64,000 nucleotides of DNA. It comes from a virus. The stretch spans positions 62,001 to 126,000 of the IMG/VR virus record IMGVR_UViG_3300034122_002202, one strand, 5' to 3'. The position numbers and the translations under genes were made by a program. Within the stretch, counting starts at the first letter, position 1; the number at the start of each line of letters is the position of its first letter. Of the stretch, positions 1 to 64,000 are shown piece after piece. Below the pieces are notes generated by a model. It was not told the origin of the DNA, did not search any database, and saw only the letters and a list, made by a program, of their open reading frames with translations.

Positions 1-3000
1 AAACCAAGGGCGAAAAAAAATACTGCCAGTTCTGCACAACAAAGCAATTTTTATAATGCACAAGAATCTGAATATCAAAAACTATTAGATAGCATTAATG
101 CTCAGTCCAGATCTAAAAAAGTAAGTCGTTTTGCATCTGGTGGATTAGTACCAGGAACTGGCAATTCTGACACTGTTCCTATGGATTTGCCCGAAGGCTC
201 TTTTGTAATTAGAAAGTCTTCAGTTAATAAGATAGGGGCAGATAATTTAGCAAAAGCCTCAAGATTCGCCAATGGTGGTATTGTTCCTGCGTTACTAACT
301 CCTGGTGAATATGTATATAGTCCAGAAGAAGCAAGTAAAATTGGATCTTCAAAATTACATGCAATGAATAAGTTTGCCAAATTTGCTAGGGGTGGACCTA
401 TTGGTCTTGGAAGAAGCGGTAAGTTTGATCCAAATAATCCAGATGATATTAAAAAATTAAAAGAAACTCTTGAAGAACAATTAAGGTATGAAGACCCAAA
501 CAAAGATGAAAATACTGTACAAATAGAAGTTAAACAAAATACAGATGAAATACAAAGAAGAGCACAGCAATATACATCAGATGAAAATGCAAGACAACAA
601 GCAGAAACAACTGTTAATAGTAGAAATGCATTGGTTGCTAGACAAAGAGGAAGGGTTGGTGCTTCACAACAAAATGTTAATGCTGCAAGATCAAATGTTC
701 AATCTGCTACTACAGCAAGAGACTCATATATTGATGAGGCAAACACACAAAGAGGATTAGTTGCATCTAATCGACAAGAAGCCACAAGACAGCAAGCAAG
801 AATAACATCTTTAACTGCTAGGGGTGCATCAGCAACTGACCCTAGATTGATTGCTGCTAATGCTGCTTTGATAGCAGCTACTACTGCGGAAGCAACTGCT
901 AGAAATTTACAAGCTAGAGCAACAAGGAACGCAATTTCTGCTAACAATCAAGTTGTTGCTAATACAAACACACTTAATGGATTATTAGTTACGCATGGAC
1001 AAGAAGTAAGGAATTTAACTAGAGCCGAAAATGCAGCAACAACCGCAGTACAAGGTCTTGAGGCAGCAACACTAAAGGCTGAAGGATCAGCACAACTATT
1101 AGATGAATATCAACAAGATGCAGCAGGAAAAGTTTTGCTTGCTGGAAAAGTAATTGGAGAAACAAAGCCACTTTCTGGTCGTGGCTCAATGGAAAATATA
1201 TTAAAAAGAAAAGAAGCAGATTACGAAAAACAAACAGGTAGAAAAGCAGGAAAAAACGAAAGAGAAACATTAAAAGGTGATGCACTTTCTGAATATAGAA
1301 CGGCATCAGAAAAACAACTTAGAGCAAAAGCAGTACAAAGTGGTAAACCAATAAGCGAATTAAATCTTCAAGCTACTGCTGATCAATACACTAGGGAATT
1401 TTCTGAAGGAAAAAGAAAAGCTAATTATAATAAACAAGGAGAAATTATTGGAGATAGATCTTTAGCTGGAGATCTTACTGGTAATGCAAGAAGAGGAAAA
1501 ACAAATACTGATTATACTGCCGAAGGCGATTTAACTTCTAAAGGTAAAGTAAAAGACTTTGCTTCTAGAGCAATTTTTGGTGCAAAAAGAACTGACTTTG
1601 AAGCTGGATCAGAAGGGGATCAACAGTTTAAAGAATCAAGAGGAAGTACTTTAGCTAACAGACTAACTACTGCTGCCGTTGGAGCTAGTTTTTTAAGTGA
1701 AAGAATTAAGTCTTCTGGTGGAACAGTAGCGGGAATAGTTTCTAAGGGCGAAGGAGATACTGTAAAAGTAGATGAAGGTGCAGCTTCTAGTTTTAAATCA
1801 GCACAAGCTTTTGGTGCAGCACTAAGTTCAGCAAGTACATATGCTGCTGTTGCTGGTCAATCATTAGCTAAATATGGTCTAGTTGTTGCTGGTGTAGGTG
1901 CTGGATTAGCTGGAATAGTTGGTGCATTTGAAGGCTATCATAATGGAATAAAACAAGCAGAAGCAGAAATAAGAGAAGCAAAGATTGCTCAAGCATTAAA
2001 TAATTTGCAAAATATATTTGAAAGAGTATCAAATGGCTTGCTTGAAGTAAATGATTCTACACTAAGAAAAATATCTGAAAATCAAAAAGTTGTTAGTCAA
2101 GAAAACGCTACAAAAGCATATGAAGAATCTGGTGGCAACAATAGTCGTTTTATGAAAGCCTTAAACACTATTAGTTTTGGACTAACTGGAACTGATGTAA
2201 ATCAAAAAAAGTACAATGAAGCATTATCCAAATCTTCAAAAGAAACTAACGCTGCACAAATAGGGCCATTAACTAATGTTTTAAATAAATATAGTGAACA
2301 AATAGGTAAAGATGCAGCACTTAAAATAAAATCTGGCGGTGGAGATATATCTACAACAAATTTTGAAGATATCAAGGGTGGATTACTTAAAGATTTGAGG
2401 TCTTCTGGTGGCGGTGCAGGGGCCGAACAAATAGCTAAGATTGCTTCTGCTCAAGATATTAGCATTGCAGATGCAGAAAAACAATTTATAAAAACACTGC
2501 AAGAGTCTTTCCAAGCAGAAAAAATAAAGTCTGTAACTACTAAAGCAGTACAAGAAAATGCAAGGGCTATAAATTCAATGCAGTCACTTAGCAATGCAGT
2601 TAATGCTGCTGCTGCATCTGCCGATTCTTTTTCATCAAAGTTAGATACAAATTCATCATTATTTGAAGGTTCAATTGGATCAACAAAGCTAACTTCTTTT
2701 GCAGAAAGAAGCGGTGGATCAACTCCCGATTTTGCAAAATTTAATATGGCAATAACTGAATCTGCTGGATTATTAGGTGCTTATGGACAAGAGTTTAAGA
2801 GTCAAGGTAATGCAGTAAATGCAGCAAGTCAAATTTTACCAGACATTCTTGCACAATCTGTAGCTAATCCAATATCTGGTAAAGAAACAGCAACACAAAT
2901 AACTGATGCATTAAAAGAAGGGTTAAAAGCAAGAGGAATAACAGGTGCTGCTGCTGATCAAGTAGTAAGTTCTGTTGGTGGAAAAGTATCATCAGAAGAC

Positions 3001-6000
3001 TTTACTAAATTGTTAGCTGAAGCTGGTGGCGATGTTTCTAAGGCAACCCAAAAATTATTATCTGACATTCGTGATCCACTCATAAGTGCATTTACCGAAA
3101 TAGATAATAAATTAACTGAAGCTGGAAATAAATACATAAGTGGCCTTGAGGATTTAGCAAAAAGACAAAAGGCTATTGGTGATCAAATAGGAAGACTTTC
3201 TGAGTTAAGAAGTAGGTCTAGATCTTTTGCAGCCAATGAAATACAAAGACTTCCTGGGGCACAACAAGGAGTAGCAGAAAACATAAACTTGCAAGGTGCA
3301 AGAAATGATTTTTCTGAACAACAACAAAGACTAACTGGTTTTGGTGCTGGTGCAGCAGAAAATCCTGCTGCCATAGCTTCTAGATTAAAAAACACGCAAC
3401 AACAAATAAGAGTTCAAGAAGAGAAAGTATTAAATACAAACAAGTCTACAAATGGTGGTGCAGAATTTAGAAATGCAGCATTAGAACTAACAAAATTAAA
3501 ATCTCAAGCATCTAATTTAAATGATGCATTAAAAAACCTTACTGATCAATCAAAGAAACTAGAAGCAGCACAAGCTAAACTTGCACAAGTTAGACAAAAT
3601 ATAGATGAAAAAAGAACTTTAGGAAGAAGATTATTAACTCAAAGTCCAGAAGAACAACAAAAAATGTTGCAAGGACAGGCAGTATTTAATCAAGTACAAG
3701 CTAGAGGTGGCAGTCTTCAAGGTATGAGTACTGAGCAAAATGCTATTCTTTTTGATTTTCTAGATAATTTTGGTGCTGCTGGAAAAAAAATACAAGACCA
3801 AATACTTGATGCTAATGGTTATGGTGCTGGCAAAGATGATAAGGCAGAAGAAAAAGCTCTCGTTGCAGAACAAGCTAGAATTTTTGCCCAACAAGAAGAG
3901 GCACAAAGACAGATAATAGCTAATCAGCAATCATTGCAACAAGACTATTTTAGTAATTTAGATTCAAGAAATGAAAAGTTTTATTCTGAGTTGCAAAAGT
4001 TTATTCAAGAGATGCAGAAGAACACATTAATAGCAGAAAAAGGAAAAGAACAACAAAAAGCAGCACAGATTAAAGATGTTCAAAAAGAAGGCAAGTTTTT
4101 AGGTGAATCTGGATTTAATACTAAAGAAGATTTTGAAAAATTAAATACATATAAAGGACAAGTTGAAGATTTAGCAAAAAACAAACAAGAACAAAAAAGA
4201 TTAGCCGAAGCAAATTCTAAGTCTATTAGGACTCGTATAAAAACAGATGATAATAATGTAATTACTAATACTACTGATATTGAGAGCGATTTAGTAAAAC
4301 AAGGTGGATATAAAGCAAGTGAAGCTACAAAAATAAGAGAAATTACGCAAGAAAAACTTTCTGAGGGAAATAATGCAAGTGATTCGTTAAGATTGGCAAA
4401 AGAACAATTTCAGCAACAAAGAGGGGATGAACTTAATGCACAACAAACAAAAATACAAGATAATTTTAAAGCTTCTGGAATTGAAGAAAAATTAAATAGT
4501 TTAGTACAAAAATTAGCTGGTAATGAAATATCATTTGTTCAATTCGATAGAGCTTTAGCTAGCGTTAAAGAACTTCAACTTGGAGTTGGTGAAGGATTAT
4601 CTACTGCTGCAATAGGTGCTGAAGCAAGAATAAAAGCTTTAAATGAAGCTATAAATGGACTTGGTGGAATTCAACAATTGCCAAATGCAGAAGCCAAACC
4701 TCAAGTTTCAGCTTTTGCTGTTGGTGGTTCAGTATTTAAACCAAGGGGTACAGATACAGTTCCTGCAATGTTGACACCAGGAGAATTTGTAGTAAATAGA
4801 AGTGCTACACAACAAAATCTACCATTATTACAATCTATAAATAGTGGAAAAACATCTTATCTTAGTGGTGGTGGAAAAGTTGGGTATTATGAAGATGGTG
4901 CTACTCCTGTTGAAAATAAACCACTTAATTACAATCAAGAATTTATTGAAAGTGATGAATATAAAAACGCTACTAAGACAAAATATTTGCAAGTAAATAG
5001 TTTTTCTGGAGATTTAGAATCTAAAGCATTTAAACTACAAAAAGATAAAACAAATAACGATTATTTAAAAGAATCAAATGTGATTTTTGGTTCTTTTAGA
5101 GGATTAACTTCAACTATAAATAAAGCTATTTCAAATAGTAATGAAAAAGAAAATATAAGTAAAATATACAGTAAAAACTTTACAACATCAGCAAATGATT
5201 TTATTAAAGAAAGAAAAGATATAAAAGAATTGGGTATTGATGGACTATACAATCATAATGACTTTGCTTATGATCTTGAACTAAAAAATCCAACAGCATC
5301 TATTTTAGATTTTTTTAATAAACAAGCAGAAAAGGATGCATCATCAAGGAATACTGGAATAAATAGTTTTGAAAGTCAAAAAGAAAAACTTAAAAATAAA
5401 ATAGCTGCAAAAAAATCACTAACAAATGCTCTTGGTGGAGGACTTAGTATATTATCTGGTGGAATATTAAATCTAACGCCCACTTATTCAGAATTTGACA
5501 ATTTTTTTCCAACCACTAAACTTGGTAAAAAACAAAAAGAAGTGGAAACTTCATCTAAAGATTATGTTGATTTTGCATTAGGAGTAAAACAAAAAGGTGA
5601 TCCAGAACAGATGGATTATACGCAAGATGTTGCTAACGCAAGAAAACAATTTGACAAAAGAAAAGCAGAAGAAAGACAAAAAATAATAGATGAACAACAA
5701 AAATTAAAAAATGAAAAAGAAGGGCAGTTTAAAAAAGACACATCAGGAAAATTAGACACTTCAAATGTTTTAGATAAACAAGGTGTTATTGCAAAAACAA
5801 AAGATATAGAAAAACAAAAAACAAAACTTAAAGAGTCAGGCATTCAAGGTGACTATGTAAATAGCGGATCAATTAATGAAGTAGGAGCACAAAATGTAGA
5901 TAAATTTATTAAAGAAAAGGGTGCAAAAGAAGACAATTATTTCTTTAGAAGAAAAGGAAGTCCAGAAGCTATAGCAAAAATATATTTGCAAAGAGAGGCA

Positions 6001-9000
6001 CAGGCACAGGCTATTATTGGAAAAATGAAGTTGATACAAAATGATCCAAATATAAATTTAGAAAAAATTGATCCTAAAGTTTCTTTTGCAACTGGACAAA
6101 AAGAACTTCAAAAATTAATAAATGGACAAGAAACAGCTATAGATAAAAAATCACTATCAAATATATCACCAGGACAAAAGAAAATAGTTGGTTCATTTAT
6201 AACTATGAACTCTTTTGAAAGTGCTGCAACTTCAAAAGGTCCAGAAATGGATTCATATATAGAAACATATGGAAAAGCCATAAATAAAGATCCACAAGTT
6301 TTAATTGAAAAATTAATAAAGGCAAAAGAAAAAAGATCTGATATTAGCGGTGATCCAGAATTTATAACTGCACAAGCACAAGGCATATTTGAAGCTTTGA
6401 TGTTTTTAGATAGAGAAGCTAAAGCCAATAAAGTATTTGCAAATAGAAATCAAATAAAAAAAGGAAAAGGTTTGCTTGGTGTTTTAGAAGAAAAATCTGA
6501 AAAAAACATTAAGTCTTTTACAAAGTTTGGAAAATTAAAAGGAAATATAGATGATAAAGGATTAGGGAATGTAGATTTTGGTGCAAAAGACCCTACGGAA
6601 GTAGACTTTAATACAACTAATTTTAGAACTGCTATTCCACCACAAAGCATAGAAGATATTAAGAAATTGGCATCTTCTAAAAATGGCATCAATAACAATT
6701 TACTTACGGATCTTGGAGCAACAGCAAGCATTAGCAATTATGGATACTTAAATTTTCCTACAGTAAAAGACGATGTTGTTTTAGGATTAGAAAAAGATGG
6801 CGGTTTGTTTAAAGTAAATTCTTTCCCAAAACAAGACGCTGAAGGAAAAACAACATTTGAAAGACAAGCAAAAATTGCATTATTAGAAAATAAAAATACA
6901 TATCAACAACTAGTGGAAATATCAAAACAAATCAAAGGAACGCCAAGCGTTGATCTTAAAGGCCCATCAGCAAATGTTCAAGCTAATCCTAATCAAAATG
7001 TTAATACTTTTGATCCAAATGGAGATCCAGCACAACAAATTAAACAAATACAAAAAGAAAAACAAAATGCAAAAGCAATAGAAGCAAAAGAAACAAAAAC
7101 AACAAGAAGAGATGTTAAAAATTTAAATAAAATTGAAAACCCTAGATTTAATGTTGGTCAAAGAGTTCCTACTAGAGATGAATTTCAAAACGACACAGTA
7201 GATTTATTTAAAAACTTTGTAGAACTTAAAAACACTCTTTATAGACAAAAATCAAAAGAACTTATTGTAGGACAAGATTCAGATAAAATAGTTAATACCG
7301 ATCAAAGCTTATATGAAGGAGAAAAAGAAGCTCAATATGGAAATAATCTTCTAGCATCTTCATTTAAATATTTTACAAGAGATCCAAATGCTCAAAAATT
7401 AGATTATAGCATAAGAGAAATAAGTACTTATTTTCCTATTGAAGAACCATACACATATAAGTTAAATAGGTATCCAGAACTTTTAGCAAAGATCGCTAAT
7501 TTTTATAAATTTGGAGAACAAACAGAAGGATCTCCAGAGTATGTAAAGTCTGTTGCTAAATTAAAAAATGATGCAGAAGTAGATACTAAAGCTTTATCTG
7601 TGTCAGTTCAAAATGCAAAGAAAATGGAAGATTATTATGATTCATTAATACAACAAAATAATCTTTTATTAGAACCTCCTACTGCACCAACACCAGTTGG
7701 TTTTGACCCAACAAGGTTTGCGACACAAAATAGTCAAATACCTATATATAGAGCAACTGGCGGTAATGTTCCATCATATAGACCAAATCCTAATCCATCT
7801 TACTTTAAGCCTAAAGGTACAGATACAGTACCCGCTATGTTATCCCCTGGTGAGTTTGTAATAAATGCTGGTGCTACTGCCAAACATGGCGATTTATTAA
7901 GTGCGATAAATAGTGGGCAAGATGTTGGGTATTCTGCCACTGGTGGTTTAATAGAATATCTTGCTTATGGAGACAATGCAACTAGCTTTAACAAGCGATT
8001 AAAAAATGCTGGCATTACTCAAAAAGGAATGATGGAAGCAATTCAATCTGGTGATCAGCAGCAGATATATGAAATGAATCTTAAAGCAGGAGATGCACAG
8101 AGAAATAGTAGAAATGAAGCTCTTAGTAAAAATCTTGAAAAGCAACTTGGATTTAATTTCTTTAAGGGATCAGATGCTAATAAAAAAAGAGGCGTAGAAA
8201 GAATTGGAGATGCAGGAAACTATGGTGAAGGACCACAAGAGGTTGGTTCATATGCAATAGAAACTAAACCAATACAAATAGCAAAAATTGAAGCACAAGC
8301 ACAAAAAAAACAAAAATCGCAACAACAAATGACTATGCCATTACGCCCACCTACTCAACAAACAACAACAACTCCACCAGATCCAAAAGATAAGAAACCA
8401 GATACCACAGGTGCAGCAACAACAACACAAACACAAAGTATAGGGGAAATAGAACAGTTAAAAGCCAAGATGGCAGCATTACAAGAACAACAGGATGCTA
8501 TGGCCAATGAAGAATTATACTTTTTTAAAGGTGGAATGCCAACATCTAGTTCTGACACTATTCCAGCCATGTTAACTCCAGGTGAGTTTGTCGTTAACGC
8601 AAGATCATCATCTAAGAACGCATCTTTGTTACACGCAATAAATACTGGAAAAGATGTTGAAGGCTTTGCAAATGGTGGTACTGTTGGTTATTATGCTGGA
8701 GGAAAAACAGGTGGTGGAGGAAAAACATCTAGCTTACTTTTGCAAGCTGCAATAACATTTAATAATGGAACATCAAGATTTGATGCTGCTATATCAAGAA
8801 TGAACAGGCCTGATGGCGGTTCTAACAATAACAATCAAATAAACATAGCAAAGTCTAGTTTTGAAGAACTTTCAAGAATATTAAAAACTGAAATAAAAAT
8901 AGGATCAGGACCAATAGACAAATTTAATAATGCAGTTACACAATTTGGTACAAACTTAACAGGATTTAACAGTGGATTTAGTTCATCATTAGAAAAATTT

Positions 9001-9204
9001 AAAACATATGCAGATGAATTAAATGCTGCAATAAGTAGAATACCAGGAACATTAAACTTACAAATAATTGGAAACTTAAATGCTTCTTTAAATGTTAGTT
9101 TTGATGTAAATAGTGTTTATATGGCAGTAACAGATGCTACCACATCCCTAAAAGGATGGATAACTAGTGAAATAAGTAGGCAAATAACAGATGAAATGGC
9201 TTAG
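1..9204 (+). CDS. Tail tape measure protein (5' end outside window)
   Basis: The frame is open from base 1, so the first ATG at 181 is internal and the gene begins upstream. About 3067 residues lie in the window. The protein is Gln/Ala/Lys-rich with long predicted helices and coiled coil, and has a hydrophobic Ala/Gly segment around nt 1810-1950, as expected for a tape measure that sets tail length and is ejected into the host envelope. A Gly-rich motif (G-T-D-T-V-P-A-M-L-T-P-G-E-F-V-V) recurs near both ends and in the middle; this motif is common in phage tape measure proteins. It is followed directly by baseplate-like genes on the same strand, the usual order. No protease or lysozyme domain was recognised. 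The size implies a very long tail if the length rule holds. Confidence 0.85.
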   Translation, partial: KPRAKKNTASSAQQSNFYNAQESEYQKLLDSINAQSRSKKVSRFASGGLVPGTGNSDTVPMDLPEGSFVIRKSSVNKIGADNLAKASRFANGGIVPALLTPGEYVYSPEEASKIGSSKLHAMNKFAKFARGGPIGLGRSGKFDPNNPDDIKKLKETLEEQLRYEDPNKDENTVQIEVKQNTDEIQRRAQQYTSDENARQQAETTVNSRNALVARQRGRVGASQQNVNAARSNVQSATTARDSYIDEANTQRGLVASNRQEATRQQARITSLTARGASATDPRLIAANAALIAATTAEATARNLQARATRNAISANNQVVANTNTLNGLLVTHGQEVRNLTRAENAATTAVQGLEAATLKAEGSAQLLDEYQQDAAGKVLLAGKVIGETKPLSGRGSMENILKRKEADYEKQTGRKAGKNERETLKGDALSEYRTASEKQLRAKAVQSGKPISELNLQATADQYTREFSEGKRKANYNKQGEIIGDRSLAGDLTGNARRGKTNTDYTAEGDLTSKGKVKDFASRAIFGAKRTDFEAGSEGDQQFKESRGSTLANRLTTAAVGASFLSERIKSSGGTVAGIVSKGEGDTVKVDEGAASSFKSAQAFGAALSSASTYAAVAGQSLAKYGLVVAGVGAGLAGIVGAFEGYHNGIKQAEAEIREAKIAQALNNLQNIFERVSNGLLEVNDSTLRKISENQKVVSQENATKAYEESGGNNSRFMKALNTISFGLTGTDVNQKKYNEALSKSSKETNAAQIGPLTNVLNKYSEQIGKDAALKIKSGGGDISTTNFEDIKGGLLKDLRSSGGGAGAEQIAKIASAQDISIADAEKQFIKTLQESFQAEKIKSVTTKAVQENARAINSMQSLSNAVNAAAASADSFSSKLDTNSSLFEGSIGSTKLTSFAERSGGSTPDFAKFNMAITESAGLLGAYGQEFKSQGNAVNAASQILPDILAQSVANPISGKETATQITDALKEGLKARGITGAAADQVVSSVGGKVSSEDFTKLLAEAGGDVSKATQKLLSDIRDPLISAFTEIDNKLTEAGNKYISGLEDLAKRQKAIGDQIGRLSELRSRSRSFAANEIQRLPGAQQGVAENINLQGARNDFSEQQQRLTGFGAGAAENPAAIASRLKNTQQQIRVQEEKVLNTNKSTNGGAEFRNAALELTKLKSQASNLNDALKNLTDQSKKLEAAQAKLAQVRQNIDEKRTLGRRLLTQSPEEQQKMLQGQAVFNQVQARGGSLQGMSTEQNAILFDFLDNFGAAGKKIQDQILDANGYGAGKDDKAEEKALVAEQARIFAQQEEAQRQIIANQQSLQQDYFSNLDSRNEKFYSELQKFIQEMQKNTLIAEKGKEQQKAAQIKDVQKEGKFLGESGFNTKEDFEKLNTYKGQVEDLAKNKQEQKRLAEANSKSIRTRIKTDDNNVITNTTDIESDLVKQGGYKASEATKIREITQEKLSEGNNASDSLRLAKEQFQQQRGDELNAQQTKIQDNFKASGIEEKLNSLVQKLAGNEISFVQFDRALASVKELQLGVGEGLSTAAIGAEARIKALNEAINGLGGIQQLPNAEAKPQVSAFAVGGSVFKPRGTDTVPAMLTPGEFVVNRSATQQNLPLLQSINSGKTSYLSGGGKVGYYEDGATPVENKPLNYNQEFIESDEYKNATKTKYLQVNSFSGDLESKAFKLQKDKTNNDYLKESNVIFGSFRGLTSTINKAISNSNEKENISKIYSKNFTTSANDFIKERKDIKELGIDGLYNHNDFAYDLELKNPTASILDFFNKQAEKDASSRNTGINSFESQKEKLKNKIAAKKSLTNALGGGLSILSGGILNLTPTYSEFDNFFPTTKLGKKQKEVETSSKDYVDFALGVKQKGDPEQMDYTQDVANARKQFDKRKAEERQKIIDEQQKLKNEKEGQFKKDTSGKLDTSNVLDKQGVIAKTKDIEKQKTKLKESGIQGDYVNSGSINEVGAQNVDKFIKEKGAKEDNYFFRRKGSPEAIAKIYLQREAQAQAIIGKMKLIQNDPNINLEKIDPKVSFATGQKELQKLINGQETAIDKKSLSNISPGQKKIVGSFITMNSFESAATSKGPEMDSYIETYGKAINKDPQVLIEKLIKAKEKRSDISGDPEFITAQAQGIFEALMFLDREAKANKVFANRNQIKKGKGLLGVLEEKSEKNIKSFTKFGKLKGNIDDKGLGNVDFGAKDPTEVDFNTTNFRTAIPPQSIEDIKKLASSKNGINNNLLTDLGATASISNYGYLNFPTVKDDVVLGLEKDGGLFKVNSFPKQDAEGKTTFERQAKIALLENKNTYQQLVEISKQIKGTPSVDLKGPSANVQANPNQNVNTFDPNGDPAQQIKQIQKEKQNAKAIEAKETKTTRRDVKNLNKIENPRFNVGQRVPTRDEFQNDTVDLFKNFVELKNTLYRQKSKELIVGQDSDKIVNTDQSLYEGEKEAQYGNNLLASSFKYFTRDPNAQKLDYSIREISTYFPIEEPYTYKLNRYPELLAKIANFYKFGEQTEGSPEYVKSVAKLKNDAEVDTKALSVSVQNAKKMEDYYDSLIQQNNLLLEPPTAPTPVGFDPTRFATQNSQIPIYRATGGNVPSYRPNPNPSYFKPKGTDTVPAMLSPGEFVINAGATAKHGDLLSAINSGQDVGYSATGGLIEYLAYGDNATSFNKRLKNAGITQKGMMEAIQSGDQQQIYEMNLKAGDAQRNSRNEALSKNLEKQLGFNFFKGSDANKKRGVERIGDAGNYGEGPQEVGSYAIETKPIQIAKIEAQAQKKQKSQQQMTMPLRPPTQQTTTTPPDPKDKKPDTTGAATTTQTQSIGEIEQLKAKMAALQEQQDAMANEELYFFKGGMPTSSSDTIPAMLTPGEFVVNARSSSKNASLLHAINTGKDVEGFANGGTVGYYAGGKTGGGGKTSSLLLQAAITFNNGTSRFDAAISRMNRPDGGSNNNNQINIAKSSFEELSRILKTEIKIGSGPIDKFNNAVTQFGTNLTGFNSGFSSSLEKFKTYADELNAAISRIPGTLNLQIIGNLNASLNVSFDVNSVYMAVTDATTSLKGWITSEISRQITDEMA
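154..321 (+). repeat. Tape-measure PGEF motif, divergent copies 1 and 2
   Basis: Two tandem divergent copies of the Gly-rich motif. The first reads SDTVPMDLPEGSFVI and the second GGIVPALLTPGEYVYS; each is preceded by a F-A-x-G-G box. They mark the N-terminal side of the visible part of the tape measure protein. Confidence 0.7.
4747..4797 (+). repeat. Tape-measure PGEF motif, copy 3
   Basis: Encodes GTDTVPAMLTPGEFVVN, preceded by a GG-containing box and followed by a short helix ending in I-N-S-G and a Gly-rich stretch. It lies between two long helical regions and probably acts as a hinge or a small folded knob. Confidence 0.75.
7816..7866 (+). repeat. Tape-measure PGEF motif, copy 4
   Basis: Encodes GTDTVPAMLSPGEFVIN, again with an upstream A-T-G-G box and a downstream helix ending in A-I-N-S-G. 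Confidence 0.75.
8548..8598 (+). repeat. Tape-measure PGEF motif, copy 5
   Basis: Encodes SSDTIPAMLTPGEFVVN, followed by L-L-H-A-I-N-T-G and a Gly-rich stretch. It is the last copy before the C-terminal domain. Confidence 0.75.
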
Positions 9205-9213
9205 GGTATAAAA

Positions 9214-10266
9214 ATGGCAAATTATATTATTACTGGTGCTGGCAGCGGTGGAAATTTTAATGGCACATTTGTGTTTGTTAGCGGTTACTTATATGAAAAT
9301 AGCGTAGATTCAAATTACACACTAGATTATGACTCAGGACTATCTCAATGGGTTATTCGTTATCTTTCAGATGTTTATTATTATAATACCGCAAGTGCAG
9401 GAAGCCCACCACTATCTGGATGGTTTGTATCATTAGGTTTGCCATTAGCACCAACAATAATACTGATTCCACCAAAAAACATATTTAATACAAAAAATTT
9501 ATTTTTAAAATCTGCTTTTGAAAATAATGTTTCTTTATATATAAAATCATCTTTATTTAGTGCTAATTTATTACCTCTATATTTAGAAGCACACACACAA
9601 AAAGAAACAGAATTATATATAAAATCTTTTCCTCAAAGTTCAATTAATTTATTTATAAAATATTGGTATGAATATCAAGATAGTCAAGAGCTTTATATAA
9701 AAGCATTTATGGAATCGAGTAAAAGTTTATATATATCTAGTTTGGCTACACCTTTAGCAAATACTAATATAGATTTTAATATTTATGGCTCAACAGTAGA
9801 CACACAAATAAATGTTGTTGATCTATATATAAGTAGCATTACACAAAAGAATTTTGAATTATTTTTAAAGGTCAGCAATATAGGCAATAGTACAAATTTT
9901 ATTAATTTCTTTATTGATGGCAGTTTTGAAAATTTAAAAATGTTTGAAAGTTTAAATCTTTATTTGAGCAACGAATATAAATCAGTTTATAATTCATTAA
10001 ACATAACAATAATTGGTCTTGGAACTACATTTAATGGAATACCAAATAATTCATCTATGAACATGTTTATACAAAGAAATATTGAGGCAACTTGGAATTC
10101 TGTTCCTTTAATCGCTTATGGTGCTTCTCCTGCAATAACTAGCAGTATTGACTTTAATATATATACAAAAGATACTTATTTTGATTCAATAGAGTTAGTA
10201 ATTCCAGAAATAAATCAACCATTTAATGGTAATGTAGAATTATACACTCATGGTTTTGAGGATTAA
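9214..10266 (+). CDS. Beta-repeat tail protein, function unknown
   Basis: A 350-residue protein starting 9 nt after the tape measure stop. After about 85 residues, short beta-strand units recur every 12-20 residues, each centred on a pattern such as L-Y-I-K-S, L-F-L-K-S, L-Y-L-E-A, L-F-I-K or F-N-I-Y. This gives a repetitive beta structure such as a stacked solenoid or fibre. The final residues (V-E-L-Y-T-H-G-F) match the same pattern. Similar LFI-type repeats occur, from memory, in structural proteins of uncultured aquatic phages. It is probably a virion tail or adsorption component; no enzyme motif is visible. Confidence 0.6.
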   Translation: MANYIITGAGSGGNFNGTFVFVSGYLYENSVDSNYTLDYDSGLSQWVIRYLSDVYYYNTASAGSPPLSGWFVSLGLPLAPTIILIPPKNIFNTKNLFLKSAFENNVSLYIKSSLFSANLLPLYLEAHTQKETELYIKSFPQSSINLFIKYWYEYQDSQELYIKAFMESSKSLYISSLATPLANTNIDFNIYGSTVDTQINVVDLYISSITQKNFELFLKVSNIGNSTNFINFFIDGSFENLKMFESLNLYLSNEYKSVYNSLNITIIGLGTTFNGIPNNSSMNMFIQRNIEATWNSVPLIAYGASPAITSSIDFNIYTKDTYFDSIELVIPEINQPFNGNVELYTHGFED

Positions 10267-10268
10267 AT

Positions 10269-11648
10269 ATGGCTGGAACATTAACTGATCCAATTCAATC
10301 TTTTTCTATTGCAGAAGATGTTCAATTCTATGAAAATGGAAAAGCAAAGCTATATTTATTTAACATATCTGTATCAGCAAAAATTGTAGCAAGTCAAACA
10401 TTATCTATAGAAAATAAAAAAGCATTCATTCTTGCAAGACAAACAGCAATAATGAATCAGTTCAAAGATTATTCAAACGCATCTGCTAAATATTTTGAAG
10501 TTCAACCAAGAGATGGAACAGCCCCATTTAAGTTTCTTCCTAGAGTTAAAAGCATTAGCTTTAAAGAAGATGTGTGGGTTAATTTTTGTGATTATACAAT
10601 TGAGATGGAAGCTGATGAGATACATATTGGAAAAGCTGATGGAACTAGTTTAAAAGTTCCAAGTTCAACAGTAAACCCATCAGATATAGATGAATCTTGG
10701 AGCACTGAATATAACCAAGAGGATTTGAGGTTAACTAAGGTTGTTCATAAAATTTCAGCAAAATCAAAATCTGTTGGTGCAAAAAAAGGTTGGGAAATAT
10801 CAAAAACAGAAGTTTTAAAAAAGATAGATGCTTTAATTCCTACAGATATACAGAAAGCTTCTACTTCTATAAGTACTTATGAAGCTACTTATGCCAATCC
10901 TTGCAATAAATTAATTAGTTATAATGTTAATCCAAACAATGGTGAGTTTTCTGCCGAAATAAATCTTGTTTATCATGATTCTACAATTTTTAATTCTGAA
11001 TTAGATCAAGATGCCTATGCTTATCATGAACAAACAGTGACAGACAAATCAACGACTGAAAGCTTAAGAGAAAGTTTAAGTATTGAAGGAACAATAACTG
11101 GACTTAATGCATTATCAAGTGGAGATAGATATGCTGCTGCTAATACTTTATGGACAACTGTAAAGACAGCACTAGATACAAAATATTTAGCCTTAACCAT
11201 ATTGTCATTTTCAGAAACCAAAGATTTAGAAAAAGGAATCATTACTTATAATTATGAAATTGAAAATATAAAAAGACCAACTGGATTTAAAAGTGAATCT
11301 ATAAGCGTAACTCTTTTTAATCCAAAGGCAGAATCACTTAAAAATTATGTTATTCATAATACAATATATGGAACTTCTGGACCAATATTTCAAGATATTA
11401 ATACAAAAAAAGTAAGAACTATGTCTGTAACAATAGAAAGAATTGGAACTGAGGCTACTCCAGATACATTAACTGGATATCAACCAACAGGAAGTGTTAT
11501 TGAATCAGACTCTATTAACTTTACTGCACAAAATAAAAAAATATCAAGAACAACAACATTTATGTGGGCAGATGATTCTATACAAGATTTTCCAACTGCT
11601 CCTGCCGTTAATTTTGCCGTGTTAAAAACTGCAATACCAAGACCATAA
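10269..11648 (+). CDS. Baseplate/tail protein, paralogue A
   Basis: A 459-residue protein without a signal peptide or membrane segment, 2 nt after the preceding gene. It is paralogous to the next gene: both have an acidic region with an x-D-E-(S/T)-W-S motif and a Tyr/Thr-rich middle. They also share an E-S-(L/I)-x-x-S-x-S-(I/L)-x-G-T-I-T-G block followed by K-Y-A- or R-Y-A-rich helix. Both end in a strand-rich region with V-R-T-M-S-V-T- or V-K-T-V-N-V-like segments. Position after the tape measure suggests a baseplate or tail-tube-end component. No named family was recognised. Confidence 0.6.
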   Translation: MAGTLTDPIQSFSIAEDVQFYENGKAKLYLFNISVSAKIVASQTLSIENKKAFILARQTAIMNQFKDYSNASAKYFEVQPRDGTAPFKFLPRVKSISFKEDVWVNFCDYTIEMEADEIHIGKADGTSLKVPSSTVNPSDIDESWSTEYNQEDLRLTKVVHKISAKSKSVGAKKGWEISKTEVLKKIDALIPTDIQKASTSISTYEATYANPCNKLISYNVNPNNGEFSAEINLVYHDSTIFNSELDQDAYAYHEQTVTDKSTTESLRESLSIEGTITGLNALSSGDRYAAANTLWTTVKTALDTKYLALTILSFSETKDLEKGIITYNYEIENIKRPTGFKSESISVTLFNPKAESLKNYVIHNTIYGTSGPIFQDINTKKVRTMSVTIERIGTEATPDTLTGYQPTGSVIESDSINFTAQNKKISRTTTFMWADDSIQDFPTAPAVNFAVLKTAIPRP

Positions 11649-11660
11649 CAGGAACATTAT

Positions 11661-13016
11661 ATGCCTACAAATTCCCCATTTTATACGCCTAGAGAACCAC
11701 TAATACCAAATAGTATGGCTATGACATTAAATGAAATGGAATTAATACCAACTCCATTAATGACCATTAGTCAACAATCAGAATTTAAAGAAAATGGGGA
11801 AGTAAAAACAATCACAAGGCAAGTAGAATTGAAAGGAAAAATTTTAGCTGTTGATCCAGTACAAGGAGAACAAGAACCAATTGGAGCAACGCCATTAGAT
11901 ATAGATAAAAAAAAGTTGAGTTTACTCAGAAATAAAATAGCAAATTTAGAATCAGTATTAGTTCATGACATAAATAATATAAATATAACAACACCAATAG
12001 TTGGACCAAATTTATCTCAATTGCCAAACTTAACTGAAAAATTTAAATTAAAATCAAAAAACTTTCAAATTAACGAAGCAAGTTTAATATGCGATTATAC
12101 GATATCCTTAGAGCAGATAGTTTTAGACACACAAGAACCAGATGAAACTTGGTCATTAGATCCAGCAGATGAATATGGAAGATTTGTAAAAATAAATAGA
12201 ACTAGAAGTATACAAGTAAAAAGCATAGAAACTGAAGATCCAACAGAAATAGATTATAACTTAGCAATTAAAAAATTAAAACCATCTACTTCAATTGTAG
12301 ATGCCTCTACATATTTAACTGTTCCAACAGGTGGGCTTTATAATAAAACAACTAGTTATTCAGTAAATACTTATAAGAATAGTGTAGAGTGCAATGAATC
12401 TTGGATTATATCAACTAATCCATATGTAATAGAACAAACAACAACCACTAAAGAATCTTCTGAATCTATATATAAATCTGCAAGTTTGCAAGGAACTATA
12501 ACTGGATATGAAGGAGAAGGAAAGACAAAGTATGCTAATGCGGAAGATAAATTAAAAGCAATTAAAAAAGCTAACCCTTGGGAAATAGGTAAGACATACA
12601 CTATTGGATCAATAACTGGTAAAGTAAAGTCTATTTCTGAAGGAACAAATAAAATATCTGGAGTAATAACCTTTTCTGTAGATATTTCTGAAGGTATAGA
12701 AGAGACAGGAGAAAGAACAAAGTCTATTACTTGGACAGATACGCCACCCTTAATTAATTTTGTTTCAATTGTAGCAATTGGTAAACCAGAAGGTCCAATT
12801 ATACAAAAATTAACAACAAAAAAAAATGGTGTTAAAACTGTAAATGTAGAGGTATTATACAATGAACCAGTTGATTCTCTTGGAAAAATAAAAATTCCGA
12901 CAGATGTTGATAGCTACAAACCAAATTCAACAGATATGTTTCTTGAAAAAGATGATGTGACTTATGATTATAAAACTGGTAAAATAACTCGTTCTGTAGT
13001 TTGGAATTACAACTAG
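11661..13016 (+). CDS. Baseplate/tail protein, paralogue B
   Basis: A 451-residue paralogue of the preceding gene (see the shared G-T-I-T-G block and the D-E-T-W-S box). The two copies probably arose by tandem duplication and then diverged strongly, as only scattered blocks are still alike by eye. They may form a hetero-oligomeric ring or occupy two ring positions of the baseplate. The gene sits between paralogue A and the hub-like protein with short spacers, as in one late operon. Confidence 0.6.
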   Translation: MPTNSPFYTPREPLIPNSMAMTLNEMELIPTPLMTISQQSEFKENGEVKTITRQVELKGKILAVDPVQGEQEPIGATPLDIDKKKLSLLRNKIANLESVLVHDINNINITTPIVGPNLSQLPNLTEKFKLKSKNFQINEASLICDYTISLEQIVLDTQEPDETWSLDPADEYGRFVKINRTRSIQVKSIETEDPTEIDYNLAIKKLKPSTSIVDASTYLTVPTGGLYNKTTSYSVNTYKNSVECNESWIISTNPYVIEQTTTTKESSESIYKSASLQGTITGYEGEGKTKYANAEDKLKAIKKANPWEIGKTYTIGSITGKVKSISEGTNKISGVITFSVDISEGIEETGERTKSITWTDTPPLINFVSIVAIGKPEGPIIQKLTTKKNGVKTVNVEVLYNEPVDSLGKIKIPTDVDSYKPNSTDMFLEKDDVTYDYKTGKITRSVVWNYN

Positions 13017-13023
13017 GTGAAAA

Positions 13024-16000
13024 ATGGCTACTACTGATTTTGCTAGAAAAAGATTTTTAGATTTAACTGTTGTAGATTTTTCTTCATCTGTTGGATGGAA
13101 TGATTCAGAATCATCTGTAACCATAAATCTTGCTCCAGAAGATGGAGAAACTATAAAGTCATATAAATTAGGGGAACCACTTGAATTTGAAATGGGTTCT
13201 TTTAAATTTAATGGTTTTTTAGATAGAGTAATTGAAAAACATAATGGTAGTGGTTTTACTTATGAAATAAAACTTAACGATGGAAAAGATTTAATTAGAA
13301 ATGTTGAGTGTATTACATCTTTATATGGAACTTCAGATCCAAAAGAAGATGCACCAATAATAAATTTGTTTAATGTTTTTAGGTATCATGAATCTAAAAG
13401 TTTTGGTGCTAGTCAAACTAATGATACTGGAATGCCATATCAAAAATTTGAAGAAGCAGTAAATTATTTGTCTGCTAAATATGGAATTATTTCAGCAGGG
13501 AACGCATACTCAATTAAATTAGATTTTGCTTCACAACTACCAAAGTATTATAGGGTTGATGTTCCAAATATAAATTTGATGGATTTAATATCAAAAGTTT
13601 GTGATGACTTAGGATTACTTTATAGAATTGAACTTGATCCTATATTAAAAGTTTTTACTATAAAAACTACAAGTTTGGCAAATAATCCAGCCAATCAAAA
13701 AGTTAATGATGTGATTAAAGATCTTGCTAAAAATAAAGATGTTATATCTTGGGATGCTGGAGTTGAATCAACAAATAATATAGATTCTAACTTTATGTTA
13801 TGGGGTGGACAAAAAGAACATACCTTTGGATTTAATTGCTCATTAGACGATAGAATAAAACAATTTTTAGGATATGATATTGAAGGAACGCCATATTGGG
13901 TTTCAACTAAGTATGTTCCATATACAACATATTCATGCCCTTATTTGGGTGCTAGTTTAAGTTTTATTGATTTTGAAAAAAAATCTCATGCAGCAGCACC
14001 AGGATATTTTTGTTTTCCGATAAAAGGAATTGAAGATATAATTTCTTCAGATGGCGGTTTATTTATTACTTTGGATATAGCTCAAGTAGCAATAATATTG
14101 GGTGGACAACAAGATCTTTGGGAGTTGTACTTAGAAATAAGACAAGATCAAGGAGTAAGCGATTATTACCAACAAATATTTTTAAAACCACCTAGACTTT
14201 TTATAGCTCAAGTTGCAAACTTTATGCACTTTGGTGGATCAGATGAATATCCTGTCACAAGAATTTTTGGAGAAAAAGAAAATGATGTTGGCGTAATAAG
14301 AGGAACAAGAGTTTTTTCTTATTTGAAGCAATCTTTAGAAGCATATTTAGGCAAATCTTTTATGTTGCCAGTAAATTATAATGGAGCATTAACTAGCGAT
14401 TATAATATAAATGCATCAGATCCAACATCAAAAACAGATGGTCTTTTAGCAGGAAAACAAAAACTAGAATGGTATACAGATGAAGACGCTTTAACTCCTT
14501 CTGTATCTACAGACTATAGTATAAGTCTTGGCATTTCATATGTTTGGATTGAACCATCAACAGGTGCTGCAAGAACATCTAAGTCATCTTTAAATACAAG
14601 CACATTAAGTAAGACACAATATAATCAATTGTTTTCTGGACCAACCACATATAAATATAATGGAGATAGACTTACATATTATACATCAGCAGGAGCAGAA
14701 ATAACAAGTTTTGCTTTGCCATATTCTTCTTTTAACGCACCAGTACCATTTCCAGGTGGTTCTATGGGTGCTGGAAGTCAACTTGGAGTTAATTTAAAAT
14801 CAGCATCAGTAACTGAAACACCAAAAAGAATATACAACATTGTTCCTACTGACACAGGTTGGACAGAACCAGCATTATTAGATGCAATTATTGGATCTAA
14901 CACTCCAAAGGAGTACATATATGGAAACATTTTAGATGCAAATGGCAAAACAAATAATTATATGACATTTAAAAAAAATTCTGGTAATTTTATTTTTGAA
15001 AACAGTGAAGAAACATTTTTAGTTGATGATATTTTGTGGGTAAAGTGTTCTGTAAATTCAGAATATGCACTAATAGATAATCAAGAACATGTATCAATAA
15101 CAACAACAAATGCTGTAACTATATTTGATGAATTAATTGTTAATGAAGTTGGTTATTTTAATTTAACAAATTGTTTTTTTGGAATAAGAGACAAGAATAG
15201 TGTTTTAGGTCAGTCTATGACACTAAAAACTGGTCTTTTGCCAATATCTCCAAGTGGAGTATTAGTCAATTTTAAATCAACTAGAAATGATTTTTATGGT
15301 CCTTGGTATTTTGGAAATACTGTTGGTGGAAAAACAGTTGTTCAAAAAGATGATTCTTTAGTTCCTTGGACATTTAATTCTTCATCTATTTTAGAGACTG
15401 CTGCATCAGGAAAATTAAAAGACATTGTTCCAATACCATATATGGAAACAGGAACATTGACTAAGGTTGGATTACCAGAACATAGTTTGGGCGATGAAAT
15501 TGTTGCAAATGGACCAATACTAACATCTTTATCGTGTACCTATGGATCTTCTGGAGTAACTACACAATATTCATTTAGAACATTCACACCAAAATTTGGT
15601 CTACCATCAAGATACTTAAATGAAAGACTTAAAAAAACAGCCATAAAAGCTTACTCTGACAGAAAAAATCTTTTGGCATTATATAATGAATCACTTAAAA
15701 AAATTCAAGCTGTAAATAGAAGAAGGGCTGGATTTGCAATATCATCATTCTTTTTAGACTACTTAGGAAGAAGGAACGATAGAAATACGCCACATACAAA
15801 TATTATTATGGCACAAATAGCTGGTAGATATGGACCAACAAAAATAATTGGTGCTACTTTAAGTAACAGAGAAACAAACGCTGCAATTCATTCTCAAAGT
15901 GGAAAATATTTTAATAAAGGTGGCGTATCTCTAGATGGTTTATTTTCTCCATTCAATAATTTTTATAGCGGAATGTTATCTTCAAGTACAGCAACACCTG

Positions 16001-16878
16001 TTGGAGCACTCACACAATCAGATGCAAATATACCAACATCGTTTACATATAACCCTTTTAAAACTGGATCATATATAGCAAACATGGTTTCTGCTGGTGG
16101 ATCATGGGCTACATATGATGCTATAGGGGGGCAAAACGGAATTCTTGGTGGACAACCGATTGGTCTTCGTGGACCAATAATGGTTAGTGGTTGGGGAACA
16201 GATTTATTTACAAAACAAATTGTTCCAAATCAAAACGCTTATAGTACAGCAGCAGGATTTGCTGGACCAGTAGATTTAATGTGGGATAGTGCAAGAAGTT
16301 TATGGACTTCGCACGATATATTTCTTGGGCAAGCAACTTCTCCTATTGCTGCATACGACTTACTACTTGGTTCAAATTTCCCAACTGGAAATGTTGCATT
16401 GCAAACATCTTCGGGTGGTTCGCCAACTGCTGTAATGTCTGTACCAGTAAAGAACATAGGAAAAGAAATACCGCAAGGATCTCCTGTCATTGCCAAATAC
16501 TCTGTATATGATGGAAATTGGTATGTTGAAGGTCAAGGCACAACTACTACTACCACTAGCACTGCACCACCCCCACCGCCAGAACCACCGCCACCAACAC
16601 CAGAACCATGCACAGAATCTATAGAAGTTGTTTCTGGTGTAACTTGTGGTTCAGATGGATCTATAACTGTTGATAAAATTACTATTAATGTGCCATGTGG
16701 TAGTACAACAGTAACAACAACACAAAGTCCTTGGTATTTAAATGATGTTTCTGATCCATTAGCTTCTTATCGCCCATGCTATGCATGTAGTCAAACTAGA
16801 GGAAATGTTGTTCAAACCTTTAGCGATCAAGGAAATTGTAATTTTGTACGGGAAATGAGGCAACATCCTAATTGTTAA
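13024..16878 (+). CDS. Large tail hub/fibre protein with Cys-rich C-terminus
   Basis: A 1284-residue protein. The first 250 or so residues are rich in strands (short segments such as G-E-P-L-E-F-E and I-K-L-N-D-G-K-D) and could be a tail-hub fold like gpD/gp27, but this is only a resemblance. The long middle is Gly/Ser/Thr-rich, as in receptor-binding proteins. Near residue 1175 there is a run of Thr, then a Pro-rich stretch of PP and EP repeats, then two small Cys-containing modules. The last one (C-Y-A-C-S-Q ... H-P-N-C) matches modules in the next gene, so the C-terminus is probably a displayed modular stalk. Its start overlaps nothing and follows the preceding stop by 7 nt. Confidence 0.6.
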   Translation: MATTDFARKRFLDLTVVDFSSSVGWNDSESSVTINLAPEDGETIKSYKLGEPLEFEMGSFKFNGFLDRVIEKHNGSGFTYEIKLNDGKDLIRNVECITSLYGTSDPKEDAPIINLFNVFRYHESKSFGASQTNDTGMPYQKFEEAVNYLSAKYGIISAGNAYSIKLDFASQLPKYYRVDVPNINLMDLISKVCDDLGLLYRIELDPILKVFTIKTTSLANNPANQKVNDVIKDLAKNKDVISWDAGVESTNNIDSNFMLWGGQKEHTFGFNCSLDDRIKQFLGYDIEGTPYWVSTKYVPYTTYSCPYLGASLSFIDFEKKSHAAAPGYFCFPIKGIEDIISSDGGLFITLDIAQVAIILGGQQDLWELYLEIRQDQGVSDYYQQIFLKPPRLFIAQVANFMHFGGSDEYPVTRIFGEKENDVGVIRGTRVFSYLKQSLEAYLGKSFMLPVNYNGALTSDYNINASDPTSKTDGLLAGKQKLEWYTDEDALTPSVSTDYSISLGISYVWIEPSTGAARTSKSSLNTSTLSKTQYNQLFSGPTTYKYNGDRLTYYTSAGAEITSFALPYSSFNAPVPFPGGSMGAGSQLGVNLKSASVTETPKRIYNIVPTDTGWTEPALLDAIIGSNTPKEYIYGNILDANGKTNNYMTFKKNSGNFIFENSEETFLVDDILWVKCSVNSEYALIDNQEHVSITTTNAVTIFDELIVNEVGYFNLTNCFFGIRDKNSVLGQSMTLKTGLLPISPSGVLVNFKSTRNDFYGPWYFGNTVGGKTVVQKDDSLVPWTFNSSSILETAASGKLKDIVPIPYMETGTLTKVGLPEHSLGDEIVANGPILTSLSCTYGSSGVTTQYSFRTFTPKFGLPSRYLNERLKKTAIKAYSDRKNLLALYNESLKKIQAVNRRRAGFAISSFFLDYLGRRNDRNTPHTNIIMAQIAGRYGPTKIIGATLSNRETNAAIHSQSGKYFNKGGVSLDGLFSPFNNFYSGMLSSSTATPVGALTQSDANIPTSFTYNPFKTGSYIANMVSAGGSWATYDAIGGQNGILGGQPIGLRGPIMVSGWGTDLFTKQIVPNQNAYSTAAGFAGPVDLMWDSARSLWTSHDIFLGQATSPIAAYDLLLGSNFPTGNVALQTSSGGSPTAVMSVPVKNIGKEIPQGSPVIAKYSVYDGNWYVEGQGTTTTTTSTAPPPPPEPPPPTPEPCTESIEVVSGVTCGSDGSITVDKITINVPCGSTTVTTTQSPWYLNDVSDPLASYRPCYACSQTRGNVVQTFSDQGNCNFVREMRQHPNC

Positions 16879-16916
16879 AATTAACATTTGCACATATAGA
16901 TTAAGGTTAATTAATA

Positions 16917-18557
16917 ATGGCAGAAACATGCGACTGTTGTTTAGATAAATGGTGTTTAATTGAAAACACTCCAGATTGCTTTGTTTGCTCTAGAAATTGC
17001 GAAAATAGAGTGGCAGAATTTGATACACAACAACTTTGTGAGTCAGCTAGACCTGCATACAATGTAAACTGTAAGGTAGAATTATTTCAAAATCCAGATT
17101 GTTGGGAATGTCAATTTTCTGCTAATGGTTCATATAGTGGTCCAGATAGATATGCTTTGTGTTTAGCAGATGCGGAAATGCTAAATCAATACATACCTGG
17201 GTGTTATGACTACTGTTATTTAATTAAATATTGTGGGTCTATAACACCAACAAGTACAACTTATAGTGGGTGTTGTTATCAATACTATTGTGATTCAAGT
17301 GGAATGTTAAATCCTACTGGAAATTATATTAATTGTCCTTTAGGAACCCCGATTGATTATTGTTACACTCATTGTTATGATGAAAATTCAACTTGTAATG
17401 GTGCAATGCCCTATTATTTTTCTGATAGCCCATGTCCAATATCCTTAACTCCAAGCCCAAGCCCTGCTACTACAACATGCCCACCATGCTATAAGTGCAG
17501 CCAAAATGCTGGAGCAGGAGAAACAATAGTAGATACATTTAGGGGTCCAAATGCATGTGTATCATGTTCTAGCGTTTTAGAATCCTATAATGTAAATTGT
17601 TCAACGACTACAACGACAACTCATAATCCATGTGCTTCACCTCCGTGTTGCCCTGATGAAACTGGAACTAGATGTGGAACTAATTGCTGTTGCTGCGGTG
17701 GTGGATTAGCACCAACAGGTCCAAATTGTGAATGTCTGCCATGTGGCAGTTCTAGAGAAGAGTGTGAGGGAACAAGTACTACCTCTACCTCTACGAGTAC
17801 TAGTACAAGTACCTCTACAAGCACAACAAATACAACATCTAATCCAATTTATTGTAGTCTTTACTCTTGTAGATGGCGAGCCGTTGGAAATCAAAGCATG
17901 GGTTATGAATGGGTTATATTTAATAATAGTTGTCCACCGCCATGTACATGTTCAGATATGCCAAATTATATGGGTAATCCAGAAGCTCTATATGCAGATA
18001 TCCCATGTTCTGGAATCAATGCAACTACAACACCTTCGCCAAATTGCATGTCATTACAATGTACATATTGGTCTGGAATGTTGGGTGTTGAATGGACATT
18101 ATTTAATTCTGGTTGTATGCCACCATGTGTATGTGGTCCAGCACCATCTGGCTTTCCAGTTGAACAATATCAATACTCATTAGCTCCATGTGTAGAAGGA
18201 ACTAGTACATCGACATCGACCTCTACCTCTACGAGTACCAGTACATCAACAAGCACTTCGACTTCGACAAGTACCAGTACATCGACTAGTACGACAGAAA
18301 CACCGACCACTACGAGTACCAGTACATCGACTAGTACGACAGAAACACCGACCAGTACGACAGAAACACCGACCAGTACGACAAATCCTAGCATGGGAAC
18401 ATGTACTCAATATACCTGTGATGGAGATGGCTTTTTGATATTTATTAATAGTGTTTCATCTACTGAGGCCAATTGTGGTAGCAGTTATTGTTATGGTAAT
18501 TGTTATGCAGACGAATCATGTAGAGGGCAAACAGCCTATCTATATTCACCCCCTTAA
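16917..18557 (+). CDS. Modular Cys-rich protein with Thr/Ser-rich linkers
   Basis: A 546-residue protein with dozens of cysteines and no signal peptide. Two module types repeat. Module A has C-x2-C-S near its start and Y-N-V-N-C at its end, and is also found at the end of the preceding protein. Module B reads C-x4-C, then an aromatic core with (E)W-x-(L/I)-F-N, then C-x-P-P-C-x-C, with clear copies at about nt 17853-18010 and 18045-18195 and a looser Cys-rich segment at about 18395-18545. Modules are separated by low-complexity (Thr-Ser)n linkers at about nt 17770-17835 and 18200-18385. This looks like a mucin-like extended surface fibre with disulfide- or metal-stabilised knobs. The Thr/Ser runs are candidate O-glycosylation sites. 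Confidence 0.65.
   Translation: MAETCDCCLDKWCLIENTPDCFVCSRNCENRVAEFDTQQLCESARPAYNVNCKVELFQNPDCWECQFSANGSYSGPDRYALCLADAEMLNQYIPGCYDYCYLIKYCGSITPTSTTYSGCCYQYYCDSSGMLNPTGNYINCPLGTPIDYCYTHCYDENSTCNGAMPYYFSDSPCPISLTPSPSPATTTCPPCYKCSQNAGAGETIVDTFRGPNACVSCSSVLESYNVNCSTTTTTTHNPCASPPCCPDETGTRCGTNCCCCGGGLAPTGPNCECLPCGSSREECEGTSTTSTSTSTSTSTSTSTTNTTSNPIYCSLYSCRWRAVGNQSMGYEWVIFNNSCPPPCTCSDMPNYMGNPEALYADIPCSGINATTTPSPNCMSLQCTYWSGMLGVEWTLFNSGCMPPCVCGPAPSGFPVEQYQYSLAPCVEGTSTSTSTSTSTSTSTSTSTSTSTSTSTSTSTTETPTTTSTSTSTSTTETPTSTTETPTSTTNPSMGTCTQYTCDGDGFLIFINSVSSTEANCGSSYCYGNCYADESCRGQTAYLYSPP
18271..18375 (+). repeat. In-frame tandem DNA repeat in Thr/Ser linker
   Basis: A 39-nt unit at 18271-18309 recurs exactly at 18316-18354. 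A 21-nt sub-unit coding S-T-T-E-T-P-T recurs at 18289-18309, 18334-18354 and 18355-18375. Because 21, 39 and the 45-nt offset are multiples of three, gain or loss of units keeps the frame and changes only linker length. Confidence 0.9.
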
Positions 18558-18621
18558 TGCTAGTATGTAAGATGAAAAAAGTGAATTGCGGTGTATATAA
18601 CTATATCTAAGGAGAAAAATC

Positions 18622-19236
18622 ATGGCTACATTTGCTTTTTATTCAGCAGGAAACGACATAGGTTCAAGTGGCGTGGGCTTTTTTGGAAGCTCTGGATTTG
18701 GATCATCTGTTTCTGTAGGTGCGTATCAAGATTCTACCTATATAACTAACAGTAATGGCACTATTGCTGGTGCTGCACTAAATAATATTAAATATTCTCA
18801 TCCAAGTTCTGGCATAGTTAATGGAATTGGATCTCCAAGCGGTTTAAATCTTCAAGCAATAACCAATGCTCAAGCCAGTTTAAATGTGCGTTTTACCCAT
18901 ACTAGCCCAGTAGCCACACAGAATGTAAAGTTAAGGATCTACGACAGATCAAACATTAACAATGCAGCTAGTGGTGTTACTACTAAAGTTGCAGAAATTA
19001 TTCATCCAACCTTAACTAATGTTTCAGATGGTTCTGGATCTGCTTCTTGGCAAACGCCAGCAGGATCTGGATCAATTGTATCATTAGCTAATTCGCCTGG
19101 AATGTCAGGCTTAAGTCCAAACGGAAGTGGAACAACGGCAGACAGGCACGATTGGTTTCTTGCTTTATCTGCATCTCCAGATTCAATTGGTTCAAAAACC
19201 CAATATGCTATGTGGGTTGAACTTGAGTATCTCTAA
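18622..19236 (+). CDS. Small Gly/Ser-rich structural protein
   Basis: A 204-residue Gly/Ser/Asn-rich, cysteine-free protein with a strong ribosome binding site (aaggag, 7 nt before ATG). The sequence is beta-like with short polar loops (for example N-V-K-L-R-I-Y-D-R-S) and resembles a jelly-roll or fibre-tip protein. It is the last gene of the rightward late block, separated from the fibre gene by 64 nt, and may be independently translated at a high level. No family was recognised. Confidence 0.55.
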   Translation: MATFAFYSAGNDIGSSGVGFFGSSGFGSSVSVGAYQDSTYITNSNGTIAGAALNNIKYSHPSSGIVNGIGSPSGLNLQAITNAQASLNVRFTHTSPVATQNVKLRIYDRSNINNAASGVTTKVAEIIHPTLTNVSDGSGSASWQTPAGSGSIVSLANSPGMSGLSPNGSGTTADRHDWFLALSASPDSIGSKTQYAMWVELEYL

Positions 19237-19366
19237 GTTTAAGTTCTTCTTTAATTAATTTAGAAATCTCCTTTGACCATTCGGTATCATATCCGTCTAG
19301 CCAAAGGAGTTCTTTTTTAAGCTCTTCAGTCTTTAAAGAGCTAACATCAATACCAACATCACTCAT
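19208..19366 (-). CDS. Small acidic/basic helical protein, unknown
   Basis: Fifty-two residues (starts MSDVGIDVSSL), mostly Lys/Glu/Leu helix. I place the start at 19366, where the ATG overlaps the end of the upstream zinc-ribbon gene by 8 nt, rather than at an upstream in-frame Met inside that gene. Its 3' end runs 29 nt into the convergent structural gene. The tight coupling supports expression; the function is unknown. Confidence 0.5.
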   Translation of the reverse strand: MSDVGIDVSSLKTEELKKELLWLDGYDTEWSKEISKLIKEELKLRDTQVQPT

Positions 19367-19727
19367 CTTTGTTTTCGCCTCGGTATTTGCTCCAACCATT
19401 ATGTGGTCCATAAGAACCAGCTTCACGATCAGGCTTGCCATTAGCATCAAGCTTGCGTACTGGGAAAATCCCACCACCATCTTGTCGCTGCCCATAAGAC
19501 AATCTTGCCCTACATTTTGAGTTAGTGCAACCCATCTCAAAATATTCGTAGACTTTCTTGTTTTTCTCTACGGATCGTGTTTTTGGCATAATTGCGGTAT
19601 TGCCACACAACCCACACTTTTCTTCATTAAAGATTTCGGAAATGCCTCCTACTTCTCTAAACACATCTTTAACAGAGTCACAATCAATTTCAATTGTGCA
19701 AAACTTTGTTGGGATAATAGCCTTCAT
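19359..19727 (-). CDS. Zinc-ribbon protein next to annealase-like gene
   Basis: A 122-residue protein with two metal-binding pairs, C-G-L-C and C-T-N-S-K-C, around residues 37-71. These are followed by R-L-S-Y-G-Q, a G-G-x-x-F-P-x-R-K box and a final N-G-W-S-K-Y box. I recall this arrangement from small phage proteins found beside recombination genes. It starts 2 nt after the annealase-like gene ends, so it is probably co-translated with it. It could be a single-stranded-DNA or annealase partner, which is inference. Confidence 0.65.
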   Translation of the reverse strand: MKAIIPTKFCTIEIDCDSVKDVFREVGGISEIFNEEKCGLCGNTAIMPKTRSVEKNKKVYEYFEMGCTNSKCRARLSYGQRQDGGGIFPVRKLDANGKPDREAGSYGPHNGWSKYRGENKDE

Positions 19728-19729
19728 AA

Positions 19730-20395
19730 TTACTTCCTCCAGTTAGAGTTATAGCCCTTGAACTTAACATTAATAGACGCTTGATTTCTTTGCATTTCAG
19801 ACAAATGTGATATTACAGCAACTGCTGACTTGTATGGAATTTCTTCAAGCTTTCCATTAAAGTTAAAATCCTTTGCTGCACCCAAATAAGCTGGCACATT
19901 GATATCATTTCTTTGGCAGAGAGTTTCTATGAAATTCATCTGCGTAGGAGTTATTTTACCATTAACCCCAGTTTCTTCAAGAGGAACTAGCCCTGCCTCT
20001 TCAGCAGCGATTACTTTGCGTAATTTAAGCAGCTTCCTCAATGCTCGACCTTCAGCCCTAGTTTCAGCTATTGCAGAAGAATAGACAGCAAATCGGTGGT
20101 CACAATTGCCAGGATAGCAATCAGCTACACTTTGTTGCGATACTACCTCTTCTCCAATACGAACTGTAACTTCATATTCAACAACACATCTATTATCATT
20201 TTGAGGTGTTGGTGATTGTACAACTTTGGCATTTCCATCAATAATTGGCCCAAGAAGTAGTTCTGTAACTCTCCTTAAACCATCTACTGTTGGATTTCCA
20301 TCAGCTAGTTCATCTGGACCAAAATGAGATAGGACATACTCATTCCAATCTCTACTAGTTCTAAGAGGAATTTCATTCTCTTCTTCATCTAACAT
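19730..20395 (-). CDS. Probable Rad52-like single-strand annealing protein
   Basis: A 221-residue protein. Its central block, V-E-Y-E-V-T-V-R-I-G followed about 40 residues later by S-S-A-I-A-E-T-R-A-E-G-R-A-L-R-K, matches the strand-then-helix signature of Rad52/ERF-type annealases, in which an x-A-E-T-x-A-x-x-R-A-L helix packs on a sheet. A separate C-terminal segment (I-T-P-T-Q-M-N-F-I) resembles the tail helices of such phage proteins. Annealases pair complementary single strands during phage recombination. Neighbours are a zinc ribbon downstream and a homing-endonuclease-like gene upstream. The assignment is by motif shape only and could be wrong. Confidence 0.45.
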   Translation of the reverse strand: MLDEEENEIPLRTSRDWNEYVLSHFGPDELADGNPTVDGLRRVTELLLGPIIDGNAKVVQSPTPQNDNRCVVEYEVTVRIGEEVVSQQSVADCYPGNCDHRFAVYSSAIAETRAEGRALRKLLKLRKVIAAEEAGLVPLEETGVNGKITPTQMNFIETLCQRNDINVPAYLGAAKDFNFNGKLEEIPYKSAVAVISHLSEMQRNQASINVKFKGYNSNWRK

Positions 20396-20398
20396 TAA

Positions 20399-21163
20399 TT
20401 ACTCCAGTTCAAAAAAACATTCCTTCGTACCATTCTTAACTAAGTCTATTGTATGCAAAAGTTTTTTCAAGATCGTTCTCATATAAAATCCAGAACTATT
20501 TCCATCTATGTTTTTTACACGAATCATTTTCATTCCAGCATTTATTATAAATCCAGTTTTTTTATTATCACTAGCCACTTGTTTTTTATGTATATCCTCA
20601 CCCCAAATAGACCTAAAATGACTTGGCCCATCTATTTCTATTGCCAAATTAAGGTCAGAAATAAATATATCTATATGTTGTTTTCTGTCAATAGCCCAAA
20701 ATTCTTTGTGAAAATCTGCTTTAAAACCTTCTTTTTTCAGTCCAGTAATCAAGAACTTTTCTAGTTTAGATCCATATACTGCTGCTGCCCTAACTGATAT
20801 TGCTGCTGCCTTTTGCATTTCTTCTACTTTTTGCACAGACTTAGCTTCCCATTGCTGTCTAGACATTTCAGCCCTTCTTTTTTTTTCATCCTCTCCCATT
20901 TCTTGCCATACATTAGCAATAGAGTCACTTATCTTATTCTTTGTAGCTTCTGATGTTTTCTTGCCTTTTGTGGGGTGTTTACACCTACCAGTTTCTATAG
21001 CTTTTTCTTGTGCTTGAGATTTATCCCTAAGTGGTATGCCAAATTCTACTAAAGCCCTTCTAACTTTATTGGGATATGTACCAAATTCTTCTGCTATTTG
21101 ATATGTAGATTTAACTTGTTGTACATAATGCTCAATTAAGTATTCATGCGTTAACTGGTTCAT
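20399..21163 (-). mobile_element. Freestanding homing-endonuclease-like gene (NUMOD3 + PD-(D/E)XK)
   Basis: Codes for about 254 residues. The N-terminal helix-turn-helix-like part is followed by a G-K-K-T-S-E-A-T-K-N-K-I-S box typical of NUMOD3 DNA-binding repeats. The C-terminal part has H-I-D-I-F-I then L-A-I-E-I-D-G-P-S-H-F, a Vsr/DUF559-like PD-(D/E)XK nuclease core. The ATG at 21163 has an AGGAG site 8 nt upstream; a GTG three codons earlier lacks one. The gene overlaps the preceding gene by 20 nt and ends 4 nt before the annealase-like gene. Role inferred: a selfish homing endonuclease cutting a related phage genome at this intergenic site. Confidence 0.65.
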
Positions 21164-21602
21164 TTTTATCACTCCTAAATATTTCGCTTAATTTAAAGTC
21201 TTCAACCACCAAACATTTTTTATTCCACGCCTCTTCAATAGCTAATGCATGTCTATTACTTCTAGCAACCAATTTAATTTTACTGTTTCCATATATTTGC
21301 TGAATGTCTTCATAATCAAAAGATTGCAATCTCATCCATTCTAAATCCCAAACATAAAAATAAAAGCTTTTTACAGATGGATTTTTTAATATAAGTTTGC
21401 ATGAATCTATATCTGTAGCAACAATGTTCTTGCCTTTATAATTCCAAAAATCATACATCATAAAGATAGAGAATCCATTGTTTGCATTAATAGTGTAGTC
21501 ATTTTGAGAAAATACAACTAAATCATTATCATGTGACTGTTTAGTCAAAAGATATGAAAGCTGACTAAACCTTATTTTATTTACAACAATTGCTATTTCC
21601 AC
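21144..21602 (-). CDS. Unknown protein of glycan cassette
   Basis: About 152 residues, aromatic-rich, without cysteine motifs or membrane segments. I favour the GTG at 21602, which has GAGGA 8 nt upstream; the ATG at 21617 lacks a ribosome binding site. It overlaps the GHMP-like gene upstream and the homing endonuclease gene downstream. The strand/helix alternation (F-Y-F-Y-V-W-D-L-E near the centre, K-I-K-L-V-A-R-S later) would suit a Rossmann-like half of a GT-B enzyme, but no donor-binding motif is visible. Placement suggests a role in glycan synthesis. Confidence 0.5.
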   Translation of the reverse strand: MEIAIVVNKIRFSQLSYLLTKQSHDNDLVVFSQNDYTINANNGFSIFMMYDFWNYKGKNIVATDIDSCKLILKNPSVKSFYFYVWDLEWMRLQSFDYEDIQQIYGNSKIKLVARSNRHALAIEEAWNKKCLVVEDFKLSEIFRSDKNEPVNA

Positions 21603-22317
21603 TGAATAGTTCCTCATGGATTATGCCATTTAAATCTAGACTGCTATTTATTTGAACATGGTCTTTCATTATTGACTTTATCGAATCTTGATTTTCTGGT
21701 TTTACGAATAACAACATTAAAGAACCATCCATTTTGCCACCTATTGCACCATTAAGCCTACAATCAGAATAAAGTTTTTCTATGTATGAATTCTTAGATG
21801 CTGGATCAACATCTCTTTTTATTTTCCAGTACGAGTTTATTAATTGACCTAAAAACACCCAATTTTTTTCTTGATATGCACCATAAAAATCCCCAACCAT
21901 CTTTTCAAGATTGTCCATTTTATGAAATGATTTAGCTATAGAATTATCGTATTGAAAAAAATCTTTATTTATTTCATAAAGCATAATATGATCAAAAAAT
22001 TCTTTTTCATAATTAAGCTTTATTGAAAACCAAAGATGATCTGAAATTGTTAAATAGTTCAATCCACCAAATACAGCAGATTGAATTTTAGCAAAGTCAT
22101 CATTAGGGTAAAGATCTTTTATAATTATATTTTTTTCAAAATGATTATTCATATATACATAATTTAATACTTTTAATGTTGCATCACATAGAGCTTGTGT
22201 TTCAATTATTGTATTAAAGTTAACAGATGTCCAAAAATTACATGATGCAAAACTAATTACTTTATTGGTATGATCACCAATTATAGTTATTGGTCTTGGA
22301 ATTCTAAATGCTAACAT
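21577..22317 (-). CDS. GHMP/heptose-phosphate-kinase-like protein lacking the phosphate loop
   Basis: Codes for about 246 residues. Three blocks match HddA-type D-glycero-D-manno-heptose 7-phosphate kinases: an N-terminal P-R-P-I-T-I-I-G-D-H-T-N (family P-L-R-I-S-F-x-G-G-G-T-D), a mid-protein F-G-G-L-N-Y, and a C-terminal L-G-Q-L-I-N-S-Y-W-x-x-K plus G-A-I-G-G-K-M-D-G. The family's G-L-G-S-S-S ATP loop between blocks one and two is missing and the protein is some 80 residues short of normal. It may be a dead kinase that still binds sugar, or have another activity. The start chosen is the ATG at 22317 after GGAG, 7 nt overlapping the upstream stop. Confidence 0.65.
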   Translation of the reverse strand: MLAFRIPRPITIIGDHTNKVISFASCNFWTSVNFNTIIETQALCDATLKVLNYVYMNNHFEKNIIIKDLYPNDDFAKIQSAVFGGLNYLTISDHLWFSIKLNYEKEFFDHIMLYEINKDFFQYDNSIAKSFHKMDNLEKMVGDFYGAYQEKNWVFLGQLINSYWKIKRDVDPASKNSYIEKLYSDCRLNGAIGGKMDGSLMLLFVKPENQDSIKSIMKDHVQINSSLDLNGIIHEELFSGNSNCCK

Positions 22318-23015
22318 AACCACTCCATAATATTGCTTTGATCTATTGTGGATTGATTAAACTCTACATCTATTTGTGGACACGAATCATTTGTTTCTAA
22401 AAAGAAACAATTCAAATTTAAAAACTTAACTTCTTTGTTGTCTTCAGTATCATAAAATGACTTAACTGTATAGTCAGCTATCTTTGCTGGATATTCAAAG
22501 CTATATATTGGAAACTTAAAACACTCTTTCATTAAAAAGCTTGAAAAATTAGAAGATGCATCTGTAAGTCCAGCTTGAACATATAGTGGCATTGAATAAC
22601 AATTCATTGTGTTTACAAAATGATTATTTATTTGGTCTGCAAATTCTTTAAAGCAGTTGTCACCATAAATAATTTGAGGGCTTGCAACTATTTTTTTATT
22701 TGTACAAAATTTATCGCATACTTTATAGGCTAGACTTTTTGATTGTTGATATGTTTTTAAATTGTATGTTTCCATCAAATGTTCTGGTTTAGTTTTAATA
22801 ATAGTCCAAGAGCATCTTACTGAACATGCTTTTAAAACATCAATTATATTATTAGATGTTTCATTGTCCTCTATTGCTATAACTACTTTTAAAGTGGTAT
22901 TGGTAAAATCTCTAGTTATCCACCACAAGCATTTTCTAAGATGATCTGAAGATTTGACAAAACCTAAATTTACACTTAATACTTCTCTAGAATTTTCTTT
23001 AGTTCTAGTAGACAT
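22311..23015 (-). CDS. Unknown, possibly GT-A-like protein
   Basis: A 234-residue protein with a good AGGAG site about 9 nt upstream of the ATG. The N-terminal half alternates strands and helices (V-V-I-A-I-E-D-N-E, then C-S-W-T-I-I-K-T) as in GT-A nucleotide-sugar folds, and has a T-Y-Q-Q-S-K-S-L-A segment. There is no clear D-x-D. It overlaps both neighbours (40 nt upstream, 13 nt or less downstream), so it belongs to the glycan cassette. A sugar-related role is context only. Confidence 0.45.
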   Translation of the reverse strand: MSTRTKENSREVLSVNLGFVKSSDHLRKCLWWITRDFTNTTLKVVIAIEDNETSNNIIDVLKACSVRCSWTIIKTKPEHLMETYNLKTYQQSKSLAYKVCDKFCTNKKIVASPQIIYGDNCFKEFADQINNHFVNTMNCYSMPLYVQAGLTDASSNFSSFLMKECFKFPIYSFEYPAKIADYTVKSFYDTEDNKEVKFLNLNCFFLETNDSCPQIDVEFNQSTIDQSNIMEWLC

Positions 23016-23842
23016 TTAGTTGACTCCTGTTCCATACCCAATAGATTAAAAAGTTTTGCTACTCTATTATGCGATGTATGATTGTTCCTTACATCTTTAT
23101 TTATTCTTTCTACTTCATCATTTAACGAATCTGGATTTTGAAGCAAGTCAATAATTGCTTTAAAAAAAGATTCTTCGTCTTCATAATTAAAATTATCTGC
23201 ACTTATTAAGTCTTTCGTCTTAGCCGATCTATACAGTATACATGGTTTTCCAGATGCGAACACCTTTAAAGGCCAAATTTCGCCAGAAAATAAATCAGAA
23301 GAAACAGATAAGGAACAAGACATTATAATATCTTTAACTAGATTTTCCTTTGCCTTTCCTAAATACTGTCTATACGGCCACTTCTTATCTCCCCATACCT
23401 TAACAATAAAGCCATTTTCAGATAAGGTGTTTAAAATAACATTGTCATTATCATCTATGTATTCACCAACATAATTAATATCAGAAATTAAGTTTGATTT
23501 TAATTTTCCTTTGAGCAAAGGATAGATATCTACAGATGGGTCAAAATTATTAAAACAATAAACATTATCATGAAAATTTTTATTTTCTAAAAAAGAAGTG
23601 TTCTTATAAAATATAACGACTTTACATTTTGGATAAAGATTTATTGCTTTTTTTGTAGCTCTATCAAATGCTGATTCACATGTAATAAATAAATCTGGTT
23701 TTTTTTCATAAAAAGCATCTAAGATTGATTTTTCTTTTTGCTTAAAAAATAGAAATTCATGTCCACAAGATATAAATGCTTTGCCCCAACCTGAGAATTC
23801 TTCTATGTTTAATTGTTCTCCATGAACACAAAGAATATTCAT
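22976..23842 (-). CDS. Glycosyltransferase, GT-B (CgeB/GT4-like)
   Basis: A 288-residue protein. The N-terminal M-N-I-L-C-V-H-G-E-Q start and the K-P-D-L-F-I-T-C strand fit a GT-B Rossmann domain. The C-terminal half has the donor-site pattern: L-S-V-S-S-D-L-F-S-G-E-I-W-P-L-K-V-F-A-S-G-K-P, followed by an E-E-S-F-F-K-A-I-I-D-L-L helix. The conserved Glu before the K-V-F-A-S-G-K-P helix is present. It starts 2 nt after the nucleotidyltransferase stop. Donor and acceptor cannot be told. Confidence 0.65.
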   Translation of the reverse strand: MNILCVHGEQLNIEEFSGWGKAFISCGHEFLFFKQKEKSILDAFYEKKPDLFITCESAFDRATKKAINLYPKCKVVIFYKNTSFLENKNFHDNVYCFNNFDPSVDIYPLLKGKLKSNLISDINYVGEYIDDNDNVILNTLSENGFIVKVWGDKKWPYRQYLGKAKENLVKDIIMSCSLSVSSDLFSGEIWPLKVFASGKPCILYRSAKTKDLISADNFNYEDEESFFKAIIDLLQNPDSLNDEVERINKDVRNNHTSHNRVAKLFNLLGMEQESTKCLLELKKILEKY

Positions 23843-23843
23843 C

Positions 23844-24530
23844 TTAGCCTCTTTTCACTAGTTTCTTTGCTCTATCTATATCTTTGGAAGTATCTATTTC
23901 AACCATTTTCCAGTTGTTGTTCCTGTGAGCTTTGAATATACCAGAATGATCTATTATTTCATTAAAAATTTCAAAACAAAATTTCTTATGTGATCTTTCA
24001 TTATTTGTTATTTTTTTATAAAGAAGTAGCTCATTTCCGGTGAGCATAGCTATATGCCCCCACTTTGGACTTATACCATAGGAAAAATGAACTACATTGT
24101 TATCAACCACATTTACGCCAACTTCCATAGATCTTTGATTTTTTTCATTATCTATAGCAACCCAAGAACTATTTTTAGGTGTTTCTTTAAAGATATCGTC
24201 TGTAAAAACAAGATCGCCATAAATTATTAAAAGTTTTGAATAGTTGTTTCTGCTTAAGGCTAAATTAACAGACATTGATGTGTTGGTAGATTCGTAATTT
24301 TTATTTTCTATGTATGAAATTAAAGAAGGCATTTTTTCTAAAACTTTATCTTTTTGAAAACCTACTATTACAGTTATTTCGTATTTTGGAAAACACGATT
24401 GAATTATACTTATTTGTCTACCTATAACTGTTTGATCTGACGATATACCAATAGCCGACTTAGGACCATATGCCTTCATTCTTTTGCCAAGGCCAGCAGC
24501 TAATATAACAACGCCAAGTTTATGAGCCAT
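23844..24530 (-). CDS. Sugar-phosphate nucleotidyltransferase (NTP transferase fold)
   Basis: A 228-residue protein opening with V-V-I-L-A-A-G-L-G-K-R-M, the nucleotide-binding G-x-G-x-R-M signature of the NTP-transferase family. The lysine of P-K-S-A-I-G follows and an I-I-Y-G-D-L-V-F strand carries the metal-binding Asp. A late W-K-M-V-E-I-D-T block, with D-I-D-R-A-K after it, is typical of enzymes that make activated sugars or CDP-alcohols from NTP and sugar-1-phosphate. It overlaps the upstream GT2 gene by 11 nt. With the GHMP-like gene and the cupin at 60858 it may form part of a donor-sugar route. Confidence 0.8.
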   Translation of the reverse strand: MAHKLGVVILAAGLGKRMKAYGPKSAIGISSDQTVIGRQISIIQSCFPKYEITVIVGFQKDKVLEKMPSLISYIENKNYESTNTSMSVNLALSRNNYSKLLIIYGDLVFTDDIFKETPKNSSWVAIDNEKNQRSMEVGVNVVDNNVVHFSYGISPKWGHIAMLTGNELLLYKKITNNERSHKKFCFEIFNEIIDHSGIFKAHRNNNWKMVEIDTSKDIDRAKKLVKRG

Positions 24531-25293
24531 TACTTATTTTGTCTCTTATTCTTGCCCAATTTTTAGTCCATATATTTTTATCTACTGTATTAGAAGAATT
24601 GTATTTTCCTGTTCTCATAATTACATATTTTTCTGGTATGTGATAACAAACGAATTTTTTAGATATTCTTATCCACCAATCATAATCTTCTGCTACACGC
24701 ATTTCTTCATCGAAAAGACCAGAGTCTTCAATTGCATATTTGGCAACCAAACTATGTGGCGGGATTATACACTCTGAAAGCAATCTTTCTGAGCAGAATG
24801 GTTCTTTGTATTGTTGATGCACTCTATTTTTATCCACAGATAAATTTTCATAGTCACAATATACAACGCCAACATAGCCTTGATGTTCAATCATTTTCTT
24901 AACTGTTTTTTTTATTTTTCCAGAAATGTGCATGTCATCTGAATCAATAAATGAAAAAAAGTCTGTTTCATCAAAACAAGACTTTATTCCAATGTTTCTG
25001 GCTGCTGATGGACCTCTAGATGTATTTGCAGCAATTAATTTTATTTGAAAATTATAATCTTTATATGTTCCAATTACTCCATCAATTTTATTTTCTGAAA
25101 ATGGTTTTGGATTAGTTATTAAATTATATACATTTTGTGCTGAATTATCTGTAGATCCATCATCAACAACGACAATGCTTTTACTGTCATACGGATCATT
25201 AGCTACACTGTCTAGACAGCTTTCTATCCAATGACCATAATTGTAATTTGGTACAACTACAGTTACTCTTGGCTGTTTACTATGCATGGACAT
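24520..25293 (-). CDS. Glycosyltransferase family 2
   Basis: A 257-residue protein with a classic GT2 GT-A fold: V-T-V-V-V-P-N-Y-N-Y near residue 10, V-V-V-D-D-G-S-T-D-N-S near 40, R-G-P-S-A-A-R-N-I-G near 90, and metal-binding S-F-I-D-S-D-D near 113. A later E-D-Y-D-W-W-I-R catalytic-base segment completes the pattern. All key acids are present, so it should be active, transferring a sugar from a nucleotide donor. It overlaps both neighbours by about 10-30 nt. Confidence 0.9.
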   Translation of the reverse strand: MSMHSKQPRVTVVVPNYNYGHWIESCLDSVANDPYDSKSIVVVDDGSTDNSAQNVYNLITNPKPFSENKIDGVIGTYKDYNFQIKLIAANTSRGPSAARNIGIKSCFDETDFFSFIDSDDMHISGKIKKTVKKMIEHQGYVGVVYCDYENLSVDKNRVHQQYKEPFCSERLLSECIIPPHSLVAKYAIEDSGLFDEEMRVAEDYDWWIRISKKFVCYHIPEKYVIMRTGKYNSSNTVDKNIWTKNWARIRDKISNGS

Positions 25294-26084
25294 ATGTCTT
25301 CACACTTTTTAATCATGGAAGTAAGGTTCTGTGTTGTTGCTACATACTTTATTTTTTCAATAATGCTATTTGCTGGTTTTTCAGAATTGTCATCAACAAC
25401 AGCTTGTTCATTTCCACGCAATGCATTAAATATAAATGACTGAAAGGTAAGTCCGTTATTTTCAGAATCAATCGGCTCTAACAACAAAAATCTTTGCATG
25501 TTGTCATTTAAAGCAATGTCAATTTGTTCTACAAATTTATTTGGCACAATAAAATCAGAAGTAAAAACAGACATGTATATGCAATTTGTTTTTTGCATTG
25601 CTACATTCATAGAAACATCTCCGACATATTCACCATCAACTATATGTCTAATAGACCATTTAAATGTTACTTTTTTATCATTAAGAATCTTCATTATTTT
25701 TGATGGCTGAACTTCTGGATTAGCACAGAAAATTACTTCACTAAATTGTTTGGTCTGGTTACAAATACTATCTATAATTCTAATTAAATTTGCTTGATCC
25801 TCTTTTATCATAACTAAACAGCCGACTCTAACTGAACATCTTTCTCTAGCACTTTCTTTTGCTTCTTCAAATGTTTTTCCTTCTAAAAAAGATGTTGGTC
25901 TGTATGTCATACAAGCATGATTGTTGATTACAAAAAATTCCTTTTCATCATCAAATGATTCATCTACTGCAACACCATTTTCTTTGAGCTTTTTTATTTT
26001 ATCAAAAGAGCAGTCTGTTTGAGTTTTATCAGAATAAATAGCAAAAATACAATCTTTACATGATGTGTGAACAGTTCCTAGCAT
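25263..26084 (-). CDS. GT2-like protein with Cys-rich N-terminus
   Basis: Codes for about 273 residues. The start is the ATG at 26084, whose A is shared with the upstream TAA and which has AGGAG 6 nt before it; an in-frame upstream Met lacks such a site. The first 65 residues hold C-K-D-C, T-D-C and A-C-M-T-Y-R-P, a putative metal-binding cap. The rest has a GT-A-like layout: C-L-V-M-I-K-E-D, S-I-C-N-Q-T, E-V-I-F-C-A-N. The usual D-x-D position reads V-F-T-S-D-F, so metal use is uncertain. Confidence 0.6.
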   Translation of the reverse strand: MLGTVHTSCKDCIFAIYSDKTQTDCSFDKIKKLKENGVAVDESFDDEKEFFVINNHACMTYRPTSFLEGKTFEEAKESARERCSVRVGCLVMIKEDQANLIRIIDSICNQTKQFSEVIFCANPEVQPSKIMKILNDKKVTFKWSIRHIVDGEYVGDVSMNVAMQKTNCIYMSVFTSDFIVPNKFVEQIDIALNDNMQRFLLLEPIDSENNGLTFQSFIFNALRGNEQAVVDDNSEKPANSIIEKIKYVATTQNLTSMIKKCEDICPCIVNSQE

Positions 26085-26563
26085 TATTTTCTCCTTGATT
26101 CTATATAGCAATAAAACGAGTCAAGTTTGACATTCTCTATTATCATACCATTTTCTACAAGTATATTTTTTATAAAAGGTATTGTAAATCCAGATTTTTT
26201 AAAGTTCCAACCTTCTTCTTGACCGCCATATATATGTTTTGAAATATCTTCTTCTTTAATAGTTCCAATTGTTATTAATCTACATAATTCAATAATATCT
26301 TCAAAAAAAAGAAACAACCTTCCTTCATGTTTTAATTTTTTGCACCAATGCTTAATAGTGTCTTTTATTTCTAAATGACTTATAAAATTTAAAACTCTTT
26401 TGCAGGAAATAGCATCTAATTCACCATCATCTGCAATTTTACTTAAATCTTGATAATGACAATATAAAACACTTTCAGACGATGTTGGAAATGGGCTTAT
26501 ATATGTAAACTCACTGTCCTCAACATCTTCTTTAAAGAATGGTATTCCTATATTTATTTTCAT
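26084..26563 (-). CDS. Truncated class I SAM methyltransferase-like protein
   Basis: Codes for about 159 residues. It matches the second half of type-11 methyltransferases: L-D-A-I-S-C-K-R-V-L-N-F-I, then K-L-K-H-E-G-R-L-F-L, then I-Y-G-G-Q-E-E-G-W-N-F-x-K-S-G-F-T. The N-terminal G-x-G-x-G SAM-binding strand that precedes this in the family is not present. The ATG at 26563 overlaps the upstream TGA as ATGA; a GTG three codons earlier is less likely. It may have lost activity or bind SAM differently. Confidence 0.6.
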   Translation of the reverse strand: MKINIGIPFFKEDVEDSEFTYISPFPTSSESVLYCHYQDLSKIADDGELDAISCKRVLNFISHLEIKDTIKHWCKKLKHEGRLFLFFEDIIELCRLITIGTIKEEDISKHIYGGQEEGWNFKKSGFTIPFIKNILVENGMIIENVKLDSFYCYIESRRK

Positions 26564-27555
26564 AATTCCCACCAGTTTTTGGTTACTGCCTTCTGTAAAA
26601 CTTCATTCCATCTGTTTGTAAAAGATTCTAAAGAAAAATTTTGAAGTATTGTCTTTCTTGCTTCTTCACCCATTTTTCTGCATAAAGAAGGATCTTCCAA
26701 ACAATTATTCAAAAAAGATCTAAGTTCATTTTCATCATTTGAAATAAATCCATTTACGCCATTTTTAATTATTTCTGGACACATACCATTTGCAGTAGTA
26801 ATAACACAGCAACCACATGCCATAGCTTCTATTAAAGTGGTTGGCAATGGGCTAAATATTGATGTGTTTAAAAATATACTAGATCTATTATAACTATTAA
26901 CTAAATCATCAATGTCTTTAGCTGGTTCAGAAAGTTCTGGATTGCTACCGATTACAACTACTGGCATATCTTTTGTTATGCTTTGCCATAATGTAAATCC
27001 ACATTCATAATCTCTATTTTTCCAATCGTTAACAACACTTAGAATATTGTTTTCTCTTTTTATTTTCTTATTGTTAAAAACCTTAGTGTCAACCCCATGA
27101 TTGATAACTTCATGTTCTTCTTTAAAATCCCAAGATTTTACAGAATATTCAGAAATAAATATGTTTGTATTACCAAATTTTTTCTTTAATGCAGTTCTTG
27201 TTTTTGTCATGCACACATGTTCTAGGCATATTAATGGTATGTGTAAATGTTTAGATATAGTCAAAGCTATATCAAATTGCATAAATTTTTCATGACTTAA
27301 AATAGCATCGAAAACAAGATAATTTGGAATATCAGATATTTTTTCTATATTATTTAATAACTTGTGATTTTTTGGTACTTCTGCATATTGAGAATTCCAA
27401 GTTTTAATCTTTGGATTGTTTATAACCCAAAAATCAGCATTGATATCAGCCATATTAGACTGATATCTTTCATGCGTTGAAAATGTAAGTATCTTAAGTC
27501 TATCTCCACTTTTTCTAGTGGATGACCTTACTATATTACTTAATGCAGGATGCAT
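26560..27555 (-). CDS. Glycosyltransferase family 4 (GT-B)
   Basis: A 331-residue protein. The C-terminal domain has F-L-N-T-S-I-F-S-P-L-P-T-T-L-I-E-A-M-A-C-G-C, the E-x7-E-like GT4 donor site, then V-I-T-T-A-N-G and E-I-I-K-N-G-V-N-G-F-I. The last helix is A-R-K-T-I-L-Q-N-F-S-L-E, a standard GT4 ending. The N-terminal acceptor domain is short and divergent. Its ATG follows the PhoH stop codon with no gap (TAG then ATG), implying translational coupling. Confidence 0.85.
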   Translation of the reverse strand: MHPALSNIVRSSTRKSGDRLKILTFSTHERYQSNMADINADFWVINNPKIKTWNSQYAEVPKNHKLLNNIEKISDIPNYLVFDAILSHEKFMQFDIALTISKHLHIPLICLEHVCMTKTRTALKKKFGNTNIFISEYSVKSWDFKEEHEVINHGVDTKVFNNKKIKRENNILSVVNDWKNRDYECGFTLWQSITKDMPVVVIGSNPELSEPAKDIDDLVNSYNRSSIFLNTSIFSPLPTTLIEAMACGCCVITTANGMCPEIIKNGVNGFISNDENELRSFLNNCLEDPSLCRKMGEEARKTILQNFSLESFTNRWNEVLQKAVTKNWWEL

Positions 27556-28290
27556 CTATTCCCCTAACTGCTCAACGATATATTTAATAAGCCCATGCCT
27601 TTGTATATCATCGCCAGTAAGGAACACTTTAGCAATATCTTTATGATTAAGTTTTTCTAAAATCCACCCCATAGTGTTTCCTTCGTAATGAGGCAAGTCT
27701 GTTTGTGTATGATCACCACAAACAATAACTTTTGCATTTTGACCAAATCTAGTTAGAAACATTTTTAATTGTCTTCTTGTGGCATTTTGTGCTTCATCTA
27801 AAATAATCATAGAATCATGAAATGTTCTTCCCCTCATTAATTCAAGAGGGCATATTTCTAATATCTGATCATTTCTGATTGCTTTCATTTTTGTTTTTGT
27901 GACAAAATTACCAATTGCTTCAAGCATGGCAACCATAAAAGGCTCAGTCTTTTCCTTAAGATCGCCTGGAAAAGCACCAATCTTTTGTCCGCATTCAATT
28001 AGTGGTCTAGCTATAATAATTTTTTCTATTTTTTTCTGCATCAATAGTCCAGCAGCAACACCACAAGCTATAAATGTTTTCCCTGCACCAGCAGGACCAG
28101 AACATATTGTAAGTGTGTGCTTTTCAATTGCTTCTATATAGATATCTTGATTTTTTGTTTTACCTTTTATTTGATTCGTTTTTTCTTCTTCAACTGATTT
28201 ATCCCTTTCTTCCTTCCAAGAAACCTCTGTAGGTTCTTCTTTATAGTTTGCAATGTCTACCCAAGTTTGTTTTTTCTTTTTTGGAGGCAT
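27556..28290 (-). CDS. phoH: PhoH-like ATPase
   Basis: A 244-residue P-loop NTPase. Walker A is G-P-A-G-A-G-K-T at residues 65-72, the PhoH hallmark R-P-L-I-E-C-G-Q-K-I-G-A-F-P-G-D follows near 95-110, and Walker B is I-I-L-D-E-A-Q-N-A-T near 162-171. The sensor segment C-G-D-H-T-Q-T-D is also present. PhoH proteins are very common in large phages; the family is proposed to act as RNA-directed ATPase/helicase-like enzymes. The first 50 nt overlap the end of the upstream glycosyltransferase gene in another frame; an AAAGGTG site 8 nt before the ATG supports this start. Confidence 0.93.
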   Translation of the reverse strand: MPPKKKKQTWVDIANYKEEPTEVSWKEERDKSVEEEKTNQIKGKTKNQDIYIEAIEKHTLTICSGPAGAGKTFIACGVAAGLLMQKKIEKIIIARPLIECGQKIGAFPGDLKEKTEPFMVAMLEAIGNFVTKTKMKAIRNDQILEICPLELMRGRTFHDSMIILDEAQNATRRQLKMFLTRFGQNAKVIVCGDHTQTDLPHYEGNTMGWILEKLNHKDIAKVFLTGDDIQRHGLIKYIVEQLGE

Positions 28291-29380
28291 GTTTAATCAC
28301 CTTTAAAAAATTTAACCCCACTTTTTCGTGGGAGAATTCGTAGGCACGATCTAAAGCAGAAGTAGCCTTAGACTTTCTAACATCCTCCATTGAATAACAA
28401 TCTCTCATCTTCCTTCTTAAGTCATGAATATCAATTGACCACCAATATTCAGATCCATCGTAGATGCCATCAAAAATCCTTTCTTGACCAAAAACAAATT
28501 CTTTATGGCAATCAACCAACCAACCAACATTGTCATTCAAATAGTCTTTGTAGCCAGAACAATTGGTTACAATAGGTGTCTTTCCAAAACCCATTGCATC
28601 AAATGCTGGTATACTCCAAGCTTCACCATAAGATGCTTGTACAAAAGCATCGCATGAATTGTGTAGTTTGTATATTGCGTTATTTGACAATCTTTCTTTT
28701 ATGCAAAATACTCTAGGGAGTCTTTTTACATTAAGTCCAGATGAAATAGAATTACAATATTTAGTAAAGTCTTCTTTATCATCATGATTTGTTTTTACTA
28801 TTAAACAAACATTTTCATCTCTTGAAAACTCTAAAAAATACGCCTTTAACAACGCTGATAAGTTTTTTCTTCTTTTTTGTTCGCCTATAGTGTAAAAAAT
28901 AAAATCTTTTTTAAAAGTATTGTCCTCTATCTGTTTTAGTTTATCAAATTTTTGAGTGTAAACAGAAAAATCTCTAGCATGAGGAACAACATATATCGGA
29001 ACTTTTACCCCACTATTTCTGCATGATTCAATCATTTGATTATTTATAACAATACAACAATCCATGTTATTTAAATGATTTTGCCATCCAGACATTCTAA
29101 ACGAAGATGTTTCATAAGCAAAAAGTGCTATGTTTAAATTAAAATTTGAATCATATTGCATATGAATTGGAAGAGTATGTTGAATAACAACATCGCAATT
29201 ATCTGCCGACCTTTTTTCTAATTCTTCAACTCTTTTGTGTGGAGTATGATTTAATGTGTTGAACTTTAATGGTCTACAAACAACATTTACGCCAACTGAA
29301 TCTAAAGATAATATATAATCTTCAGCAGCTTGACCGTATCCAGTTCCATCTCTGTAATTTCCTATGTAAAGAACTTTCAT
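28241..29380 (-). CDS. Glycosyltransferase, GT-B (GT4-like)
   Basis: A 379-residue protein beginning M-K-V-L-Y-I-G-N-Y-R-D-G-T-G-Y-G-Q-A-A, a GT-B acceptor-domain start with a Gly-rich loop. The C-terminal half has F-V-Q-A-S-Y-G-E-A-W-S-I-P-A-F-D-A-M-G-F-G-K-T-P, the GT4 donor site with its two glutamate-class acids only partly kept, then I-V-T-N-C-S-G. The gene has an AAGGA site before its ATG and overlaps PhoH by 50 nt at its 3' end, which is long for this genome. Confidence 0.8.
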   Translation of the reverse strand: MKVLYIGNYRDGTGYGQAAEDYILSLDSVGVNVVCRPLKFNTLNHTPHKRVEELEKRSADNCDVVIQHTLPIHMQYDSNFNLNIALFAYETSSFRMSGWQNHLNNMDCCIVINNQMIESCRNSGVKVPIYVVPHARDFSVYTQKFDKLKQIEDNTFKKDFIFYTIGEQKRRKNLSALLKAYFLEFSRDENVCLIVKTNHDDKEDFTKYCNSISSGLNVKRLPRVFCIKERLSNNAIYKLHNSCDAFVQASYGEAWSIPAFDAMGFGKTPIVTNCSGYKDYLNDNVGWLVDCHKEFVFGQERIFDGIYDGSEYWWSIDIHDLRRKMRDCYSMEDVRKSKATSALDRAYEFSHEKVGLNFLKVIKHASKKEKTNLGRHCKL

Positions 29381-29381
29381 T

Positions 29382-30881
29382 TTAGTTCCTTATAGATTCA
29401 TAGTGGTTATATTTAGATATTATTTTTTCTACTTCTTTATATATATCTTCCTTAGAAGACATATTGTAATTTATTCTTTTTAAAAACCTTGAAAATAAAA
29501 GAGAAAAATCATCATTAAAACACTTTAACAATTGCTTTAAAAATTCTACATTATTATCAAAAGATATTTCTGAAGGTATGCTCATATATTTTTTGGGTTC
29601 ATTCCATGTATTAGAACTTGGTACAGATAAAAAGTGGTTTTTTAACTTTTCTGAAACAGCATCATAGCTATACTTTTCTTTTGTCAAATTTAGTGTTTTA
29701 TTAGACTTGAACTTTCTTACTGATTCTGGTTGTTTAAAATATTTAATACAAATATCTACAAAATTTTGATTATCTGGAAGTGCAAACTTTCTATGTGTTT
29801 CAACTTCATAATGCATTCTTTGTACTTTTATTGGAAAACCATCTAGTTTTCTAACTATATCGTACATAGCACTATAGTCTGTAGCACAAATAGGAACCCC
29901 ACAAGAAGCTGCTTCTACTAATGGCATCCCAAATCCTTCTGCACAAGAATATTGAACATATAGATCCATTAAATTATACACCATTGCCATAGAGTCTCTT
30001 TTTGCACCAGAACTTGTGTTTGGAAACAAAGAAGATATTTTTTTACAATAATTGCATTCTATAATTGCACCATTAAAATTTGATATTGATATGTTAAAAC
30101 AGCCCCTACAACTATAAGTAAACAACAGTTTTTTTGATATTTTGGGTCTTTCAGCTATTAATTTTGGTATATCCCAACCAACATCTGGATAAGTAGTGTG
30201 CATATATAGAAATAATTTTGAAGATATCTCTTTTGGTGCTTGATTCAACAACATTTCAAATGCATCAAAAAGATCTGGAATTAGTTTTCTTTTTTGATTT
30301 CTCATAACAGAACCGATTATTAAACAATCTGGATCTAATCCATGAGATTTTTTAAATTCCTTTTTGTCTTTAATCATAGTAAAAACTTCATCTGCTGCTG
30401 GAGAAGCAGAAGAAATTAAATTTAAATTTGGATAATTTTCTTTGAGTATGTCTAAAGCCCAATCTGAGTATGTAAATATAGAATCTGCCTTAGTTAAAGT
30501 ATATATCCATTCTGAATCTAATGGAATCGAATCAATAGTTGGCATATAGGCCCAATGGAAATGTCTCTTGTAGGGAGAATCTCCAATAAAATCATCAATC
30601 CAAGGATCTCTGAAAGACCATACTACATCTGGTTTAAATTCTAAAAGAACATCTTCAAAGATTGAAGAGCCAAATCTTCCGCTAGTTTTATTTTCTTCTG
30701 GATAATATATTTTCCAAGGTGGTTTTGGAACTGACGGATGATCTTTACCAAAACACGCTATCTCTGCCAATTCAAATTCTCCTGTTTGATAAAGCCTGTT
30801 CATAATCTGGCAACCATAATTGGCATATCCAGAGTTTATAAAAGTTGCTTCACCACACAGGAGTATTCGTTTTTTTGACAT
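29382..30881 (-). CDS. Glycosyltransferase GT-B with zinc-ribbon insertion
   Basis: A 499-residue protein. The N-terminal domain starts R-I-L-L-C-G-E-A-T-F. The donor half has Y-S-C-A-E-G-F-G-M-P-L-V-E-A-A-S-C-G, a complete GT4 E-G-F-G-x-P-x-x-E-A motif. Between the two, near residues 267-292, lies C-R-G-C ... C-N-Y-C, which looks like a zinc ribbon inserted before the donor-site helix. About 120 residues of extra C-terminal helix follow the enzyme. Conserved acids are intact, so activity is expected. Confidence 0.85.
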   Translation of the reverse strand: MSKKRILLCGEATFINSGYANYGCQIMNRLYQTGEFELAEIACFGKDHPSVPKPPWKIYYPEENKTSGRFGSSIFEDVLLEFKPDVVWSFRDPWIDDFIGDSPYKRHFHWAYMPTIDSIPLDSEWIYTLTKADSIFTYSDWALDILKENYPNLNLISSASPAADEVFTMIKDKKEFKKSHGLDPDCLIIGSVMRNQKRKLIPDLFDAFEMLLNQAPKEISSKLFLYMHTTYPDVGWDIPKLIAERPKISKKLLFTYSCRGCFNISISNFNGAIIECNYCKKISSLFPNTSSGAKRDSMAMVYNLMDLYVQYSCAEGFGMPLVEAASCGVPICATDYSAMYDIVRKLDGFPIKVQRMHYEVETHRKFALPDNQNFVDICIKYFKQPESVRKFKSNKTLNLTKEKYSYDAVSEKLKNHFLSVPSSNTWNEPKKYMSIPSEISFDNNVEFLKQLLKCFNDDFSLLFSRFLKRINYNMSSKEDIYKEVEKIISKYNHYESIRN

Positions 30882-30889
30882 TTTAATTC

Positions 30890-31276
30890 CTATAGTATTT
30901 GATTACCGAAATCTTCTTCTTCTGCAAATACTTCTGAATGTTGTTCTTCTTCATCGTTTGCTTTCTGATCTACATACCAAAATTTTTGAACTATAAATTT
31001 AATTTTATGCCTGTTTTTTCCATTTTCTTTATCTACCCAACTTTCTGTTTTAGCAGAAGTATGCACTAAAATTCTAGAACCTTTTTTAAAATACTTCCCA
31101 ATCAAATCAGCAGTTTTTTCCCAAGCAACACAATCAATAAAAGTCATTTCTGGTTTTTCTTGATTCTTAGATGGATTTCTAACCGAAATACAAAAGTTAA
31201 CAACAGATTTTCCATTGTTTAATTTTATAAGTTCTGGTTCTCTAGTTAGCTTACCAAGGAAAGAACAAATATTCAT
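30890..31276 (-). CDS. ssb: Single-stranded DNA-binding protein
   Basis: A 128-residue bacterial-type SSB. The OB fold begins M-N-I-C-S-F-L-G-K-L-T-R-E-P-E-L and continues with V-N-F-C-I-S-V, F-I-D-C-V-A-W-E-K-T-A-D and Y-F-K-K-G-S-R-I-L-V. The C-terminal tail is acidic (E-E-E-D-F-G-N-Q-I-L) and resembles the protein-binding tip of SSB, though it lacks the usual D-D-x-P-F. A GGAG site precedes the ATG. It lies just after the polymerase C-terminal half and feeds the replisome. Confidence 0.93.
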   Translation of the reverse strand: MNICSFLGKLTREPELIKLNNGKSVVNFCISVRNPSKNQEKPEMTFIDCVAWEKTADLIGKYFKKGSRILVHTSAKTESWVDKENGKNRHKIKFIVQKFWYVDQKANDEEEQHSEVFAEEEDFGNQIL

Positions 31277-31285
31277 TTCTATCTC

Positions 31286-32911
31286 CTAAATTTGAACAAC
31301 AGTTTTAACTAAAAGAGAGTCACTTTTTTTGTCTCGTTCACCTTGAATCAAGACTGTATTACCCTCTTTTAACAAAGAAGCAAAATCTTTGTACGAGTTT
31401 GGAAAACAAATGACATCATCTATTTTTCCAGTAGCATCAGATATTGATAAAAATGCCATTCTAGATCCTGGTGTTTTTCCAGCCTTTGTAAGCACTTCTT
31501 TAGACCTTCTTATTTCAACACCAAAGACCATATAGCCACTCTTTCCATCTAAGTATTCTTTGCATGTAGTGTTAGAACTACTTGTGTCGCAAGAGTCTGT
31601 AGCATTATATGTTAAAGAAATTCCTAAAGAATCCTTTTCAATCCAACAAACCCAACTTGGAATATCTATTAAAGGAGAAGGGGGATTTTTAATCATAGAA
31701 GCAATGCTTTTTAAAACCTCAACTCTTTTGACTGAAGAACAACAGCCACCTTCTTTTTTTGTCTTTGCTGAGTTTAAAATCATATCTGGTATATTAGTGA
31801 TTTCAACATTAGCTTTTATCCACTCCTTTTCTTTGTCTGTTAATTCAGACCAAGCATTAAATTCAGCAAGAAGAACCTTCCTTTTGCTGCCAAATTTTCT
31901 TAGAGCGTTAACAGCAATTAGTTTTTCAATACTTGATTTTGGCATTTCATCAGAACATTTAACAACAAATTCTTCCCAAGAATCTATACTTTTGCCGTAA
32001 TTATTTATAGCTAGTTTGATTTTTTCAAATTGAGATTGCCCAATTCCTTTTACATCAGTAATACCAAACCAAATTGATATTCCGTCAGTGTAAAAGTTGC
32101 TATTTAGCATCATTATGTCTGGAGAATAGACAGCTATATTGAATTTTTTTGCATCTTCAATTAGTTCAGATATTTCAAGCTGACTATCTGCTTTGTCTTT
32201 TGCAAAATAAAGCCAGCTAGTAAAGAATTGAACTGGAAAATGGCTCTTTAAATAAGCAGTATCATATCCAATTAAGCCATAGCAGCAACTGTGACTGCGA
32301 TTAAACGAGTATTTTTGACTCTGTTCAATCCATCCAAATATTTCTTCAGCTTGATCTTCTGAGACTACTTCTATCTTTTTAGCACCCTCAATAAACATCG
32401 TCTTACATTTTGCCATTTCGCTAGATGATTTCTTTCCCATTGCCTTACGAAGCATGTCTGCTTCTTGCAAAGTAAATCCAGCGATAACTCTAGAAAGTTC
32501 CATTGCCTGTTCTTGAAAAACAAGTGACCCATAAGTTGATTTAAGTGCATCATCAACAATAGGATGATAGGATGAAACCTCTTCTTCTCCGTTTACAATA
32601 CGGCAATAATGTGCGGTCATACTAACGCCCTTATCATCAACAGAACGCAAAGCTCCCGGTCTGATAAGAGCACCTAAAGCAGTTAAATGATCAACAGTTT
32701 TTGGTCTTAATTTTTTAGACCATTGTTTTCCAAGATCTGATTCTAACTGGAAAATTCCTTTTGTATCGCCTCTAGAAAATATATCCCAAGCAATATCGCA
32801 AGAAGGAAGATTAGTTGGATCTACTTCCATTAGAGGCAAAGAATCTTTGGTTAAAGGATCTCCAATTATTGGAAAACTACAACCACATGAAAATTTGTAT
32901 GTTTTTGTCAT
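31286..32911 (-). CDS. dnaE: DNA polymerase III alpha, C-terminal half (fingers to OB fold)
   Basis: A 541-residue protein that continues the palm half encoded at 33818-35734. Residues after about 45 match DnaE fingers: S-R-G-D-T-K-G-I-F-Q-L-E-S, then R-P-G-A-L, then F-Q-E-Q-A-M-E-L-S and R-K-A-M-G-K-K and F-N-R-S-H-S. The last 100 residues fit an OB fold. The tau-binding end of cellular DnaE appears to be absent. A unique N-terminal extension of about 28 residues has F-S-C-G-C-S-F. No intein sequence is seen at either junction, so the two halves probably assemble non-covalently. Confidence 0.9.
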   Translation of the reverse strand: MTKTYKFSCGCSFPIIGDPLTKDSLPLMEVDPTNLPSCDIAWDIFSRGDTKGIFQLESDLGKQWSKKLRPKTVDHLTALGALIRPGALRSVDDKGVSMTAHYCRIVNGEEEVSSYHPIVDDALKSTYGSLVFQEQAMELSRVIAGFTLQEADMLRKAMGKKSSSEMAKCKTMFIEGAKKIEVVSEDQAEEIFGWIEQSQKYSFNRSHSCCYGLIGYDTAYLKSHFPVQFFTSWLYFAKDKADSQLEISELIEDAKKFNIAVYSPDIMMLNSNFYTDGISIWFGITDVKGIGQSQFEKIKLAINNYGKSIDSWEEFVVKCSDEMPKSSIEKLIAVNALRKFGSKRKVLLAEFNAWSELTDKEKEWIKANVEITNIPDMILNSAKTKKEGGCCSSVKRVEVLKSIASMIKNPPSPLIDIPSWVCWIEKDSLGISLTYNATDSCDTSSSNTTCKEYLDGKSGYMVFGVEIRRSKEVLTKAGKTPGSRMAFLSISDATGKIDDVICFPNSYKDFASLLKEGNTVLIQGERDKKSDSLLVKTVVQI

Positions 32912-32915
32912 ATTA

Positions 32916-33554
32916 TTATTTCTTAAATGAGTCTTTAAATTTAACTTTTGGGTATATTGATCTATGTAGTTTTAAGAAGTATGTGATTAAGTCTGCTGTT
33001 TGCTCAACATCAACTAGTGCATCATGAGCATTAGCCTTTGACATTCCAAAATGATCTCTAATAGTATCCATTTTCATATTAGGCATATCATCTGAATTTT
33101 CAAACCAAAGCAACATCATTTCATCTAAATCAAACATGCTTCTTTTATTGAAGAAAGATTGTGTGGCATTTGGTTGAACATATCCTAATTCAATACAGAC
33201 TCTTTGAAAAATCGGCATATCAAAAAATCTAATGTTTTTTCCTGCTGGAACAGGAGCTAATATATTGCTTTTACCAACCGCAAAAGTAGATATAAAATCA
33301 ATAAACCTACTCCAAACAACATCAAGATTGGGTGCAAGCTGAAGTTCTTCTCTTGTCTTTTTGTTTACTGCTAGTGCTGCTTCTTGCAAATTTCCAAAGT
33401 CTCTAGGTTTTACAAGACTATTAAAGACTGCACCTTCTATTGGTTGAAGAGTTTTTCTATTTATTGCCTTTGCAGCAATTTGAATAACTTCACAAGTATT
33501 TGTATCTAAAGATCCTGTTTCAAAATCAAAAACAATAATCGTATTACTCTTCAT
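32916..33554 (-). CDS. DnaQ-like 3'-5' exonuclease (proofreading)
   Basis: A 212-residue DEDD exonuclease. Exo I is I-V-F-D-F-E-T-G-S near residue 7, and Exo III-like is N-A-H-D-A-L-V-D-V-E near 180 (H-D-A-x-x-D). The family acts as the epsilon proofreading subunit of polymerase III. The gene sits precisely between the two halves of the polymerase alpha gene, overlapping the small upstream gene by 11 nt and ending 4 nt before the second half, so it is almost certainly the dedicated proofreader. Confidence 0.88.
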   Translation of the reverse strand: MKSNTIIVFDFETGSLDTNTCEVIQIAAKAINRKTLQPIEGAVFNSLVKPRDFGNLQEAALAVNKKTREELQLAPNLDVVWSRFIDFISTFAVGKSNILAPVPAGKNIRFFDMPIFQRVCIELGYVQPNATQSFFNKRSMFDLDEMMLLWFENSDDMPNMKMDTIRDHFGMSKANAHDALVDVEQTADLITYFLKLHRSIYPKVKFKDSFKK

Positions 33555-33825
33555 CGTCTTCTTCTCCTTTAATAGTTAGTTCTATTGATCCATCATCAAT
33601 TTGCTGTATTTTAAGTTCGACTTCTGCATCTTCTGCTGAATCTAAAAAATCCTTATCTATAAGTAACATACCTCCATTTTGAATTGTTATTGCCTTTAAT
33701 AGTTTGTTCGCCTGTTTAACAAGATCTTTCTTTAATGAAGAGCAATCAGACAAAGCATCTAACAAGGCTGTTTGCTGGACTACCAGTTTACTTATTATAG
33801 ATATTTCAAGAGAATTATCATTCAT
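33544..33825 (-). CDS. Small acidic-ended protein of polymerase cluster
   Basis: A 93-residue protein with an N-terminal helix and a beta-like C-terminus (V-E-L-K-I-Q-Q-I-D-D-G, then E-L-T-I-K-G), ending in a Glu/Asp run. It overlaps the polymerase N-half stop by 8 nt and the exonuclease start by 11 nt, and has a GGGGAAA site. It might bridge polymerase and exonuclease, which is inference from position only. No family was recognised. Confidence 0.6.
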   Translation of the reverse strand: MNDNSLEISIISKLVVQQTALLDALSDCSSLKKDLVKQANKLLKAITIQNGGMLLIDKDFLDSAEDAEVELKIQQIDDGSIELTIKGEEDDEE

Positions 33826-35734
33826 TTGGTTTCCCCTTTAAAATATTTATACAACCCATTATTTTATCTAAAACTGCAACTCCAAGTATATCAAACTTAA
33901 CCATTCCAATTGACTCTAAATCTGACATTTCCATACCAGCTATCATCTGTTTTGTCTTTTTATCAAATGTCATTGGACATACTTCTGATAAAGGAATATT
34001 GCTAATAACTATACCAGCAGCATGTTTGCCCTGACTTCTTTTTGTTCCTTCTAATCTTATTGCCTGTGCAAATTCCTTTGCTAATCTTCCAGAGTAAGTG
34101 CCATCTTTTTCAATCTTACAATACTCAGATAATCTATCAGGAATATTCTCTAACGCCCACCTTATTATTGAAGAATCTCCATCTTCATCTTTCATGTCTT
34201 GTAGTTGTTCAGATATCTCGGATTCATCTGGAATGTACTTAGTTACATTGTTGCTTTCTTCAAAAGAAAAACCATGAACTCTAAGCACATCTTTTAATGA
34301 TCCACGACCCTGCATACGACTAAATGTTATCATTTGGCAAACATTGCTGCTTCCATACTTTTGTTTTATATATTCTATTACTTTATCACGCTTTGTAATT
34401 GGAAAGTCACAGTCAATATCTGGCAAACTTATACGACCAGCAGAGTTTCTTCCTGCGTTATAGAATCTTTCAAATATAAGAGAATGTTTAATGGGGTCTA
34501 CTTCTGTTATACCCAAGAGGTAAGATATCATGCAGCCAGCACCAGAACCTCTACCTCTACCCATAATCCAACCCTTAGACTTTGCCCAATTGCAATAGTC
34601 TTGCACAATTAAAAAGTATCCAGCCAAACCAGAAGTATCTATAACTTCAAGTTCGTGCTTTATTCTCTCTGTGTATACCTTATATTCATCTGTTTTTGGC
34701 TTTATTGCAGAGAAACGCCTATTCCACCCATCTCTGCATAACTTTCTCAAATAAAGGATCTGAGAAAGACCATCTGGACAAGCAAAGTTTGGTATAGCTG
34801 GTTGGTTTATAAGCGAATAGTTTTCACATAAGCTATCAATTAAACAACAGTTGTTTATTTCATCTTCTTCGTGAAAGCTAGATATTTCTTCAATTGTTGG
34901 AAGATAATATTTATTTGACTTAAAGAATACAGAAAGCCCAAATTCTTCGTTGTTTTCTAATTTGCTATTTACATTCTTAAGAGTTGTTTCCATTGAAGAA
35001 CACAATAAGACCCTTTGATCAGGAGCATCCTCTGGCATAACATAATGAACATCTGGAGTTGCTATTTTTTTAATACCAGTTTTTGCACAAAGTTCTCTCA
35101 GGCATTCAGCAATAACCTTTGATGCAACTAAGTTAGAGCTATCAAACAATTGTATTTCTACAAAAAAATTATCTACCCCAAATATCTCAATGTATTTTGC
35201 ACAAATATTTCCAGCTTCATTTAGCCAGTTGGGTTTGAGCATTTCTTTTATTTCATCATAATCAGTTCTTTTATAAGCCTCTTTATGATCTTCAAATAAA
35301 GAATTAGCCAAATCTGTTCCTGGATGACCAGAAAATGCAATTAAATCACTGCACAGTCCTTTAAAGTCATTTAAGTTTAATCTTGGTTTATAATAAAAAT
35401 AATCTAAGGAATTGGCTAAAGAAGACAAATTAATTAAGTTTTTCCAGCCGTTTAGATTTTTAGCAATGACACACAGGTGAGTTAAGCTTGAGTTTTCTTT
35501 ATTGTGTTCTGTTGCTATATTCTTACAAATATAAAATTCACAACCAATGATTGGTTTTATACCTTGTGAAATACAAGCTTTAGAAAAAGAAATAGCACCA
35601 GATATAGTTCCATGATCAGTTATGGCACATGAAGTATATCCAAGTTCTTTGCATCTTTTTGCTAAAAGATCTGGCTTACTTAATCCGTCTAATAGGCTAT
35701 AATGGGTATGACAATGCAATGGTATCCAATTCAT
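33818..35734 (-). CDS. dnaE: DNA polymerase III alpha, N-terminal half (PHP + palm)
   Basis: A 638-residue protein. The PHP domain opens with P-L-H-C-H-T-H-Y-S-L-L-D-G and continues with A-I-T-D-H-G-T-I-S-G. The palm has G-R-G-R-G-S-G-A-G and the catalytic P-D-I-D-C-D-F at about residues 438-444, and the third catalytic Asp is in V-K-F-D-I-L-G near 615. It then ends 23 residues later, at the natural loop between palm and fingers. All three catalytic acids are thus in this half and the fingers are in the other. The start is the ATG at 35734 with AAGGA; a TTG two codons upstream is unlikely. Confidence 0.92.
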   Translation of the reverse strand: MNWIPLHCHTHYSLLDGLSKPDLLAKRCKELGYTSCAITDHGTISGAISFSKACISQGIKPIIGCEFYICKNIATEHNKENSSLTHLCVIAKNLNGWKNLINLSSLANSLDYFYYKPRLNLNDFKGLCSDLIAFSGHPGTDLANSLFEDHKEAYKRTDYDEIKEMLKPNWLNEAGNICAKYIEIFGVDNFFVEIQLFDSSNLVASKVIAECLRELCAKTGIKKIATPDVHYVMPEDAPDQRVLLCSSMETTLKNVNSKLENNEEFGLSVFFKSNKYYLPTIEEISSFHEEDEINNCCLIDSLCENYSLINQPAIPNFACPDGLSQILYLRKLCRDGWNRRFSAIKPKTDEYKVYTERIKHELEVIDTSGLAGYFLIVQDYCNWAKSKGWIMGRGRGSGAGCMISYLLGITEVDPIKHSLIFERFYNAGRNSAGRISLPDIDCDFPITKRDKVIEYIKQKYGSSNVCQMITFSRMQGRGSLKDVLRVHGFSFEESNNVTKYIPDESEISEQLQDMKDEDGDSSIIRWALENIPDRLSEYCKIEKDGTYSGRLAKEFAQAIRLEGTKRSQGKHAAGIVISNIPLSEVCPMTFDKKTKQMIAGMEMSDLESIGMVKFDILGVAVLDKIMGCINILKGKPNE

Positions 35735-35762
35735 ATTCAATCCTTAAATTTTTTTCAATTAA

Positions 35763-36527
35763 TTAATTTCTTAAGTAGTTCCTAATTACATGTACTGACC
35801 AATCTTCCCAGTTTATATCTGATATTACCGTTGTTTTTGTATGTTTGAATTCGCCATTTGCAAGAGCTTTATCAATTGGATTAAGCGAAGTTCCGTCTTT
35901 TAAGTGAACATGAAAAACAACGCCAAAATGAACAGCGTTAACTGTAGACGAATCGTCATTTATAACACCAACCAATCTTACAGAATGAGGATCTGAAAAT
36001 TGAACTTCTTCTTCTATCTCTCTTTTGCAAGCATTACCTATTGTTTCAATGTTATTTCCATCGCAAGGATTAACATGACCACCAACACCAACAGACCATA
36101 GATCATGAAGCCTATTTTCAGAACCATGTTTTGATCTTTGATAGACAAATAGCTGATCGTTTTTTGTAAAAATACAATAAGGAATTACTTGTTTATAGTT
36201 TAAGTCATTTTCTGCAATATCTCTGTCTATATAGAATAAGTTTTCTGGAACAAGAATTTTATTTTTAATTTTAGAAGATTTTTCTCCAGTTAACATTCCT
36301 TGAAACGATAATTCTTCAGTTAACAATTCTTTTTTAAAGACTAAAACTTTCTCGCCATTGTACTTTGAAATATACTCTGGTTCTTTTGAAACAATTAGTT
36401 TTCCTTCTTCATCATAATTTGGATAGTCTTGATCTGTAGGAGATTCTTCTGGACTAAATGTTGTAGAAGTTGATGTTTGCATTGATTTTTCAAAAATAGC
36501 TTCTATCCACTTTTTACTTTTTGACAT
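35763..36527 (-). CDS. NUDIX hydrolase-like protein
   Basis: Codes for 254 residues from the ATG at 36527 (7 nt after AGGGAG; another ATG is directly before it). The first 60 residues are low-complexity Ser/Thr/Glu. The second half has G-V-G-G-H-V-N ... A-C-K-R-E-I-E-E-E-V, a Nudix box G-x5-E-x7-R-E-x2-E-E with a few extra residues between the GG-H and REIEEE parts. This insertion is known from some Nudix subfamilies. It would hydrolyse a nucleoside diphosphate-linked compound. It overlaps the upstream nuclease gene by 14 nt. Confidence 0.8.
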   Translation of the reverse strand: MSKSKKWIEAIFEKSMQTSTSTTFSPEESPTDQDYPNYDEEGKLIVSKEPEYISKYNGEKVLVFKKELLTEELSFQGMLTGEKSSKIKNKILVPENLFYIDRDIAENDLNYKQVIPYCIFTKNDQLFVYQRSKHGSENRLHDLWSVGVGGHVNPCDGNNIETIGNACKREIEEEVQFSDPHSVRLVGVINDDSSTVNAVHFGVVFHVHLKDGTSLNPIDKALANGEFKHTKTTVISDINWEDWSVHVIRNYLRN

Positions 36528-37545
36528 CATTATTCTCCCTGTTAGATTGACCGCCACCATCGCCATAAGAAACAACTGTTTTTTTATTGGCATATTTAGT
36601 ATACGCAACATTCATGCCCAATTGTATAAGTTCTTTATTCATAAAGTCACATATTGATTTTTCTGTGTCTTCATATTTTTCTTTATAAAATCTACAAAGC
36701 TTCTCACATTTCCACTTATCCTTACCATAATCTATAATTCTTGATGGAAAATGGCAAGACTTTATTTTTTCAAATTCATACCTAATCATTTCAATTGTTG
36801 TTTTTATATCTTCTTTATGAAAACACAATGTAAAAGGACCACCGGCTTTATTAAAAAAAATAGTAATAATTATATTTTCTTCGTCTGGATAAAGCTTGTT
36901 TAATGCATAATGATAAAGTCTTAATTGAAAGTCTTTATAAAAATCATCGTAGTTTTTTTCTTTTCCAGTTGCCCAGTTTTTTCTTTCTCCTGTTTTCCAG
37001 TCTATGTACTCTATTGTTTTTTTGTCTACTCTAGTTATTAAGTCCATTGTTCCTTTGATTCTAAGATTTCCAGACATAACAGTACCATCATCTAAGTAGT
37101 ATTCGTATTTAGCCCAAGGTTCTTCAATCTCTATATCAAAATACTGCTCTGGTTGCTCAATTTTTCTAGATAAAGGTGAAAACATACCATTGTTAAACAA
37201 CAAGGTATCCCAAGTCCACTTAGAACATTCTTTTAGATCTTTGTCATCCCATTCATGAATGCTTTTATTTTTATAATGATTAAAGGCAGACAGTATGGCA
37301 CTTTCTGGAGAAATATCTATTGTGGAAAAAGTTTCTTTTAATTCACCATCTGTAAATGTAGATGTTTCATTTTGTAGGCAAAGCTTTTTATTTGCCAACA
37401 ATTCTAATGCTTTATGAACAACATTGCCTTTTTCCGCTTTTTTATTGGAATCATCTTGAAAGCCTAAGTTGTAAGTTAGCCAGTACTTATGTTGACACCA
37501 TGCGTAAGAACTTACAGAACTAGACCTTAGATAAGTTATGATCAT
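36514..37545 (-). CDS. RecB/Cas4-like PD-(D/E)XK exonuclease with probable Fe-S cluster
   Basis: A 343-residue protein. Nuclease motifs in order are G-N-V-V-H-K-A-L-E (G-x2-x-H), I-K-G-T-M-D-L-I (G-x2-D), Y-I-D-W-K-T-G (the D-x-K core) and F-Q-L-R-L-Y-H-Y-A-L (Q-x3-Y). One Cys near residue 17 (W-C-Q-H-K-Y) and three near the end (K-C-E-K-L-C and S-I-C) are placed as in AddB/Cas4 proteins, where they bind a 4Fe-4S cluster. It should degrade DNA ends. The gene overlaps the dNMP kinase upstream and the NUDIX gene downstream. Confidence 0.82.
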   Translation of the reverse strand: MIITYLRSSSVSSYAWCQHKYWLTYNLGFQDDSNKKAEKGNVVHKALELLANKKLCLQNETSTFTDGELKETFSTIDISPESAILSAFNHYKNKSIHEWDDKDLKECSKWTWDTLLFNNGMFSPLSRKIEQPEQYFDIEIEEPWAKYEYYLDDGTVMSGNLRIKGTMDLITRVDKKTIEYIDWKTGERKNWATGKEKNYDDFYKDFQLRLYHYALNKLYPDEENIIITIFFNKAGGPFTLCFHKEDIKTTIEMIRYEFEKIKSCHFPSRIIDYGKDKWKCEKLCRFYKEKYEDTEKSICDFMNKELIQLGMNVAYTKYANKKTVVSYGDGGGQSNRENNDVKK

Positions 37546-38173
37546 TTTTAATCCAATTTATTTGTTTTAGTTTTCTAATCAATTCAAATTGTTGTTGTTC
37601 TTTAGACATATTTTCGTTATTTAAAATAATGTCAAATTTACTTGTACATTTATCTATTTCATTTTCACTTATATGACTATCATTATCTGTGCTTCTTGTT
37701 AACCTAATAACTATTCCACCAGCATCTTTAATGCTATCAATTTCATTTTCAAATCTTGCATCAGTAATAAAATTTAATGGACAATTTTGTTTGCTTATTG
37801 CATTAAAACAAGCGTTGATGTGTATTGATTTATTCATTTTTCTGGCTATTCCAGTTCCAAATTCTTGTAAGAATTCTCTAGCTGTCATTTGTCCTATAGG
37901 TGGATTTAAATTATTATATTTTATTTCACTATAATGAGGTAAGTCTTCCCATAAATAACTTGTGAGTGAGTTTTTATCTTCTAAAGATCCAAAAACCTGT
38001 TTGTGTTTTAATCCAAAAAAGTTGATTGCTACTGACTTCATTGTTTGAGCAAAAGAGAACATGCATGAATCACAACCAAAAAGCCTTAAAGAATTAAGAG
38101 AAAGAAATCCAGCTAAAGTATCTTTGCCAGAACCTTTTCTTCCAGAAAAACCTATCAATCTTTGAATTGTCAT
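37520..38173 (-). CDS. Deoxynucleoside monophosphate kinase
   Basis: A 217-residue P-loop kinase: G-F-S-G-R-K-G-S-G-K-D-T-L-A at residues 8-21, then A-R-E-F-L-Q-E-F-G-T, D-A-R-F-E-N-E-I near the middle and R-L-T-R-S as the lid. This layout resembles the T4 gp1-type dNMP kinase that converts dNMPs to dNDPs for phage DNA synthesis. Its ATG shares a base with the primase stop. It links ThyX and RNR to the dNTP pool. Confidence 0.87.
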   Translation of the reverse strand: MTIQRLIGFSGRKGSGKDTLAGFLSLNSLRLFGCDSCMFSFAQTMKSVAINFFGLKHKQVFGSLEDKNSLTSYLWEDLPHYSEIKYNNLNPPIGQMTAREFLQEFGTGIARKMNKSIHINACFNAISKQNCPLNFITDARFENEIDSIKDAGGIVIRLTRSTDNDSHISENEIDKCTSKFDIILNNENMSKEQQQFELIRKLKQINWIKNDHNLSKV

Positions 38174-39300
38174 TAATACGAGTTCCTTTCAATCAAAGGC
38201 TTAATCATGCTGTTTATTTGCTCATTGCTAAGATCACCTGGATCTTTAATGCCATCTGGCAGAGATGGGCATACTATTTTAAACATTCTAGAAAGAGATG
38301 AATTTAATTTATTCGAGGCACTATTGCCAGCTTTATCTGAGTCAAAAAGCAATATTAATGTAGTAGCACCAGAAGATTCAAGCAAAACCTGTTGTGTATC
38401 TGTAAGAGAAGAGCCAAAAACAGCAACAACATTGTGTATTCCGTTTTCAACAAATTTCCATACATCTGCTGGACCTTCAACTAATATAACTATTCCAGTT
38501 TTTTTAATCTCATCTTTAGCATTACCAAAATTATAAAGATAATTCTTTTTTGAAAATCCTTTATTGTGAATCCATTTACTAATAATAGTTTGTGGATCAC
38601 AGATTTCATTTTCATGATAGTTACTGCATTTACTGCATTTATCAAGTATTGTTCTTCCAGTAAAACCTACAATTGTTTTATTGTCTGAATCATATACTGG
38701 AACTACTGCTCTTTTCCTAAAGAATCTATTGTCTGATTTTGATTCCCCAATGTCATACATATCTAATATGTGTGCAGAATAGCCTCTAGACACAAAGTAT
38801 TTTGATGGTATATCAAGTCTTTCTCTTACAACTTTTTTAGTGTATAAAAATTCTTTTTGTTTTTTAACAGTTGTAAATAAGTGTGCATGTTTATCAAAAG
38901 CATGAGAAGGAACATCGTCTTTTATACTGGAAAGATCTATCTTTAATAAACCACAAAGAGAAGCAATTGTGTCTGAAAAACTAACTGTTCTATCTCCAAC
39001 CTTTGACCAACCATACTTTTTATTACTCATTACTCCACGGAAAAATCCTATAGATGTATTTATAAATGTGTTTTCGCAATGATGTGTATAACAAACCCAA
39101 TTGCCAACTCTTGTATGTCCAGACATAAAAAGATTTACTGCTGTTCTATTATCCCCACCATGAACTGGACAAGCACACACTATTGAGTCCGAAACGGATT
39201 TATATTGAATATTAAAATAGTCCATAAGAAATTCTATTTTATCGCATATTACAGCATTTAAATATTCATTCTTAGTTATTTCAGTTGACTTCGATTTCAT
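38173..39300 (-). CDS. DnaG-like primase
   Basis: A 375-residue protein. Residues around 43-75 have C-A-C-P-V-H-G-G and C-Y-T-H-H-C, a zinc finger for template binding. The central part reads G-F-T-G-R-T-I-L, followed by four extra cysteines (C-S-K-C ... C). The Toprim core is V-I-L-V-E-G-P-A-D-V-W then L-L-F-D-S-D-K-A-G, with catalytic Glu and D-x-D present. It makes RNA primers. Most of the C-terminal helicase-interaction domain of cellular DnaG is absent. It overlaps the helicase end by 20 nt. Confidence 0.9.
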   Translation of the reverse strand: MKSKSTEITKNEYLNAVICDKIEFLMDYFNIQYKSVSDSIVCACPVHGGDNRTAVNLFMSGHTRVGNWVCYTHHCENTFINTSIGFFRGVMSNKKYGWSKVGDRTVSFSDTIASLCGLLKIDLSSIKDDVPSHAFDKHAHLFTTVKKQKEFLYTKKVVRERLDIPSKYFVSRGYSAHILDMYDIGESKSDNRFFRKRAVVPVYDSDNKTIVGFTGRTILDKCSKCSNYHENEICDPQTIISKWIHNKGFSKKNYLYNFGNAKDEIKKTGIVILVEGPADVWKFVENGIHNVVAVFGSSLTDTQQVLLESSGATTLILLFDSDKAGNSASNKLNSSLSRMFKIVCPSLPDGIKDPGDLSNEQINSMIKPLIERNSY

Positions 39301-40741
39301 CTGGCAATCCTTCCACTACAAAACCATTATTCTGTCTTGTAGACTGAGATTTAAAAATTTGACTTCTAGTTGGACCTTCTTCTATTTTTCCAAATTCATA
39401 ATTAGCAAATATATTTATATAATCGCCTTGATCCATTCCTTTGCCATGTCTTGCAACAACAGGAACTAATTTCAAATTGTATCTAATCTTATCCTGAGAG
39501 AATCCTTCATCTGCCATTTCCTCTTCACTTTTCCTTTTATAGATTGAAAAGTTGGAACATAGCCAAAGTATTCTGTCAGAACCAGATGCTACATCAGTAT
39601 CTTCACGATTAATACCATCTCTGTTTAGCTGAGTAAACGCTAAACATGAAGCATTATATTGAACCATAAAGTTATGTAGGTTTGTCATTAAAAAGCCAAG
39701 AGCTTGATATTCTGCCATATTTTTACCAATGCCAGAATCATCCATTAGCTTTATATAGTCATATATGATTAAACATGGGTTTGCTTTTCCAGAATCATCA
39801 AGACCAACATCTTTAATTACCCATCTTCTAGCCATACTTATAACTTCATCAAAGCTTTTTCCTGCAATAGACTTGTATTGAAATGGCATTTCTTTAATTT
39901 TTTCAATAGCCTTTTTAATACTATTTCTTTTTGAAACATCTTTTGAGAATAAACCGCTTTCAATTTCTTCTATTTTAACTCCAGACATACAAGCCAATAT
40001 TCTATGCCAATGATCTTTCTCCGTCATTTCTGTATCAAGCATTAAGACTGGAATCTTGTTTGACGATACGCTAATGCCAACATTGTCAGCAAAAAAGCTT
40101 TTACCAGTTTTCATTCTAGCACCGATAAGATTCACTGTTCCTGGCCTAAATCCACCCCCAATAGCCATATCATATGCTTTGAATCCAGAGGAAATACCCA
40201 ACTGTGAAATTGGATTTGACTCTAAATACTCAACATATTCTTCTATGCCATCGCTCATTAGTTTTGGATTAGGATCTTCGGAGTTTGAAATCTTAAATGT
40301 TGCATCTAAAACACATGATTCTGCAATAGAAATAATGTGGCTTATAGGCTCATCGCCAGTCACATTTTCAAGTGTGTTTGCACCATTGATTAGATTTAAA
40401 GACAGGTTTTTGGCAATGCTCAACTTTTTAAGCTTTGCTGCACTTTTTCTGGCATTAACTAATTCAACTGGAAAACTGGTTAGTGATCTTAAATACTTTG
40501 CCTGTTCTGATGTCTTAAAAAACTGTGATAAGTTTAAAGATTCAGCAGTAGAAATAACTGTTGGTATATCTACCCTTGAACTCTTATCAGTAATTATTTT
40601 TGAAAAACATTTGAATATAGCAGCATTGTCATCGCTAGAAAAACAGTTTTCATCAATAATATCTGCAACTTCAATAAAACAATCGTAGCCTTTCTGAAAA
40701 AGTCCAGCTAAGACCACTCTTTCTGCACCTACATCTATCAT
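39281..40741 (-). CDS. dnaB: Replicative DNA helicase (DnaB-like)
   Basis: Codes for 486 residues from the ATG at 40741, which overlaps the upstream TGA as ATGA; an upstream in-frame Met would lie within the previous gene. The N-terminal helical domain has V-L-A-G-L-F. The RecA-like motor has Walker A G-A-R-M-K-T-G-K-S near 215, V-L-M-L-D-T-E-M-T next, and L-I-I-Y-D-Y-I-K-L Walker B near 335. A later L-A-F-T-Q-L-N-R and R-I-L-W-L-C-S-N follow. It unwinds the fork with the neighbouring primase. Confidence 0.92.
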   Translation of the reverse strand: MIDVGAERVVLAGLFQKGYDCFIEVADIIDENCFSSDDNAAIFKCFSKIITDKSSRVDIPTVISTAESLNLSQFFKTSEQAKYLRSLTSFPVELVNARKSAAKLKKLSIAKNLSLNLINGANTLENVTGDEPISHIISIAESCVLDATFKISNSEDPNPKLMSDGIEEYVEYLESNPISQLGISSGFKAYDMAIGGGFRPGTVNLIGARMKTGKSFFADNVGISVSSNKIPVLMLDTEMTEKDHWHRILACMSGVKIEEIESGLFSKDVSKRNSIKKAIEKIKEMPFQYKSIAGKSFDEVISMARRWVIKDVGLDDSGKANPCLIIYDYIKLMDDSGIGKNMAEYQALGFLMTNLHNFMVQYNASCLAFTQLNRDGINREDTDVASGSDRILWLCSNFSIYKRKSEEEMADEGFSQDKIRYNLKLVPVVARHGKGMDQGDYINIFANYEFGKIEEGPTRSQIFKSQSTRQNNGFVVEGLPDEIEVN

Positions 40742-41223
40742 CTTCTCACCGCTTTTTTCATGCAAGGAACACATATAAATCCAGAAGATTCATTATCTCT
40801 AGATTTAAACGCATATTCCTCTGAGGTTATTTCCATAGTATTGGAACATTTTGTACAGTTAACGCTTTGAAATCCAGAAGATTCATCTACTGGCCTTCTG
40901 TATTTCTTAGGTTGTAAATCTTTAGATTGCTCTTCAATAAAAGAACATTCTAAAGTTTGATCATCTACAAATTTGTTTTGAAATACTGGTCTAGCAACTG
41001 ATTCTTTTGTCTTTGCTGCACTATTATTCGTATTGATCATGAATTTATTCAATTGGGCATCATCGTTTTTAATTGTTTCAACAACAACTTCTTTTTTTTG
41101 TTCAACCACTTTTTCTTTTTTATTATTGAGCACCACAACGCCAGCCAAATCCTGCAATACTTCATCTACTAATACCCAATCGCTTTTTTGTATTGCTTCT
41201 TTTAATTTAGATATTACGCTCAT
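40738..41223 (-). CDS. Protein with C-terminal zinc ribbon, unknown
   Basis: A 161-residue protein. The N-terminal third is helical and Lys/Val/Glu-rich; the end has C-T-K-C and C-V-P-C separated by about 26 residues, a zinc ribbon. It is coupled to the helicase by an ATGA overlap and to the gene upstream by 17 nt. A helicase-loader or single-strand-binding role is possible from position only. Confidence 0.55.
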   Translation of the reverse strand: MSVISKLKEAIQKSDWVLVDEVLQDLAGVVVLNNKKEKVVEQKKEVVVETIKNDDAQLNKFMINTNNSAAKTKESVARPVFQNKFVDDQTLECSFIEEQSKDLQPKKYRRPVDESSGFQSVNCTKCSNTMEITSEEYAFKSRDNESSGFICVPCMKKAVRR

Positions 41224-41719
41224 TATTTTTCCTTTTGTTGTAAGAAAGATTAGAAAATGTATCAGAAACCTTTTCTACTCTTATAGGTAAATATTCTGTC
41301 CTGTCTATTCTTGCTTGTATCTTTACTGCAAGCATTTTTACTTTTTGTGCATAATCATCATCTTTAACTGATAATGCCATTCTTTCATCTGGAGAGAAGT
41401 ATCTATAATCTGTAAGTTTAGACGAAATAGCTTTTAATATCTTTTCGTTACACCATCTTAATTTTGCTTTTTCTCTGTTGAGCATTCTAGATAAATGAAA
41501 GGAGAAGCTATTTAATAGAACACAAGCTTCTGCACAATCTTCAGAAGACATTTTTTTTAACTCTTCTTGCGAAAGATATAGGTACTTCATACAAGTAAAT
41601 TCTAAATCTTTAGGGATTGAGGATAAACCTATTGAATTTTCATAGCTATCTAAAAGAGAATCAAATTTTTCTTCTTCGCTAACCTTCAATTCTTTTTCGC
41701 CATTGTTGTTCTGATTCAT
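41207..41719 (-). CDS. Helical protein of recA-helicase interval, unknown
   Basis: A 170-residue, mainly helical, charged protein with no recognised motif. It overlaps the nuclease-like gene upstream by 41 nt and the zinc-ribbon gene downstream by 17 nt. Some phages have a helicase loader in this interval, but nothing in the sequence shows that here. Confidence 0.5.
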   Translation of the reverse strand: MNQNNNGEKELKVSEEEKFDSLLDSYENSIGLSSIPKDLEFTCMKYLYLSQEELKKMSSEDCAEACVLLNSFSFHLSRMLNREKAKLRWCNEKILKAISSKLTDYRYFSPDERMALSVKDDDYAQKVKMLAVKIQARIDRTEYLPIRVEKVSDTFSNLSYNKRKNNERNI

Positions 41720-42077
41720 TGAATGGTAACTCTATAAGGTAAATGTTGTTTTTTTCACACCACTCTATTTTATTTTTATCATTTTTTTTGGAATGATAAA
41801 AGTTCAACATTGTATTATGAAAAAAGGGTATGAATTTGTAGTGTTGTTCCCCATGAACTTCAACTATTGTTTTCCTCAATGGCAACCAAAAGTCTGCTGC
41901 TAAACCTCCAGAACCAGGCAAAGTTGCTTCTTCTAAGATTCTGTCCATTGGATACATTGCTTTAAGTATAGATCTAGCCAATAAATGCAATGAAGATCTA
42001 GGTTTAGAATCATCATGATCTGGAACATTGCCAGAAGTCCAAGAGTAAGTTTTACCATCAAGACCTATTACTTTCAC
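41679..42077 (-). CDS. Small PD-(D/E)XK-like endonuclease next to recA
   Basis: A 132-residue protein starting at a GTG that overlaps the RecA stop as GTGA. The core has L-E-E-A-T-L-P-G, A-D-F-W-L-P and then I-V-E-V-H-G-E-Q-H-Y, which looks like an E ... D ... E-x-H/Q nuclease core similar to Vsr-type folds. The C-terminal helix I-E-W-C-E-K-N-N-I and strand I-Y-L-I-E-L-P also fit that fold. It probably cuts DNA during recombination or repair; substrate unknown. Confidence 0.6.
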   Translation of the reverse strand: MKVIGLDGKTYSWTSGNVPDHDDSKPRSSLHLLARSILKAMYPMDRILEEATLPGSGGLAADFWLPLRKTIVEVHGEQHYKFIPFFHNTMLNFYHSKKNDKNKIEWCEKNNIYLIELPFNESEQQWRKRIEG

Positions 42078-44095
42078 GATATAATAGCCTTAATTTCTTT
42101 TTCTAAAGCAGCAATCCACTTAGGATTTTCTAACAATAATTTATACATTTTTTCTGCACCTTGAGTTTTAACTAACTTAATAGTAGCATCATCCCAAGCT
42201 TCAGCTTTCAGTAGCTTTAAATGTCTTTCCATAAAATCTAATGTCATCCAAGCACCAGCTTTGTTTATAAGGCCAAGCTGACAACCTAAATTAATTGCTT
42301 CGTATGTATTATCTATTCCAATACCATATCTTATATAACTATCTACTTCCATTCCTGGTGACCCTAAAGAACAAGATTCAATTAGCCAATGCACTTGCTG
42401 GCCAATTTGCTTGTCTTTTCCTTCACCACCAACAGTCCAAGGCTTATCAGACTTTACCCTCATTTGAACATCTGCCTGATATTGCAATGTTCTAGAACCC
42501 TTTTCTGTATAACCACCATACATACCTTGAGATTGCGTTAGATGCATAATCGCCCAAACCATACAGTTTTGTACTGGCACTATATTGGCTGCTTGTCTAC
42601 AAAAACCAGCAAAAAGCTTATTACCAGCCCCTCTATTCTCATAGCCAATACCTTGATCCATTTCCTTCTCATCACATAGAGCAGAAACGCTATCTATAAT
42701 GATCAGGCTACCTGGATGGGTATTGATGGCTTTAAAGGCCAGATTTAGGTAGTCCTTTGCGGTAAGAATCTTATCTTGAGTAGATCTATAGATTGTCATT
42801 TTATTCAAATCTAAGCCAGCTATGCCCCTTAGATTCATAGGCTTTAATCTACCCTCTATGTTTAGATAATACACATGTCTAGAACCATTCTCTGGTTTTT
42901 GACATTGAGCAGCAAAAGATAGTGAGGTAAGCGTGTTATGAGTTACAACAAAATTGTCTGTTAAATACAAACCGCTTTTATCTCTAACTGAGATACAAAC
43001 ACTTTGTTCTCTTCTTGTTTTTACTACAGATATTATTTTTCTGGATAAATTGTTTTTTACATCTTTCTTTTTAAACTTCTCTTTTTTAAATTCAAACAAT
43101 TTTTTTTTATTTTTAATTATAATAGAACAATAATAAATAAAGTTGTCTTCATTGTTTTGATGTCTAGATATTAAACATATTCCACCTAAAGATTGAACTA
43201 ATAGCCTAAAGTCTTCAGCAAATTGCTTTGATGAAACTGTAACAATTGGAGTTTCTGTTTTTGTTATATGTGCAAAGCTGAGTATTCCTTGCAGTAAAGA
43301 CATTCTGTTTTCTACTGAATTATATAAATAATTTGGTGGTATAAATTTTTGAGATGTTTTTTTACCAAGAAGACCTAGCTCTCTTAACTCATCATGTATG
43401 TTTATTGTTAATTGATTTTCTTGTTTTGTGTAAGGTATCTTGGCTCCATTCATTAGATCGCAAATGCGATCACAAAGCTTTTCATCCTCAATCAATGCAG
43501 TAATTTTTTTATTAAAAAATCCAACAGTAAGCAAAGCACCAAATACAAATGGGTTTATTGGAATCTTAATCGGATTAAATTTTGCTGGTGCTGTTATTGG
43601 TATTGAATACTTAGCTTTAGTGCTTTTGCCTATATATATTTTGTTCATAAAATCTTTTAACATTACAGTTTTATAAGATTTTTGTTCTCTAGTTTTTATA
43701 TTCCATAAATGATTTTCGCCACACTCTGCTGTTGAACCATCTGAAAATGTTACTGTATAAACATCTTTTACCCCTTGTGGATAAATACCACAAACCATAG
43801 ATGTTGTTCCATTTGGGCAACAAATCATTTCTCCATATGTGATATCGCCAATTCTTTTTGGCCCATTAGCTGTATAAACTATGGCAGAGACAGGTTGTTC
43901 TTTCCCACTTTTTGGGTGTCCAGAGCATGTGATCCAAGAACCTTCTGGTATTCCACCATGCAAACCCAAGTTTAATGCTGGAGATAAAGGTATTACATGT
44001 TTTTCTTCATCCAATAAGTCGTTAGCGTTTATAGCAATACCTTTGCCATACTGTTTATCCACTTCTTTTAGGATTTTTTCAAGATTGTCACTCAT
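42074..44095 (-). CDS. recA: RecA recombinase precursor with intein
   Basis: A 673-residue precursor. Residues 1-65 and 388-673 join into a 351-residue RecA. The N-terminal core reads L-N-L-G-L-H-G-G-I-P-E-G-S, Walker A is G-H-P-K-S-G-K then T, and Walker B is L-I-I-I-D-S-V-S-A-L. Later come N-K-L-F-A-G-F-C-R-Q, W-A-I-M-H-L-T-Q-S-Q and Y-T-E-K-G-S-R-T. The intein sits between Lys and Thr of the P-loop, so the enzyme cannot bind ATP until splicing. It starts 8 nt inside the preceding gene and is followed by the nuclease-like gene. Confidence 0.9.
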   Translation of the reverse strand: MSDNLEKILKEVDKQYGKGIAINANDLLDEEKHVIPLSPALNLGLHGGIPEGSWITCSGHPKSGKEQPVSAIVYTANGPKRIGDITYGEMICCPNGTTSMVCGIYPQGVKDVYTVTFSDGSTAECGENHLWNIKTREQKSYKTVMLKDFMNKIYIGKSTKAKYSIPITAPAKFNPIKIPINPFVFGALLTVGFFNKKITALIEDEKLCDRICDLMNGAKIPYTKQENQLTINIHDELRELGLLGKKTSQKFIPPNYLYNSVENRMSLLQGILSFAHITKTETPIVTVSSKQFAEDFRLLVQSLGGICLISRHQNNEDNFIYYCSIIIKNKKKLFEFKKEKFKKKDVKNNLSRKIISVVKTRREQSVCISVRDKSGLYLTDNFVVTHNTLTSLSFAAQCQKPENGSRHVYYLNIEGRLKPMNLRGIAGLDLNKMTIYRSTQDKILTAKDYLNLAFKAINTHPGSLIIIDSVSALCDEKEMDQGIGYENRGAGNKLFAGFCRQAANIVPVQNCMVWAIMHLTQSQGMYGGYTEKGSRTLQYQADVQMRVKSDKPWTVGGEGKDKQIGQQVHWLIESCSLGSPGMEVDSYIRYGIGIDNTYEAINLGCQLGLINKAGAWMTLDFMERHLKLLKAEAWDDATIKLVKTQGAEKMYKLLLENPKWIAALEKEIKAIIS
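42935..43900 (-). mobile_element. Intein in RecA, probable class 3
   Basis: A 322-residue insertion from E66 to N387 of the precursor. It starts E-Q-P-V-S-A-I-V-Y-T, so lacks the usual N-terminal Cys/Ser nucleophile. The class 3 W-C-T triad is visible: Trp in E-N-H-L-W, Cys in S-V-C-I-S-V, and Thr in V-V-T-H-N, with Thr as first residue after the insert. The middle keeps two LAGLIDADG-like helices (G-A-L-L-T-V-G-F and L-L-Q-G-I-L-S-F), but the catalytic acid is missing from both. The endonuclease is probably dead while splicing is probably intact. Confidence 0.82.
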
Positions 44096-44519
44096 TGTCT
44101 AGTTCCTTTATTCTTTTAATTAAAGATTTAGATTGCTGAAAGGTTTTTCTAATTGGAAGTTCTACAGCTTCTTTTGATTCAGTCAAGCTTGAAATTTCTT
44201 TAAAGCTTTTTTCTTCTAAGATAATTAACTTCTTAAGCCAAGGAGCACCTAATGAAAATATCTTTTTGCCTTCTTTAGATCTAAGTGCTTTAGATACAAC
44301 TGCTGCATCATGATCTTTTAAGATTATATTGGCTAAATTTAATTGTTTAAAAAATTCCTTTTTCCATCTTGGTTTGTTCCAAAACTTAATAGGTAATTCT
44401 TCTAGGTTTTCTTTGGCTGTTCTTTCGCACATAACTTCAGCTAAGAATTGTGCTGGAGTAATCCAACCACCACCATGTCTGGATTCGTATTTGCTATCGT
44501 CACTTCTTTGTTTTGCCAT
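44088..44519 (-). CDS. Conserved-looking small protein upstream of recA, unknown
   Basis: A 143-residue basic protein starting M-A-K-Q-R-S-D-D-S-K-Y-E, with an early G-G-G-W-I-T-P-A-Q-F-L-A-E box and a C-terminal helical region. It ends 8 nt into recA, so is translated with it. No family was recognised. Confidence 0.55.
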   Translation of the reverse strand: MAKQRSDDSKYESRHGGGWITPAQFLAEVMCERTAKENLEELPIKFWNKPRWKKEFFKQLNLANIILKDHDAAVVSKALRSKEGKKIFSLGAPWLKKLIILEEKSFKEISSLTESKEAVELPIRKTFQQSKSLIKRIKELDNE

Positions 44520-44521
44520 AA

Positions 44522-44938
44522 TTAATCATTCATTATTACTGGATCTATAGAAAGATTTTCTAAGATCCTATCTTCTTCATTTATTACTATTAACTCAGGA
44601 ACCTTTATACTCTTTATTCGTGCAACATTGCCAATTATTTCGCCAGAAACAAAAAGATTTATGGAATAGTCAGATGATAACTGTCCAATTACCCCATTTG
44701 AAAAATAATAACCTTGTGCGTTCTCTGGAAAAGGTTCAAAAAAATTAGATCTAAACTGAAAGTAAAGCTTTGTAATCTTTAATCCAGTATTAATTATATG
44801 TTTTTTTAATCTAATCCAAGCAGAATTTATTTCTAAGTTTGGCCTATCATCATCTTGATAGACTTTTGTACCATCAGAAAGTACAGCTATCCATCTAGGC
44901 TTTTCAAAAATAAAATCGTCTTCTTTAGTACAAATCAT
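44522..44938 (-). CDS. Small protein, unknown
   Basis: A 138-residue protein with a likely beta-rich fold (K-P-R-W-I-A-V-L-S-D-G-T-K-V-Y early, then several strands). It overlaps the upstream gene's end as ATGA and ends 2 nt before the next gene. Function not visible. Confidence 0.5.
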   Translation of the reverse strand: MICTKEDDFIFEKPRWIAVLSDGTKVYQDDDRPNLEINSAWIRLKKHIINTGLKITKLYFQFRSNFFEPFPENAQGYYFSNGVIGQLSSDYSINLFVSGEIIGNVARIKSIKVPELIVINEEDRILENLSIDPVIMND

Positions 44939-45222
44939 ATTTTGTGCCTTGTATTCTTATATCTATCTAAGAATTCATGGTTAATATTATCTTTTTTAGC
45001 ATTCATGTCGTCTGCAACACCTTGCTTTTCAGTCATAGAGACTGTTCCGCTATAAACTTGAAACGCATTGGATGCTTTGGTTTTTGAAGCGTTATATAAT
45101 TCTTGAATGTCTTCGATCTTAGCACCAACTTTTTCTGCTATAGATTCAATAGTTTGCAAGTGCGAGTTTGACTTTATATAAAACTCTTTAACTTCATCAA
45201 TAACAAATTTTTTATTTTTCAT
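44935..45222 (-). CDS. Small helical protein with possible helix-turn-helix
   Basis: A 95-residue protein. The segment I-E-S-I-A-E-K-V-G-A-K-I-E-D-I-Q near residues 26-41 could be a helix-turn-helix, suggesting DNA binding. It overlaps neighbours by 4 nt on each side. This role is weakly supported. Confidence 0.45.
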   Translation of the reverse strand: MKNKKFVIDEVKEFYIKSNSHLQTIESIAEKVGAKIEDIQELYNASKTKASNAFQVYSGTVSMTEKQGVADDMNAKKDNINHEFLDRYKNTRHKI

Positions 45223-45563
45223 GCTATAGCACTCCTATCTGCGTTTCTAATGAAAGATGTTTTTTTTGTAGTAAGATATGAAATATAATGATTAAAACAT
45301 TCTTCACTAACTTTTCTATAGTGATATTTGTTTTTGCCAGTATAGTTATCAAATCTTCTTAGTTCTTCAACAAGATCTGTTTCTGGATCAAACAATTTGC
45401 TTGGACTGAAAGACGAAAGGCACATCTTAACCCAGTAAGAATAAGTGTTGTTGGTTATGTCCAATGATTTTTTAGCTAAACAAAAAGCTTCATTTGGATC
45501 TATGTCATTTGCATCTTTATCATATCCATATGATTTTATTTCTGGATCATCATAGATTTCCAT
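45219..45563 (-). CDS. Small acidic protein, unknown
   Basis: A 114-residue protein with an acidic N-terminus and helical remainder rich in Tyr and Ser. Its start shares one base with the upstream stop (TAATG) and its end overlaps the next gene by 4 nt. No motif was recognised. Confidence 0.5.
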   Translation of the reverse strand: MEIYDDPEIKSYGYDKDANDIDPNEAFCLAKKSLDITNNTYSYWVKMCLSSFSPSKLFDPETDLVEELRRFDNYTGKNKYHYRKVSEECFNHYISYLTTKKTSFIRNADRSAIA

Positions 45564-45913
45564 TACTTTCTCCTAGAAGTTTTAAACAATATGTTATCTT
45601 CATCAATTACAATATCATCTAAGTTTGTAACTTCAGTATAGTGTTCTGGATTTTCTTTATCTTCAATAATAAATCCAGCAGCACGAAATATTCCTTTTAC
45701 TTCTGTAATAAAACTTTTGTCATTACAGTAACAGCATTCTGCTATACACTTCCAAATAAATGGTGTTCCATCACTTTTCTTTTCGTTTGGCTTTACAATC
45801 AAAACATCTACTAATGGCTTATTACAATTACTACATTTTATAATTACATGCCCACCATCTACTAAACCTTCTTTTGGTTTTTCTTTTTCATCTTCTTGTT
45901 TTAACTTGCTCAT
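45563..45913 (-). CDS. Small zinc-ribbon protein, unknown
   Basis: A 116-residue protein with I-K-C-S-N-C-N-K-P-L near residue 28 and C-I-A-E-C-C-Y-C about 30 residues later, a rubredoxin- or ribbon-like metal site. The C-terminal half is acidic with strands. It lies between the FmdB-like gene and another small gene with 4-nt and 1-nt overlaps. Confidence 0.55.
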   Translation of the reverse strand: MSKLKQEDEKEKPKEGLVDGGHVIIKCSNCNKPLVDVLIVKPNEKKSDGTPFIWKCIAECCYCNDKSFITEVKGIFRAAGFIIEDKENPEHYTEVTNLDDIVIDEDNILFKTSRRK

Positions 45914-46275
45914 TTTTTTTCTCCTTTGTCTATATATTTCCTAATATTCTTAATCTTATCAACATTTAATATTTTGTCTTGTTTTTCAAGACCTTTTACT
46001 TTTCCAGACCTCCACCAAGGAAGCTTATTATCTGCTTCTTCTTTTTCTTTTGCAATCTTTTCTTTTATTTTTCCACCTTCTCTTTTAAAGTTTTGTTCGC
46101 TTATTTGGCCTAATGTTTCCCCGCCTTTGACATAACTAATTATGCCACCAGAAAATACTTGAACCAATTTGTTTTTTTTACAATTTGGACATTTTTCCAA
46201 ATGACCTTCTGCAAAAGTACGAAATTCTTCTATTGAATTATTGCAATTTTCACATGTGTATTCATAGGTTGGCAT
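45910..46275 (-). CDS. FmdB-family zinc-ribbon protein
   Basis: Codes for 121 residues from the ATG at 46275, one base after the upstream stop; this gives the family start M-P-T-Y-E-Y-T-C-E-N-C. The second pair is L-E-K-C-P-N-C-K-K-N and then V-Q-V-F-S-G-G-I. The FmdB/CxxC ribbon is a putative regulator type. A Lys/Glu-rich C-terminal helix follows. An in-frame start 12 nt further upstream is less family-like. Confidence 0.75.
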   Translation of the reverse strand: MPTYEYTCENCNNSIEEFRTFAEGHLEKCPNCKKNKLVQVFSGGIISYVKGGETLGQISEQNFKREGGKIKEKIAKEKEEADNKLPWWRSGKVKGLEKQDKILNVDKIKNIRKYIDKGEKK

Positions 46276-46276
46276 A

Positions 46277-46516
46277 TTAAAATCCATCCTCTTCTTCTTC
46301 TTCGTCATCATGTAAATCAACGCAATATTTCATCTTCCAAGAATCATGAGTAAACTCAAGTGCTTCTGGTGGAAATCCGTCACGCATAACATTGGCATCT
46401 AAATCAAAATAAGCAACTAAAATTTCACCAGTCTCTTTATTTGTATTAACGACAGTCATTGGCATACTTCCAGACTTTAAACAAACAACATCACCATTTT
46501 GAAATGACTCATTCAT
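46277..46516 (-). CDS. DUF2158-like small protein
   Basis: Codes for 79 residues from the ATG at 46516 (AGAGG site upstream). The core F-Q-N-G-D-V-V-C-L-K-S-G-S-M-P-M-T-V and the later F-P-P-E-A-L-E match small DUF2158 proteins (YodC type). It ends in a Glu/Asp run. The family's function is not known to me. It overlaps the GT10-like gene by 8 nt. Confidence 0.65.
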   Translation of the reverse strand: MNESFQNGDVVCLKSGSMPMTVVNTNKETGEILVAYFDLDANVMRDGFPPEALEFTHDSWKMKYCVDLHDDEEEEEDGF

Positions 46517-47378
46517 AATTACCTCTATATATATTAGTGCATTGTTCATATAGATAGTCATCAGACATGGGCATTGATTTTATTTTTTCTAGATTGTTAT
46601 TAATTGCATCCATCTTGCTATTATACAATTCTTCATTTAAAGTACCAACATCAAATCCCCCTTTGTATTGTATTATTCCTTTTTCATCAAAAAAGTTTCC
46701 TATTTCGGGAGTGCCTAAGTATATTGGTATTGTTCCATAGGCAAAACAATCAGTTAATAGTTCTGCAAAAAAATAAGAATTAAAATTATTTTGTATTACT
46801 ATGGAAAACATGTAATCTTTTAATGCGTTTTCTTTTTTATAAAAATTATCGTATCTTTCTCCAGTGCGTGGAGAATCAAAAGCACCACCATAAATATCAA
46901 CTTTATCTTTATATATTTGAGCAACAGAATGTCTATATAGATGTTCTTTGCATAATTTTTTATCAGAACAAATCATTGAACATTTTTTTGTTTTTGGGTA
47001 AACACCCCAAAGTTCTCTTGGTGTCCAAGGTATATTGCTGCAAGAATAGGAAAATTTAAATCTTGGATCTAATGACAATAGATATTTATCAGATGTGAAA
47101 ACAAAATCTAAAGAAGAAAAGATATGCTTATAATTATATTTTATATATTCATAAAGATTACCATAAATAGTAGTGGACTCACATAACCAACCAACTCTAA
47201 GAACAGATTGTTTTTTGGGAACAGAAAATGATTCTTGAACTATAGAATAATCCATAAAGACTTCTATATCTGAATCACTTTTTGTCCAATCAAATAATGT
47301 TGGTTTGATGTTTGAACAACTTGAATGCTCAATGTTAAATGGAGCACCAAATGCCTTAAGGGTTCCTCTTTTTGACAT
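46509..47378 (-). CDS. Glycosyltransferase family 10-like (fucosyltransferase)
   Basis: A 289-residue protein. The C-terminal half has Y-M-F-S-I-V-I-Q-N-N-F-N-S-Y-F-F-A-E-L-L then C-F-A-Y-G-T-I-P-I-Y-L-G, the GT10 donor-site signature for GDP-fucose. An upstream D-I-Y-G-G-A fits the family's motif of the preceding strand. An AAGGA site precedes the ATG. If active it caps a glycan with fucose or a related GDP sugar. It lies away from the main glycan cassette. Confidence 0.8.
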   Translation of the reverse strand: MSKRGTLKAFGAPFNIEHSSCSNIKPTLFDWTKSDSDIEVFMDYSIVQESFSVPKKQSVLRVGWLCESTTIYGNLYEYIKYNYKHIFSSLDFVFTSDKYLLSLDPRFKFSYSCSNIPWTPRELWGVYPKTKKCSMICSDKKLCKEHLYRHSVAQIYKDKVDIYGGAFDSPRTGERYDNFYKKENALKDYMFSIVIQNNFNSYFFAELLTDCFAYGTIPIYLGTPEIGNFFDEKGIIQYKGGFDVGTLNEELYNSKMDAINNNLEKIKSMPMSDDYLYEQCTNIYRGNYE

Positions 47379-47450
47379 TTTTCCTTTTTTCCTTTTTAAG
47401 CTTCTTAATCCTACAAGAACATCTTTTTGATCTTTTCAAACTAGTTCTTA

Positions 47451-49742
47451 TCATAATAAACACGCACCGCCAGCACAAGCCAGTTCACCTTGTATATTTA
47501 TTGTGGATTTTTCTTCTAATACATTTAAATAGTTTACTTCTGAATAACTATCTATCAACTTATTCCATAAGTCTAAATTGTATGCGTCTTTAAGTGCATA
47601 TGTAGCATATTTTATGTTGGAACTAAAGCATTGATCAGAATATGTTTTAATTAATTTTTTCCACTCTTCTTGTTTTTCGTCTTTTGGTTCAAAATAACCA
47701 AGAACACAAGAACACGCATCCCATAAAGATTTAAAGTTATACTCAGAAAATTTTGGATAAATTTCATAAGCACTAGATGTAGCTTCAAAACCCCAATTTT
47801 TTATTTGTTCTTCAATTGAATAAACTGCTGTGAATGGAGCTTGATTATAATCTTTATCTCCAGTAGCAGCTATAAGTGATATTCCAGCAAGATCTGCACG
47901 ATGATCATAAATGTAGTCTTTTACCTTATCCCATTCATCATCTTGTACATGTATTGTATTAGATACATTATGATTTAATTCTTTTCTAACGCAAAGCTCT
48001 GGATTTTTACCAGAAACTACCCAATTTTTATAAGTTGAAACAACATTATCTAACATAGATATAGCGTTTATTTCTTCCTTAAGTACTGTTCCATATTGGG
48101 TTTGCACACAAAACCTTATACAATCATCTGTTTTATTAGATGACCATACAGATTCTTCACATGCTTGAGGATTAATAGTTTTAAAGTGTTGATAAGGAGA
48201 TTCAAGCTGGTTAGCTTGGACAATACGGAAATACCTCCTGCTATGATCTGGATGAATGCCTGATGTTGAACCTAATAAGGCAGCAGAATTGCCTTCTGGT
48301 TTGACACAAGTCGTTCTGGCAGCAGGGTTTATGTTTAAAATAGAGGCGTACTTTTTATTTGTATTCTTTACTATCTCAGCACCTTTCTGCTGAATTTCTG
48401 GATTTAAAAGTATTTTTGGATGGTGTTGCATACCATTAATTGAAACGCCCAATAATGCCTCTTTACGAGCGATAAGTTCTGTAATGTGACCCAAGTATGG
48501 GAAATTAGTAAAAGACGCTTGTAATGTACCAATAAACGCAGCAGCAGCACATCTTTCGTAGAAGTCTTCTTCTGAAGTTATTGTTTTTCCATTAATGGTT
48601 GATAAATTGCAGAATCCCCAACCAGAAAGACCGACCTCATCTTCTGGCATGTCATCTTTGCATGACTCTTTTGTTGTTATTGGTCCTTCATATAATGACA
48701 AAGCCTCGGCTAGTTCTGGACTGTTCTTCTTATAGAAGTGCCTAGTTATCCATGATATCTCACAGCATGGATTGCATAAGACATCGTAAAAATCAGCAAA
48801 GAAAAATCCTGGCTCACCAAACTCTTTTGTTGCTTTAAAAAGATTTTCAAACACTTCTTTAGAAGTATCTTTTCTATGGAGTAATGCAGAGATGTTTGCC
48901 CTAGCTCTTTGAGGATTAGTAAAATACCAATCACCAGTTTTTGCATTAATCATCAATTCATCATCAGCAGAAAATAAAGCTATGGTTGCAGATCTACGAA
49001 CACCGCCAGAGATAACAGCATCAGCAGCGTACATAACTATATCGAATGCATCTATTGTTCTTAATTCTGTTTGTTTATTAGCAAGACACCTATTAAGTAA
49101 ATTCCTAGTGTTTTCTAAAGCTTTTTCTAGTGGTTCATGGCCTGGAGCATTGCCTATGCCACAACCTAAAGGAGAACCTTTTTCTCTTATATCTACATAA
49201 CTAAATGCAACTTCAATATCTTTGTATTTTTCAAACCCTTTTATTGGAGTTTCAAAATATGAGGAAAGAAGAACGCCAAGAGCATCTGCCCAACCTTCAA
49301 TTGAATCTTCAACCCTGTGAACAAGATGTTGATAACAACATGTTTCTGGATCTAGTCTAGTGGATGAAAATTTTGGTAATAATTCGACATGGTGTTTTTG
49401 TACACTAAAGCCAGTTCCAGAGCCACAAAGCAGTAGGTAAAAACACTCTTGAAAAAACCTTAATCTATCGCAATAACTAGCAGAACAATTAAATATTCTT
49501 GCGTTATGCTTAAGAATTGGTTTTCCACCAAATTGTAATGCTCTTTGTGAACCCAATATTTTTTGATTTTTAATCATCCCATAATATTTTTCAATATCTT
49601 CATGCAAGGAAGGATTAACTTCAATCATCATATCTTTTATTCTATCTACGCTTTCTTCCCAAGTTTCTCTTCTTTTTTCAGACTCTATCCATCTAGCGTA
49701 CTTAGAAACAGCAGTATATTTTTGCAATTCTTTAATAGACAT
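47451..49742 (-). CDS. Class II (adenosylcobalamin-dependent) ribonucleoside-triphosphate reductase
   Basis: A 763-residue monomeric RTPR-type enzyme. N-terminal I-F-N-C-S-A-S, then G-S-G-T-G-F-S-V-Q, the active-site N-P-C-C-E-I (N-x-C-x-E) and a second C-N-L-S, and a C-terminal C-A-G-G-A-C shuttle pair are all present. It reduces NTPs to dNTPs with a B12 radical. Chosen start is the ATG at 49742 with GGAG 5 nt before; an ATG six codons upstream has no site. A cobalamin adenosyltransferase gene at 62883 can make its cofactor. A GC-richer leader lies upstream. Confidence 0.9.
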   Translation of the reverse strand: MSIKELQKYTAVSKYARWIESEKRRETWEESVDRIKDMMIEVNPSLHEDIEKYYGMIKNQKILGSQRALQFGGKPILKHNARIFNCSASYCDRLRFFQECFYLLLCGSGTGFSVQKHHVELLPKFSSTRLDPETCCYQHLVHRVEDSIEGWADALGVLLSSYFETPIKGFEKYKDIEVAFSYVDIREKGSPLGCGIGNAPGHEPLEKALENTRNLLNRCLANKQTELRTIDAFDIVMYAADAVISGGVRRSATIALFSADDELMINAKTGDWYFTNPQRARANISALLHRKDTSKEVFENLFKATKEFGEPGFFFADFYDVLCNPCCEISWITRHFYKKNSPELAEALSLYEGPITTKESCKDDMPEDEVGLSGWGFCNLSTINGKTITSEEDFYERCAAAAFIGTLQASFTNFPYLGHITELIARKEALLGVSINGMQHHPKILLNPEIQQKGAEIVKNTNKKYASILNINPAARTTCVKPEGNSAALLGSTSGIHPDHSRRYFRIVQANQLESPYQHFKTINPQACEESVWSSNKTDDCIRFCVQTQYGTVLKEEINAISMLDNVVSTYKNWVVSGKNPELCVRKELNHNVSNTIHVQDDEWDKVKDYIYDHRADLAGISLIAATGDKDYNQAPFTAVYSIEEQIKNWGFEATSSAYEIYPKFSEYNFKSLWDACSCVLGYFEPKDEKQEEWKKLIKTYSDQCFSSNIKYATYALKDAYNLDLWNKLIDSYSEVNYLNVLEEKSTINIQGELACAGGACLL

Positions 49743-49888
49743 AAAAACTCCATCTTCCATGCTGACCGCAAGGATAAGCAGAACTCTAAAGGTATGTAAT
49801 ACTGGCGATTACCAGCGGATATAAATACACCCACAACAATGATAAGACAGAAGAGATTCTTACTTATTTTTTTTGATATGACAATAGT
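49743..49888 (-). promoter_or_regulatory. GC-richer leader of the RNR gene
   Basis: This 146-nt gap is clearly less AT-rich (about 40% GC by count at 49741-49860) than its surroundings. On the minus strand, CTGG/CCAG (49802-49805 with 49812-49815) form a hairpin. It is enclosed by a 5-bp stem with one G-U pair (49791-49795 with 49827-49831), the wobble favouring a leftward transcript. No match to the cobalamin riboswitch core was found by eye. It may hold the RNR promoter and leader. Confidence 0.3.
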
Positions 49889-50626
49889 CTATTTTTTATT
49901 TTTCAAACAAATGTTTCTTGCTTCTAAATAATCATATTTCCAATGAGGTTTAAGTATAATATCACCAATTGGTTCTAGCTTATTTAATATTTTTTGTTTT
50001 ATTGTTTTTTCTGTGTTTGAACTTACATTTTCTTGATAAAATGACATGTGATAGGTTTTTAGTGTTGACCATCTGTATATGTAAAATATTTCTTCTTCAG
50101 TTATTTTCTTAGAAGTTCTACCGTATATTTTATTTATTTTTTCAAAAAGATAGGAATCTAATGATGTAGTATCTAGTTCAATATAATTACCAACTTTTTC
50201 CCAACACTTTTTATGCATACATAAATTTGAATGAAATAAATTTGTAGACAAAGACAATTTTTTTGTTTCTTCTTCAAAAAAACCATTGTTTGTATGAAAT
50301 ATTCCGTTTGAATCTATGTTTTTAATTGAAAAAGATATTTTCCAAGGCAGAAAAATATCGTCATCATCCCAAACAAAAATGTATTCTCCAGAGCAGTGCG
50401 AAATGCATTCGTTAAATTTTTTGCCAATAGGGATTATTCTTTCTTTAGAGTTTATTATTTTTACTTCTGGATGATCAAAAAAAAGTGTTTGGTCTTGAAG
50501 ATCATTTAATATTATTAATTCTTTTTCACCATCATAATCTTGATTTAAAAAACTATAAATAGCTTCTTCTAAAAAACTTGTTCTTCCATAAGTTGGGCAA
50601 TAACAACTAACTTTTGGGTTCGGCAT
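49889..50626 (-). CDS. Glycosyltransferase family 2
   Basis: A 245-residue GT2 enzyme: S-C-Y-C-P-T-Y-G-R-T near the start, I-I-L-N-D-L, K-F-N-E-C-I-S-H-C, then the metal site F-V-W-D-D-D-D-I-F. The segment L-C-M-H-K-K-C-W-E-K-V-G follows, typical of the acceptor side. Transfers a sugar to an unknown acceptor. It overlaps the end of the small membrane protein gene by 20 nt. Confidence 0.88.
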   Translation of the reverse strand: MPNPKVSCYCPTYGRTSFLEEAIYSFLNQDYDGEKELIILNDLQDQTLFFDHPEVKIINSKERIIPIGKKFNECISHCSGEYIFVWDDDDIFLPWKISFSIKNIDSNGIFHTNNGFFEEETKKLSLSTNLFHSNLCMHKKCWEKVGNYIELDTTSLDSYLFEKINKIYGRTSKKITEEEIFYIYRWSTLKTYHMSFYQENVSSNTEKTIKQKILNKLEPIGDIILKPHWKYDYLEARNICLKNKK

Positions 50627-50957
50627 AAACTAACTCTAAAAGATTTACTATTTCGCTTACAGATAAAGACTGTATAAGCTGAACTATTGTATCAGAAATT
50701 ATTTTAGCATCATTCTCTGGAACATTTGCTTTGATTATTTTATTGTATAGATTTTTTCTAATAAACATTCTTACAATTGGACCGCCTTTTTTTATTATTA
50801 ATGCTGTTACTTTAGATGATTTACAGTACTGTATTATTTTTATTCCTTCAAATATAAGACTAACAATCATAATTATTGTTAAGATACCAACAGCATCATA
50901 CTTTTTAAGTGTTTCTGATTTTTCTAATATTTCTTGTATTTTTTTATGCGACCGCAT
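50607..50957 (-). CDS. Small membrane protein
   Basis: Codes for 116 residues from the ATG at 50957 (GGAG about 9 nt upstream; an in-frame Met at 50984 is possible). A strong hydrophobic segment, D-A-V-G-I-L-T-I-I-M-I-V-S-L-I-F, lies near residues 21-36. The rest is helical and basic. It could be a holin-like or other membrane protein; only one clear membrane segment is seen, so the role is uncertain. Confidence 0.55.
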   Translation of the reverse strand: MRSHKKIQEILEKSETLKKYDAVGILTIIMIVSLIFEGIKIIQYCKSSKVTALIIKKGGPIVRMFIRKNLYNKIIKANVPENDAKIISDTIVQLIQSLSVSEIVNLLELVYAEPKS

Positions 50958-50971
50958 TATTTTTTTCTCCG

Positions 50972-51115
50972 TCAGGTAAAACATTCTTCTTGTTTTGTGT
51001 TTTTTTTAACTTCATTTATTAGTTTGGAAAATGAAATCGAATCTTTTTCTATTAATGCAAATTGATCTTTAGATATATTTTGATTAAATAACAAAAAAAG
51101 AATTAAATTTAACAT
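50972..51115 (-). CDS. Very small hydrophobic-start protein, doubtful
   Basis: Forty-seven residues starting M-L-N-L-I-L-F-L-L-F-N-Q-N-I-S-K, with a short hydrophobic start like a signal anchor and a single Cys near the end. It fills the gap between the membrane protein gene and the next gene. There is no good ribosome binding site, so it may not be expressed. Confidence 0.3.
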   Translation of the reverse strand: MLNLILFLLFNQNISKDQFALIEKDSISFSKLINEVKKNTKQEECFT

Positions 51116-51118
51116 GAT

Positions 51119-51997
51119 TTACTTTTTGTTTTTTATAATAGATTGGCTTGTTCTTATTGCCCATTCAATACCAGATGTTCCACCCCATCCTAACCATGCA
51201 ACTACTGCTGGAATAGTCCAAGGTTTAGTTTTATACTCTGGTTTAGATTTTGCTTTTTCGTAATTAGATCCATGTCTATTGAATTGAGCCATTCTTTTTA
51301 CTGTATCGGCAGACAACATGGCGTTTCCAGCCAAGTCTCTTGCTCTTGCCCAGCCAACAGCAGTCATGCCTTTACATTCTTTGCCGTATTTTTCTTTCCA
51401 ATCCAATACTTTTTTTGCATTATTTCTAGCTGATTGTGGAGCATCATAAGTTTCAGCAGATTTACTAAAATAATTTTCAATGTCTGAAGAAGCTTTACTT
51501 TTAATTATTATATCTTTAATAGAATCTAAAAATTCTGAATAATCAATTTTTTCGTACAGATAAGAAGATGAAGTTTTTTTTGAACTTTTTGGATGACCGC
51601 TTGGCAACAAGTCATTGTCTTGCTTGTAATTAGGATTAGATGGTCTTTTATTGCGAAGCAAATATAAAAAAGCTCTAACTCTAGCCAATCCCCATCCTGT
51701 TCTATTCATGTTTGGTGCATGACTAGTAGAAAATGCTCCAGCACCTCTTCTAAAAACAGATTTTAATTGACCCATATTGGCTTTAAATTCTGGATCTTTT
51801 TCATTGTGTTTCTGCATTAAAGCTTTAATTTTATCTTCTGTTTCTGAAGATAGCTCTATGCTTTTATTTGGTTTATTTGCAGAGTCTTTTGGGTTTTTTT
51901 TAGAACCCCCTTTTTTTTCTTCTGGTTTTGCTGGAGTTTTCCTTGGATCATCCTTGTCTGGTTTTCCATATTGTAAACCTTCAGCTTTATCTGTCAT
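51119..51997 (-). CDS. Phage protein with two conserved domains, unknown
   Basis: A 292-residue protein. After a Lys/Pro-rich N-terminus it has R-R-G-A-G-A-F-S-T-S-H-A-P, W-G-L-A-R-V-R-A-F-L and D-L-L-P-S-G-H-P. A second domain has A-R-N-N-A-K-K-V-L-D-W-K-E-K-Y, T-A-V-G-W-A-R-A-R-D-L-A and A-V-V-A-W-L-G-W-G-G. I recall both blocks from many phage proteins, some structural, without a known activity; the first resembles DUF5824. An AAGGA site is present. Confidence 0.6.
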   Translation of the reverse strand: MTDKAEGLQYGKPDKDDPRKTPAKPEEKKGGSKKNPKDSANKPNKSIELSSETEDKIKALMQKHNEKDPEFKANMGQLKSVFRRGAGAFSTSHAPNMNRTGWGLARVRAFLYLLRNKRPSNPNYKQDNDLLPSGHPKSSKKTSSSYLYEKIDYSEFLDSIKDIIIKSKASSDIENYFSKSAETYDAPQSARNNAKKVLDWKEKYGKECKGMTAVGWARARDLAGNAMLSADTVKRMAQFNRHGSNYEKAKSKPEYKTKPWTIPAVVAWLGWGGTSGIEWAIRTSQSIIKNKK

Positions 51998-52008
51998 ATT
52001 AAATCCTT

Positions 52009-52932
52009 CTAAATAAGCATAAATAGTTTTTTGTCTATCAACTGTTCTGGAAAACCTTCAAAATTACTATAGGCAAATGTTTCACCTTGCCTAATATGTT
52101 TTTCAGCATCTTTCTTTCTAACTCTAAGAGTACCAATAGGAAGGGCTTCGCCAGTATTAAAGTCTTTAAGCTCTCCATGAGCATCGCCCCAACTGTTAAC
52201 AATAATAGCATATGGATCATCAGCCCTATCATCAACACCTATAAAGCACATCTGATGACCCCAATTATCTGTTTGACGATGAAAACCATCGTTTGCTGGT
52301 GTCATCGTATAACCAATATCGCTAGCAGTTGTGCAAGGATAGCCATTAACGATAGCCTCTACTAATTGATCCCAACTTTTAATTTGGGCAGCAGATTTTA
52401 CTGGGTGCTTAGTTCCTTCTTCAATAAACTTTTTATCTGGACCAGGAGTGTCACCCCATTTTTTAGCTACGCTTCCTGCATACTTAGGAACACCATCAAA
52501 ATTACTACGCAAAACACCATACTTAATAACTGCATCTGCCATCCAACTACCAAGAGATCCATCATCGCCATTAAGTTGTCCACGACCAATAAGAACTCTT
52601 CCTGTTCCATAAAGATATGGTGGAAATACAAATTCAAATTTTTCGTGATCACCCTTCATAAGTTTTTCAGTAGCCATTAAATACTCAACTGCATTTTTAG
52701 CACCAAAACTTACGCAGTCACCAATTTCTTGAGCATAATTGGGAGTATCTTTACCAAGAACTTTACGAACAACATCATAAAGCATCATTTTTTTACCTTT
52801 AGTGTCTTGGCTTTTGCCATAAACATTAAAGTCTCTAAATGATCCACCATCTTTAATTAAATTAAATTCACTTTCAACAAGCGAAGGATTGTCTTTTCCT
52901 GCCCAACCATTAAGCTTTGATAATTCAGACAT
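52009..52932 (-). CDS. Papain-like (C1) cysteine peptidase
   Basis: A 307-residue protein. Active-site Cys lies in Q-E-I-G-D-C-V-S-F-G-A (family Q-x-x-x-x-C-x-S-F), His in N-W-G-H-Q-M-C-F-I-G, and Asn in I-I-V-N-S-W-G-D-A-H-G, so the catalytic set is complete. There is no signal peptide or pro-domain. Such proteins occur in large phages and may act in virion maturation or host-protein cleavage. Neighbours are an exported protein and small unknown genes. Confidence 0.8.
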   Translation of the reverse strand: MSELSKLNGWAGKDNPSLVESEFNLIKDGGSFRDFNVYGKSQDTKGKKMMLYDVVRKVLGKDTPNYAQEIGDCVSFGAKNAVEYLMATEKLMKGDHEKFEFVFPPYLYGTGRVLIGRGQLNGDDGSLGSWMADAVIKYGVLRSNFDGVPKYAGSVAKKWGDTPGPDKKFIEEGTKHPVKSAAQIKSWDQLVEAIVNGYPCTTASDIGYTMTPANDGFHRQTDNWGHQMCFIGVDDRADDPYAIIVNSWGDAHGELKDFNTGEALPIGTLRVRKKDAEKHIRQGETFAYSNFEGFPEQLIDKKLFMLI

Positions 52933-52939
52933 GTTTCAC

Positions 52940-53719
52940 CTATTTTACTAGTTTAAGTCCAGAAGATATTTCTCTCCACGCAATAGCAAAATCTTCTTTG
53001 GTTTGCATTTTGCTAGTTTTATATAGATCAAAAAGTTTTTCTTGTATTTCTGTAAATAAAGGTTCCCATTTTGTTCTATCTCCACCAGATTTAGTTAATG
53101 CAAATTTATTTGATTCTGCGGTTTTTTTCAATATGTCTTCAAGTGTTGCAATTGTTCCAGCAGCAATAGCAGCAGCCATGCTATCAAAAGATGTTGCAAT
53201 AGCAGTAGACTGTTTTACCTTATCTGACTTTGATATTTTTAAAACTTTAACATTGTCATAAATAAATTTGGAAAGTCCATACTTTGATTCCCCAAACTCT
53301 GGTTCAACCTCTGGCTCTACTGGAGTACTAGGTTCTTCTTCACCAATAAAAACATCTGTTGAAATAAAATTCGTTCTAGTAGCAGCCTCTAAAAGTTTTT
53401 CGTTTTCTTTAACTATGTATAAATGAGTTATTGAAACAATAACCTTAAGTTTTTTTGCTTGTATTCCAGAACCAAAGAAAACGCCATTTTCGTAATTGCG
53501 AATTCTTTTTTCTGTGTACCCGTCAAAAACTTTCCATGCATATGTAGTTGAAACCAAAAACTTTGGCGTAGATTGAATTGGGCTTATAGATAAATCTACA
53601 AGCTCACCTAAAGGAATTGGTACTTCTGCACCAACAATTTTTTGTTCTGGAATAATAAAATTTTCTGCAAAGGCAAAATTGCAAAATACTAAAAAAAAGA
53701 ACATAGTTTTTTTAAACAT
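52940..53719 (-). CDS. Exported protein, unknown
   Basis: A 259-residue protein with a typical signal peptide: M-F-K-K-T-M-F-F-F-L-V-F-C-N-F-A-F-A, then E. The mature part begins with strand-rich sequence (residues 25-120) followed by an acidic/Pro linker (E-E-E-P-S-T-P-V-E-P-E) and helices. It is a phage-encoded envelope or secreted protein. It sits beside the papain-like protease, which might process it or share its target. Confidence 0.65.
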   Translation of the reverse strand: MFKKTMFFFLVFCNFAFAENFIIPEQKIVGAEVPIPLGELVDLSISPIQSTPKFLVSTTYAWKVFDGYTEKRIRNYENGVFFGSGIQAKKLKVIVSITHLYIVKENEKLLEAATRTNFISTDVFIGEEEPSTPVEPEVEPEFGESKYGLSKFIYDNVKVLKISKSDKVKQSTAIATSFDSMAAAIAAGTIATLEDILKKTAESNKFALTKSGGDRTKWEPLFTEIQEKLFDLYKTSKMQTKEDFAIAWREISSGLKLVK

Positions 53720-53721
53720 GA

Positions 53722-53979
53722 TTAAGCCTCATTTTTCGCTACTTTTATAGCAAGTAAGAAATCTTCAGAAGTAATTGGTTTTGTGTTATCAAACTTATTA
53801 ATTAGAAATGTAATAGCCGGAATAACCCAAGGCTCTTGTGCTAGTGAAGAAACAACATCGACAATTTTATCATCTGCTTCGCCTGGAATAATCGTTGAAA
53901 CAAACTTTAAAGTTGAAATAACAATAGACATTGTTTTTTGAACTTGTTCTGGACTAACTGCGGTTCTAACATCGCTCAT
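53722..53979 (-). CDS. Small helical protein, unknown
   Basis: Codes for 85 residues from the ATG at 53979, which has AGGAG 7 nt upstream; an in-frame Met at 54051 would overlap the previous gene. It has moderately hydrophobic helices (V-I-S-T-L-K-F-V-S-T-I-I, then P-W-V-I-P-A-I-T-F-L-I) but no clear membrane segment. It ends 2 nt before the exported protein gene. Confidence 0.55.
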   Translation of the reverse strand: MSDVRTAVSPEQVQKTMSIVISTLKFVSTIIPGEADDKIVDVVSSLAQEPWVIPAITFLINKFDNTKPITSEDFLLAIKVAKNEA

Positions 53980-54019
53980 AATAATCTCCTGTTTAAAAAA
54001 GTAAAAAGGGTCCGATTGT

Positions 54020-54610
54020 TCAATTGTAGTCACTGCTCCAACTAGAAGCAAGTATTATAGAGTCTTTATTTTGAATTTCAATATTTAAAACATCGTCAAG
54101 TTGTTCGCTTCCAAATGTTTTTATTTCTCCGTTTTTTAAAGAGTATATAATCCAATTTTTATATTTTTTATTTAAAACTTTAGAAAGTGCATTGATAGAG
54201 ACATTTTTAGGTTTTTTCTTGGTTGGAATTATTGCTTCTTCTATATTTTTTTGAATTTCAATATCATCAAAAAGATTACCAAAACCTATCCAGAATCTAT
54301 ATCTTGTCCATACTCTAAGTATTTCTACCCCTTCAACTTCCTCGATTGTTTTCATGATGTTTCTAGTTATGTCAAAATTGCAATGACCAACCCACATTTT
54401 ATAAAGCTTGCTAGTTATTGCGTTTTCGTTTATTGGTATTGTGCCATAAGGCCCAAGAATAACTCTCATATGCCTGTCTGGTTCTTCATCTTTGTCTTTA
54501 TCGAAGAAACTATCTTTCTGCGATTGTATTTCGTTATCATCAGCAGAATATGGGTCTTCCTTGGGAAAAAAAGGGTCTTCCCATTTAAGCCAAGATATTT
54601 TTTTGTTCAT
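54020..54610 (-). CDS. Unknown protein after thyX
   Basis: Codes for about 196 residues. The start is ATG 54610; a TTG two codons earlier with nearer GGAAG is an alternative. An acidic N-terminus is followed by alternating strands and helices (R-V-I-L-G-P-Y-G-T-I-P, W-T-R-Y-R-F-W-I-G-F-G). No family recognised. It overlaps thyX by about 26 nt. Confidence 0.55.
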   Translation of the reverse strand: MNKKISWLKWEDPFFPKEDPYSADDNEIQSQKDSFFDKDKDEEPDRHMRVILGPYGTIPINENAITSKLYKMWVGHCNFDITRNIMKTIEEVEGVEILRVWTRYRFWIGFGNLFDDIEIQKNIEEAIIPTKKKPKNVSINALSKVLNKKYKNWIIYSLKNGEIKTFGSEQLDDVLNIEIQNKDSIILASSWSSDYN

Positions 54611-55400
54611 TTTCAAATGACTTCCTATACTGATGCCAACCCATAAAGTTTCCAGAGTATTCCCAAGGATTTACAGATGGAGAAGCACAATGCTCAAATG
54701 GACTCCAATGACCTTCTTTTGCAAGAACATCATGAAGATCGTAATCTTTTTGGTGATCTATTACTCCATCAAAATTTAAATAGCTAACCCTAGCACATCT
54801 TGCCACACAAATTTTAAGTTTTTGTTCAATAGAAAGTTTTTCGTCAATAAATCTATCGCCAAATGGTATATGCCAATCACCAAAGTTTATAGCCTTTGGA
54901 ATTGATTCTTTTAAACAATCTTTCATTTTTAATGCAAGGTCTTGTATTTCTGGTTGTGCATCTTTATGACTTCTTAATTTGAAAAAATTATCAAATTCTG
55001 TAGCCGTAAGAATTACAGTAACATTAAACCAAGGCTCAAGAAGCCTATTTACTATTTGCTTATGAACACCTATAGACATCATTTCTTTAGCACAATGTAT
55101 CATTTTATCTCTAGCTTGAAGCCAAATTTCTTGAGCAACAGGAATGTCTGAAGGTGAAAGTTCAGATCTAGCTTGCATTCCAGATTGCTCTTTACCCCAA
55201 TGAATTGGCATTGCTGGATGATTGTTTATTTGATCAATAAACTTTTTAGAAGGTATGGCCCTAGAACTAGCAGCATTTCTAGAAAAAACCCTATGAGTAT
55301 TAAACTCTGCAAGTATGAATCTTGGAAAAGTACAAACAAAAGTAGTTATTCTTTTTTTAGATTCACTTATAGAATCAGCAATTATTCTGCACTCAATCAT
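54585..55400 (-). CDS. thyX: Thymidylate synthase ThyX (flavin-dependent)
   Basis: A 271-residue protein. The ThyX motif appears as T-H-R-V-F-S-R-N-A-A-S-S-R-A, an accepted variant of R-H-R-x7-S. The second signature is F-D-N-F-F-K-L-R-S-H-K-D-A-Q-P-E-I-Q, which holds the dUMP- and FAD-binding residues. It makes dTMP from dUMP, using folate and FAD. It starts with an ATGA overlap on the upstream gene and belongs to the dNTP route with RNR and dNMP kinase. Confidence 0.92.
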   Translation of the reverse strand: MIECRIIADSISESKKRITTFVCTFPRFILAEFNTHRVFSRNAASSRAIPSKKFIDQINNHPAMPIHWGKEQSGMQARSELSPSDIPVAQEIWLQARDKMIHCAKEMMSIGVHKQIVNRLLEPWFNVTVILTATEFDNFFKLRSHKDAQPEIQDLALKMKDCLKESIPKAINFGDWHIPFGDRFIDEKLSIEQKLKICVARCARVSYLNFDGVIDHQKDYDLHDVLAKEGHWSPFEHCASPSVNPWEYSGNFMGWHQYRKSFENEQKNILA

Positions 55401-55708
55401 TTTGTCTCTCTAAATAGAAAAGCCTCACTAGGCGAAACAAGGGGTATTTTTTCAGAATCAACAGAAAAACTTTCAAGTACTTTTTTTATTATTAATTCAG
55501 ATAATGCTTTTTGTTCTGTTAATATGCCAGCTTCTACAACTGACTGAAATATAGATGGGAATAAACTTCCACTTTGTATCATACCAATTAAAACTGAAAA
55601 TCTTTCTGCAAATATCATTTGTTCTTCAGAAGTAAGATCTTCTGGAATTTGAACTATTGAATTTATTTCATTGTCAATTAATTCAAAATATATTTTTGCG
55701 TTTATCAT
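55397..55708 (-). CDS. Small helical protein, unknown
   Basis: Codes for 103 residues from the ATG at 55708, one base past the upstream stop with GAG at 6 nt; a longer frame would run inside the upstream gene. It is helical (E-E-Q-M-I-F-A-E-R-F-S-V-L-I-G-M) with no known motif, and is coupled to thyX by ATGA. Confidence 0.5.
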   Translation of the reverse strand: MINAKIYFELIDNEINSIVQIPEDLTSEEQMIFAERFSVLIGMIQSGSLFPSIFQSVVEAGILTEQKALSELIIKKVLESFSVDSEKIPLVSPSEAFLFRETK

Positions 55709-55709
55709 G

Positions 55710-56102
55710 TTATCTCGAAAAATAGTTAAAGCAAGATATAACTTCTTGAGTGTATTTACTTTCAAATATTTTGTTTTCTAAAACAGAAGAAATAGTTTTC
55801 CACTCAATGTTTTCTTTTTCAAATGCATCTTGTAAGTAACAGGCATAAACTATAGATGAAGAATTTAAGTCAATCATTGTTCCACAAATAAATAAATTTA
55901 CCCATCCTTCAATATCTTTAAATTTTGCATCAAAAGAAGTTAATTCTTTAAATTTATCCACAACAAATAAATCTATATTTGAATCATCTCTATCAAAATT
56001 AAATGTTGGCAATTCATTATTATCTTTGTTTTTTTGTATTGCAATAACTGGTTCTTTATTTATTTCTCTTGCACATACAAGAAATGATACTTTTATTTTC
56101 AT
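55710..56102 (-). CDS. Small protein of thyX-glycosyltransferase interval, unknown
   Basis: Codes for 130 residues from the ATG at 56102, which shares its first base with the upstream stop. It begins with beta-like K-V-S-F-L-V-C-A and continues I-D-L-F-V-V-D-K-F. The beginning resembles a Nudix-type sheet, but no Nudix box is present, so no function is claimed. Confidence 0.5.
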   Translation of the reverse strand: MKIKVSFLVCAREINKEPVIAIQKNKDNNELPTFNFDRDDSNIDLFVVDKFKELTSFDAKFKDIEGWVNLFICGTMIDLNSSSIVYACYLQDAFEKENIEWKTISSVLENKIFESKYTQEVISCFNYFSR

Positions 56103-57169
56103 TATAAAATTTCCCGAATTATTTCTTTGCAAGAACTTTCCCATGTATTCTGTTTAAAAAATTCTATTCCAGAAATATTTGTTTTTAAATTATCATTTTG
56201 TTTTTTAATATGCAATTCTTTTAATTGATTAGAAAAATTATTTATGTAATTTTCTTCAAGTTTTGCCCAAGAACCAGTTCCATCAAACCATTTTGAATCA
56301 TTTGCTGGTTCTATTCCATCTGGATTAATTAAATAACAACCAGATTCAACACCATATTCAGTTGGTCCTGAGTAGTTTGTAGCTATACAGTTTTTACCTA
56401 TAGATAACATTTCTGCCAACTCTAAGTTCCAAGCCTCTGCTCGATAAGGAAATATGCCTATATCGCTTTTTTTCATAAGGTCATAAACTTCATTTTGTGT
56501 TTTTAGCCTATTTTTTAACACAACTATTTTGTCAAAAAATTTACTTTTTTCATAATATGAAATCCATTGATCTTGTTCTTCTTGCGAAAGAAATGGGTTA
56601 GAACAACACATTATTAATTTAAAATCATCATCAACATTAAATGTTCTTTCTAATATCTCAAGTATTAAATCGTGGCCTTTTCTTATTTCCCATTTACCTA
56701 TGCTCAATATTCTTGTTGTTTTAACATTGTCTGGTTCACATTGTTTAAAAATTAATTTATCGACACCAAGTCTAATTACTTTTACTTTAGATTCGTGTAT
56801 TCCAGATTTAACAATTATTTGTTTTGCCCAATCAGAACATACAAAAATTTTATCTAAAAAATTAAGATTGTGTCTTTCATTGTCTTTTATATTATCCATT
56901 TCAAAAAAAGTCATTCCATATTTTTTTCCACGACCAGCACCTAGTGCCATATCCCATTGATGCCACAACCTAAAGCTTGGTGCATCGTAGTCAAACGATG
57001 AAGCATTTTTCAAACTAGCCTTGACAATTGGAATTGTTTTTTCTTCGCAATCAATTGGACCAATTGGCCATAAAGAAAGATTGTGTGATTTTGAAAGTTC
57101 AATAAGAAGATTTGTTCCAACAACACCATAACCAAGCTGATTGATTGGAGCAGAAAAATTAATATTCAT
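56102..57169 (-). CDS. Glycosyltransferase family 4 (GT-B)
   Basis: A 355-residue protein starting M-N-I-N-F-S-A-P-I-N-Q-L-G-Y-G. The donor half begins I-L-S-I-G-K-W-E-I-R-K-G-H-D, the family's G-x-x-x-x-x-K-G-x-D, and later has F-P-Y-R-A-E-A-W-N-L-E-L-A-E-M-L-S-I-G-K with the paired Glu residues. The G-P-T-E-Y-G end of the site follows. It should be active. Its upstream region carries an AAGGAGG site before the ATG. Confidence 0.88.
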   Translation of the reverse strand: MNINFSAPINQLGYGVVGTNLLIELSKSHNLSLWPIGPIDCEEKTIPIVKASLKNASSFDYDAPSFRLWHQWDMALGAGRGKKYGMTFFEMDNIKDNERHNLNFLDKIFVCSDWAKQIIVKSGIHESKVKVIRLGVDKLIFKQCEPDNVKTTRILSIGKWEIRKGHDLILEILERTFNVDDDFKLIMCCSNPFLSQEEQDQWISYYEKSKFFDKIVVLKNRLKTQNEVYDLMKKSDIGIFPYRAEAWNLELAEMLSIGKNCIATNYSGPTEYGVESGCYLINPDGIEPANDSKWFDGTGSWAKLEENYINNFSNQLKELHIKKQNDNLKTNISGIEFFKQNTWESSCKEIIREIL

Positions 57170-57197
57170 TGTGTCCTCCTTTTGTTCCTAATTCATA

Positions 57198-57392
57198 CTA
57201 CAGAAAACGATTGTCTTTATCAATAACATTTGATCTTGTTTTTTCATAAATTACAATTTTTGTATATTCGTTTTCTTCTAAAAAGGCAGCTTTTTTCTCT
57301 GCTCTTTGCCAATATTTTTCTTCATACTCAGCTATTTTAATCCTATTCTTTCCTCCTGGAACTACTCCCCAAACCTCAAAGTAAGTTGTCAT
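57198..57392 (-). CDS. Small protein, unknown
   Basis: Sixty-four residues, charged, with K-Y-W-Q-R-A-E-K-K-A-A-F-L-E-E helix and I-V-I-Y-E-K strand. A TGGAG site lies 8 nt before the ATG. No family recognised. Confidence 0.5.
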   Translation of the reverse strand: MTTYFEVWGVVPGGKNRIKIAEYEEKYWQRAEKKAAFLEENEYTKIVIYEKTRSNVIDKDNRFL

Positions 57393-57557
57393 GGGAAATC
57401 TCCAAAGAGAAATATTAACCCATACTTAAATACCCCTTAATCCGTAGTATCAACACACTTACAGTTATTGTTATGAATTAAATCCGCTAATATGTAGCTT
57501 AATGTTAAATACATTAACAAAAATGAAAATATTATTATGATTATATTCCGTACAGCT

Positions 57558-57827
57558 TTACTGTATAGAAATGTATTTCGATAGTTTTGTTCCATACAAT
57601 TCTTTTATTTGTTTTTTTTGGATCATGTTTTTTAAACTGTCGTTTATTTCTCTAGATGAATATTTATTATGAGAAAATTCTTTAAGTATATCCTTATGTA
57701 TTTTTTCAAAAAGCATCTCTTCTGGTATTAAATAGTCAGAAGGTATGTTCTGATATATAAGACTGTCTAGCTCACTAGAAAATCTTTCGTTTCCAATTAA
57801 TTTGTTTTTTGTGTAATGAGTTTGCAT
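57558..57827 (-). CDS. Small helical protein, unknown
   Basis: Codes for 89 residues from the ATG at 57827, one base after the peptide deformylase stop. It is charged and helical with no recognised motif. A 5-bp hairpin (57551-57555 with 57561-57565) spans its stop codon but has no U run after it, so it is not called a terminator. The 165 bases further downstream (57393-57557) hold nothing I can identify. Confidence 0.5.
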   Translation of the reverse strand: MQTHYTKNKLIGNERFSSELDSLIYQNIPSDYLIPEEMLFEKIHKDILKEFSHNKYSSREINDSLKNMIQKKQIKELYGTKLSKYISIQ

Positions 57828-57828
57828 G

Positions 57829-58323
57829 TTAATTCCACTCCGCTGGTGTTGGTGCATTGTTCCATTGAAAATCATGAAAAGTTAAACCATGCAAGTGTGC
57901 TATTTCATGCTGAACAACTGCACTTTCAAGATTTTTAATAGTATCACTTTCAAGAGAAACATTACCAAAAAAGATTGTTTCTTTATGATTATCGCAAGAA
58001 ACTTCAACCCACATATGCCTATATATATCTAATTCAATGTCTGGATAACTCAAACATTGTTCTTTATTTCTAATTCTAACATTAGAAAAAGAAATAATTT
58101 TTGGATTTATTAAAACAAAAGGTTTACTATTTTTGATGGCTATACATACACAAGCATCTATGCCGACTTGATTTGCTGCTAAACCAACTATTTTAGTGTT
58201 TGTTTTTTTCTTTAGTGTGTTTAAAAACATGCCCAATCTTTTGGCAATTTTAAATCCAGTTTTTAAATCTACATTTAAACACTTTTTTTTTAACAAATCA
58301 TTATTGTTTAGAATTATTTTCAT
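57829..58323 (-). CDS. def: Peptide deformylase
   Basis: A 164-residue enzyme. Motif 1 is G-L-A-A-N-Q-V-G at residues 47-54 (family G-x-G-x-A-A-x-Q), motif 2 is E-Q-C-L-S at 88-92 with the metal-binding Cys, and motif 3 is Q-H-E-I-A-H at 138-143 with two metal-binding His and the catalytic Glu. It removes the formyl group from new proteins. Phage copies are known from marine phages and are thought to sustain host translation or photosystem turnover. It overlaps the upstream gene by 23 nt. Confidence 0.9.
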   Translation of the reverse strand: MKIILNNNDLLKKKCLNVDLKTGFKIAKRLGMFLNTLKKKTNTKIVGLAANQVGIDACVCIAIKNSKPFVLINPKIISFSNVRIRNKEQCLSYPDIELDIYRHMWVEVSCDNHKETIFFGNVSLESDTIKNLESAVVQHEIAHLHGLTFHDFQWNNAPTPAEWN

Positions 58324-58789
58324 TTAAGTACTCTTCTATATGTTTTTTTACTTTGGCAGCATTTACATATCCATCTGGAATTACTGCAAATCTACAAGCA
58401 CCATCAAGTTCTATTGTTTGGCTGATTATCTTGCATGAATTTTCTGATTTATGCAATGCACAATTACCGCATTTAACTCCAATATCTTTTACTTCATTCT
58501 TGTCTGCGTTTTCATAACCAACCCAAATACCATCGCTTTTATCAATTGGTCCAATCTTATCAACTAAAGATAACAATGAGTCTGCTAATGCCTTTTCATC
58601 ACTTGAAAGTTGTGAATAAAGCTGTTCGTCTGATTGAGACTTCATTATCTTAGAAAAATTTTCTGGTCCTTCAATTGAAATACCTTGTCTTATTGCTTCT
58701 TTTTTAGAGTCTTTACCAGTATAACATTTGCCTTCATCTCCCCACTTCCAACCATCTTTATTGTTTTCGAAACAGTTTTTTAAAGGCAT
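58301..58789 (-). CDS. Phage protein with Cys-rich domain, unknown
   Basis: A 162-residue protein. The first 25 residues (M-P-L-K-N-C-F, then G-W-K-W-G-D-E-G-K-C-Y-T) match a small tag I recall at the start or end of phage structural and maturation proteins. The second half has K-C-G-N-C-A-L-H-K, N-S-C-K-I-I and D-G-A-C-R-F, a four-Cys pattern like that of a ferredoxin or metal-binding domain. Possible virion role. Confidence 0.6.
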   Translation of the reverse strand: MPLKNCFENNKDGWKWGDEGKCYTGKDSKKEAIRQGISIEGPENFSKIMKSQSDEQLYSQLSSDEKALADSLLSLVDKIGPIDKSDGIWVGYENADKNEVKDIGVKCGNCALHKSENSCKIISQTIELDGACRFAVIPDGYVNAAKVKKHIEEYLNENNSKQ

Positions 58790-59163
58790 TAGAATCTCCT
58801 AGATATAAGCTTGCAAAGTTTTATGAAATACTTTTCATTTAAACTCATCTTCATATAATTAACATCTTTATGAACCCACTGTATATTTTCTTTAGTATAG
58901 TCAAGATTACTATTCTTTCTATCTAATGATGCTGTTCCTAAAGAATATATATCTTTATTATTAATTCTTTTTAAATATTTTTTATGGGTTATTTTTAAAC
59001 CAGTATAGAAACATCTTCTATTTTGTTTTAAAAAAATTAACCAAGCCTCTTCTATTGTTACTGTTATTTGTATATTTCTTTTTTTGGCATTTTTTTTTAA
59101 TGAAGACCAATATTTTCCAGAAATTTCGCCAAAAGTTTTATTGTTATGCGATTTTTTTTTCAT
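58789..59163 (-). CDS. HNH endonuclease-like protein
   Basis: Codes for 124 residues; the ATG at 59163 is preceded by GGGGG 5 nt upstream, and an ATG four codons earlier is possible. The core is R-R-C-F-Y-T-G-L, A-S-L-D-R-K-N-S-N and Y-T-K-E-N-I-Q-W-V-H-K-D-V-N, an HNH-like fold with S-L-D-R in place of the usual His-containing line. The metal-binding residues are partly kept. Possibly a homing endonuclease. Confidence 0.65.
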   Translation of the reverse strand: MKKKSHNNKTFGEISGKYWSSLKKNAKKRNIQITVTIEEAWLIFLKQNRRCFYTGLKITHKKYLKRINNKDIYSLGTASLDRKNSNLDYTKENIQWVHKDVNYMKMSLNEKYFIKLCKLISRRF

Positions 59164-59172
59164 GATTACCCC

Positions 59173-59190
59173 CATACTAATACACAGTAT
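59173..59190 (-). promoter_or_regulatory. Inverted-repeat motif upstream of the HNH-like gene
   Basis: The sequence CATACTAATACACAGTAT has arms ATACT/AGTAT at 59174-59178 and 59186-59190, with CCC/GGG flanks and a two-base bulge. A similar 18-nt motif with the shared core ACTAATACA lies at 61828-61845. Each is just upstream of a leftward gene. Either operator or promoter is possible. Confidence 0.3.
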
Positions 59191-59209
59191 GAGGGTAAAT
59201 CATTAAAGA

Positions 59210-59584
59210 TTATTTCATAGAAACAGCTTGTGGGCTTGAATTTTTGAATGCTGTTGATTCATTTTTCCAGCCAAATTGTTCTAGTGCTGTATGATAGCCA
59301 CTTGTCCATGAACCATCTGCATAAAGTTTTGCACAAGCTTCCCAACCATCACGATATGAACCAGAACCAGTTGGTGAACCAGCCCTTAAAATAGCATCTC
59401 TATAACCATTTTCATAAGTTGGTTTGCTTCTATCTGCATAAATTTCATCTTTCAAAAGTCTATTTTCAGCAGCTAAAAGTTCTTTAACTGTTGAGTTTTT
59501 ATTAGTTTCTACTACATACATATGACTAACATAAATTGAATATCCTAAAAAAACCAAAGCAATAGAACCAAAAAACTTAGCCAT
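59210..59584 (-). CDS. Internal in-frame start: membrane-anchored protein
   Basis: An ATG at 59584 inside the longer frame has GGAGG 7 nt upstream, much stronger than the site of the GTG at 59926. Translation from here gives a 124-residue protein with an N-terminal membrane segment (about residues 5-22), a short coiled coil, and a Gly/Ser/Tyr-rich end containing G-Y-R-D and G-S-Y-R-D-G-W repeats. It may be the main product. No family was recognised. Confidence 0.55.
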   Translation of the reverse strand: MAKFFGSIALVFLGYSIYVSHMYVVETNKNSTVKELLAAENRLLKDEIYADRSKPTYENGYRDAILRAGSPTGSGSYRDGWEACAKLYADGSWTSGYHTALEQFGWKNESTAFKNSSPQAVSMK

Positions 59585-59926
59585 AATAGTCCTCCATATA
59601 GAAATAGGTCTTTGAAAAGTCTTAACTCTAAATTGTTTTACTCTTTTGTAATGTTCTTGGCAATCCCTAATTACTTCTGGATTATAATTTTTATAGTTGT
59701 GCAAATGACCAAAAACAAAGTGACAATATTTGCAAAGAGTGCATAAGTTATCTCTGCACAACTCTTTAGATGCATCAACATTAACTGGTATTTTATGATG
59801 AACTTGAACATCTTTTTTTGTGCCACAACCTATGCACGATGGATTATCTTTGATATATTGACAACGAACAGTCCACCATTTGCCAGAACGATCAGACGAA
59901 AATATCTTTAAAAAAAAGCTAATCAC
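59210..59926 (-). CDS. HNH nuclease fused to a membrane-anchored domain
   Basis: A 238-residue frame from a GTG at 59926 that overlaps the preceding stop. Residues 25-95 are an HNH domain: C-I-G-C then V-H-H-K-I-P, followed by C-T-L-C-K-Y-C-H and a trailing helix. Residues 115-238 are a separate part beginning M-A-K-F-F-G-S-I-A-L-V-F-L-G with one membrane segment and a Gly/Tyr-rich tail. The second part has its own start signal, listed separately. Fusion of two genes by loss of a stop codon is possible. Confidence 0.65.
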   Translation of the reverse strand: MISFFLKIFSSDRSGKWWTVRCQYIKDNPSCIGCGTKKDVQVHHKIPVNVDASKELCRDNLCTLCKYCHFVFGHLHNYKNYNPEVIRDCQEHYKRVKQFRVKTFQRPISIWRTIMAKFFGSIALVFLGYSIYVSHMYVVETNKNSTVKELLAAENRLLKDEIYADRSKPTYENGYRDAILRAGSPTGSGSYRDGWEACAKLYADGSWTSGYHTALEQFGWKNESTAFKNSSPQAVSMK

Positions 59927-60089
59927 TTGTTGTTTCTCTTGTTATTTTTGTTCCCCATTTTCCAAATTCGTTAGTCATACTTTTTAATTTTTCACCACAC
60001 TTTTTACATAGCCTGTTTGTTTTAGGATCAACGCTCATAAATTTTTTATTGCACCAACCTAAACAATTTACAGAAACCTTATTTTTCAT
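59919..60089 (-). CDS. Small zinc-finger protein
   Basis: Fifty-six residues starting M-K-N-K-V-S-V-N-C-L-G-W-C-N-K-K-F. The pairs N-C-L-G-W-C and L-C-K-K-C-G are 17 residues apart, a compact zinc finger like those of phage C-terminal transcription or DksA-like factors. It overlaps the GNAT end by 11 nt and the HNH start by 8 nt. Confidence 0.6.
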   Translation of the reverse strand: MKNKVSVNCLGWCNKKFMSVDPKTNRLCKKCGEKLKSMTNEFGKWGTKITRETTSD

Positions 60090-60570
60090 CACCAATCTCC
60101 ACAGTGAATTTTACAGCATCGATATCATTAGGAAAATATTTCTTCTCTAACTTTGATTTGAATTTTTTACTGCTATAGAATTTAATGCTATCATTGTCAT
60201 CTTCCCTACAATACGCAGAAATTATTGGTTTAAACTTTTTTTGAATTAAAAATTCAATCATGGCAGTTCCGTAACCATTTCTTCTGTTCTTTGGATGAAC
60301 AACCAATTTTTCTATTATTGTTTCATTAGTTGCATTTTCAATCAAAATGAAGCCAACTATTTTAGAATTTTCGTAAATAACATAAGAAAATGTATTCTTT
60401 TTTCTAACAAAACTTGTAAAAGAAGATGAGGACCAAGCAGAATCATTTTGGATTTTGCCAAAGTCTGGATCATTTGTGTAACATGATGCCTTTTCTATTT
60501 CTACTACATCTAGGAGATTTCTTTTTATTAATAACTTTACATTTATCTCTGGTTCGTTTTTCTTTGCCAT
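60079..60570 (-). CDS. GNAT-family N-acetyltransferase
   Basis: A 163-residue protein. The acetyl-CoA site is I-E-K-L-V-V-H-P-K-N-R-R-N-G-Y-G-T-A-M-I (R/Q-x-x-G-x-G/A pattern) near residues 86-105, preceded by V-G-F-I-L-I. The substrate is unknown; RimI-like proteins acetylate N-termini. The ATG follows a GAGAAC site. It is divergent from the gene at 60596. Confidence 0.8.
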   Translation of the reverse strand: MAKKNEPEINVKLLIKRNLLDVVEIEKASCYTNDPDFGKIQNDSAWSSSSFTSFVRKKNTFSYVIYENSKIVGFILIENATNETIIEKLVVHPKNRRNGYGTAMIEFLIQKKFKPIISAYCREDDNDSIKFYSSKKFKSKLEKKYFPNDIDAVKFTVEIGDEK

Positions 60571-60595
60571 AATGTTCTCGATATAAGAGGTTAGT

Positions 60596-60874
60596 ATGAA
60601 AAATAGAATAAAGGAAAGTCAACAAACACTCAAGGCTTATTTTAAAGGCAAAATTGATTTTCTCAATTTAAATACTGTAAATTTTAATAAGTCTGAATTT
60701 ATTTTATTTAAAAAGATAATAAGAAAGGCTTATTCAACTGGGTATATATCTGAATCTGAATTTATGGAAATAACCCTAATAGTTGGAAAAGATGTTGGTC
60801 ACTTAAACTCATTTGGCTTTATAGAGAAGAGCGTAGTTCAAATATTTTGCGACATAGCTAGTGAGGAACTATAG
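60596..60874 (+). CDS. Small helical protein on + strand, unknown
   Basis: Ninety-two residues, basic N-terminus and helices, with AGAGG 5 nt before the ATG. It ends 17 nt inside the convergent cupin gene. Only 25 nt separate it from the divergent GNAT gene, leaving no room for two promoters between them. Function unknown. Confidence 0.5.
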   Translation: MKNRIKESQQTLKAYFKGKIDFLNLNTVNFNKSEFILFKKIIRKAYSTGYISESEFMEITLIVGKDVGHLNSFGFIEKSVVQIFCDIASEEL

Positions 60875-61211
60875 TTTTGTCAAATTGATCATCAAAGCTG
60901 GATGACTCAAGTAATACACTCTCTTTCATGGCTGTTATCATATGTCTTTGATTCGCCCCTACAAAAATACAATCACCTTGTTTTAAAAGCTCTATATGGG
61001 CCAAATTTAAGTCATCGCCATCAGATATGTGCATCGACACCTCTCCAGAGAATATGTAAAAATAAGACTCTTTTTGAGCATGATAGTGCCAACTAGTTTG
61101 TTTAAAAATATCCATCTTTAATATTTTCAAGCATATCTCTTTAAAAGATTCGTTTACTACTGTTTCTTCACTGCCCCACTTTTTAAGTATTATGTCTGCT
61201 TTAAACTTCAT
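60858..61211 (-). CDS. Cupin-fold protein, possible sugar-phosphate isomerase type
   Basis: Codes for 117 residues from the ATG at 61211 (AAGGGG site about 8 nt upstream). The cupin core is W-H-Y-H-A-Q-K-E-S-Y-F-Y-I-F-S-G-E-V (metal-binding H-x-H-x6-E) then L-L-K-Q-G-D-C-I-F-V and N-Q-R-H. It is similar in outline to type II mannose-6-phosphate isomerase domains, which would suit sugar-nucleotide synthesis. The leader carries a long structured region. Confidence 0.75.
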   Translation of the reverse strand: MKFKADIILKKWGSEETVVNESFKEICLKILKMDIFKQTSWHYHAQKESYFYIFSGEVSMHISDGDDLNLAHIELLKQGDCIFVGANQRHMITAMKESVLLESSSFDDQFDKTIVPH

Positions 61212-61232
61212 TACAAATACCCCTTCTTTACC

Positions 61233-61250
61233 CTGATAGCATAGCATCAG
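61233..61250 (-). promoter_or_regulatory. Short hairpin before cupin ribosome binding site
   Basis: CTGAT at 61233-61237 pairs with ATCAG at 61246-61250 across an 8-base loop, a few bases upstream of the AAGGGG site on the minus strand. It could influence translation of the cupin gene. It is only 5 bp and may be chance. Confidence 0.3.
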
Positions 61251-61298
61251 AGTTCTTTTGTTTACTTTCAGTGTGCTATAAACTCTACCAAACAAGAC

Positions 61299-61507
61299 AT
61301 CAATTAAGAATTTTTGTGCTTTGCTCTATCAGGTCTAAGCGGAGAAGGGGTCACTCCGATCTTAGTGTTGATTCTTAATTAAACTTTTCGTGCCACCTGT
61401 TAAGAGTTTGGCTACTCTATGGCAGTCTTTGGGTCCATACCCTGGTGTTATGATTACTTCGGGGAAAGAACTGCGAAAGAACCGTTATTGAATTTGATAA
61501 CGCAGTT
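61299..61507. ncRNA. Candidate structured RNA element, strand unresolved
   Basis: A gap of about 300 bases without a gene, between the cupin gene and a small gene, with 38-45% GC per 60 bases against much lower values nearby. Perfect nested stems are present. AATTAAGAAT (61302-61311) pairs with 61371-61380. Inside, CTAAG-CGGAG (61335-61344) pairs with CTCCG (61354-61358) and CTTAG (61361-61365). TGCCA/TGGCA (61391-61395, 61420-61424) encloses AGAGT/ACTCT (61403-61407, 61414-61418). GGGT/ACCC is at 61431-61442. AACTGC/GCAGTT (61469-61474, 61502-61507) encloses GTTAT/ATAAC (61484-61488, 61497-61501). I could not match it to tRNA, tmRNA, RNase P, 6S or a known riboswitch. Confidence 0.55.
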
Positions 61508-61508
61508 A

Positions 61509-61522
61509 CTTATGATCATAAG
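61509..61522. promoter_or_regulatory. 14-bp perfect palindrome
   Basis: CTTATGATCATAAG is a perfect palindrome at the edge of the structured region and across the stop codon of the 61516-61788 gene. It could be a protein-binding site or a weak terminator stem. No U run follows on either strand. Confidence 0.35.
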
Positions 61523-61788
61523 CTTGTTATATAGCTGTCTACATTCTCCATACGCAATGCAAACATATAGCTACCATTGCCATTTTGCAATACAAAATCC
61601 TTAACTTTTTTACTATTCTTAATCTTTCTTTTGTCACCTATACAGACAACCTTCTCTAATAATTCAATTGCTTGTTTATCAGATGAGGCACAAAGAATTA
61701 TTGATATGCAACCATCTTTTGAAATTTTAGCTTTATATTTATTTTTATTTTTAAGAATTGTTATTTTTACATGATATGTTTTAATCAT
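61516..61788 (-). CDS. Small protein, unknown
   Basis: Ninety residues, Lys-rich, with strands Y-H-V-K-I-T-I-L-K and I-S-I-I-L-C-A-S and a central helix S-D-K-Q-A-I-E-L-L-E-K-V. The fold could be a small alpha/beta domain. It is divergent from the HAD gene with 91 bases between starts. Function unknown. Confidence 0.5.
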   Translation of the reverse strand: MIKTYHVKITILKNKNKYKAKISKDGCISIILCASSDKQAIELLEKVVCIGDKRKIKNSKKVKDFVLQNGNGSYMFALRMENVDSYITSL

Positions 61789-61827
61789 TTAAAATACCAC
61801 AATGTTTTGATAAGCTTTCAAAATACA

Positions 61828-61845
61828 CATACACTAATACAGTAT
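61828..61845. promoter_or_regulatory. Inverted-repeat motif in divergent promoter region
   Basis: CATACACTAATACAGTAT with arms ATAC/GTAT, followed by TATATATG and a flanking GTGTAT that pairs with the ATACAC just before it. It lies between the divergent genes starting at 61788 (leftward) and 61880 (rightward), and resembles the motif at 59173-59190. Likely promoter or operator. Confidence 0.35.
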
Positions 61846-61879
61846 ATATGCTGGTGTATATTTATCTATGGAGATTAAT

Positions 61880-62272
61880 ATGAATATTTTAGAAGACATA
61901 AATTTTTATTTATCTAATGCAAGTGTAGTGATTGTCGATATAGATAACACTATTTTGCGTAATGGTATATACCCAATTAAAAAAATGATTGATTATGTAA
62001 ATGAATTGTCAAAAGAAAATAAGATTTATATCATAACTGGTAGGCCAGAATCTGATAGAGATGATACTGTAAAGTCTTTAAAGAAAGCTGGAGTTAAATA
62101 TAATAGACTTATGATGAATAATATAGGTGGTGGACCTAAAGATCAAAACGAGTCTAAAAAAAGACATGCTGAAAGCATAAAAGAAAATGTGTTGTTTGCT
62201 ATAGATGACAATCCTAAAATGCGTAATGCATATAAGGAAGCTGGAATAAAAACAAAGTCACCTAAAAAATGA
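61880..62272 (+). CDS. HAD-superfamily phosphatase
   Basis: Codes for 130 residues from the ATG at 61880, which has GGAG 6 nt upstream; an ATG four codons earlier lies on that site itself. HAD motif I is V-I-V-D-I-D-N-T-I-L, motif II I-I-T-G-R-P, and the last motif F-A-I-D-D-N-P-K-M. The shape is like the phosphatase half of T4 polynucleotide kinase, suggesting a 3'-phosphatase or nucleotidase role. The substrate is not proven. It is coupled to the next gene by ATGA. Confidence 0.8.
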   Translation: MNILEDINFYLSNASVVIVDIDNTILRNGIYPIKKMIDYVNELSKENKIYIITGRPESDRDDTVKSLKKAGVKYNRLMMNNIGGGPKDQNESKKRHAESIKENVLFAIDDNPKMRNAYKEAGIKTKSPKK

Positions 62273-62439
62273 TAAAAGACATAGACTATTATATAGATGA
62301 AAACAAACAAATTGTTTTGACTGAATATTTTTTAAAAAAAAGAGGTCGTTGTTGCAAAAAAGATTGCAAGCATTGCCCTTACGGATTTCAAAAAGAAAAA
62401 TCAAGCGACAATACTGGCAATATCAAACCTTCTAGTTAA
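62269..62439 (+). CDS. DUF5522-like small Cys-rich protein
   Basis: Fifty-six residues starting M-I-K-D-I-D-Y-Y-I-D-E-N-K. The core L-T-E-Y-F-L-K-K-R-G-R-C-C and C-K-H-C-P-Y-G-F match a small family with a C-C-x3-C-x2-C-P-Y-G-F ending that I know as DUF5522. The four cysteines suggest a metal site. Its ATG overlaps the HAD stop as ATGA. Its end overlaps the convergent gene by 39 nt. Confidence 0.75.
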   Translation: MIKDIDYYIDENKQIVLTEYFLKKRGRCCKKDCKHCPYGFQKEKSSDNTGNIKPSS

Positions 62440-62589
62440 ACTATCTACGCCAAACATATCCATATATACATCTCTTATTTCTTCCATATAAACTCTGTTA
62501 AATTTTATGCCAACACTTTTTGACATTCTAATAGATGCCAATATCATTATTCTTCTAGCTTTTTTTTGTCTGTTCTTTTTAATTTTCAT
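62401..62589 (-). CDS. Small basic protein, unknown
   Basis: Sixty-two residues, strongly basic at the N-terminus (M-K-I-K-K-N-R-Q-K-K-A-R-R), then helical. AGGA lies 5-6 nt before the ATG, and it follows the 62597 gene by 7 nt. Overlap of 39 nt with the convergent DUF5522-like gene makes it less certain. Confidence 0.4.
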   Translation of the reverse strand: MKIKKNRQKKARRIMILASIRMSKSVGIKFNRVYMEEIRDVYMDMFGVDSLTRRFDIASIVA

Positions 62590-62596
62590 GTTGTTC

Positions 62597-62809
62597 CTAT
62601 TCTACATTTAGATTTATTTGTGTTGTTTCAATAACTTCTAAATTTAAATCGCTGTTTGAAATAAATTGTTTTGTTTTTTCTAATACTAAATTTGCATGTT
62701 CTTCATTATAACAATCAAAAACATAAGCATCTTTCTTTAATTTTGTTAATCCAACCTCTGGTTGTCTGCAAAAAAATTCTCCATAGATGTTTCTAATTAT
62801 TATTTTCAT
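62597..62809 (-). CDS. Small protein, unknown
   Basis: Seventy residues with A-Y-V-F-D-C-Y-N-E-E-H-A-N-L-V near the centre and strands at both ends. AAGGGGG lies 8 nt before the ATG. It is divergent from the adenosyltransferase gene, with a 73-base gap containing TATAAT-like sequence on the + strand. Confidence 0.5.
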   Translation of the reverse strand: MKIIIRNIYGEFFCRQPEVGLTKLKKDAYVFDCYNEEHANLVLEKTKQFISNSDLNLEVIETTQINLNVE

Positions 62810-62882
62810 ATTGATTCCCCCTTATGGTTTAGTAATATATAATAGTATTCGCTTTAACAACCAAAATATTCAAGAAATTAAA

Positions 62883-63395
62883 ATGAAAATATATACAAAA
62901 ACTGGAGATGATGGAACTACACTTTTACCAAAGACAGGTAGAGTTCCTAAAACCAATCCGAATATACAACTTCTTGGCAGTATTGATGAGCTTAATGCTT
63001 GGATTGGATTTGTTAATCAAAAGTACATTTTAGAATTAAAAGTTCATGAAGTGTACGAATTTATAATAGAAATACAGAATCTTCTTTTTGAAGTTGGTGC
63101 AGAAGTGGCTACTGGAAAAGAAAGAATAAAAGAAGAACACATTAAAAAAACAGAAGACATTATTGATTTGATGACTAAAAGTTTGAAGCCATTAAAGAAT
63201 TTTATAATTCCATTCAATCATTGTGAAATTCATTTGGCTAGAGCAGTATGTAGAAGAGTTGAAATTGATTTAGTAAGGCTTATGGAAGCACATCAAGACT
63301 TTAAAAACATTGTTGTATTTATAAATAGACTTAGTGATTTTTTATTTACTTTGGCTAGATTGCTTGGTCCAGAAGAAAAGATATGGCATGGTTAA
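62883..63395 (+). CDS. Cob(I)alamin adenosyltransferase (PduO type)
   Basis: Codes for 170 residues from the ATG at 62883, giving the family start M-K-I-Y-T-K-T-G-D-D-G-T-T; an upstream in-frame Met would add a hydrophobic stretch with no family match. The ATP and cobalamin sites G-S-I-D-E-L-N-A-W-I-G and A-R-A-V-C-R-R-V-E are present, then I-N-R-L-S-D-F-L-F-T-L-A-R. It converts cob(I)alamin and ATP to adenosylcobalamin, the cofactor of the class II RNR in this window. Confidence 0.9.
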   Translation: MKIYTKTGDDGTTLLPKTGRVPKTNPNIQLLGSIDELNAWIGFVNQKYILELKVHEVYEFIIEIQNLLFEVGAEVATGKERIKEEHIKKTEDIIDLMTKSLKPLKNFIIPFNHCEIHLARAVCRRVEIDLVRLMEAHQDFKNIVVFINRLSDFLFTLARLLGPEEKIWHG

Positions 63396-64000
63396 TTAAA
63401 CTTCTACATTTAATAATCTAAGATTTAATTTTTCAGAAATCCTATTTTCTTTTTCATATAAAATTTTATACTTAGAATCTAAATCACTTATTCCGCTTTT
63501 TAATGATTTTATAAACAATTCTTTGTCTCTTCTTTCCCTTGCTAATATATCTGCATTTTTTACTGCTTCTACCATATTTCTTCCATGATCAAAGCATTCA
63601 TACTTGCATTCTCTTGATGAAATATTTACAAGATTAAATAAACATCTGTCTCTAAAATTATCGTCTTCAGCACCCCAACCCCAAAATTCATTACTAAAAC
63701 CATTTGTTCTAAGAAATTCTTCTTTGTCTGCAATTAAAACTCCACCAAAATATTCTGTGTACGGCATTTTGTATTTATATTGACTAGCCATTGTTGCTAA
63801 ATGAACAACCCCATTAAAATATGAGTAGTCTGCTGTTTCTAAATATGGAACCATATCAACATCATGAAAACAAAAATAGTCTGCATTTTTTGAATTTTTA
63901 GCACCAATGTTTTTTAATAATGCAGGATTGCAAGGTTTATTGGCCTGTTCTACAATTATTATTTCGGTGTTTATATTTTCTAAACACTTAGTTAAATTTT
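63396..64000 (-). CDS. GT7-like (beta-1,4-galactosyltransferase type) protein, 5' end outside window
   Basis: The frame remains open to base 64000, so about 201 C-terminal residues are visible. The order I-I-I-V-E-Q ... F-H-D-V-D-M-V-P ... Y-F-G-G-V ... N-G-F-S-N-E-F-W-G-W-G-A-E-D-D is that of animal beta-4-galactosyltransferases, including the D-V-D metal site and W-G-W-G-x-E-D-D acceptor loop. A C-terminal coiled-coil tail follows. It should transfer galactose or GalNAc to a glycan. Confidence 0.8.
   Translation of the reverse strand, partial: NLTKCLENINTEIIIVEQANKPCNPALLKNIGAKNSKNADYFCFHDVDMVPYLETADYSYFNGVVHLATMASQYKYKMPYTEYFGGVLIADKEEFLRTNGFSNEFWGWGAEDDNFRDRCLFNLVNISSRECKYECFDHGRNMVEAVKNADILARERRDKELFIKSLKSGISDLDSKYKILYEKENRISEKLNLRLLNVEV

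Follow-up and report, generated by a model that had tools for sequence, protein, structure and literature searches.

A covariation-supported, pseudoknotted RNA element linked to a small basic-protein gene in one phage clade

A structured RNA of about 303 nt is encoded on the minus strand of the window, i.e., the whole 64-kb stretch of viral DNA that was analysed. According to covariance-model matches and alignments A3, A4, and A7, it extends from its 5′ end at position 61521 to position 61219, and it lies between two genes of the same strand, gene90 (61516-61788) and a cupin gene with its ATG at 61211. Its architecture would comprise a 5′ domain of helices P1 to P4, the core of which is near-invariant, and a pseudoknotted 3′ domain, in which P5, P6, and PK1 are joined by the competing helices P7 and P10. 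In the reading that we consider probable, it represents a new family of structured phage RNAs, which would derive from the gene90 transcript, act as an RNA in its own right, probably with a protein bound to it, switch between P7 and P10, and gate the cupin gene where that gene is present. Behind this reading of an independent RNA, probably with a protein partner, we rank, in descending order, a cis-acting element of the cupin gene, a 3′-UTR element of gene90, a diverged member of a known RNA family, and a DNA-level element.

An earlier note, made from a single sequence, had described a GC-rich, multi-hairpin element at 61299-61522. The GC content is indeed markedly raised there (39.7% as against a mean of 29.4% over 56-64 kb), corresponding to the 98th percentile locally and to the 94th across the whole window, and the stems described are present, among them the 10-bp outer stem (61302-61311 with 61371-61380) and the nested bulged hairpin, which correspond to P5 and P6. 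The interval covers a real element but is too short, since the 3′-terminal 80 nt or so, which contain two long-range partner strands, are cut off. It is not the only gap without a gene, as had been stated, since a cutoff of 80 amino acids leaves two others, 57170-57557 and 62273-62786, both containing shorter ORFs. The 14-bp palindrome at 61509-61522 is present but not special, there being five palindromic 14-mers per 64 kb; it is lost in homologues, in which the same bases are still paired, as helix P1. The folding energy of the region is unremarkable (z-scores of -0.95 for the minus and -2.10 for the plus strand), a measure that is uninformative here because pseudoknots are omitted from the computation. 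With folding energy and palindromes of the single sequence being unexceptional, it is the homologues that decide the matter, and the signal beyond chance is covariation across them, not folding energy.

Homologues were collected from IMG/VR by way of relatives of the cupin gene and of gene90, two exact 20-mers, a gene90 family search (27 loci), and two degenerate patterns; the latter, taken from opposite halves of the element, retrieved essentially identical sets of contigs. The resulting 17 distinct complete element sequences, from approximately 30 contigs, fall into six broad sequence types (window-like, L031, L038, L052, L032, and L056-L064/L082), with lengths of 299-307 nt in seven representatives. 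The pattern searches demand exact matches to conserved patterns, so that more diverged copies could exist. Four further viral pattern matches (L039, L080, L084, and L093) were rejected after inspection, and 11 matches of the core pattern in bacterial and archaeal genomes were all found to be due to chance. Searches of named phage genomes, both by DNA and by the gene90 protein, gave no relatives but only short chance matches. Of the two covariance models, R1 matches 61386-61521 and R2 matches 61219-61388 in the window; R2 also recovers the 3′ domains of the L032 and L056 types, which had been left out when it was built, with E-values of about 2e-16 to 4e-18. When the whole IMG/VR record was searched, a single copy was found; weak model matches (E 0.6 and 1) were taken as chance.

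In the 5′ domain, helix P1 (7 bp, 61515-61521 with 61448-61454) overlaps the gene90 stop codon with its 5′ strand and carries compensatory changes in four of its seven pairs, the strands reading UUAUGAU/AUCAUAA, UUGUGGU/ACCACAA, UUGUGGA/UCCACAA, UUGUGGC/GUCACAA, and AUGUGAU/AUCACAU, depending on the type. Helix P2 (7 bp, AACUGCG/CGCAGUU, 61501-61507 with 61469-61475) encloses a large conserved loop and shows a compensatory change from C-G to G-C in L031; an apparent inner stem in its loop (GUUAU/AUAAC) is lost in other types. All four pairs of hairpin P3 (61431-61442, GGGU-AUGG-ACCC) covary, with strands GGGU/ACCC, GAAC/GUUC, GGAU/AUCC, UGGC/GCCA, and GGGG/CCCC. Hairpin P4/P4a (61391-61424), predicted by RNAalifold, contains the conserved loop AGCCAA, followed by a conserved CGAAA; being near-invariant in 17 of 17 sequences, it stands outside the covariation counts. 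Altogether, nine pairs of this domain change on both sides yet stay paired (17 cells; all copies belong to one phage clade, so that neither these counts and cells nor those of the 3′ domain are independent events). None of 500 shuffles scored as high, and slid controls reached at most 3 cells. P1, P2, P3, P4, and P4a were returned by RNAalifold on the minus strand unprompted.

The 3′ domain is built around helix P5 (12 bp, 61371-61382 with 61300-61311), an extension of the 10-bp outer stem mentioned above, in which 8 of 12 pairs have changed on both sides. Enclosed by it is hairpin P6 (61335-61365), with five pairs changed on both sides and a 9-nt loop bearing the strand ACCCCUU (61345-61351), which forms the 7-bp pseudoknot PK1 with the 3′ end of the element (AAGGGGU, 61219-61225). 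Covariation in PK1 concerns one pair, across several types; it is C-G in the cupin-bearing types and A-U in the L032, L038, and L056 types (ACCACUU/AAGUGG). The long-range helix P7 (8 bp), formed by CCUGAUAG at 61326-61333 and CUAUCAGG at 61232-61239, crosses P5 and is conserved, its support being one compensatory change from U-A to A-U in L032. A further helix suggested by the window (AGAGUU/AACUCU) was discarded, the L032 and L056 types not retaining it. For the domain as a whole, 15 pairs are altered in both partners with pairing retained (34 cells); again none of 500 shuffles was as high, and slid controls gave 4 cells at most. The alignment had been fitted to the P5/P6 structure and is thus biased towards these two helices, but a direct table of the strands shows the same changes. 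RNAalifold returned PK1 and P7 rather than P5, as is expected of a program that cannot draw crossing helices.

The P7 strand CUAUCAGG is also predicted to form, in every type, a local hairpin, P10 (61230-61253), so that P7 and P10 are mutually exclusive. P10 is calculated at -9 to -12 kcal/mol and the P7 duplex at -7 to -10, and in L032 the altered 3′ strand is fitted by both 5′ partners. On paper, P5, P6, and PK1 are compatible with either helix. The competition between P7 and P10 may render the RNA bistable, perhaps allowing it to switch from one state to the other.

Three observations together identify the minus strand as the RNA strand, namely the G.U pairs found inside P1 and P5 when this strand is read, the orientation of the genes, and the way in which P1 overlaps gene90; A.C cells, which on the plus strand would read as G.U, mostly occupy terminal positions of P6 and PK1. 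A DNA-level element composed of cruciforms, such as a replication origin or a recombination or packaging site, might account for the inverted repeats, the raised GC content, and the 14-bp palindrome. The G.U pairs confined to one strand, the long-range crossing pairings, the conserved loops, and the loss of the palindrome in homologues argue against it so strongly that we give it hardly any weight.

No coding gene is conserved over the interval, with stop codons interrupting all six frames in seven of seven representatives examined. Of the 4227 families of Rfam 15, none matched the window at the gathering score, and up to an E-value of 10 the window and L032, L052, and L056 gave irrelevant subthreshold matches only. 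With covariation present in both domains of the homologues, and neither an Rfam match nor a conserved frame, the suggestion of the earlier note, which had proposed an Rfam search and a covariation analysis, of a structured RNA that fits no known family is supported. Very improbable, in our opinion, is a divergent member of a known large class, i.e., a group I intron, RNase P, a cobalamin riboswitch, GOLLD, or ROOL. The crossing of P5 and P7 is vaguely reminiscent of P3/P7 of group I introns, and the phage possesses an apparently adenosylcobalamin-dependent reductase together with a cobalamin adenosyltransferase. Against such an assignment stand the Rfam results; moreover, no group I intron model matched, no gene90 locus of an intron-less type was seen among the complete loci, and neither tRNA nor tmRNA was detected by ARAGORN in the window.

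Two kinds of RNA come closest, namely large phage RNAs (GOLLD and ROOL) and structured 3′-UTR elements (for example, the L17 downstream element); by the tests made, the present element belongs to neither. GOLLD and ROOL are large, ornate, pseudoknotted noncoding phage RNAs of unknown function that were discovered by covariation; many GOLLD RNAs exceed 800 nt, and both are often located near tRNA islands (PMC12286853). The element resembles them in being a large, pseudoknotted phage RNA found by covariation but differs in matching no family model, in its size of about 303 nt, and in residing in a window without tRNAs. The manA and wcaG motifs of cyanophages are structured phage RNAs near metabolic genes that are thought to regulate the downstream gene (PMC2864571). 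The element is likewise phage-borne, structured, and near a metabolic gene, but it has no Rfam match, and the supposed regulation of a downstream gene sets those motifs apart.

The most constant neighbour of the element is gene90, which is directly upstream of every copy found. Every complete locus examined has the order gene90, element, optional cupin gene, orf92 on the opposite strand, and acetyltransferase gene; the order of gene90 and element is invariant, cupin and orf92 are variable, and both are missing from the L038 contig. The element is present at every complete gene90 locus, and the 5′ strand of P1 includes or just precedes the gene90 stop codon in all types. The gene90 product (90 amino acids, pI 9.7; range 9.2 to 9.7) is basic, which is compatible with RNA binding and says no more. 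Comparison of it with Pfam, PHROG, and NCBIfam gave no family above cutoff, and comparison with the PDB gave no match; its PADLOC matches are weak and not meaningful, and AlphaFold models were poor (pLDDT 55 and 43), too low for a fold search. An RNA-binding fold is not recognisable in gene90, and no terminator was recognised around the element; the former counts against the favoured reading and the latter against an independent transcript as part of it.

A fixed position right behind gene90, the stop codon of which P1 overlaps or adjoins, would also be expected of a 3′-UTR element serving gene90 only, by exonuclease protection or autoregulation by the gene90 protein. There is precedent in the L17 downstream element, a structured bacterial 3′-UTR RNA that immediately follows one protein gene and frequently has no further gene directly behind it (PMC2864571). 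The present element shares this arrangement of directly following one protein gene, often with nothing right downstream; it differs in sequence and in the associated gene, is pseudoknotted, and is seen in phage contigs only. We regard such a role as unlikely, given that the element is far more conserved than gene90 itself. Between the window and L031, nucleotide identity is 94% for the element, 83% for cupin, and 58% for gene90, and between the window and L008 it is 97%, 90%, and 63%, respectively. An elaborate, near-invariant core would, furthermore, be superfluous for simple stabilisation.

The second neighbour, the cupin gene (60858-61211, minus strand, 117 amino acids), is identified by a Cupin_2 match (E 4.8e-6) just under the curated cutoff. 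Its likely Shine-Dalgarno sequence, AGAAGGGG at 61220-61227, overlaps PK1, and in the window, L031, and L052 types this 3′ strand of the pseudoknot lies 8 nt before the ATG. The strand contains AAGGGG where the cupin gene is present and AAGUGG where it is absent, the P6 loop compensating for the difference; between 61220-61227 and 61345-61351, the compensated C-G/A-U exchange thus creates or removes a Shine-Dalgarno-like GGGG, tracking the presence of the cupin gene. In the pseudoknot riboswitches preQ1 and SAM-II, the Shine-Dalgarno sequence is sequestered. A cis-acting, riboswitch-like 5′ leader of the cupin gene, in which the pseudoknot hides this sequence until a signal in the 5′ domain releases it, would accord with the position of PK1, with its covarying difference, and with P7 and P10 as alternative, near-isoenergetic pairings. 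For alternative helices of the kind by which leaders and riboswitches expose or hide a ribosome-binding site, P7 and P10, with their shared strand, and PK1, which covers the likely Shine-Dalgarno sequence, would be candidates. In these predicted alternative helices, and in the loop-to-3′-end pseudoknot over the likely ribosome-binding site of cupin-bearing phages, the element is similar to preQ1 and SAM-II.

What is lacking, however, is a single gene or pathway that constantly follows the element. In three of the six types (L032, L038, and L056-L064/L082), no cupin gene follows, the 3′ end adjoining the convergent orf92 or noncoding sequence, and the fold is retained nevertheless; orf92 itself (60596-60874, plus strand) is a small gene conserved in most types. 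Between L032 and L056, both cupin-less, compensatory differences occur in P3, P5, and P6, from which it follows that the constraint on the element is independent of the cupin gene. This retention, as well as the lack of a known ligand or a matching aptamer family, distinguishes the element from preQ1 and SAM-II. A cupin leader, as envisaged by the earlier note, therefore cannot be the general, conserved role, and we rate it rather doubtful as an explanation of the element, albeit a secondary leader function is plausible in cupin-bearing phages. The location of the likely Shine-Dalgarno sequence within a pseudoknot strand suggests that this strand was recruited secondarily as the cupin ribosome-binding site.

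In the favoured reading of an independent RNA, the element would most likely be transcribed together with gene90 as a fixed unit. Because P1 uses or abuts the gene90 stop codon, it would fold only after the terminating ribosome has departed. The structured RNA would then either be released from the gene90 mRNA by cleavage or remain as its 3′ terminus, and might act in trans or as a ribonucleoprotein; a protein partner is probable, and the basic product of gene90 would be the obvious candidate. The RNA would alternate between the P7 and P10 states, and in cupin-bearing phages, with the PK1 strand as the likely ribosome-binding site, the fold would have the further role of gating translation of the cupin gene. 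A bolder version is a wholly new kind of bistable, pseudoknotted RNA, the folding of which is gated by upstream translation termination, which acts in trans or as a ribonucleoprotein with the basic protein, and which, in some of the lineages, was recruited via its pseudoknot to govern the gene next to it; we put it forward tentatively, as possible rather than probable.

Few large phage RNAs are known, and a covariation-supported family of about 300 nt now joins them. Its set of traits is unusual: it is fixed in place 3′ of one small gene and exceeds this gene in conservation, its helices cross, and one of its strands has two possible pairing partners. The compensated pseudoknot change, which goes with the presence or absence of the cupin gene, constitutes a natural experiment on how a gene comes under the control of an existing RNA. 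The pairings yield clear mutational predictions, which can be tested with reporters, without the phage.

Several observations were made elsewhere in the window. An ORF at 47451-49760 (minus strand) is a ribonucleotide reductase with its best match to the adenosylcobalamin-dependent TIGR02505 (166 bits, below the curated cutoff), and 62787-63395 (plus strand) codes for a protein that is clearly a cobalamin adenosyltransferase (Pfam PF01923, E 6.6e-46); the two together suggest that the phage supplies activation of the B12 cofactor. DNA polymerase III alpha (31286-35740, minus strand) is apparently split into ORFs at 33818-35740 and 31286-32911, with an exonuclease-like ORF at 32916-33554 between them. 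A RecA-like recombinase ORF of 673 amino acids at 42074-44095 (minus strand) contains an apparent intein-like insertion. Finally, a cysteine-rich ORF of unusual composition, with long Thr/Ser repeats (TSTSTS...), adjoins the structural genes at 16917-18557 (plus strand).
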